A stretch of 38,872 nt of DNA from Chrysochromulina tobinii (taxonomy: Eukaryota > Haptophyta > Prymnesiales > Chrysochromulinaceae), in the NCBI GenBank assembly GCA_001275005.1, contig JWZX01003296.1, forward strand, positions 1-38,872. Reading direction: 5' to 3'. Position 1 is the first letter of the stretch; the number at the start of each line of letters is the position of its first letter. This document shows, piece by piece, positions 1-38,872 of this stretch. Both the position numbers and the translations under genes were made by a program. The notes under the pieces were generated by a model. It was not told the DNA's origin and searched no databases. It saw nothing but the letters and a program-made list of their open reading frames with translations.

Positions 1-781
1 TGAACGAGAGCTTCGACTTGCGGCCGTAGTCGACCGAGAGGCGCTCGAGGAGGAGCGCGCCGAGGCCGGAGCCGGTGCCACCGCCAACAGCGTTGAAGAG
101 GAGGAAGCCCTGGAGGCCGGTGCAGTTGTCCGCGAGCTTGCGGATGCGGTCGAGCACGAGGTCGACGATCTCCTTGCCGATCGTGTAGTGGCCACGGGCG
201 TAGTTGTTGGCCGCATCCTCCTTGCCGGAGATGAGCTGCTCCGGGTGGTACAGCTGGCGGTAGGTGCCGGTGCGGACCTCGTCGATCACGGTCGGCTCGA
301 GGTCGACGAAGACGGTGCGGGGCACGTGCTTGCCCGAGCCGGTCTCGGAGAAGAAGGTGTTGAAGGCGTCATCGCCGCCGCCAATCGTCTTGTCCGAGGG
401 CATCTGGCCGTCGGGCTGGATGCCGTGCTCCTGTTGACGGTGGCGCGCGTGCGAGGTGAGGTGAGACACGATTAGGCGAAATGGGAAGGAGGCGGGGACG
501 CGAAGTCGCGCTGGCTGGGGCGGCTGGGATACGGTAGTGTAGAAGGGGATCGCGAGGGGCCGACGCGATGCACGCGCGCTGGACGGTCGGGTGCTTCGCG
601 CAAGGATGTGCGCATAGGGGTTTGCGCGCGCGCGCAGGCCGGCGGGCCAACGCGCGCGCGCGCGAGGGTCGCGCGCGTGGGGTTCGAGAGCGCAGACACG
701 CACGAGGCAGTAGAGCTCCCAGCAGGCGTTGCCGCACTGCACACAGCACTGGCCCAGGTGGATCGAGATAACCTCACGCAT
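1..781 (-). CDS. alpha-tubulin, 5' part (continues beyond window start)
   Basis: Reverse-strand translation gives the N-terminal GTPase domain of alpha-tubulin, the microtubule subunit. Exon 1 (781-704) encodes 26 residues starting [11 protein letters not shown]; a GTGCGT donor follows. Exon 2 starts at 430 after a CAACAG acceptor with EHGIQPDG and runs off the window at position 1. It contains [20 protein letters not shown], the Tyr/His-rich stretch [20 protein letters not shown] and the tubulin signature GGGTGSG. The intron is 273 nt (703-431). Exon 1 is odd: where most alpha-tubulins read GQAGIQVGN, this one reads GQCCVQCGN, with three extra cysteines in the first nucleotide-binding loop. 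The rest is highly conserved. Family assignment is certain; the C-terminal two thirds lie outside the window. Confidence 0.95.
431..703 (-). other. intron 1 of alpha-tubulin
   Basis: GT (703-702) to AG (432-431), phase 0, removing it joins codon 26 (Leu of WELYCL) to EHGIQPDG, as in other alpha-tubulins. It is very rich in GCGCGC/CGCGCG runs. Confidence 0.85.
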
Positions 782-1254
782 TTGTTCTTTCGGTTGGAGA
801 AGGAGTGGTGCACGTGCAACGTGCGGGACGAATTGGCTTTTTGTCAGGTTTTTGGCGCGGTGTAACTGTCTTGAACGGTTACACGACGGCGCCGAACTGA
901 GCACTGAAAAATCGCGGACGAGTCTTCAGACAACAGTCAAGCAAGCAAGCCAAGCACGCAAACAACAGTCAGTTCAATTGAAAAACGTCAGTTCAATTGA
1001 AAAACCGAACGTGCCTGATGTCCCTTCCGCAAAAATTCCCGGAGCGACCGAATCATCGTCTCGTGGGTGAGAAGAGGACACTGAGAGAGAGGACTGAGCG
1101 AGTTTCGCGACCATAAAATGTACGGGTGTGTCTTATCGTGCACGGAGCGCAGCCGCCACGCAAGGGCGCTGGCGCCGCGCTGTGAGGGCGAGGTGCACAC
1201 CGCTGCGCTCTGGAGTCCGCCCAGCGCGGTGATAGGACCCTCGCGGGCCATAGA
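782..1254. other. intergenic: alpha-tubulin upstream / ATG8 downstream
   Basis: No gene seen. Holds a perfect 7-bp inverted repeat GTGTAAC/GTTACAC with an 11-nt loop (860-884) and a perfect 19-bp direct tandem repeat (968-986 and 987-1005, unit starting GTCAGTTCAATTG). It should carry the tubulin promoter, but no TATA box was identified with confidence. Confidence 0.5.
968..1005. repeat. 19-bp direct tandem repeat, two copies
   Basis: The unit GTCAGTTCAATTGAAAAAC occurs twice back to back upstream of alpha-tubulin. Within each unit TTCAATTGAA is a 10-bp palindrome, so it could be a paired protein-binding site; this is inference only. Confidence 0.7.
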
Positions 1255-2010
1255 TCATACGTCGCCGCCGTTTTCGCCGGAGTACGTCATGTAAAGGAAG
1301 CCGTCATCCGCGCAGTGCTGGTCGTCGACAGCCTTCAGAGTGGCCACTGAGGGCGGAAGTGTGCCCGAGGCGACGAACAGGAAGATGTCCTGCTCGTCCC
1401 CGAGCTTGATCCGCTTGCGGATCACGTACGTGAACTGGCCGATGGTCAGGTCCGAGGGCACGAGGAACTTGCGCTTGTCCATGTCAGGCAACGAGGCGTC
1501 GCCCTCGCACTTTCGCACGATCACCGGGATGCGGTCGGGGTGCTTGGCGCGGATGGCGGCCGAGGATTGCGCCTCGAGGTCACCCGCATCGGCGGGCATG
1601 GCGCCGTCCCCGTCGCCGCCGCTGCACGGCGCGCCGTACGCACCAAAGACGTTTTCGCCGGAGTACGTCATGTAAAGGAAGCCGTCCTCCGCGCAGTGCT
1701 GGTCGTAGACAGCCTTCAGAGTGGCCACTGAGGATGGAAGGATGCCCGAGGGCTTGCCCGAGGGCGTGCCCGAGGCGACGAACAGGAAGATGGCCTGCTC
1801 GGGCGCGAGCTTGATCCGCTTGCGGATCACGTACATGAACTGGCCGATGGTCAGGTCCGAGGGCACGAGGAACTTGCGCTTGTCAATGTCAGGCAACGAG
1901 GCGTCGCCTTCGCGCTTGTGCACGATCACCGGGATGCGGTCGGGGTGCTTGGCGCGGATGGCGGCCGCGGAGGCCTTGCGCGCCTCGAGGTCACCCGCAT
2001 CGGCGGGCAT
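1255..2010 (-). CDS. tandem ATG8 (two ubiquitin-like ATG8/LC3 units in one ORF)
   Basis: The 251-residue ORF holds two ATG8 units, the ubiquitin-like proteins conjugated to phosphatidylethanolamine on autophagosome membranes. Unit 1 (residues about 1-119) has [31 protein letters not shown] and [14 protein letters not shown], that is, the family core ending with the Phe-Gly processed by ATG4. A linker [14 protein letters not shown] leads to unit 2, which again begins [10 protein letters not shown] and repeats every motif but ends SGENGGDV, without Phe-Gly. The units are nearly identical in DNA at a 381-bp offset near their 3' ends, so the duplication is recent. Both units lack about ten residues of the usual N-terminal helix. 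A TGA lies in frame four codons upstream of the ATG, so either this start is right or an upstream exon is spliced in. A GTATGA at the 3' end could be a donor to a further exon. The gene is divergent from the phosphoesterase. Confidence 0.9.
1270..2010 (-). repeat. direct duplication underlying the two ATG8 units
   Basis: The segment starting gttttcgccggagtacgtca occurs at 1270 and again at 1651 (+ strand), and similarity continues through the whole unit with scattered substitutions. Unit 1 has a seven-residue insertion (GKPSGIL region) made by local duplication of a CCCGAGGGC-type motif at about 1743-1770. Confidence 0.85.
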
Positions 2011-2291
2011 GGCGCTGGGTCAACTTTGGTTGCAGGCTTAGCTGCGCGCACGCGAAGCCCGCTCGGAGCTTTCCGGCCTCACCCTCGCCGCCTCGGGTTT
2101 ACTAAAAGAAAGCGCGCAAGGTGCGCAACGCAAGGCCAGGAAAAGGCGAACGGAACACGATGAACCTCGTTAGCGACGGAAGCTTTGAAGTGCACGGGTG
2201 TTGCTCCAGGATGTTTTCACGGAGGCAATAAGTCTTGGGAATCTTGTCGCAAATCTCGGCTTTGCTCTCCTTCCGATCGATTCTCTCCACC
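2011..2291. promoter_or_regulatory. divergent intergenic region ATG8 / phosphoesterase
   Basis: 281 bp separate two divergent start codons, so both promoters should lie here. No clear TATA box was found. Confidence 0.4.
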
Positions 2292-4120
2292 ATGGCCCTC
2301 ACCACAGTCGCTGTGGGCGCTCTCGCGGCCTTCGCGCCGCTTTCCGGCCTGCGCGCCGCGTCGCGCTCGGCCGTGTCGTCGGTCTCGATGTCCGCCGACG
2401 AGTACACCCTGGCCATCCTTGGCGACCTTCACGTAAGTGCTGCCCGCGAACGGATGGTTCAATGCACTGCTGCACGGATGGTTCAATGCACTGCTGCACG
2501 GATGGCTCACACGCTCGTGCGCCGCCCCCCGCGCAGCTGGACCCGCGCGATCTCGACCAGTCCTTCGAGGGCCGCGACCACTTCAAGAAGATCTTCGCCG
2601 AGACCAAGAGCAACAAGTTCGTCGTGTCGCTCGGCGACCTCGGTGAGTCAAAGGACTGCAGCGTGCCATGGGGCACCAAGGGCAGCGGCTCGCTGTTCGC
2701 GGGCACGACCGCGTGCTTCGAGCTGGCGCGCTCGTACCTGGACGGCTTCGACGTCCCCTTCGACGTCGTGGGCGGTAACCACGACCTCGAGGGCATCGAC
2801 GAGTTCAAGACCGATGAGGCGAACCTCAAGGTGTACCTCGAGAAGCTCGGCAAGAAGACGCCGCAGTTCTGCCACCAGGTGGCGGAGAAGACGCTGGTGG
2901 TCGGCCTTGGCTCGACGGTCTTCCGCTCGGCCGTGTACACCTCGCACGAGGTCGTCGTGGACCCCGAGCAGGTCAAGTGGTTCGAGGAGACCATCAAGGC
3001 TCACCCGGCGGAGGAGGGCTGGAAGATCTTTTGCTTCTCGCATGCGCCAATCATCGGCTCGGGGCTGCGCGTGCTGCAGGAGTGCCACGTAGTCAACGGC
3101 TGCTGCTGGCTCAACCACAACGACGGCCCCACCTCGCGCCGCTTCATCGAGATCGTGCGCGCCAACAAGTGCATCAAAGGTTGGTTCTCCGGCCATTTCC
3201 ACTTGTCGCACGATTATGAGGATTCGATGTCCTTCCCCGGCGGCAACAACCGCGGCGACTGCGTGTTCGCGCAGACGGCGGTGATGACGAAGCGCTCGAC
3301 GCGCGACGGGCGCCGCCAGTCCCGCATGGTGCGCGGCAACAAGGACGGCTTCGAGATCTGCACCGTCAACCATGCCAAGGGCGGCGAGGTCCGTGTGGAT
3401 GCGACGATCACTTACGGCAACGGCGGCACCGTGGCGGTGATGGCGCACCCGCACGAGGACCTGCAGCACGATGCTTTCTTCCGCGCGTACACGCCGCAGG
3501 AGGAGGATGGGTGCTACCTCGAGAACAACGGCGGCGTGCTCAACGAGGACGAGGACTGGAGCGAGAAGACTGTGTGCTGGTGGCACATGGGTGATGGCGC
3601 CGTCCTCGGAGTGCACGATGGCATGGTGATCGAGTACGACCCGACGACGCTCGCGCCCCTCGGCATGGTCGTCTCCAAGGATGAGCTCCTCGGGCGCAAG
3701 GTCGCCGTCATCGACTCGGGCCTCGAGTCGTGCAACGTCTTCGACGACGGTGCCGAGTGCGCGGAGCTTGGCCCCAAGGAACAAGCTCTCATCCTGTACG
3801 ATGACGAGACGAACGACGTGACCGTGATCCAGCCCAATGAGGACGGCTCGTATTGGCGCAAGATCGTCCGCAACAAGATGGTGCGCATGAAGGAGTCGCG
3901 CCGCGTCAAGGCCGCCAAAAAGTGGCTCGAGGCCAAGGTTGGCGCCGAGGCGGCGACCCAGGCGTCCGTCCTTTCGTCGTGGGGCCCGTACACGTCGACC
4001 ATCGGTCAGGTGTACAAGAAGAACGACCTCGCGCTGCCCGCCGTCTCGACCAAGGCGCTCGACTCGACCAACCGTGGCAAGACCATCCCGGTCGCCCCTA
4101 AGGCGGCCGCCTCGGCCTAA
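2292..4120 (+). CDS. calcineurin-like metallophosphoesterase with plastid-type leader
   Basis: Two exons. Exon 1 (2292-2432) encodes 47 residues, MALTTVAVGALAAFAP... to LAILGDLH. Exon 2 (2537-4120) continues LDPRDLDQSFEG; together 574 residues. Metal-binding motifs of the superfamily are present in order: GDLH (about 44-47), GDLG (80-83), GGNHDLEG (about 128), FSHAPI (about 214) and GHFH (about 265). A C-terminal 300-residue part has no motif I recognise and ends in a Lys/Ala-rich tail. The first residues form a short hydrophobic stretch followed by A-FAP and a Ser/Arg-rich segment, the bipartite signal of secondary red plastids, so import into the plastid is inferred. Substrate unknown. ATG 2292 is chosen because longer upstream frames lack the leader and the intron breaks them. 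Confidence 0.85.
2433..2536 (+). other. phosphoesterase intron with 24-bp minisatellite
   Basis: GTAAGT donor at 2433, CGCGCAG acceptor ending at 2536, phase 0. It contains two full copies and one partial copy of a 24-bp unit starting CGGATGGTTCAATGC (2451-2474, 2475-2498, 2499 on). Splicing joins GDLH to LDPRDLD. Confidence 0.85.
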
Positions 4121-4139
4121 GAAGGCGGCTAGGCAGCCT

Positions 4140-4163
4140 GTCGCACGCATGCGTGCGTGCGAC
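4140..4163 (+). other. perfect hairpin just after the phosphoesterase stop
   Basis: GTCGCACGCA, loop TGCG, TGCGTGCGAC: a 10-bp perfect stem about 20 nt after the stop codon at 4118-4120. It could structure the 3' UTR or mark 3' processing; a chance GC-rich palindrome is also possible. Confidence 0.5.
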
Positions 4164-5069
4164 GGCGTGATGTTCGTGTGAGGCCCGCGCGGGCGCGCGC
4201 TGGAGATAGGGGCGCGCCGAGGGTGCATGCGGGGGCATCGAGAGACGTACACACACGGACGGACCGCGAGAGACGCGTCGAGGGGGCGCATGCGCGTGAG
4301 CTGGGGCCAGTGAGGTCACAGAGATCACGACACCCCCTCGACGACACATACGAGGATCAGCGGTGGTGCCGCCCGCACGAGCATTAGATAGAGAGGAGTC
4401 AGGAGAGTCTCCCCTGAGCCGAGATGTCCGCGACTCAAAAAAATTAACTCGGGGTTTGCAGCCCGTCGCCAGATCGGATCTTAGCCGCAGATCTTTGTGC
4501 GATCCCGTTCCGCTTGGGCACAGTCACACGGTCTCGGTCTCCGGGTGGTCGTGGGTTCTCGACTTGCGTGCCTTACCCGTGACGAGTTCGAATACCAGAG
4601 TCTGCGGTTGATCGTGCTTCTCGAACTCTTCGACGTCCTTGCACAGGGCAATGCCAACATGATGAGCTTGAGTGTGGAGGGCTTATAGAGCATGGTTATA
4701 ACTGAGTACGAGCACTGGTTGGTTGTCAGGCAGAGCCGACGGCGACGGATCTATCGGGTCAGACGATGCTGGCCACTGTATCTCGAACGCTACGTACCCC
4801 TCTTACCCGTTACCGGTCTCGGTGCCCGCCGAACAAGGCGGGTGGTTTCATGCAACTACGGTGGTTTCATATCAGGGGGCGTGTGTATCGCTCCGGGATG
4901 TGTATACCGCTCGAGTAGCGCGAAGCGGGGCGTGGGGATCCCCGGGGATCGTATAAAGAGGGTGGAGACGTATCACAACAAAGGCGAAGTGGCGAACGTG
5001 GGTGCGTTGGGTCCGCGCCCGGGTACACTAGTCATGTAACTGTCCCCCCGGTACGCGTGCCGTCGATAC

Positions 5070-5265
5070 GTCCCCGGGGTGTCGAGGTCTGTCGAGGTTT
5101 GTCCGAGCTGTCGAGCTGTCGAGCTTACATGTACACCTTGAGCACGCCCAAGGCGCATGCACAGTCAGGGGGGTTTCTGTCGAGTAGCTGTCAAGGTCTG
5201 TCGAGTCGCTGTCGAGCTATCAAGAGCTATCCTGTCAAGTAGCTGTCGAGTTCCTGTCGAGTCTG
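5070..5265. repeat. degenerate short repeat field (CTGTCGAG-like)
   Basis: The word CTGTCGAG or GTCGAG recurs a dozen or so times at irregular spacing, for example GAGCTGTCGAGCTGTCGAG. It looks like a decayed tandem array; no coding frame follows it. Confidence 0.6.
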
Positions 5266-5494
5266 AGGCCAGGGCTCAACAGATGTGTGCGCGCGGCCTG
5301 CTTCGCTGAGTGACATGGAGTGAATGGGTTGTCCTTTTGTACGTTAGAAATTGAAATTTAATAGCCAATTGTGTACAGTAGAACAGCCTTGAACCATTCA
5401 CAGCTCTTTTGGGCCCATAAATGTTCCCACCATGAAGACGGAACACCAGCCCTGGCCTTGGGCCCCTAATATTAATTAAGCCTGCACGCCTCGC

Positions 5495-5989
5495 CTCGGC
5501 AATAGGGGTGTCTAAGAGTTTCGCGAAATTTAGAGAAAAATTTGGCAGAGGCGCCGCAGGCGCCGAAATTTTTCGAAATTTGCCACACACCGCTCTCGCT
5601 CAAGTACAACGAGCGTGCTGTTGGCTGAACCTGAACCTCAATTCAACGTTTCAACCCCGGGGCGAGCGTAACAAAGGCTTTCAGAATCCCCCCCTCACAG
5701 AGGTCAGAGCCGGGTACTGTCTACTGACGTACTGTAATGGTCTGGTAAAATAGTGACATTGTTATAGTGTGTGCCGCGCTGAGTCGTGAGTGCGTGTGGG
5801 TGGGGTTGTCCCTGCGTATTGCTCACCGCAGTACGAATTGATCCGGGGTGAAATCCACGAAATTTGCCATAGCTGGAGCGAAGTGAAAAAACGAAATTTT
5901 ATTGAAATTTGACACACACGATTCGAAATTATGGCCTCGAAATTTCCTATGGCAGCCATTCGAAACTCTTAGACACCCCAACTCGGCAA
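5495..5989. mobile_element. hAT-type MITE with 8-bp target site duplication
   Basis: A 479-bp element (5503-5981) has terminal inverted repeats of 21 bp: the left end is TAGGGGTGTCTAAGAGTTTCG, and the right end read in reverse differs only at position 2. It is flanked by the identical 8-bp sequence CTCGGCAA (5495-5502 and 5982-5989). An 8-bp duplication plus ends starting T(A)GGGGTG fits the hAT superfamily. There is no transposase frame, so it is non-autonomous. The interior is AT-rich with many AAATTTCG/CGAAATTT words in both orientations, giving further internal inverted repeats. Confidence 0.85.
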
Positions 5990-6281
5990 ATTGACGTGAC
6001 TTTTTTGCTTGCTTGCTGGAATCCCACGGAATCACTAGTATGGAATCCAGCAAGAACCGGGAACGATTCCTTTCGATTTTCAAACCAAAGTACCAAACCT
6101 CGATCCAAAATAATTTAAGGGACTCCAACCAATTACCGAATTTGGAGATCGCGATTTGGGCGCACCTCATTCGGTCGACACGCTGCAGGCCATCCCTGCT
6201 GGCCGGCAAAAACGTTGCACTCACCAAGAAATCAAATGATCCATCCGGAGCAGCTCGGTGAGGCTTACCCCGTCCAATGGG

Positions 6282-6493
6282 ACACGTCCATGCAGTCCAC
6301 AAGGATCCTTCGCCCGAGCGCATGGCAAAACACCGTGCGCGCGGTCGAGCCGGAGGTGCTCCTGCAACCTCCCTTCAAGAAGATCAAGGAGCACCACCAG
6401 CTGCAGCCGCTCGAGCATGCGCTTACGGCCGTCAGTGGCTTCGTCCACACCTCGGTCTGGGATCCACAAAATGACACGGCCACGTTGGTGAGT
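6282..6493 (+). other. possible exon or gene remnant, unknown
   Basis: An open stretch reads MQSTRILRPSAWQNTVRAVE, then QPPFKKIKEHHQLQ and GFVHTSVWDPQNDTATL, ending at a good donor GTGAGT near 6487. Composition is more protein-like than its surroundings, but I recognise no family, and no partner exon was found in the next 1 kb. It may be a captured or decayed gene fragment. Confidence 0.2.
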
Positions 6494-6631
6494 TCTGAAT
6501 ATACGTTCTGCGCCGCTCCCCGACTCAGACCTCCCGCACGTGTGCGTATTGGCTTCGATGCGCGCGACCCGTGCGCCGCTCCCCATATTCGACCTCTGGC
6601 ACACTAGATCGAGGAGCGAATTGGAACCACA

Positions 6632-6680
6632 GCACATGCACATGACATGCACATGCACATGCACATGCACATGAATATGC
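6632..6680. repeat. ACATGC microsatellite
   Basis: About seven copies of the hexamer ACATGC, ending in AATATGCATAC. The reverse strand encodes a spurious His-Val repeat. Confidence 0.85.
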
Positions 6681-6905
6681 ATACCTGCAGCAATAAGTGT
6701 CTCCTCCATTAAGACGAGGTCGTTTGTTGGTCGGGTGGGGGCCAGAGTAGTTGTTGTTTAAATGTGCGATACGGCGCTCGGCGGTACGGGCTAGCGCACC
6801 GCGGAATCACGTAATACCTAACACATTCGCGATCGGATGTCGCGCCGGCCGTGAGGCGCGACCACAGTACTCAGTCGAGTCGCCGCGGGCCGTTAACTAA
6901 GGCTT

Positions 6906-7543
6906 AACGCCGGGCGCGCCCAAGCATGCCGTGGAGGTGTGCATGGCGGCGCCGGTAGGCGCGTAGCTACCGCCGCCCCGGCCGGCCGGGGGCTCGGCGC
7001 GTCGCCGGGCGGAGATACCCGGTCTCGCGGCCGAAGCCCCCGGGACCTCGGACCAATGCCTCGGACCCGGACCACCGACTGAATTGTCAAGGTGAATTGT
7101 TCGACCACTCGAACGTCTGAGCTCGCTCCGGCGCCCTCCCGTGAGCCGCTGCGCGCCACGAAGCGGCCACCGCGGAGCCATTGCGCAGAGCGACACTCAG
7201 GTCGAGGAGGCCATCCAAGCCATCCTCTCCGCCAAACCCGCGCCCAGACGTCAGAGTCGGCGCGGGAAGCCTAGAGTCGCGCACTCGTCACTTTCTGAGG
7301 CTCTCCGAACGCAAAGCGGCACGTCAACTATCAAACCACGTAGACCGTACCCTGACCGAACCACGAATGCCACGTCCGCGCGCGCGGCGTGTGGCGGCTC
7401 GGCTGCCGACATGGGAATGCACACCGATGTTCGAGGGCGTGTGTGCCCAACCCTCTCCGCGCTCTCCCCCTCTCGCGCGTCTTGCGCAAGGCGCCCACTC
7501 AAAGTCGCGCGTGCTCAGTGCGCCGCGCCGTCCCGGCAAGCAG
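6906..7543. other. GC-rich region downstream of TPI, no gene recognised
   Basis: High-GC sequence with several short palindromes (for example CCGGCCGGCCGG near 6978). It did not match any rRNA or snRNA core that I know, and the open frames are typical GC-rich chance frames. Confidence 0.4.
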
Positions 7544-8320
7544 TCATGCCTTTTTGGCATTGGCGATGGCGGCGACGATCTCAGCGAATTCGGACTTGAG
7601 AGAGGCACCACCGACGAGGAAGCCATCGACATCGGGGCACGCCGAGAGCTGGGGCGCGTTTGCGGCGGTCGCGGAGCCGCCGTACTGGATGCGGATCGCC
7701 TCCGCCGTCGCCGGGTCCTTGTTCTCGGCGATCCACTTGCGCAGGGCCGCATGCGTTTCCTGGGCCTGCTCGGGCGACGCGGTCACGCCTGTGCCGATGG
7801 ACCAGACGGGCTCGTAGGCGATGACGAGCTTCTCCGCGTCCATGAGCGGGAGGAAGGGCTTGAGCTGCTGCACGCAATACTCCAGCACAGCCTCGATGCC
7901 CTTCTCGCGGATGGAGAGTGGCTCGCCGATGGCGTACACGCACTTCATACCCTTCGAGTACAGGTACTCGCACTTCGCGGCGAGGAGCGCGGAGCTCTCA
8001 GGGGGCGTGGGCAGGCCGAACTCGCCACGGCGCTCCGAGTGGCCGATCAGGCACCACTTGAGCCCCATGTCCACCATCTGGTCCGCGGCCATCTCGCCGG
8101 TGAAGGCGCCGCAGCCCTTGAAGTTGCAGTTCTGCGGAGTGCACCAGACGCCCTCCTTGAACTTCGTGTACACGATGCCGACGTGGAGGTTCGACGGGCA
8201 CACGTAGACATCGCAGTCAGTCGTGTCGCACGCGTTGATGTTCGCCACCAAACCATCGAGCTTCGAGACCTCAACCGGGTTGCACTTCCAGTTGCCACCA
8301 ACAATGGGACGGCGCGGCAT
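7544..8320 (-). CDS. TPI: triosephosphate isomerase
   Basis: 258 residues forming a complete TIM barrel that interconverts dihydroxyacetone phosphate and glyceraldehyde 3-phosphate. Visible landmarks are GGNWKCN with the catalytic Lys (about residue 12), IGHSERR with the catalytic His (about 95), AYEPVWSIGTG with the catalytic Glu (about 165), YGGSAT and the phosphate-binding VGGASL near the end. The ATG at 8320 is chosen because MPRRPIVGGNWKCN matches the family start; a further in-frame ATG at 8368 adds 16 residues with no obvious targeting character. No plastid leader is seen, so this is probably the cytosolic isoform. It is divergent from the downstream amidase gene. No intron. Confidence 0.97.
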   Translation of the reverse strand: MPRRPIVGGNWKCNPVEVSKLDGLVANINACDTTDCDVYVCPSNLHVGIVYTKFKEGVWCTPQNCNFKGCGAFTGEMAADQMVDMGLKWCLIGHSERRGEFGLPTPPESSALLAAKCEYLYSKGMKCVYAIGEPLSIREKGIEAVLEYCVQQLKPFLPLMDAEKLVIAYEPVWSIGTGVTASPEQAQETHAALRKWIAENKDPATAEAIRIQYGGSATAANAPQLSACPDVDGFLVGGASLKSEFAEIVAAIANAKKA

Positions 8321-8718
8321 CTTGTGATGTGTTTGGCTGCTGCGCGGCGAAGAGGCGAAACAGCGCACATGACGTCAGTGCCACACCTCGGATTGCGCGC
8401 GCGTGTGCGAGGGCGGCGCTCGCCCCGAGCGTGAGGCGACGTGTCGTGCGTGGCGAAGCACATGGAACTCACACGACACGGAGATCGCGTGAGCTTGTCT
8501 TCGCTCGCAACACGTGGCAGCGCACAACTTCAAACCTCGTGGCTGGTTGCTGTCCTATAAAGCACGCTGTTCATGTCATGATGTGCCGGAACCCATTTTC
8601 CGCCGCGTCTGCCTTGCCAAAAATGGGTTCACCTCGGTCTTAGGAAAGACTCGTCACCCACGCTGCCCACCGAGGCTGCGGCCCTGGGTGCCAGCATTGG
8701 GCTGACTCGTTTGCTAGA
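8321..8718. promoter_or_regulatory. divergent intergenic region TPI / amidase
   Basis: 398 bp between divergent start codons. A TATAAA at 8556-8561 lies about 160 bp before the plus-strand ATG and is a possible TATA box. A near-repeat of AAAATGGGTTCAC/ACCCATTTTCC arms lies around 8590-8630. Confidence 0.35.
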
Positions 8719-9738
8719 ATGGCGTGGTGCTTTCAAACACGCGACACCAAGGACAGATCCAGGTCATTCGAACCGTTGTGGGTTTACGACCTCGTCAAGC
8801 ATGTGAAGACGGGCGATCTCATCCTCACCTCGAACAAGGACTTGGGAGCGAAGATCATCCAATTCTTCACAGCGACAGATTGGAACCATGTGGGGATCAT
8901 CGTGAAGCCGTCTCCAAACAAGGCCTATCTAGTCGAGTGGGGCGGCGGGTTGTTTGTGTCGGAGCTCGTTGAGCGTCTAGAGGAGTACGCTGAGTGGGAC
9001 ACGGTCGATCTCGTGCTGCGATCGCTCAGCTTCGAAGAGGGCAGCACGGATAACCGCAGGGTCGTCGAGGACCGCATGGAGAAGTTTCTCGACATGCTTT
9101 TCCGTGAGAGCAAGGGTTCCAATCGGGGCATCCCCCTGGGTGACGTGCTCCGGGCCGCCCGCGACCAGTACTCGACCTGGACCGAGAGGAGCGACGCGAT
9201 CGTGGTCGACGACCTCGATGTGCTCTTCTGCAGCAAGACGGTGGCCGTGGCGTACAAGGCAGCGGGGCTACTCGCGCCGAGCCGCAAGGCGAGCCGTTTC
9301 GTGCCAAAGCACTTTGCGTCCGAGTCGGACAAGTACCTCGACCTGCAGGCCGGCGCCCGACTGGGTCCTGAGCAGCGCATTACCTTTGAGTCTCGTCAGC
9401 TCAAGGACGCCATTCACAACCTGCTCAACATGCCGCTCATCGGGGTGGTGACGCGCCCCTTCACAGCGCATGCGATGCGCGAGGGCAAGGCGGCGCAGCT
9501 CGTCCAGAGGTTTGTGCGCAAGCTTGCCGCGCGTCGCGAGCTAACACGCCGAAGGGCTGTGGGCAAAGCGAAGTCGACCAAGCTCTACGTGAACGCTGAG
9601 GACCACGGTACGCGGAAGCGCGCGCAGCTGCTGCAGCAGGAGGCGAAGAAGCCGCACAATACGCCCAAGGACACGCTGCACTCGTCGTGGCATGGAGTGG
9701 AGGTGCGAGCTCAAAGCACTGGCGAGCTCCTGCTTTGA
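8719..9738 (+). CDS. permuted papain-like (YiiX/NlpC-P60 type) amidase
   Basis: 339 residues, single exon. The N-terminal half matches circularly permuted papain-fold enzymes of the YiiX/YebB type: GDLILTSNKDLGAKIIQFF, then WNHVGIIVK with the catalytic His, and after about 120 residues LFCSKTVAVAYKAAGLL with the catalytic Cys. The family hydrolyses or transfers acyl or amide groups; eukaryotic members often act on lipids, but the substrate here is not evident. The C-terminal part has a basic IQ-like stretch LVQRFVRKLAARRELTRRR (about 262-280), a possible calmodulin-binding site, and ends in a charged tail. No signal peptide or membrane segment. The start ATG is the first in frame and puts the permuted motif near residue 30, as usual. 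Confidence 0.8.
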   Translation: MAWCFQTRDTKDRSRSFEPLWVYDLVKHVKTGDLILTSNKDLGAKIIQFFTATDWNHVGIIVKPSPNKAYLVEWGGGLFVSELVERLEEYAEWDTVDLVLRSLSFEEGSTDNRRVVEDRMEKFLDMLFRESKGSNRGIPLGDVLRAARDQYSTWTERSDAIVVDDLDVLFCSKTVAVAYKAAGLLAPSRKASRFVPKHFASESDKYLDLQAGARLGPEQRITFESRQLKDAIHNLLNMPLIGVVTRPFTAHAMREGKAAQLVQRFVRKLAARRELTRRRAVGKAKSTKLYVNAEDHGTRKRAQLLQQEAKKPHNTPKDTLHSSWHGVEVRAQSTGELLL

Positions 9739-10226
9739 GGGCTAGCTAGACCGGACTAACATGTGAGAAGCTGGTCGTTCTACAAAAATAGCCCGCGGGG
9801 CGGGGCTCATTTCGTTTTACATCGAGAGACGCGCCCGTGATCGCCCCAGAGCTGCGGAGGTGGGCACGTTGGCTACAAGTACAAGCGCGTCATCCGTTCC
9901 ATCTCGACCACAACCGCACACAACTGTGCGTGATGGTTCCATCGGCCAGCGCCCCTCCCGCCCTTACATTACGAGACATGCTACATCGTTCAGGCATCCC
10001 TCACTACCTGCCTCGCACGCTGAACGGAATCCGGATTGCACAAACACCACCACCACCACCGTCCGCAGCCGGCGCCAGCCGCTCCGGATTGCGACACTCA
10101 ACGCCCCCACTCGAGCCACTAACCACAGTCCAACCACCCCCCCTGATCAGCAGGCGCGCTCCCCACGCGCATCACTGCCGCCTGTGCTCCCGAGCTTGCT
10201 CCAAGCGTCTTTGATGCCCGTCGCTG
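9739..10226. other. convergent intergenic region
   Basis: Two 3' ends meet here. It holds a short CAC trinucleotide run near 10045-10063 and otherwise nothing recognised. Confidence 0.4.
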
Positions 10227-12932
10227 TCAGCCGAGATCCATCGCATCTTCACGATCTGGCCGCTCGAGAGTGAGACCTGGCCGTTCGAGATTGAGACCTG
10301 CAATCAGTGGATGCAGCATGTCGTAGACATCACCGGCAAGGTCGGGAGGGAGCTTCGCCAGCTCGTTGCGCGTAACGTTCTTCTGACGCCGCGCAAGAAA
10401 GGCGGCATATTGATCCCCCGGGAAGAACATGTCAGCGCCCTCCGGCTTCTCATTGCATGCGGCCACGTGAGCATGGTTCTCATCGTTTCTTGTCGAGGGA
10501 TGCAGGCACCACGCGCAGAAATGCGCCGAGCAGCTGCGGCACTGGAGCGCGCAGCAGCCCTGGAAGTCGATGAAGGCGGTGCTACACCGCGGACAGCGGG
10601 GGGTGAGCAGCTGGGCGATTGCCATGTAGTGCGAGCGCACCAAACGCTCACGCTCGCTCAGCGCACTGAGCCGCGCGAGCTCCGCCTGCAGCAGCTCCTG
10701 CATCCTCGCCTCCGACTCCCGTGCCAGTCGCTGTTCGGTGAGCTGCTGGCGGCTGACCATGTAGGCCACAAACGTGTGGGAAGGCAGGGCGCGCGCAAGC
10801 GACGCCTCACTGAACGCGGGCGCGCGGCACTCTCGCGGGTGGAGCGGGCAGCAGACATGGCCTTGTCGCATCACGTGCTGGCGTTGCATGCGCGCGCGCT
10901 CGGCCTCGTCATCGTCGCGGTTCCCGCTCGGCGGCAACTCGAGAGCCGCACGGCGCACGTGTGTGTGGAGGCAGTCGCGGCACGTCAAGTGTACTGGCTC
11001 ATCCGGCCGACCGGGCGAGCAACACACCCCATCGGAGAGCTGCCGAGGCTCGAGGCAGATGACGCACTCGCGCGTACCCTCGAAGCGCCCCGCCAGGAGC
11101 GGCGCAAAGTATGCGTGCTGCGCGGCATGGGCTGCCGAGGGACGTGCCGCCGGATCCTGACGCGTCAGCTGCTCGATCAACGCCGAGAGGGGCGCCGAGC
11201 GCCTTAGCGGCTCGTCAGGCACGACCGCCTCGATGGTGCGGCCGAGTGAGTAAAGATCGGCTGCGGCGCTCGCCTCGGCGCCCGCCTCGAGCTCGGGCGC
11301 CACGAAGCCATCGGTGCCCACGCGCGTCACACCCATGTGCGTCTGCCGCCGCGCCACGGCGCGCGTCGCGCCGTCGTGCGAGATGTCGTAGTCGGCAATA
11401 TGCGGCCGCCCCGCGGCATCGATGAGAATGTTCTCAGGCTTGAGGTCAAGGTGGAAGACACGGTGGGCGTGCAGGTGCGCGAGCGCCTCGAGCACCAGCT
11501 GCAGCACCGTCGCCAGCGCGGTGTGGTCGGGCTGTTGCTGCTGCGCCCATTGGCGCAGCGTGCCGCGCGCATAAAACGGCATTTGCAGGTACAGGTTGGA
11601 CTCAAAGGCGAAGATCGCCTCAATCTCGACGATTCCCGGGTGATGCAGCCGCCGAAGCACGAGCGCCTCCTTGTAGCAGCGCGCGAGTGAGCGCGCGTCC
11701 GTCCGATACTCTTTCAGGGCCACGCGCCGGTCATCGAGGAGTGCCTGGTACACGACGTGATTCGACTGGAACTCGGTGTGCAGAACGCACGTCGCCTTGT
11801 CAAAGATGCCGCCGTCGATCGATTGGTATTGGTGAAGGCTTCGGTGCTCGCGATAGATGGGCGCGAGCTCGAGCGGGACCGTCCGCGCCAGCCGCCGCTC
11901 CAGCTCCGGAAAGAGGTGCAGCTGCTCGTGCGCCTGTGCGTGGGCGTGGTGCAGCCGCGCCTCTATGGAGTTGACTGCGTCGCGGGCGGCCTGCAGCGCG
12001 GCCGCGGTGGCCACCGGATCGCCGGATGCATTGAGCGGACGCGTCGCGCGGCGCAACTTGGTCGTGGCATCCTCCAAACTGTCTTGCCCCTCGACGAGCT
12101 CTGCATGGAACTGCTGCAACTCGGCCATGAGCGTCTGCACACCACCTGTGCGCGACAACCGCGCCGCTTCGAGGTGCATCGACCGCTCCGCCGCTAACTT
12201 AGACGCCTCGCCCAGCACGCTGGTGTAGTGCACCTCGAGCTGCCGTAGCCTCTCCACCTCAGCGCGGCTCGCGGCGAGCAGCGCGTGCAACGGGAAGGCT
12301 TCCACTGGGCTGTAGCTCTTCCAAAACGCACTCTCAGCTGCGATCGCCGCGTGCAGAGCGCACAGCTCACCCACGATCGCAGCTGCGGGGGGTGTCGTCG
12401 AGGCCGCAAAGAGATCGACGGCAGACATTGCATGGCTGCAGCGCAAGGCAGCGGCCTCCGTCTGTTGCACCGTCGGAGGCGACATGTAGTTGTCAAGCAT
12501 CGCCACCGCCGATCCGATGAGCGCTGTGCTGAGCGCTGTGCTCTCGCCATCAGCCGAAGCGAGCTTGGCGGCGGCGTCGTGTGACAGAGGCGGTCGGCTG
12601 CCGAGCCGTGGATCGATGGAGGCAGCGACCTCGGTCGCGGATCGTGCGGCGCTCTCCATGGCATGCCTGCGCTGCTCCGTTGCCCTCACCATCTCCTCTA
12701 GCTCCCTGTCGCTGCCGGTGCCCACGAGGCTCAGTTTCCGGTCCTCGGCCACCTCGAGCGCCTTGATCAGCCGGTCACGGCTGCAGTCACGTGCGCTCTG
12801 CGCCGGCGCTAGCTCTGCATCCTCGGCCGAGGCGATCACCGCTTGCTTTGCTTGGTAGTCATCCCGCGACTCGTTCAATGCAACTGGATCAACACGGCGC
12901 CCATCATCCAAGGCGACCGATGGCTCTCCCAA
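10227..12932 (-). CDS. protein kinase with C-terminal RING / RBR-like E3 module (probably 3' part of the sacsin-like gene)
   Basis: Open frame of 901 codons whose nominal start is TTG; the first ATG is codon 81. Residues 1-370 are helical and Gln/Glu/Ala-rich, probably coiled coil. A kinase domain follows (about 375-610): VALKEY (Lys about 405), HLDLKPENIL (about 493; HLD instead of HRD), IADYD (in place of DFG), and VAPELEAG. Then come a Cys-rich RING-like start CVICLEP (about 619) with CRDCLHTH, CCPLHPREC, and a second Cys cluster CPRCSTAF...CALQCRSC...FCAWCLHP (about 779) resembling the catalytic RING2 of RBR ubiquitin ligases. The likely role is phosphorylation-linked ubiquitin ligation. 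The frame is continuous with the sacsin-like frame upstream apart from one TGA, and no room exists for a promoter, so I regard it as the 3' end of that gene. Confidence 0.75.
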   Translation of the reverse strand: MGEPSVALDDGRRVDPVALNESRDDYQAKQAVIASAEDAELAPAQSARDCSRDRLIKALEVAEDRKLSLVGTGSDRELEEMVRATEQRRHAMESAARSATEVAASIDPRLGSRPPLSHDAAAKLASADGESTALSTALIGSAVAMLDNYMSPPTVQQTEAAALRCSHAMSAVDLFAASTTPPAAAIVGELCALHAAIAAESAFWKSYSPVEAFPLHALLAASRAEVERLRQLEVHYTSVLGEASKLAAERSMHLEAARLSRTGGVQTLMAELQQFHAELVEGQDSLEDATTKLRRATRPLNASGDPVATAAALQAARDAVNSIEARLHHAHAQAHEQLHLFPELERRLARTVPLELAPIYREHRSLHQYQSIDGGIFDKATCVLHTEFQSNHVVYQALLDDRRVALKEYRTDARSLARCYKEALVLRRLHHPGIVEIEAIFAFESNLYLQMPFYARGTLRQWAQQQQPDHTALATVLQLVLEALAHLHAHRVFHLDLKPENILIDAAGRPHIADYDISHDGATRAVARRQTHMGVTRVGTDGFVAPELEAGAEASAAADLYSLGRTIEAVVPDEPLRRSAPLSALIEQLTRQDPAARPSAAHAAQHAYFAPLLAGRFEGTRECVICLEPRQLSDGVCCSPGRPDEPVHLTCRDCLHTHVRRAALELPPSGNRDDDEAERARMQRQHVMRQGHVCCPLHPRECRAPAFSEASLARALPSHTFVAYMVSRQQLTEQRLARESEARMQELLQAELARLSALSERERLVRSHYMAIAQLLTPRCPRCSTAFIDFQGCCALQCRSCSAHFCAWCLHPSTRNDENHAHVAACNEKPEGADMFFPGDQYAAFLARRQKNVTRNELAKLPPDLAGDVYDMLHPLIAGLNLERPGLTLERPDREDAMDLG

Positions 12933-12941
12933 TAGCCCTCG

Positions 12942-15900
12942 TCAGTGACTAGCGAGCGCCACGGGCGAGAGGGCTGTGTTGGGCGCCACGGGCGAGAGCG
13001 TGCACTGTGTGGCCGCCTCGCGAAGCAGACGCACCACCTCGCCGAAGGCGCTGAGCGCGGCCTCGTTGGGCACGACGGCGGCGGCGTATCTCGGGGAGCC
13101 GCTCCATCACGCTGCAAAGCAGCAGCGTCGCCGAGTTGCTTCCAGTGCGCCCGACGGCCGTATGGACCGCTGTGATGGCCTCTCCCGATAGTGATTGGTT
13201 GAGGCGCCGCTTGAGCCGGCAAGCTAGGAAGCCCCGCGCGGCTGCCTGCAGCCGTGTCGCGCCGTTCGCCCGTCGGCTCAGGTAGCGGCGGGCAGCACTT
13301 TGCAGTTTCGTATGCTCAACGGTCAGGCCGTAGTCGTCGGGCGTAAAGTGACGGCGCACGCCAAGACTCTCCAGCAGCCTTGGAAAGAAGGCGTGGCAGG
13401 CTGGATGGAGGCAGTGGAGGCGAGGGTTGAGTGAGTACGACTGGAGAGCTGGCTGCGAGGTGGGCACGAATTCTGCCAATGTGCGGCTGTTGTAGGTGCC
13501 GCAGCGCGGGTTGTTGCAGGAATCTGCACTGAGCTGCGTGCTGCAGCACGCCATGCAGAGGTAGCGTGTGGGCCCGGCCTCCGCAGGCTCAGCCTCGCTC
13601 TGCTTACTGAGCGCCACTTCGGAGGGCAACCTCATTACCACACCGCCCAAACTGGTATGCTGCCCTCTCTCATCTTGAGCACTGACGGGCACGCATCGCA
13701 AGCTCGCTAGGTCTTCCTTCCATTGTGGCTCGATCTGGTCCCAATCATCCGAATCCGCGAGTGCGGCGTACAGTGCCACCACCTGCTCTATGGACGGCTG
13801 GAACTCCTCTTGGCCCGCATCATGGCCCGCATCGGCCGCCGCGGGCGGCGAGATGGCACGCAGCTGCATGAGCAGCACCTCAAGTGGAACTCGCTCGTTC
13901 CAGCCTAACATGTCCGCGAGCCTGGGCGGAGCGAGTGGGGCATCGGACTTGAGCACCTGACTAGAGGCCGACACCAGGAAACGTTTGGCGTAAGGCTGTA
14001 CGGCGGCGCACGGCGCAAAGGGAGTTCCATGCACGCCCGCCGGCCAGGGCACGCCCGGCTCGCCCTGCGCCATCACAGGCAGCTTCAGATCTCCCAGGAG
14101 CTCCACCACAAAGTCCTCACTGCTCATCGGTGCCACGTGTAGCCGTTGAGCGGGTACCCGCACGGGCTGTTCGCCAAAAAGGGTCGCGTGGTTGAGCACA
14201 AGGCAGGCCCAGACAGCCTCCGAAGCCTGGCCCGACTCTACTCGCCGCGCCGCCGCCAGGATGCCGCGCCGACTGTCCATGCCAAGCCGCTCGAGCTGCG
14301 CCGTCGGAACGGTGCTACGCAGCGTGGCATCTGGCGCAAAGAACACAGCGTCGAACCCCTCCTTGTTGACCTCAGGCGCCACGTTCGACACGGTATCTGG
14401 ATGAGTCAGCTCACTGAGTCGAAGCAGTCCTAAGGGAGAGTTGATGCAGGGCAGATTCTTCAACGCGTCGAAGGCGCGCTCGCCACCTTCGCTGACGAGG
14501 CTGTCCAAGTTGCTGAGCATATGCGCGACAAACTCGCCGGCCTCGGGTACGGTCTGCATGAGCGAAGACAACCGCGGGAAGATCTCTTCGATGTAAAAGT
14601 CAACCGTCTTCAGCTGCGGCACGCCCAGCAGGCCGAGCAGCCGCTCCTCATCGACATCCGCGCACTGCAGCCATCGCGCTCCAGCCGGGCCGGCCAGACC
14701 CTTAAGGCAGGCACCGACCGAGAGCCACCACGCTGGATGCGGCTCATCCACACGTCTCGCACCGAGCAACTTTGGCAGGAGTGACACTTGTCGATGCCAT
14801 CCCGATTCTGCCTGCACTGCCTCAGGTATAGTGAACACGGGTAAATCAAGGATGGCTGCTTTCAGATTGTTCACCACGAGGCGCGAAAACCCTCCGCTCG
14901 TATTCACCGAGCTGAGAATGGCAAGCAGCTGCGGATAACAGTGCAGTACCCAACGTCGCAAAGCCGCACCATTCTCTGGAGCGGAGACCCAGGCACGAAG
15001 CTCTGGGACACACTCACGCAAAAGGGTGCCGACCCACACGTCGAGCTGAAGATTCTTATCCTCACGGCTGTCAGCGTCCATTCGCTTCACAGCCATCAAG
15101 TTGGAGCACAATGCACCCTTCACCCTGACTGGGTCGGAATGGCCAGGCATGCCAGAGGTCGTCTCGTGTGCACGGGCGCTCGCAAGCTTAGTGACAAACT
15201 CGAGGAGCTTCCCTTCGCCTACACCGTTCATGGCGTGTGTGTCGACCACACGGTGCACCTGATAGAGGAATGCGTCCACCCAGCCTGTTGGCTCTGAAGC
15301 CTCTCTGGTGAGCCCAATATCAGTGAGAAACTCTGGGCTCAGCAGTGCAAGACGCGGAGCCTGGTTGCCTCGGAGATCCCGCTGGAGTTGGAGTGTGGCC
15401 CAATGCAGCTGCCACGGCGCCTGGGGCGCAGCAAGGATGGGCAGAAATGGCAGACCTGAAAGCTCGTGCATGTGAGGGTTTCCAGTGATTAGGAGCGGAG
15501 TGTCGAGAGTGATGTGCTCGTATAGACAGAAGAGCAGCAGCTTGACTCCCGAGATGCGGCTGAGGTGTTCCAGCCAGGCCATCTTGCCAGGCCACTGAGC
15601 TTCGGTTCTGCGAAAGAATCTGCGTGCTACCTGCGGATCGATCTGCTTGAGCGTCGACAAATCGAGCGCCTGCAGTGCGTCTTGGAGCAGTTTGAGTACC
15701 GGCGAAGGCAACACCACTTCCAGTACAGCCACGCCCGCGCGCGAGAGCTCGTCGTTTGCCGTCTGCCGAAGTGCCCTCCTGATGCCATCATTGGGCAGAC
15801 CTTGCTCTGCTCGCAGCATCACCTTTGGCTCGTCACGTGCGGGCGAAAGCCAGCGCTCGCGCCCAGGCAGGACCTTGAGATGTACAATGCGGCGATACAC

Positions 15901-18900
15901 TGCCTTCACCATGCTTTGAAACGACTCCGCGACCTCCGTTGGCCATAGCGTGAAGAAGTGTCCCGGCGGCACCATTTCCGCTACCTTGACCAGCACCGCA
16001 CTGTAACACAGCGAGACAACATCCGAGATCAGCAACTGGTTCCAGAGGGCCTTGACGGAGGCTTCACCCTGCAGCCCATCGCGCATCGTCCAGAGCTTCT
16101 CGCGCCCATCGATCACTTCGAATGAGCCGTTCACGTGCACCGGCAGGCCAGTCTTAATCGGCAGCGGGAGGGACGAGAAGGCACGGCCCTCGATAGGCTC
16201 TTGCTCAAGTTTAGCAGCCGCCCCCACCCACGGAATCAGCTTCAGACCAAGCCCCTCGTTGCTCAGGCACAAGGTACGCATCTCTTCCGTCATCGTCAGC
16301 GCATTGCAGACTAGCCATCGGCTCTCTGATATTGGCTGCTCGGGCGCAATTGGAGAGGTCACGCGCATCGTGAGCATACGACTCTCGATGATCGCTTCTG
16401 CCGTCACTAGATGTTGATACAGCTGCTCGTGCTGGGGCATACTCTGCACGCACTGCGCAACAGCACGCGCGCCGCTTGCCCACTCTTCCTGACGCTCGAC
16501 ACGGAATCGGAGCTTAGTATGGAAATTACTAATGTTGCTTCGGGTAGGCCGTCCTCCCGGGTCGCGTGCGTAGACTTCAATGCGGCGCACATTCTTCAAG
16601 AAGAGTAATATCTCGGGGCCACGCGCGCGCAGACGATCCAACAACTGATGCGCCTTGTCGTGCGAGTACGGGCCGCCTAGCTTCGATCTTTCGCTAGCGC
16701 GCCGAAGCGGCAGGCGTAACAATGTGCCGCGGTACCGAGAGCGCATATCCCAGTGAGTGTCGCCATCATCACCACCGCCAAAGAGGCAAAGTGGACTAAA
16801 CTGGTCAGCAAAGTCGGTAGGGCTTGAAGCTGCGTCGCCATCATAGTCGGCACCGACTGCCAGTTTTACCTCAGTGCCGCCGTCAGCAAAGGCGCGCCGG
16901 TGGGGATCAAAGAAGAGCCAGCGGTGGTTGCTGAGTAAGGCGGGAGTGTCGGTCAGGTGATACATGGAGTTGATTCCTGGGCGGAACAGACCGCTGGTGG
17001 CTCGCCCAGCCTGGCTATCGGACCGGATGTAGCGGATTGCAAAGCAGTCTTCATCATCCGGAAGGCCAACCCCGTTATTGTAGCAGTAGAGACCCGGTCC
17101 CTGCGACGACTCATCACCTTCGTATACGTGCTCCTGAAGCTGAGGCCACAACGACAGCGTGCCGTGCTGCACGCCCTCTTCTTCCAGCACCAGACGTACG
17201 ACGGTGGCGCCCGAATCGTCTGCGTGTTGCAGCAGCTCGTCCAGGACTGCATCACCATCAGGGTACTGGCCAAGTATTCCTTTGATCTCATTGAGGATGG
17301 AGTCCGACATGAACGCCTCGTCAGTACCCTGTCGATCTCCCTGAAGCAAGGCGCGAATCGTCTTCTCCGCCGGCTTCTCTTCAAACGGCACCGTGCGAGC
17401 CTCAGAGACTGCCCATTTAACATCGGCGGCATCAAAGGCTTGACGCACTCCGAGCATGTCCATGACTGTCTCACAGTGCTGCTGCAGCCACGGTGGCAGC
17501 TTGAAGAGGTGCGGCATGAGGTTAGCGCCGCCGCACCCGCTCTTTGCGACGCGCAATGGAGCGACGAAGCAGAAGCGATCTTCGAGCCACACACACGCAG
17601 TGACTCCCACCCTTTGAAGGTGCGCCGAATCTTGGTCAGAGGGCTGCTCAGGCTTCAAGCTGCACAGTACACGATCCAGAGTCTCGTAGAGCTTCCTCAT
17701 GTGCCCGCTGAACTCTGTGTGTTGCGCCCGATTCAGATCGTCCACGGAGACCAATGCCATGGCTTGAAGCTGTGCCAGTAAGACTGACAAAGGTGGCGGC
17801 TGGTTCCACCCGAAGAAACTTTTCACCTCGGCAGGCAGCGGCGAGAGATGGCAAAGCAGGCGTGTGGACGCGGAGACGAGTGGAGCATCACTCTCAGGTC
17901 GGACGTCGTACGCTCTGGCACGAGGCGACGAATGTCTCTCCTCAGGCAAGGGCAGGACCCCACGGTCGTCGACACGGACTGGAAGCCACTCGATACTACA
18001 CATCTCCGATCCGAATGCCTCAAGAGCCATCGTGGTGTCAGTCTCGCCACAGACGAGCAAAGTGTCATTGCAAATATGCTGCAGGAGAGCCGCTGAGAGA
18101 TCGCAATCTCCGTCCATTTGGCTGCTCTCGATAGCCAGGTCCACGACAAATCGACGCGTCACGCTGGTCCTCAGACCGAGTGTCTCGAGGGCCTGAAGCT
18201 CGGAAGGATCCTCGCACGTCAGCAGCCACCTGAGCTGGATGAAGCGCGCGTGACAGGTTGCCTTGCTCAGGGCTTCTCCCAGTGGAGTCATGAGGATGCA
18301 CTTATGAAAGAGCTCCGAGGGACGGTGCAGTGAGCCGTCTTCCGACGGCACAAAGGCCATCTCCATCAGTGCTGCTTCAATCTCGGCGCCCATCTCTCCC
18401 TCTTTGAGCTGTGTCAAGCTACGCAGGACCAGGTGCATCACGTGATCGCTGAGCTCTTGTGGCAGATCATCGATCCTAGGCAACACGTGCTGCATGTAGA
18501 ACGAGCTCAACTCAAGCTTGGGCACATTGAGATTATGCAGGAGTTGGTTGAGTTTCACGTCCGTGACACAGAGGCCAACCGCGGGGTTTGTGAAGTTGCG
18601 TAGAAAGATGACCCTCTCGTGGCCAAGCTTGCAAAGCTGATCGAGTAACTTGGCGTTGAAGCTGTCGACGCCGACATCGACGGGCGGTAGCATGTGCACT
18701 TCCAGATCGATGGATGTGAAGTCCTCAGCAAATCCTGCGACCTGGAATATAGGTAGCGAGCGTACAAGGCGCGATTTCGTGAGCACATCATACGAGGCGC
18801 CCACGTCCTCCTGGCCAGCAGTGCACGTTTGCTCATGCGCGATCACCACCTCGTATGTGCTCACGAAATCGCAATGGTCGCATTGGAAGATCTCTTCGCC

Positions 18901-21694
18901 GTCCTCTGCAGGACGAGCATCAGACAGGGCATTGCGAAAAACGTGGACGCCTGATGTCAGGAAGTCGCGCAGGGAGTGGCGTTCAGCAGGTGTAGCCTCG
19001 ACGAGCCGTTGCTCTGCGAGGAGCGCCGACGTCCTACCTGATGCTGCGCTGTCCCGATCTGCTGCTGCATCTAAAGGCGTGGAGCGCAGCGCCTCTTGCA
19101 GCGCTTGAAGTGCCGACTCGACGCTCAGCAGCGGTGTACAAGCAACCAAGTCAGGGTGCATCGAGAGGGCCTCCGACTGATGCGCCTGGAGCCGATGCGT
19201 GTACCACTCCTGCACTGCCGGGTGGAGATACACACAGCCGAGCCGCTCCAGGCATCGTTGGAGAAGATCACTCGAGCCGTCCGGCACCTGCAGCATCGTT
19301 GTGTGGCCGAATGCGTGGGCAGTCCCGTCGGTGGAAGGGATCATCGGCCAGGAGTTGAACACGTCGGGGACAACACTCGCTGCATGATGGCGTGAAATAA
19401 AGGCCCACACGCGTGCGAGCTCCGCCGCGGAGCGTCCGTCCTCCACGTCGTCGTCATCTGCCAGTCGCTGATGCGTCTGGTGCTCCCAGTGTGCCGGTAG
19501 CACTAAGCGCGGCAGCAACTCCAGAGGCAACTTTGGCAGCAAGCTAAGCTTGCCACTGAAAGCATCGACGTCGACGAGCTCGTGCAAGTGGGCCCAGAGC
19601 AGAGAGGTAGGATGGACAGACATCACGAGGGCTGGCGTCAGGCGCAACATCAAGTCCTCGGCCGAGCACAACACGACGCAGATTGCGCTGGATGCGAAGC
19701 AGGTTCGGTTGCCGTTCCTCAACGAGATGAGAGGCAGCTGGCTCACCTCGTCGTGGATGCGGCGCGCTTGCTCCTTCTCCTCTGCTGAGGACGCCGAGGC
19801 TGGGTCGAGTGCTTCACTGCAAAGATCTGAAAGACAGTACTGAAGCAGCTCTTGGCACTGCGCATCGTTGAGCTCGCCCTCCCAGCCGCTGTGCAGGGTC
19901 ACAAGATGGTTGCGCACCACAGCAGGGGTGGCTTTTGCGATCGAGTTGGGGTTGGCGCCGCTCCGTGAGCTTGTGTGCACACAGGCGCTACGCAGCAGCA
20001 TCTCCACTCCGGGCGGCGGCTCGACGATCGGAAGCTCGAGGAGCATTAGCGTCGAGCGCAACTCATGGTCCATTTCGGCCGTGGGGAAGAACGCGGCGGT
20101 GGGTGCGATCCACTGTCCGGCGCCTTTGCCGCTCTCGAACCGAAGACATTTGCGCTCGAGCAGCAGCACGTACCTGTGGAAACGGGCGGCATGAAGGCGT
20201 GAGGGCAGAGCCCCTCGGGGGCTGGCTGCGTGAGGGTTCGTGATGCACGATGCGTTACAGCTCATCGACTAGCTGAGCCCAAGGCTCCGCTGGTCGAGCA
20301 TGCGGCCAGATCTCGTAATACTCCGACCAAGTGTTCGTGAGCTCTTGCGCCGCCTCGATCAAGGCCACGTAGCACGGTGCCACCACCGACGCTAACAGAG
20401 CCGCGTTCCAGTTGGCTTTGAGCAAGGCCAATCCGACGCCCGACGTGTCGGTCCAGACGTCGCGCCGGCTGGTGCTCAGTTCGAAGAAGCCATTGATGTG
20501 CACTGGCAGGCCTGTGTGCGGCGGCAGCGGAAGCGTGCAAGAGGGCCGGCCTCGTACTGCGAGCTCAATGCGCGACCGTTTGAAGCTCGGGCCAGCCCCC
20601 TCGAGCTGACGGGTAGGCTGCTGCAGTCGTGCGGCCACGCCACCCCATGGCAGCGGCCTGAGCCCACGGCTGAGCACGTCTTGATCCACGCTCATCTCCA
20701 GTGCTTTGCCGCCACCAAAGGCTTGCGCGACCAACCAGGTGTACGCCTCGCCTTCGGCGCTGCCGGCCTGGGACAGTCTCACGCTCAAATGATCCAAAAA
20801 GTGGTGCACGCCCAGCCGTGTGAGGTCCTGCGTGGCTCGTCTGTCCAGTAGCTCTCGTAAGTGGGCTCTCGGCATTGAATCGGCGGTTCCACAGGCGCAC
20901 GTCTTCTGCTTGGCGAGCAGCCGAGGCGCCGCCTCGCCGACCCGCCATTCATAGACTTCGACTGTGTGCACGCACTGCAGGAACAGGACGAGATCCGGCA
21001 GCGACTCCACGAACTTCTTGAGCAGATCGTCGGCGTCGCTCAGCGAGTACGGCCGCGGTGAGATGCCTTCACCAGCCGAGCCGCGAACGTGGGCCCTGGT
21101 GCGCAGCGGCAGCCGAAAGATGGTCCCGTTGAATTCTTTGGCCGGGTCGCAGCCAAAGATCCGCCATGGCGCGAATTGATCAGGCGCACTGTCGACGTGT
21201 CGCTGGTGGAGGTTGAAGCCAATGCCGGTGTCGCCGTTGGCGAGGTGCTTCTGGCTGGGGTCAAGGAACAAAAGACGCTTGCCAGTCAGAAGACCCGGGC
21301 AGTCGGTCACATGATAGCAGCTATTGAACCCCAGCCCAAACTTGCCAGTCTTGGTACGGCCGTCCGCATCATTTTTGAGCGAGTTGCCCACGCTCTGAAT
21401 GCTAGCGAGGTCCTTCTCGGTGAACCTTTCGTCGTTGTACGTGCAGATGGCTGGGCCCTGGAATGAAGCGAGGCGACCCTCGAGAAGTAGCTTGCGGTCC
21501 GGATGTTTTCGACGGTCGAGCATGACCTTGAAAGTGCTTGCGCCCGCATCGTCTGCATTTTGCACCATCTCTTTGAGTAGCCCATCCTCAGGGTAGTTGG
21601 CGAGACATTCGCGGAGGCGTGCGCAGAGGTCGACGCGCTGGCCAAACTGGAACATGTCCTCAAGAGGAGACTCGCGCCGAGCCCGCTGAGACAT
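12942..21694 (-). CDS. sacsin-like giant protein with GHKL ATPase repeats
   Basis: Exon 1 (21694-20259) begins MSQRARRESPLEDMFQFGQR and holds the first sacsin repeat: KEMVQNADDAGAS (the GHKL N-box), then GKFGLGFNSCYHVTD. An 85-nt intron joins VDEL to YVLLLERK in exon 2 (20173 on). Exon 2 is a single 7-kb frame: a Cys2His-type finger near 18823-18898 (CDHCDFV...H..C), a second sacsin repeat near 17240-16590 with degenerate ATP motifs (LQHADDSGA, LFRPGINSMYHLTD), a Cys-rich ribbon CMACCSTQ...CNNPRC (near 13540) and two IQ motifs (LQSAARRYLSRR, LQAAARGFLACRL; 13200-13310). Sacsin relatives act as Hsp90-like chaperones. Near 13085 the sensible frame shifts by one base and ends at a TGA (12944-12942); without the shift the frame ends at 12949. 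Confidence 0.85.
20174..20258 (-). other. intron of the sacsin-like gene
   Basis: Donor GTAACG (20258), acceptor TTTCCACAG (ending 20174), 85 nt, phase 2. Splicing makes CT+G = Leu and gives VDEL-YVLLLERK, bridging two frames that otherwise end or start within it. Confidence 0.85.
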
Positions 21695-21934
21695 GGTTCG
21701 CCGCGCTCGTGCCCTTGGCGCGGCGAGCCGGAGGGACGGCGAGGGACGCCGGGACGGCGCGTTTACGCGCGGGCGGGCGGGCGGCTCTTCTGATGTCGTG
21801 CAGAATGTTCCGCAAAAAGCAACAAGTTTTCTTGCTTGCTTGTGTCCAGCTGTTGTCTTTCATAGGCGCCGTGCCGGTGTGAAACCCGGTTTCGGCCGCG
21901 CTCTCGGTTCAAGCTGCCGAAGCCGCAGTCAAAC
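21695..21934. promoter_or_regulatory. divergent intergenic region sacsin-like / TBC
   Basis: 240 bp between two divergent start codons, with GC-rich GGACGGCGAGGGACGCCGGGACGG repeats near 21731-21760. Probably a shared bidirectional promoter. Confidence 0.4.
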
Positions 21935-24900
21935 ATGTCACTCAACGTGACGGGCGAGGACGACCGCACTGAGTTGACTGCAGAGCAAGAGAGTGACCTC
22001 GCGCCCATCGAAAAACGATGGGTGCAGCTCGCCAAGACGGCTGGCCGTGGGGAATCTGAGAGCACACTGCGCAGCCTCCTCCGGACTGGCGTGCCGCCTG
22101 CGCTCCGCTCGCGGGTGTGGATGGCGTTCTCCGGGGCGGCGGCCGAAGTGCAGCCCGGTATGTACGAGCAGCTTCTGGCCGGGAAGAACAGCACGCGCCG
22201 CACGACCAATGAGACGCAGATCGAGCTCGATATTCCCCGCAGCGGCATACTCGACGAGGCCACGCAAAATCGTCTGCGTCGCGTCCTGCGCGCCTTCGCG
22301 GCGTTCCGGCCGAGCTGCGGGTACGTGCAGGGTCAGAATTTCATCGCGGCAGGGCTGCTCCGCGTGATGCACGAGGAGGACGCCTTCTGGCTCCTCGCCA
22401 TCATCGTCGAGGCTTACTTGCCCGACCATTTCACCCAGCACATGATCGGCTCGCTCGTCGACTCCCAGGTGCTCGCCGAGCTTCTGGCGAAGCGGATGCC
22501 CGATGTGGCGGCCAAGCTGGCGGCTCTCGAGGTGCCGGTGCAGCTGCTCGTGATGCGTTGGTTCCTCAGCCTCTGGGCGAATGTGCTCCCCGTGCCCACC
22601 CTTCTGCGCGTATACGATCTCCTCTTCGTGCTTGGGCCGCACGTGATGCCCCTGGTGGGGCTCGCATGCTTCCACGTGATGCGGCCGACCATCCTCGCGG
22701 CGAAGCATGCGGACGAGCTGTCGGCCTCTCATGCGTTGCAGCCGCTGCGCGAGGCGCCACCCGATCAGATCGTGAGCGCCATCCTGAGCGCCATCGTCAC
22801 ACAGGGTGGGGAGCCTCTCAAGCCTTCCACACTCGAAAAGCTCCGAGCCAAGGCGCGTCAGGCGCTCCTCCCGCCGCCTGCGCTTGCCCTCGCCGCCGCC
22901 GAGGCTTCCGCCGCCGCCGCCGCCGCCGCCGCCTCCGCCGCCGCCTTCGCTAACCCCTCAGCCGCCTCCGCTGGCGCACCTCGCCCACGATCTCGCGCAG
23001 TCGAGATACGATCTCGCTCAGTCGAGATACGCGAATCTCTCGTCGCCTCGACTCGCGTCGTTCTGAGCGCTTCGACTCGGTTTGGAGCGTCGATGAGCCT
23101 CGGTCCTCGAAGTGCGAGCGCCGTGTCGAGCGCGCCCGATCCCCCGGAGGTTGTGATGAGATCGCGCGAGATTGTGATGAGATCGCCCGATCCGCCGGAG
23201 GTTGGCACCGAGCGCCGTGTCGAGCGCGACCTGGGAGCTGATACGAAAGGCGCCAGTGCTGGTGCGGAGGCGGGCAGGGATGTGCAGCGGTATGCCATCG
23301 GAGCGCGTGTGATGGTCAAACGGAGCGATGGCAGCGAGTCGGCGGCGGCCATCGTGCAGTTCGATGCAGCGACGAGCCTGTACACGGTGAGGCTCGCTGG
23401 CGGCCTGAAGCAGAAGCGTGCGTGTGAGGCGGACCTGCGCACGGAGCCGGGCGAATCGGCGGCGACGGAGGCGGCAACGGAGATGGCGACGGAGGTGGCT
23501 GGGGAGCATTGTAACGCCCTCCGACCGTGCTCCCATAAGCGGACACTATCTGAGGGGGCGCCCAAGCCTCGGCACGCCCTCCACCGGCGCTCCAATTCCA
23601 CTGCCAATGCTCGCTCGCACAACCCGATGATCTCGAGACCCGATCCTACCGGTGCCGACCCTATGAGCCGAGATATCAGCCGAGATATGAGCCGAGTTGC
23701 GCCTCCCGCCGAGAGGAACGAAGCGATTGAGGATTCCTCCGCGTCGACGGCGTTGGCGGTACCCGCGTTGCCGCGGGCGCGGGTCCGCTCGTCCACCCGC
23801 ACAGTAGCAGTGCCTCTACTCTATCCGATTCCGGCCTCGCCTTCCGGTGCCACCTGCCTAATTAGGGCGGCCTCGGCCCAAGGTGCCACCCAGACCGTTG
23901 AGTCGCCAGCGCTGCTGGAGACGACGAAGAGCGTATGCTCGGAGACGGTGAAGCGCGCGCGCCTTGGTGCGCACGAGGGCTCCGACCAAAAGGGCTCCGA
24001 TCCCACCACCGCCCCCACCGATTGGGGAGTTGCTGTTCGTGCACGGCTCGAAGAGAAGCGTCGCGCAAAAGAGGCGGCCTTGGCGGCCGAGAGCGAGGTG
24101 CGGCGCACGATGCAGCCTCAGGGGCTCCTCTACAAGGAGGTGAACACCGAGGCACTCGAGCGCGCGATCGCGAGCGCGCGGGCCCGCGATGTGAATGCGG
24201 CGCTGCTCAACGAAGCGCAGGCGGCGCTCGATCATAAGCTGGCGGCTCGGCTGGTGCAGCGCGCGCTCTCGCACGCAATGGAGGACGTCACCAAGGAGCA
24301 AAAGGCGCAGGCGCGAGCGGCCAAACAATTCGCCGACGAGGCAGCAGCGGAGGAGCGACGAGTCCGCGAGGCGATGCAGCCGCGCCTCTTTGGTCGCGGC
24401 ATCGATCTGATGGCGCTCGAGAGGGCGCTCGAGCGTGGACGCTCTCAAGAGGATCATAAGAAGGTGGATGCGACGCTCTTGGCCAAGGCCCAGCTGGTAC
24501 TGGATCAGGGCCTCGCCGCCTTGCTCGCGCAGCGCGCGTGCGTGTGGGAGGCCCAACGGGCCGATGCTGAGGAGAAGGCGGCGGCCAAGAAGGCGGAGGC
24601 GGAGGAGAAGGCGGCAGCTAAGAAGGCGGAGGCGGAGGAGAAGGCGGCGGCCAAGGAGGCGGCAGCCAAGGAGGCGGCAGCTAAGAAGGCGGCGGCAGCC
24701 GAGAAGTCGGCGGCAGAGAGGGCGGCGGCCGAGAAGGCGGCGGCCGAGGAGGCGGCGGCCGAGAGGGCGGCGGCCGAGAAGGCGGCGGCCGAGAAGGTGG
24801 CGGCCGAGAAGGCGGCAGCCGAGAAGGCTACGTGTCTGCAGCCCCCCTCGTCTCCTGATGGCCAAGCTGATCCCCAAGGTGTGATCAGCTCCCCGAATGG

Positions 24901-25033
24901 CGGCAAGAAGAGTGGACTCGCGCGAGAGCACGACGGCTGCACTAGCGCGTGGCGAGCGGCAGAGGCGACCACGCGTACTCAACTGCTGCAATTACTCCAG
25001 GCCGCGGATGAGGCCGCCTCGCCCGCCTCATAG
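21935..25033 (+). CDS. TBC-domain Rab GTPase-activating protein with repetitive C-terminus
   Basis: 1032 residues in one exon. The TBC domain (about 45-300) contains the dual-finger catalytic residues: IELDIPRSG (Arg finger) and [15 protein letters not shown] (Gln finger), so it should stimulate GTP hydrolysis on a Rab. A Pro/Ala/Ser-rich linker follows, with repeats such as [16 protein letters not shown]. Around 450-505 is a Tudor-like stretch, [14 protein letters not shown]...[12 protein letters not shown]. Two homologous ~110-residue repeats come next ([20 protein letters not shown] and [19 protein letters not shown]), each with a helical ALL.EAQ..LD stretch. A Lys/Glu/Ala-rich segment (about 880-970), made of AAAEKAAAE-type units, is probably a long single helix. 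The ATG at 21935 is the first in frame. Confidence 0.9.
24570..24835 (+). repeat. purine-rich short repeat encoding Ala/Glu/Lys helix
   Basis: Units like GCGGCGGCCGAGAAG and GCGGAGGCGGAGGAG repeat many times in frame inside the TBC gene. They are coding and in phase, giving [11 protein letters not shown] and AAAEKAAAE. Confidence 0.85.
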
Positions 25034-25771
25034 GTAGCGGACGCCTCAGTTGATAGGTAGTGGAGAGGATTGGATAGCCTGTGCTGCCAACCGCCCTATC
25101 CTCGCCACGGCAGAATGGGTGCCTACCGGCGCCGCGCCGCCGATGACATTCGCAACGACCCTTCCGCGCGCGCCGATCCCGCGAACGATCCAACGCTGTC
25201 AACTCGTATGGACTATCGACTTGGCGCCAGTTATCAGTCGCGCGCGGCGCATGTGTAGTTTCAGGTCTCAGGCTGTGGAAGCACGACCATGGAGATGGAC
25301 CGCGCGACGACCGACCGAGTCGGTCGAGGTAACGGGTCTATCCGAGAACCGCCTTGGGGCGCGCGACCGAACCGCGCTCGGGCGGGGCTAATCGGTCGGA
25401 TCGCGTGTGGAAAACCGGTCTGTGGACATTAACTGCGTGGACGGTCCGTGGACGATCCGATCACTTACACGCTTTGGAGTTTCGGGTACGGAGGTACGCT
25501 GAAACGCTTCCCCGTTCCTTCCTGCGATCGGTCGCGTCCCGGCCCGTCCAGCTCCAGGCATTTATAGATACAAGCCCACCGGGCACCGGCTGACGATGCC
25601 AGGTTAAGAACACATGAATATGCGCGGCACAGCCACACTGGGGCTGGCGTCCGTTGTCTGGCTTTTGTTGTCTACTCAGTGACGACCGAGTGAGACGGCC
25701 GCTCCGGAACGGCTTGCGCTTGGTGCCCGGTCGCAGCGTGCGGCGCTCCTGCGTACTTAGCGACACGTGGC
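25034..25771. other. convergent intergenic region TBC / ARP4
   Basis: 738 bp where two 3' ends face each other. No coding frame or repeat that I can support. Confidence 0.45.
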
Positions 25772-27180
25772 TCAGGGACACTTTTTATGGATAGCTGAGG
25801 CGCCGTGCTCGTCATACTCCTGCTTGGACATCCAGAGCTGCTGGAAGGAGCCGAGCGACGCCAGGATCGAGCCTCCGATCCAAACGGCAAACCGACGCTC
25901 CTGGGGAGTCTGCGGCGCGATGATCTTGACCTTCATCGAGATCTGGGGCACGAGCTCGTTGAGCCGGCCGTGGAGCCGCTCGGTGAGGCCGGGAGTGAGC
26001 GAGCAGCCGCCGCTCACGATGATCGAACCCCACAGCTCGCGCCGCACGTCCGTGTCGCAGCTGCGGATCGTCTCGGCCACGAGATCAGGCAGGGCCATGT
26101 AGCCGTCGGGCACCATCCCCTGGAGCTCGGCGGCTCCGGCGGCGATCGCGGCCGCGTCGGCACCCCCGCCTGGTTGGAGGCAGGGCGGCAGGCTCGAGCG
26201 TAGCAGGCTCGGCTCGAAGAGCACCTCTGGCACGTGCATGCGTTCCCAAGCGACGTCGAGCAGGGAATGGTCGGGGAGTTCCACGTCCCATTTGGAGGAG
26301 TCGAGGGGCACGGCGGGCGTGGGGGCGATCATCGCGCAGCGACAGGCAGACTCCTTGACGTCGCGGAAGAGCTGGAGCAGGTGGTACCGGTGGAAGGCTG
26401 GGTGTGTCCCCGGCGCGTCGATCGGCGAGTACATGAACTCTCCCGGGCCAACCTCCGATCGCTTGAGAGAGTATAGGGGCAGCAGCGGCTGCGGAGGCGT
26501 GCGCAGCTGCACCGAGCGCGCTACAAGCTCGGTGATCGCGTCGCCCGCAAAGTTGTGCCGGCGCACGGAGCGCGTGAGCGCGTACCCGTCGTGCACCGCC
26601 GTCGCCGATATGATGCCGCCACCGACGTCGAGCACGAGGGCCGTGCCGCGCCCGGAGGCAAAGGCCGCGAGCACTGCATTCTTCGAGAGGAAGGCGGCGG
26701 GCACGTCGAACTTCTCAAAGGCGAGCTCGCAGAGCTTCTCGCGCGCGGCGGCAGTGTTGTGCGACGGCTCCGTGAAGAGCACCGGATGCTCCGACGGCAC
26801 GCATGCCAGGCACGACTTGAACGTATGCTCGAGGATCGCCTCGCACGCGTCCCAGTCCTGCACGATGCCGTCCGAGAGCGGGCTGCTGATGCGCATACCG
26901 TCGACCCGATGGCAGAGCGCGTTTGTGCCGACACGGTACTCGGCTTTCGCGCCCGCCTCCTCGCCGCCCAGGATGCCGACCGAGGATGGCACCACGAACT
27001 TGGGGCAGTCCTCGCCCGCAAAGCCCGACTTGGTGCATGTCGAGCCGATGTCGATGACGATCGCGGAGACCTCGTCTGAGGAAGGAGAGAGACGCAACGC
27101 AGCGTGAGTGGCGTCTCTATCAGGCGGGCGCACGCGCGCGTCCTTCGAGCAGCACGCAGGGCCTCACCGCCTCCGTACAT
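25772..27180 (-). CDS. ARP4: actin-related protein 4 (BAF53/ACTL6-like)
   Basis: 438 residues in two exons. Exon 1 is only 13 nt (27180-27168: ATG TAC GGA GGC G), intron 27167-27076, exon 2 27075-25772. The joined start is MYGGDEVSAIVIDIGS, matching the YGGDEV start of animal BAF53 and fungal/plant ARP4. Other features are KSGFAGEDCPKFVVPSSVG, LDVGGGIISATAV (nucleotide binding), GSIIVSGGCSL, and the ending FAVWIGGSILASLGSFQQLW...KKCP, which is diagnostic of ARP4. The protein is a nuclear subunit shared by INO80, SWR1/NuA4 and BAF-type complexes. An internal Gly/Ala-rich insert (PGGGADAAAIAAGAAE) is a local feature. A longer frame starting at 27133 is rejected because it runs through the intron. 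Confidence 0.93.
27076..27167 (-). other. ARP4 intron 1
   Basis: Donor GTGAGG, acceptor CTCTCTCCTTCCTCAG with a long pyrimidine tract, 92 nt, phase 1. It separates the 13-nt first exon from the remainder. Confidence 0.85.
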
Positions 27181-27471
27181 GGTCACTCGATGGCGGCCTG
27201 ATCAGTCGCCTGCGCGCGCGTGCCTGCGGAGATAGCGACATGCAATCTGTCAGCGTAGCGAGAGAAGGCTGCAGGCGAGCCGTGTGGGAGAGTGGCGCAA
27301 TCGAACGCGCTGGAGTCTCTTCGCGGGCACTGCGCAAAGGGTGTGTGACATGCCAATGGGTGTGCAACACGGCGCGCATCGGCACGGCGCGATCTGGATT
27401 CTCATACGCGGACGAATGTACATGAATCGATTCGCGGACGATTTTTTTTCACAGAATTAATCTTGCGGGAA
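27181..27471. promoter_or_regulatory. divergent intergenic region ARP4 / unknown protein
   Basis: 291 bp between divergent start codons, with a T8 run at 27442-27449. No clear promoter box. Confidence 0.35.
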
Positions 27472-28400
27472 ATGGCAGGCCCTCTCATTAGCCTCTACAC
27501 ATCGATCGCGCTGCTGCATGCGCCGCTCTCCGTGCCGTCGTTATCGCGCTGCCCCGCCCCGCGCTGCGCCGAGGGAGATAGCCTCTTCTCGGCCTTCGCC
27601 AATCTTTTCAAGGAGGACCCGGACGCTGCCGCGCGCAAGGAGTGAGCGCCAGAGGATTCGCACCTCCGCCTCGGCTCCATGCCTCCGCCACTATACCGCC
27701 GCTAGCCTAGCTGCGCGCCGGCCCGCAGCGCCGCAGCCGCACCTCGTTTCCACGCGCGTGCTGTGTGCTCACCCGCGCCAACCTTTCGACGCTCCGCAAC
27801 CGTTCATCCGCAGGCAGCAGTTTCGCGAGCAGCAGGAGATCCTCGAGCGGCGGCGCAATCCAAAGGCGCGCGAAAAGTACCTAAGAGAGTCCGAGGAGAA
27901 CCGTAGGGTGGCAAGCCGCGAGGCCGCCGACCGCATCGGGTGGCAGCAGAACCCGTTTCAGGACCCGATCAAGGAGTGGAAGAAGCGCAAGGCCGACGAC
28001 AAGGTGAAGCCCCTCGGCTATGAGGATGTGCCCAAAGGCGGCATTCAGTTCCCGATGGCGTCGTTTGGCGTGGGCGGCGAGTTTGGCACCGGGGGCAAGT
28101 ATGACAGTGAGGCCATGCCGCCGAGGCCCGAACGCGCCCTCGTATGAGCCTGCGCTGCTGCGGCTCGCTCGCTCACCGTGTGCTACTATTTGCCGCCGCT
28201 GCTGCCCCGGGCTCGCAGACGGCGAGCGCTTTGACCTCCGGCTGCCGTACGTCGACCAAGGCTGGGTCGAGGGTGGCGATGCGGCTGAGGATGACGCGGA
28301 GAGCGTCGACTTTTTCGCCAATTTGCTCTCGGGCGGCAAGCTGCAGCGCGAGGCAGACGAGCGGCGGCGCAATCAGGGCAAGTCGAAGGGTAATAAGTAG
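27472..28400 (+). CDS. unknown protein, three exons, probable plastid leader
   Basis: Exons 27472-27641, 27814-28106 and 28219-28400 join without frame conflict into 214 residues. Exon 1 gives MAGPLISLYTSIALLHAPLS and RCAEGDSLFSAFANLFKED: a hydrophobic start, then a short Arg/Pro segment, suggesting a signal or plastid leader. Exon 2 is highly charged (REQQEILERRRNPKAREKYL) and then reads PKGGIQFPMASFGVGGEFGT. Exon 3 completes GGKYDNGERFDLRLPYVDQG and ends in a basic tail. The GERFDLRLPYVD-G block looks like a conserved core I associate with algal plastid proteins, but I cannot name a family. Introns: GTGAGC...CCGCAG (172 nt) and GTGAGG...CTCGCAG (112 nt). The exon 2 donor could instead be GTATGA at 28099, which does not keep frame. 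Confidence 0.7.
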
Positions 28401-28752
28401 CCTGAGTCTGCTCTGTGTAACGACCGTGCGAGATCGGGCCGGTGCTCCACACGTGTGATCACACTGGATAACTCGCGAGACGAGGCCACGGCTCCGAATG
28501 CGCGCGAGCGCGAGAGACGCGCGAGAGCTCCGAGTGCCGGCTCACCAGCGCAGCGCCTAAAAATAGCCACAGGTGCGCGAGGCCCCGCTCAGCAGTGTCG
28601 CCGGGATGGAGTGCCTCTCAACACTCCCTGCGCGGTCGTTCCATGCGGAGAATGAGCATGGAGGACGATAATATATTAACTACACGTCTACATAGGACGA
28701 GCACAGATGCGCTTATAAGGTTTGCAGTTTGCCTGTCATCTTTGCACAATCA
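28401..28752. other. convergent intergenic region
   Basis: 352 bp between two 3' ends, with an AT-rich patch (ATAATATATTAACTACACG, near 28669-28688). Nothing else seen. Confidence 0.4.
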
Positions 28753-29088
28753 TCATTGCGGTGTGAGGTAGCCCTCGTTATACGCCCAGAGCCCGGCGAT
28801 GACGGGCACTGCGATGGCGATGGCGCCGCCAATGGCGTAGATGGAGCTCTCGACGCGGCGGCTCGTGCCAAAGTCCTCTGTCGCGTCGACACCCGCAGCA
28901 GCACGCTTCTTGGCCATCCACTCCTCAAACTCCTTGTCCTCCTTCGACTTCATCATGAGGCCCGGACGCAGTGCCGCGGCAGGTCGGCCGACGGCCAGAG
29001 GCGAACGCTGAGCGCTCCCGACCACGAGCGACTGTGCGAGACACGGCAGCACGCACACGAGCAGCAAAGTGCGCAAAGACACCGACAT
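28753..29088 (-). CDS. small single-helix protein with plastid-type leader
   Basis: 111 residues from ATG 29088. It starts with a clear signal peptide, MSVSLRTLLLVCVLPCLAQS, followed by an Arg/Ala/Pro transit-like stretch to about residue 43 (PAAALRPGLMM). A charged segment KSKEDKEFEEWMAKKRAA follows, then one membrane helix, IYAIGGAIAIAVPVIAGLWA, and the short tail YNEGYLTPQ. This layout (one transmembrane helix near the C-terminus, small, bipartite leader) is typical of nucleus-encoded thylakoid subunits, but I cannot assign it. An upstream in-frame ATG at 29319 would add 77 residues without leader character and overlap the divergent gene, so it is rejected. Confidence 0.75.
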   Translation of the reverse strand: MSVSLRTLLLVCVLPCLAQSLVVGSAQRSPLAVGRPAAALRPGLMMKSKEDKEFEEWMAKKRAAAGVDATEDFGTSRRVESSIYAIGGAIAIAVPVIAGLWAYNEGYLTPQ

Positions 29089-29269
29089 GGGCTGTGAGCT
29101 ACAGCGAGATCGCGTTGACCAAACCCGCGCAACGAAACCGTAAAGTAACATGTCATCACGACACCCATGCTCCAAAGCGCCGAAGGGAAATGTATGCAGT
29201 GGTTGGACTTTCGGGGAAAAGCGAGCGGCCGAGCCAAAAGGACTCTCAAAGGGATACGGACGGGGCAAC
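29089..29269. promoter_or_regulatory. divergent intergenic region, 181 bp
   Basis: Separates the one-helix protein gene from the F-box-like gene; both promoters must fit here or overlap the genes. Confidence 0.35.
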
Positions 29270-29617
29270 ATGGCGACGACCGCCGTTGCTGCGCACTGCG
29301 TTGCCGCCTCGCCGTTCATTTGCTTTCAGCTGAATTTGCTCTGCTCACCACCGCGCCGTGCCACTCCGCCGAGGCCGACGTCCAGCCTCGGCGCGCTGCC
29401 GGTCGATTGCCTTGAGCTCATCGCAAAGGGCTGCTCTTCCGACCTAGGTCGCTTTGCTGCCGTGAGCAAGACGATGCGATCCGTGGCCAGCCCATCATCA
29501 GCACTCTGGAAAGAGGCTTACCAGGCAAAGCACGGCGACGACGCCGACCTGGACGTTCTCTCGAGCTCTCTGATGCGTGCGTGCGTGCTCCGGGAGCATC
29601 CACCAAAACAGATGTGA
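29270..29617 (+). CDS. F-box-like protein
   Basis: 115 residues from ATG 29270 (context CAACATGG). After a Pro/Arg-rich linker comes an F-box-like core, LGALPVDCLELIAKGCSSDL, then GRFAAVSKTMRSVASPSSALW and KEAYQAKHGDD: Leu-Pro start, Ala-Val-Ser-Lys helix and the Trp near the end match the F-box pattern. It would recruit substrates to an SCF ubiquitin ligase, but no substrate-binding domain is present in this short protein, so it may be a bare adaptor or an incomplete model. Frames upstream of the ATG are open but lack support. Confidence 0.65.
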   Translation: MATTAVAAHCVAASPFICFQLNLLCSPPRRATPPRPTSSLGALPVDCLELIAKGCSSDLGRFAAVSKTMRSVASPSSALWKEAYQAKHGDDADLDVLSSSLMRACVLREHPPKQM

Positions 29618-30166
29618 GCGGCGCTGAGCGTCATTAGCCGATCATTAGAGGACAGGCGAGTAGCACCGCATGCATACCCATCAGAGTTGCCTATGTACTG
29701 AATCCAGCGAGCAGTGCAGCCGTCCCGACCACGGACCGCAACGTTTGCTCGTCTCTTACCGTACGCCGTGGTCGTTGTTCAATCGTTGTACTTCTCCGCT
29801 TGTGTCTGCTGATTCCCGTACTGGTACACGTAAGACGTATTTTCGTTTCTGTATCCAAACCGGTGACTACAGGTCTCCCCAACTGTTCGTCTTGAAGGCC
29901 GATGTTTCCTTTCTATTGTGTAGAACAAACGTGTGCATGACGATCGCAACACGTACTCGAGAAGCATCGTTCCGACGTCGAGGTTCAGAATCATATCTGA
30001 CACGCCACGTACTCCACCGCCGGGCCGCGGCACTTCGACGCGTAATTGATCCGGAACCGCGGAAGAGCCTCGCGTTTGTATTGCCGTACGACCCGAAATC
30101 GAGTGACGAGCTTGTTGAGCATCAGTTTCCCCACAGCGCGGCTGCGAGGCGACCCGCTGGGCCGGG
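29618..30166. other. convergent intergenic region
   Basis: 549 bp with somewhat lower GC. A 196-codon frame crosses it and runs into the next gene in antisense, without protein-like character. No gene called. Confidence 0.45.
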
Positions 30167-31159
30167 CTACCACTTCATCGCGTGCAGCAGTACGCCATGG
30201 CAGGTTTGTGGATTTGTGCAGAGCTCTTTGAACAACTCCTCGTCCACCTTCGCGTCGTGATTGTACTGACGCTTCGGATCGGGCGGGAGGGTGCTCGGGT
30301 GCAGCGCGACGCATTTGAAGTTGGCCGACGAGATGCACAGAGAGACCGCGAATTGCTCGGACCAAGCTGAGCACCCAGCGTCGCACTGCCTGGCCAGCTC
30401 GTCTAGGAGGCGGGCGGAGAAGCGCTGCGCATGCTCCTTGGTCTTCCATCGCCGCTCGCTTGGCACCAATGCATTATAGAGATCTGTGCAAGTGTCATGC
30501 CAGCACCAGCCTTGCCACACCACGGGCTCAGTGGCGACCAGATCTGGATTCAGCTGGCACCGGACGGCGCTCAGCGGCTCGCTCTGCGTCGGCTCGTCGG
30601 TGATGAGATCCGCCACCCCATCGTTTGCGTACGCTGCGACGAGCGCCGCGAGCTCGGCCGTGTAGCCCACATCATCCTCCAGCACCCAGATGGCTTGAGG
30701 TCGGTCACCATCTGCGCAGTCGGGGTAGACGGACCGCCACCATAGACTAATGGCCTCGGCGTGGAAGCCCCAAGCAAGTGAGTGCCGCTTGCCAGCCCAC
30801 TTTCGCCAACCACCTGCCAATGCTTCACCAATCTCCTCTGGCGTGGTGTTGTCACCCAAGCTCTCCAATCCCGACCACTTGCGTTCACCTGGCATCGTAT
30901 GTATCAACTCACCCAGATACGGAAACGCTCGCAGGAGTTGCTGTTCGTCATAAGTATGCAGAGTGGCACCCGGCACCGCCTCGACCACACAGTCTGCTGC
31001 GTCGCGTCCGTGTGTTACATCCATGGAAATATGCATGCGGATGCCTGCATCAGCAAGCGAGCGGTGCCACTCGCGCATTCGTGCCACCATGGCTTCCGTT
31101 GGCTTGTGCGAGCGCACAAGGACCGTCGTGGTAAGGATCGCCTTAGTCGTCTCCGCCAT
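30167..31159 (-). CDS. glycosyltransferase-like protein (GT-A type), unknown specificity
   Basis: 330 residues, single exon, MAETTKAILTTTVLVRSHKP. A nucleotide-sugar-transferase pattern is suggested by AIWVLEDDVGYTAELAALV (about 160-178), where EDDV resembles the metal-binding DxD element, preceded by an AWGFHAEAISLWWRSVYPD helix and followed by WQGWCWHDTC and a Cys-rich C-terminal third. No signal peptide or transmembrane anchor is seen, which is unusual for a Golgi enzyme. Specificity cannot be stated. The next gene on this strand (ABC-F) ends 390 bp upstream. Confidence 0.5.
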   Translation of the reverse strand: MAETTKAILTTTVLVRSHKPTEAMVARMREWHRSLADAGIRMHISMDVTHGRDAADCVVEAVPGATLHTYDEQQLLRAFPYLGELIHTMPGERKWSGLESLGDNTTPEEIGEALAGGWRKWAGKRHSLAWGFHAEAISLWWRSVYPDCADGDRPQAIWVLEDDVGYTAELAALVAAYANDGVADLITDEPTQSEPLSAVRCQLNPDLVATEPVVWQGWCWHDTCTDLYNALVPSERRWKTKEHAQRFSARLLDELARQCDAGCSAWSEQFAVSLCISSANFKCVALHPSTLPPDPKRQYNHDAKVDEELFKELCTNPQTCHGVLLHAMKW

Positions 31160-31549
31160 CTCTATTCTAACTGTGAAATGGCTGATATGGGGTTCGTTGA
31201 GGTTCGGTACAAAAAGTAAGGCGTGTAAAAATTGCGCTTGAATTGCGGAGGTCGTCGCCGACGTCGGAAATCCTGATGCGCAACCATTTCCACAGGCCTT
31301 CGACTAGGCAGGTACTCACTCCGTGAACTTGCGAGCGGTGTGAATGGGCCCGGTTTGCACGGTTAATACTCAACCGCCTACTCGGAATGGGCCTTGTCGG
31401 CTTGTGAAGACCAAAACTCGAAACTGCGTCGATTTGTTACGATAACTTATACAAGAGGGTGCGTACGAGAGGAAAAAGACGACGACGTGATGTGAACTCA
31501 CGGACGACGACTGGACTCTAGACGACTCGTAATGATGCATGCACACGAC
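31160..31549. other. intergenic, upstream of the glycosyltransferase-like gene
   Basis: 390 bp, moderately AT-rich, with a GACGACGACG patch near 31478-31510. No gene seen. Confidence 0.4.
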
Positions 31550-32751
31550 TCACGCGAGCTGCGGCTGCGCGGAAGCCACCACCACTCCGACGGAGGGCCC
31601 TTGATCGCTGTCTGCAGTTGCAGCGGCGACATTGACAACGCCCCGATCCTCCTCGGAGAAGTCCGATTCCCTCAAGCCGCGCTCCTCGACGAGGATCTTC
31701 CCATTGGCCACGTAGCCGACGTGCGTAGCCGCGATCGTCTCGCAAAAGGCGCGATCGTGCGACACGACGACGACCGCGCCTTCATACCGGCCGATAGCGT
31801 CGAGCAGTGCCGCGATCGCCTCCACGTCGAGATGATTCGTCGGCTCATCAAGCAGGATCACATTGTACGGCGACAGACAGAAGGTGGCGAGCGCCACGCG
31901 CGCCTTCTCGCCGCCCGAGAGGTCACGAATCTGGCGGAGGGCCTTCTCACCCACGAGGCCGAGGGAGCCCATGATGGTACGGCACTTCTCTTCTGTGATA
32001 GAAGGGTCGGCCACACGCACGGTCTGCGCCACGTACTCGCACGCACCCATATCCTGCGGCAGGTCCTGAGCCAGGTCCTGTGCAAAGACGCCCAGCTTGA
32101 GGCGCTCGTCTTCGAAGCGCATCGAGGGCTTCTCGAGCTTGATCGTTCCGGAGAGCGCCTTGAGGATCGTGGACTTGCCCGCTCCGTTAGGCCCGCGCAA
32201 GATGAGACGCATGCCCTTGAGGACCTCCAGATTCGCCTCAGTGATGATGTCCTGCTTGCCCAAAGGGTGGCGGATGTTGGCTTTGCGAAGCGCGAGAGGG
32301 GCCATGCCGCAGGAAGGTGGCTTCGCCAGCGTGAGGACGGGCTTCCTCTGCTCGCCGATGAGGAGTGCCTGCGCCGCCGCCTGCTTGATCGCGAGCTTCT
32401 CGAGCTTGCCTTTGCGGTCGGCGGCCTGGCTGGCCTTCGAAGCCTTGGCACCCATACGACCGATAAAGTCCTGCATCCGCTTGCGCTCGCGTTCCTGCGC
32501 CTCGATCGTCGAGCGGATGCGTGCTTGCCGCTCCTCACGCTCTGTCAGGTACTTGTCGAAGCTCATCGACTTGTAGAGCTCAAGCCGACCTCCCGCCACC
32601 TCGGCGATCGAGTCGGCCGCTCGGCGCACGAACTCGGCGTCGTGCGAGACCACGAGCACCGTACCGTCATACTCTCCGACGTCTGCAACGTGGCACCGAC
32701 TCGATCCCAGTCACAGTCAGTTATAGCGCCAGGGCAGCGGCATCATCAGAC

Positions 32752-32802
<51 letters not shown>

Positions 32803-33623
32803 GCAGCAGCAGCAGCAGTAGCGGCAGTCGCAGTGCTTGGAGGCTCAGTATCTCGGTGTTCGAGAGCGTACGCACAGTTGCCGAGCCAGCGACGCGCGGA
32901 CGCGTCGAGATGGTTCGTAGGCTCATCCATGATGAGAAGCTCGGGCTCGCTCAGGAGCAGGCGAGCGAGCCCGATGCGCATCTGCCAGCCTCCCGAAAAG
33001 GAGGAACATTTGCTGTCAAACTCCTCTGGCTTGAAGCCCAAGCCCTGCAGTACCTTCGAGACACGAGCCTCGATGTCGTAGCCGCCGCACGCCTCAAACT
33101 CCTCTTGCGCCTTCTCAAGGCACGCGAGCTCCTCCTCAGAGCCCAAGACGCAGTTCTCGACGGCCGCGTTGAGGGCCTTGGTCGCAGCTTGGAAGCGCGC
33201 CATCCGAGACACGACTTCTTCGCGCACAGTGTTGTCCGATCCGGAGACGGCCGTCTGCTCTAACATGCCCATGCGGAGCGTCGCGTCGACCAGGATCAAG
33301 CCCTCTTCGAGCTTATCGCCTTTCGCACTCGCGGCGATGGCACGGAGCAAGGTGGACTTTCCACAGCCGTTCGTGCCCTGAATAGCCCATCGCGACTTGG
33401 GCATGATGTCCCAGTTGACGTCGAGGATGAGCGGCGAATTGCCGGCCCAGACATCAACCTCTTTGCACACGATGGCAGCGCCGCCGGTGTCGACTTTCAT
33501 GCACGGCAGGGACACACGCGAAGCCGTCGACCGTGTATTCACGCTGGCATAAGCGCCTACGGCGTACGCATCAACCGTGCTGAGCGCTGTGAGGAAGGCA
33601 CATCTGAAGAAGATGCCTTGCAT
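31550..33623 (-). CDS. ABC-F ATPase with plastid-type leader
   Basis: Exon 1 (33623-32876) and exon 2 (32682-31550) join into 626 residues. ABC-F proteins bind ribosomes and act as translation factors; they lack membrane segments, as here. Nucleotide-binding domain 1 has GTNGCGKSTLL, SSFSGGWQMR and LLIMDEPTNHLD; domain 2 has GPNGAGKSTIL, RDLSGGEKARV and VILLDEPTNHLD. The linker after the first domain is the Arg/Glu-rich helical arm (YLTEREERQARIRSTIEAQE). The N-terminus, MQGIFFRCAFLTALSTVDAY, then Ser/Arg/Thr-rich sequence to about residue 42, resembles a signal plus transit peptide, so plastid ribosomes are the inferred target. The intron joins RRWLGN-Y-VGEYDGTVLVV, restoring the family sequence. 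Confidence 0.92.
32683..32875 (-). other. ABC-F intron with GCC/GCT triplet repeat
   Basis: Donor GTGCGT (32875), acceptor CACGTTGCAG (ending 32683), 193 nt, phase 1. About 75 bp of it (about 32751-32826) is a GCG-then-GCA triplet tract. Read as protein the tract is poly-Ala, but it lies wholly within the intron. Confidence 0.85.
32751..32826. repeat. trinucleotide repeat (CGG)n(CAG)n
   Basis: About fourteen GCG/CGG units followed by about seven CAG units and decayed ends, inside the ABC-F intron. Confidence 0.9.
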
Positions 33624-33812
33624 CGTGGCGTTCCTATTTGTTCGCTCAGTCGACCGACCGTTTCGCTGAATTCTCCGCGGTGAGCTCGCGCGGTCACGAG
33701 TCGGGGCTCGTGTAGTGCTCGTAAAGTGAGACAATGTACCGTATTGGCCACGAAATGTACGTACGCGTTGGTTCCGCTGATCACGGGGAACACAACAGTC
33801 CCCCACCCTCGT

Positions 33813-36255
33813 TCAAAGGAAGCGCCAGAGAGCGCACTCGACGCCGGCGCCGGGGCCCATGGTGATGAACATGCCATACTCACCGCGTTTGGCGATCTTC
33901 TCGCGCAGCAGCGATTCGTACGCCCAGAGGAAGGATCCGCTGGACATGTTGCCCATCGCCCGCAGTGAGTTGAGCGAGTGCCGGATGGCGTGCTTCGAGA
34001 GCCCGAGCGAGTACATGACGCAGTCGAGCACCTTCTTGCCGCCCGAGTGGACGACCCAGTGCGCGATGTCCTCCTTACGCAGCCGGTGCTTCGCCAGCAG
34101 CCGGTGCACCATGCCAGGGATCTTGAGGCCCATCAGGTAGGGCACCTGCGGCGAGGCCATCAGCATGCAATCAGCATGCAATCAGCATGCAATCACCTGT
34201 GATGAGGGAGGCCATCAGCATGCAATCAGGTAGGGCACCTGCGGCGAGATTGTGAACGAGTACTTGTGATACTCCTCGAGCCACGTGTAGCAGAGGGAGT
34301 CGAGCGAGTCGGGCAGCAGCAGCGACTCGAAGCCGTAGAGGGCCGGCTTGGGCGCGGCGTTCGTTGAGGCGATCGGACGCTCGGGCGTTGGGCAGAGCAG
34401 CACGGCCGCGGCAGAGCCATCGCCGAAGAGCGAGTTGGTGAGGGCGACGGCGAGGTCGGGCTTGCTGGCGTCCCAAACATAGCCGGCCGAGACCACCTCG
34501 CATGCGAACATGACGGCGGGTACTCCCGGGTTCGCCTCGGCCCAATGGGCGGCGGTTGCCATGCAGTTGAGCCCGGCGTGGCAGCCCATGCCCACGATGT
34601 CGACGCGCTGGATGGTCGAGGGCAGCCGCAGGTGGTTGGCCACGTGGGCGGAGAGGCCGGGAGAGGAGAAGCCGGTCGTGGTGCACACGACGAGGAAGCC
34701 CACCTGATGAGGGGTGCAATCAGGTGCAATCAGGTGCAATCAGTGGTGCACACGACGAGGAAGCCCACCTGATGAGGGGTGCAATCAGGTGCAATCAGGT
34801 GCAATCAGTGGTGCACACGACGAGGAAGCCCACCTGATCGAGCGCCACACCCGCCGCCTCGCACGCCTGCGGGATGGCGGAGGCGGCGAGCTTCTTCGAC
34901 CAGCGTAGGTGCTTGGCGAGCAAGCCACCCTGGGTCACCCCACCAGCACGCTGCTCGGCACCGATCTCGGCCAGCCGGCGAGACTCGATGTGGGCAGACG
35001 AGTAGATGGCTCGCATGCGAGGGTCGTCCACGCCGAGCAGGTTGGCCACCTCGGCTTGTGTGTACCGCTCCTCCGGGGCGGCGGTGCCGATCCCGACGAG
35101 CACGGCGCGAGGCTTGTACTTGGCCTCGTACAGCAATCCCTCGGCGATGCGCTCCGAGCGGAGCGAATCCTCGTGTGCGCCGCCGCCCACACGTGCGTCG
35201 ATGAGCATCTTGGCGAGCGTGCGGGCGAGCGCTTGGTCGGTGCCGAGCTTGGCGGCGAGCTCGAGCGCCGCCGTGAGCGGTGTGGGCGAGAGGGAGAGCG
35301 CGAGTCCCCATTCGAGCGCGCTGTTCGCACTCAGTCGCCCATGGAAGAGGATGACTTGCTTCGCGCGCGCGGCGCCCACTGCCTCGGTCAGACGCGTGCA
35401 GCCGCCCGCGGCAGGCACGAGGCCGAGGGAGGTCTCGGGCAACCAGAAGCGCGCCCCCGGCCCGACGAGGCGCACGTCGCACGCCAGTGCCCACTCGAAC
35501 CCGCCCGCGACGGCGGCGCCCTCGACGACGGCGATCGAGACGAAAGGAGCCTTGGCAAGCGATTCGAAGACGCGCTGGCTCTGGAGCTCGAGAGCGTCCA
35601 TCGCGCGCGGGTTGGAGACACGTTCGAGGTCGGCGCCGGAGCAGAAGAAGCGAGGGTCCGATGACTTGAAGATGACGCAGCCGCACCGTTGGGCTGAGAG
35701 CATCGGGATGAGACGCTCGAGGGCATCGAGCATTGGGCCGTCGTACGCGTTCGCGTAGCTCGGCCGGTTGATGGTGACGATGGCGAGCGCGCCCTGGCGC
35801 AGAAGCTGCAGCGAGTGCGTGCCGAGTGCATCGGGCGTCACGTAGCGCGAGTCCTCCTCGAGTGCCCGCGGCAGCGCCGCCTCGGACGCTGGCACGATCA
35901 GCGCATTGAGATGCTGCTGGAGCAGGGGGAGCGCCGACTCGGGCTCGAGCTGTGGAAGACGCACGAGGAGCCACTCGGTGCGTCGTCGGAGCTCGGCCAG
36001 TTCAGTCAGCCCGGCCACCTCGCGCAACCATGCAGCGGATGCAAAGGGGCGGCGGGCCGGTTCGGTGAGCATGCCGCCGCCGACGAGTAACGCCTTGTCG
36101 GACAGTTCGGCCGCCGCGCTCGCCATCGCCTCGCCGAGACAGTCGACGCGCGTGCGGCCGACGGCGAACCCGCCGTCACGGTCGCATCGCCGCTGGCCGA
36201 GGGCGTGCGCGAGGTGAGCGTTGGCGAGGGCGGTGCGACCTCCCGCCTGGCCAGC
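33813..36255 (-). CDS. enoyl-CoA hydratase fused to DpgA-like type III polyketide synthase
   Basis: Exon A (to 34834), exon B (34703-34239) and exon C (34145-33813) join in frame. The crotonase domain has FFCSGADL (oxyanion hole), VAGGFEWALACD and WLPETSLGLVPAAGG, so both hydratase Glu are kept. From about 35120 the type III PKS begins, VLVGIGTAAPEERYTQAEV. It carries the catalytic Cys in VDIVGMGCHAGLN, then TNSLFGDGSAAAVL, the catalytic His in HWVVHSGGKKVLD and the Asn in MGNMSSGSF, ending TMGPGAGVECALWRF. The GMGCHAG context is closer to bacterial DpgA than to chalcone synthase. DpgA condenses four malonyl-CoA, and DpgB/DpgD-type crotonases help to release 3,5-dihydroxyphenylacetyl-CoA; the same chemistry is inferred here. 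Upstream coding in the same frame extends past ATG 36126 (ALANAHLAHALGQRR, GFAVGRTRVDCLGEAM), so this is the 3' part of a longer gene. Confidence 0.85.
34146..34238 (-). other. PKS intron 2, born by internal duplication
   Basis: 93 nt between CCGCAG|GTGCCC copies. A 23-bp exon segment (TCGCCGCAG plus GTGCCCTACCTGAT) is present at both ends; between them are TGATTGCATGC tandem units. In-frame TGA codons make it non-coding. Removing GT..AG gives ISPQ-VPYLMGLKIPG, the expected continuous sequence. Confidence 0.85.
34704..34833 (-). other. PKS intron 1, two 65-bp tandem copies
   Basis: 130 nt made of exactly two 65-bp units. Each starts with the 26 nt that also begin the downstream exon (GTGGGCTTCCTCGTC...) and continues with three TGATTGCACC units and CCTCATCAG. 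One unit alone would shift the frame; excising 130 nt restores ALDQ-VGFLVVCTTTG. Confidence 0.87.
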
Positions 36256-38713
36256 ACACGTGAGAGAGCGCCTGGCGCGTCCACCTGGGTGGCAAGTCGC
36301 TCGAGCCGCGCCATCACATCAGCCTCGTCTTCACACGGCGGCGCCTCGAGGACGCCCCACTGGACGAGGGACTCGAGGTCGGCCGCGGGAGTCGCGAGGA
36401 GCACGCGCATGAGGGATCCGATGCGAGCAGAGCGGCCGAGCTGCCACACGCGCGCGCCCGGCACCATTTTGGCTTGCCAGCCAGCGAGGCGCACACACAC
36501 TGCCGCCGAGGCCGCCAGCCGGTGCTTGCATGCAAGGCACAGCTCGAGCGCGAGCGCGCCAAGCTCGCCGCGCATGAGCGCCGTGGTGGGCACTTGCGCC
36601 GTGAGCGCGTCGAGCGCGTCGAGCGCCGTGGCGAACGCCTCCCTCGAGGCGCACGTGTTGTCGAGCCGGAGCAGGTGTCCGCTCTCTTCGTCGAGGTCGA
36701 GGAGCACCCCGAGCGTGGGCCCGAGCGGGGGAAGTGGGGGAGGCGCGCCTGCACCCATCGCCGAAGGCCCAAGCATCATCTGCGCGGAGGTGCCATGCTC
36801 GAGTTTGGCCATCTCCACCGCCTCGAGAGTGGTCAACGCCTCGGTGAGGGCCCCGAGCGCCTCCGCCGTTAGTACGCTGCCCGTCAGCCGAAGCCGCACC
36901 ACACACCCGAGGCTGCCCAGCGGCTCGGTACTCACACGCACATTCAGCGGCGCGCCGCCTGCGTCCGCCGTGCCAGCCTCGGTCGTCTCAGCCGCGGCTC
37001 CCTGGGCGGCGCGGGCGCCCGCCCGCGCCCATTCGAGCTTCCATTGCCACGCCTCGGTCGGCATGATGAACTGGTCGGGGAAGAAGGAGGCGAGCTGTTC
37101 GAGCTGGGCCGACGAGATCTTGGACGAGAACGCATTCACCGGCGGGGCCGCCTCGACGACATCCACTCCTCCTTCTCCCCCTCCTTCTCCGGCGTCCGCG
37201 CCGCTCGTGGCGGCTGCTGGCGCCGTGTGCCACACTTTGAGCATCGCCCGGAGCTCCTCGGGGCGCGCCATCCAGATGGTATCCTGGAGCAGGTAGCGGC
37301 AAAGGAGAAGGGAGGCGCCGTGCGCGGCGCGCGCGAGCAATGCGCCGAGCCACGCGCCCACCTCGGCCGCGGGCGCGTCCGCCGCCGCCGCCTTGGGCGC
37401 CACGATCCATTGTAGCGCGCCTACGCGCAACGCCTCGGTGGTGCCCAGTGGGGAATCCTGCGCCATGAGCGCCATCGCGACGCCCGCGCCCACGTGCTTC
37501 GCGAGGCGGAAGGCGAGGGTTCCGGGGAGCGTGCCCGAGGCGGCGCCAAAGTCGAGCGTGACGCTGGGCGCCGCCGCGCGCAGGTCACACGCGAACGCGA
37601 TCTGGAGCGCCGTCGCGCCGACCGATCCGGTGCCCACGAGGACGCACACGGTGGGCAGGGGCAGCGTGTTGAGGCTGGCGAGTGCCTTCTCGAGCTTGGT
37701 TAGCCATGAGACGAGGCGCATGTTGAAGTGGCCGTTGGCACCGCCGACCGCGTGCAGCGCGAGCAGCTGCTGCGGCATCGGCAGCCGCCCCGCCCTCTCG
37801 GACGCGAGCATCCGGAGGACGAGGCACGTGGGCAGGGGCGTCACCGGTGGCGGCGAGCGCGGCTAGCCCGCGGTTGAGCTGCTCGAGCACCTTGCTGAGC
37901 TCGTCGAGGGAGATGAGCTCGAGCTCGGAGGGCATCGTGAGCACCCACGCCTCCTCGGACCGGTGCACCTCGTACTCGAGCGGCACGAGAGGTGGCAGCG
38001 GGGCGTGCGCGGCCGCCGCTCGCCCGACCGCGTCGGCGATGACGAGGGACGAGACGGCGAGTGAGTGGCCGATGACGTCGGTGCCCGCGACGGACGAAGG
38101 TCTGGAGCACGATGCGCCGGAGCAGCGCGAGCGGCACATTTGGCGGCACGGGCAGCCGCGCCGCGTGGAGCGCCGCCACGGTGGGGCACAGCGCGTGCAC
38201 CACGTGGCAGTCGAGCAGTTCGTGCGTGCCCGCCGGCTGCGTGCGCCAGAGCAGCTTCTGCGCGCGCAGCACGCCCGCGTGGAGGGCGAGCGAGGCGAGC
38301 CACCAGATGGGGAGCGGCACGTACGGCTGCGTCGCGCCCGTCGCCTGCGACGCTGGCCGCGCCGGCAGGCACGTGTCTGCCGTCCCGAGCCGGAAGTCGC
38401 ACGCAAGCGCGAGGCTGAGCGACAGGTCGCAGAGCGCGCCGTCGAGAGCGGCGACGAGCAGGAGGCTGCGCTTCTGCAACTTGGCGAGCGCGAGCTCGTA
38501 CCGCTGCAGCGCCGCCGCCGTGCACACGGGCACGACCAGCGGCCCGCCGCGGATGCACAGCACGACCTTGGTGGACTTGTCCCTGTCGAGCTGCTTGCAC
38601 AGGCGCTCGACCGTCTCCGTGTACTCGACGAGCGAGGTCGGCGGCTCTACCTCGATGACGGTCGTCTCCGGCGGCACGAGTATCGACTCGGGGTCGGGGC
38701 CGGGCGTCTCCAT
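36236..38713 (-). CDS. crotonase-fold (DpgB-like) repeat region, 5' part of the PKS gene; three frame breaks
   Basis: Collinear with the PKS gene and without an intergenic gap. Domain 1 starts METPGPDPESILVPPET (ATG 38713) and reads KVVLCIRGGPLVVPV, AALQRYELALAKLQKRSLLL, SLALACDFRLG. Domain 2 (from about 37860) reads TCLVLRMLASERAGRL, KLEKALASLNTLPLPTVCVL, QIAFACDLRAAAPSV, GTLPGTLAFRLAKHVG. Domain 3 (about 36950-36100) reads VVRLRLTGSVLTAEAL, ALELCLACKHRLAAS. All resemble the crotonase fold, and the first two resemble DpgB, but the hydratase Glu are not recognisable, so non-catalytic or structural roles are possible. The sensible frame changes at about 38090 (CGTCCGTC, a 4-nt duplication), about 37850 and about 36245. 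No canonical introns explain these. They are either assembly indels or real lesions. An alternative start lies at 38839. Confidence 0.65.
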
Positions 38714-38842
38714 CGTCCGACCGAACGGCGCTGACTCGCCGGCTCTCCCGGATTGAGTCGTACTGTCGATGCCAAGTAAGGGCAAACAGAGAGGCCGCGC
38801 GTCGGGGCGCTGTGGTGAACTGTAGGTGCCGTGACGCATGCA

Positions 38843-38872
38843 AAGGGGGAGGAGGGGGGGAGGGGGGGGGGG
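38843..38872. repeat. G-rich low-complexity window end
   Basis: GGGGGAGGAGGGG followed by runs of G to the last base. It may be where an assembly stopped. Confidence 0.7.

Follow-up and report, generated by a model that had tools for sequence, protein, structure and literature searches.

The question raised by this locus is whether a eukaryotic alga carries a Dpg-type pathway module, crotonases and type III polyketide synthase (PKS) together, as one polypeptide. The window, i.e. the whole stretch of 38,872 nucleotides that was analysed, is contig JWZX01003296.1 of Chrysochromulina tobinii. From the N-terminus, the gene product was found to consist of three DpgB-like crotonase domains (D1-D3), a hydratase domain (D4) and a DpgA-type type III PKS. 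All parts listed by the first-pass annotation, namely three crotonase-like segments, a hydratase with two Glu and a complete type III PKS, were present on one strand, and the hydratase-PKS join lay within a single open frame, as had been proposed (Table 1). The ATG is the start also used by a near metagenomic relative, P0019, and the end of the contig lies 159 nt upstream of it. Because the same layout recurs in other proteins, it cannot be ascribed to chance. With a probability of roughly 0.7, we consider the gene to encode a single-chain (3,5-dihydroxyphenyl)acetyl-CoA synthase of a haptophyte, of organisation DpgB-DpgB-DpgB-hydratase-DpgA and with a product predicted from sequence.

Table 1. 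Position of the fused gene and of its parts in the window
Feature	Position	Strand	Remarks
Whole gene	33813..38713	-	ATG at 38713, stop codon ends at 33813, ~1558 codons
D1	38029..38677	-	DpgB-like crotonase; approximate bounds; spans frame break near 38090
D2	37197..37992	-	DpgB-like crotonase; approximate bounds; spans frame break near 37839
D3	36207..36911	-	DpgB-like crotonase; approximate bounds
D4	35137..35880	-	Hydratase/dehydratase domain, both catalytic Glu
Open frame: linker, D4 and first 96 PKS residues (end of exon 1)	34834..36135	-	
Intron 1	34704..34833	-	130 nt, GT-AG
PKS exon 2	34239..34703	-	Catalytic Cys ~34583-34581
Intron 2	34146..34238	-	93 nt, GT-AG
PKS exon 3 and stop codon	33813..34145	-	Catalytic His ~34049-34047, Asn 33950-33948

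The bacterial family ties of the domains are what a bacterial contamination or a chimaeric contig would produce, in which case no alga would carry the gene. This explanation was ruled out, with a residual chance that we regard as negligible, by the two GT-AG introns, by the actin, sacsin and Rab-GAP genes of the same contig and by a haptophyte-like ABCF neighbour; the fusion was also found in the green alga Cymbomonas tetramitiformis. The earlier claim that a eukaryotic alga encodes a DpgA-like PKS joined to crotonases, here DpgB-like ones, was in agreement with these data; an algal host is also indicated by 58 light-harvesting matches in the assembly (counted per exon). In a tree comprising three named haptophytes, the ABCF gene (31553-32659) grouped with Prymnesium polylepis (95/91), a row only 27% filled, inside a clade with Emiliania and another Prymnesium (100/99). 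A published haptophyte 18S primer had no match in the assembly, a result that carries no weight for the assignment. The Cymbomonas row of the ABCF tree also lay beside the haptophytes and away from the remaining green rows (98/97), which is the pairing seen for the fused PKS and may reflect gene exchange or a long branch. Elsewhere on the contig, two long open frames with sacsin domains (12952-20265 and 20258-21694) are probably one large sacsin-like gene.

On six-frame translation, the coding sequence fell into four stretches (frames -1, -2, -3 and -2) followed by two more exons. The frame shifts at three places (near 38090, 37839 and 36135, within ~2 kb), so that the window lacks a continuous exon 1. 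Residues 1-1305 of P0019 aligned with these stretches as four consecutive segments of 97.6, 98.8, 98.4 and 99.8% identity, and this protein runs uninterrupted across all three places before ending just inside intron 1. The fusion is therefore regarded as real. The proposal of a single-polypeptide crotonase-PKS module was further strengthened by the Cymbomonas protein (P0002), which is complete end to end. The three breaks themselves are assembly errors or strain lesions, single-base slips being frequent assembly errors. Three frame changes over so short a distance could also indicate a gene decaying in this strain, with true lesions, no full protein and an open copy in relatives only; we hold this to be very unlikely, since D4 and the three PKS exons are free of stops and frame breaks, and since P0019, open at all three places, represents a cluster of 32 member sequences.

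The PKS exons were scored separately against the curated DpgA model (NF042429). DpgA was the sole NCBIfam match of exon 2 (143.1 bits) and the best of exon 3 (141.6 bits, the next family reaching 27.7), and the PKS part of exon 1 scored 57.5 bits with the same model; in Pfam, exons 2 and 3 corresponded to the N-terminal and C-terminal parts of chalcone/stilbene synthases. The curated cutoff is 425 bits, and all eight relatives scanned whole remained below it (best, P0002 with 386). The Cys/His/Asn triad expected of a complete PKS was recovered as C137, H284 and N317, residues shared by all 14 aligned rows; the row of the window, which is one of them, also retains the DpgA motifs around these positions. 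This locus gave the only strong DpgA match in its own genome; two further matches (C897 and C1946) scored at most 42.5 bits and are probably KAS III-like.

Phylogenetic analysis of the PKS was based on 54 DpgA-type rows and on an outgroup of five bacterial type III PKS of other kinds. The DpgA-type rows comprised all 15 rows of proteobacterial type, 22 from the 65 other bacterial loci and 17 taken as eukaryotic; among the last, one is Cymbomonas, three come from MMETSP or EukProt and the rest were assigned by tree place and architecture. The 54 rows grouped together (100/100), which upheld the DpgA assignment of the first-pass annotation within a sampling of bacterial outgroups and no plant chalcone synthase. 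The 17 rows taken as eukaryotic formed a single clade inside DpgA (100/100), with long branches, and the 22 actinomycete-type rows grouped at 95/99 with the eukaryotic clade outside them; modest support (87/73) placed one Myxococcota row (L096) outside all others. The tree supersedes an earlier one with a very long outgroup row, in which P0005 was placed beside bacteria (95/63). The position of the eukaryotic clade argues for a PKS of DpgA type that did not arise from within the sampled actinomycetes. Together with the hydratase-dpgA-dpgB order found in a metagenome-assembled genome titled Deltaproteobacteria (L073), it speaks against an actinomycete source.

Assignment of the crotonase repeats had to rely on weaker similarities. 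The best NCBIfam match was DpgB for both segment S1 (38096-38713; 29.9 bits, E 4.7e-7; none in Pfam) and segment S3 (36237-37844; 48.6 bits, E 9.3e-13; ECH_1 in Pfam below threshold, 23.7 bits), and segment S2 (37846-38094), scanned alone, matched nothing in NCBIfam or Pfam. The curated DpgB cutoff (NF042431, 140 bits) was missed by these pieces as well as by the whole of P0019 (95.4) and by the best of the eight relatives scanned whole (101 bits), hence the name DpgB-like, and not DpgB. Stretches matching the DpgB model numbered three in P0019, three in P0002 (D4 among them) and four in P0003.

Domain profiles were then built from the bacterial DpgB, DpgC, DpgD and hydratase sets of fetched dpgA loci; for scoring, Glu comparison and tree, the rows D1-D4 of the window (labelled W) were taken from P0019. 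A DpgB set was preferred by 11 of 11 domains (D1-D3 of P0019, Cymbomonas and P0003; D2-D3 of P0001) and by none of 14 control crotonases, five of which came from the genome of the window and nine from near bacterial dpgA, five of these nine scoring as DpgD. It is this preference, and not the height of the scores, that supports the tie to DpgB, because D1-D3 reached 20-65 bits with the better, proteobacterial, DpgB set, and ordinary control crotonases 63-105. In the crotonase tree, D1-D3 joined DpgB (100/98). Each of them formed its own cross-species group (100/99, 100/93 and 97/85, respectively, with many long branches), and this grouping by domain suggests that the triplication may predate the split of the lineages.

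At the catalytic positions, D1 has Glu at neither, D2 has Gln at the Glu144-equivalent position, and D3, whose scores are the weakest of the three, keeps the equivalent of Glu144 and has lost that of Glu164. Gln at position 144 was found in 14 of 14 DpgB of proteobacterial type and in all four D2; all but one of the 63 other DpgB had Asp or Glu there. Contrary to this signature, the crotonase tree placed D1-D3 nearer to actinomycete-type DpgB (94/93), and the sequence evidence on the source of D1-D3 is thus conflicting.

The remaining crotonase, D4, is the only one of the four domains with both catalytic Glu. These are kept in D4 of three out of four four-crotonase proteins, that of P0003 having lost one. 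It had been taken for DpgD, an assignment that was abandoned. Segment S4 (34834-36237) scored 134.3 bits with a general enoyl-CoA hydratase model of NCBIfam vs 77.1 with DpgD (Pfam ECH_1, 114.4), and D4 itself 75.9 bits with the DpgD set vs 251 with a proteobacterial hydratase set. The latter value, from P0019, compares with 260 for P0001, 231 for Cymbomonas, 85.9 for P0003 and 84-137 for the 14 controls; P0003 is not set apart by score, since it falls within the control range, and part of the high score of D4 is due to selection, since the hydratase set was found with the D4 profile. In the tree, D4, that of P0003 included, grouped with the hydratase set (99/99), and DpgD formed a separate clade.

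When long proteins were searched with the PKS part, 25 matches were obtained. Crotonase domains and PKS were combined in P0001 (PKS 72% identical), and the complete arrangement of four crotonases and PKS was found in P0002 of Cymbomonas (49%) and likewise in P0003 (47%). The fusion is therefore not confined to a single alga, the layout occurring also in Cymbomonas and P0003. In a search with PKS alone, the close metagenomic relatives P0026 (89%) and P0027 (80%) were followed by DpgA of bacterial type at 41-46% identity, among the best 120 of 2927 matches. A shorter form was represented by 16 proteins of 877-1657 aa (P0006-P0018 and P0020-P0022), six of them from MMETSP or EukProt. Pfam ECH was found in none of the 16, and NCBIfam crotonases in none of the four scanned. 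Direct HMM scoring of the N-terminus of six rows gave at best 14.4 bits and no tie to crotonases. By profile comparison, the N-terminal alignment matched actinomycete-type DpgB (86.5%, positions 310-404), D2 (80.2%, 301-404) and proteobacterial DpgB (66%); values were 16.6% for DpgD (at 63-95), at most 2% for D1, D3, D4, DpgC and the hydratase set, and 0.1% for the ABCF and PKS control profiles. One member, P0017 (1657 aa), carries an FAD monooxygenase (PF01494) in addition to the N-terminus of the shorter form and the DpgA-type PKS, an architecture that hints at a possible hydroxylation step in its lineage.

The two introns interrupting the PKS are both in phase 0, as judged from exon lengths. 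Perfect direct repeats span their splice junctions (AG|GT), of 31 nt for intron 1, which also contains two copies of a 65-nt repeat, and of 24 nt for intron 2. No further repeat of at least 16 nt with AGGT and a spacing of 40-400 nt was present on either strand of the window, and none occurred in 20 block-shuffled windows, each searched on one strand. P0034, encoded on a 15.6-kb contig, is continuous across both intron positions, as are P0001 and P0026, the short contigs of which could be transcripts. These features fit a recent gain of both introns by tandem duplication, for which a model is given in the available text of PMC4974935. Both introns also contain the pattern TGATTGCA-(2-3 nt)-TGATTGCA, which gave 420 + 489 matches in the genome vs 0 for the reversed pattern. 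The motif may mark arrays inside introns (examples at C33:13316-13575 and C229:13098-13204), and its CTGAT core may be branch-point-like.

Bacterial loci were fetched for 80 of 352 confirmed dpgA loci. None of the 80 had a crotonase within the dpgA ORF, and there is no precedent for the fusion among them; a crotonase ORF lay just downstream of dpgA on the same strand in 77. Fifteen loci of proteobacterial or myxococcal type were selected by gene layout and the titles of their records, two with divergent titles (L050, Klebsiella; L088, Bifidobacterium) being retained for layout and tree place. None of these 15 had a second crotonase-type match downstream of dpgA. Within flanks of unequal length, a hydratase was found upstream of dpgA on the same strand in at least five of them (L021, L025, L039, L041 and L073), at 59 nt in L073 and 3.3-5.4 kb in the other four. 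In L073, hydratase (7180-7935), dpgA (7995-9050) and dpgB (9103-9813) follow one another on one strand. The fetched flanks of these five loci contained no DpgC-type match.

The absence of a DpgC-like dioxygenase, noted by the first-pass annotation, extended to the algal genome: a search with DpgC gave six matches, all confined to the crotonase part of the query (148-399) at 28-37% identity, and the ORFs of the two with lowest E (C1253 and C1311) gave a better score with the DpgD than with the DpgC set. Contig C1253 carries two equally scoring crotonase matches separated by 9 kb (9359-9895 and 18341-18877), a recent duplication or an assembly repeat.

A mode of action can be proposed along the lines of the bacterial pathway. 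According to the accessible part of PMC6274091, four malonyl-CoA are condensed by DpgA, with a likely cyclisation from C8 to C3; DpgB and DpgD increase the efficiency of DpgA according to that of PMC5132015. The algal PKS domain would likewise join four malonyl-CoA, with ring closure through the C8-C3 aldol reaction peculiar to DpgA. Since D4 alone keeps both Glu, the dehydration that aromatises the ring would fall to D4, and D1-D3 would be tethered, largely non-catalytic helper domains, in line with the gain in DpgA efficiency brought by free-standing DpgB in bacteria. As no DpgC was found, oxidation to the glyoxylate is not expected, and the product would leave as acyl-CoA or free acid. The whole may derive from a bacterial cluster of hydratase-dpgA-dpgB type.

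Another possibility, which we judge improbable without dismissing it, is that the fused PKS is of DpgA ancestry but makes a changed product (e.g. a pyrone, an alkylresorcinol or some other resorcinolic acid built on a different starter), the crotonase repeats selecting the substrate. The long eukaryotic branches of the PKS tree, the strong divergence of D1-D3 and the shorter proteins devoid of Pfam- or NCBIfam-detected hydratase are in its favour, as is the statement in the available part of PMC7073580 that what algal type III PKS produce is not predictable. It is at variance with the two Glu kept in most D4, with the DpgA motifs of the window PKS and with the identity of the retained partners, which are those of the Dpg pathway. 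Synthesis of (3,5-dihydroxyphenyl)acetyl-CoA by a single chain remains our preferred reading.

On a broader scale, these proteins might represent an ancient eukaryotic type III PKS assembly line, a proposal to which we give even odds. DpgB copies, hydratase and DpgA would have been fused once, before the lineages leading to haptophytes, Cymbomonas and other protists split or exchanged the gene, providing an algal route to (3,5-dihydroxyphenyl)acetyl-CoA in which dead crotonase repeats would serve as cyclisation or scaffold domains. Since PKS and accessory enzymes are covalently linked, a single protein suffices for testing what DpgB does. The fusion also leads one to expect an acid or CoA ester of resorcinol type in haptophytes, and might account for a set of algal type III PKS of unassigned products. 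Among the matches listed, and within titles and abstract starts of the open-licence literature, neither a single-chain nor a eukaryotic Dpg system was described.

Several known systems invite comparison. Type III PKS are mostly lone homodimers; the 'Steely' enzymes of Dictyostelium are type I-type III PKS hybrids. P0023, such a hybrid, resembles the algal protein in that a type III PKS forms the C-terminal end of a long chain of several domains, but the partners are type I PKS domains and its type III PKS is not of DpgA type (159.8 bits with the DpgA-type profile vs at least 281 for P0001-P0018 and P0020-P0022). P0004, named by its source as DpgA fused to (S)-3,5-dihydroxyphenylglycine transaminase, is another DpgA fusion of the same pathway; it differs in that the partner belongs to a later step, no crotonase domain is listed and its PKS groups with bacterial DpgA. 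The 'CHS/STS-like' sequences of Prymnesium parvum, Karlodinium micrum and Oxyrrhis marina (one haptophyte and two of dinoflagellate lineage), which in the available text of PMC7284882 split first among algal type III PKS, possibly belong to the same family as the fused PKS; the words DpgA, fusion, crotonase and enoyl are absent from the main text of that article as available.

The Dpg enzymes of actinomycetes that produce glycopeptides and VemA-D of venemycin, as described in the part of PMC5132015 at hand, likewise associate a DpgA-type PKS with DpgB-like crotonases and use malonyl-CoA, but as separate proteins and together with DpgC and DpgD. In the alga, there is one chain with three DpgB-like domains, DpgC was not found and the hydratase belongs to a branch other than DpgD. 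The same three families occur in the five proteobacterial or myxococcal clusters with an upstream hydratase, where DpgB has Gln as in D2. These clusters differ by their separate genes and by a single dpgB downstream of dpgA, as opposed to three copies upstream of the PKS in the alga. In L073, the hydratase precedes dpgA just as D4 precedes the PKS domain, and its gene order partly foreshadows the fusion by which a bacterial pathway module would have become one eukaryotic gene.
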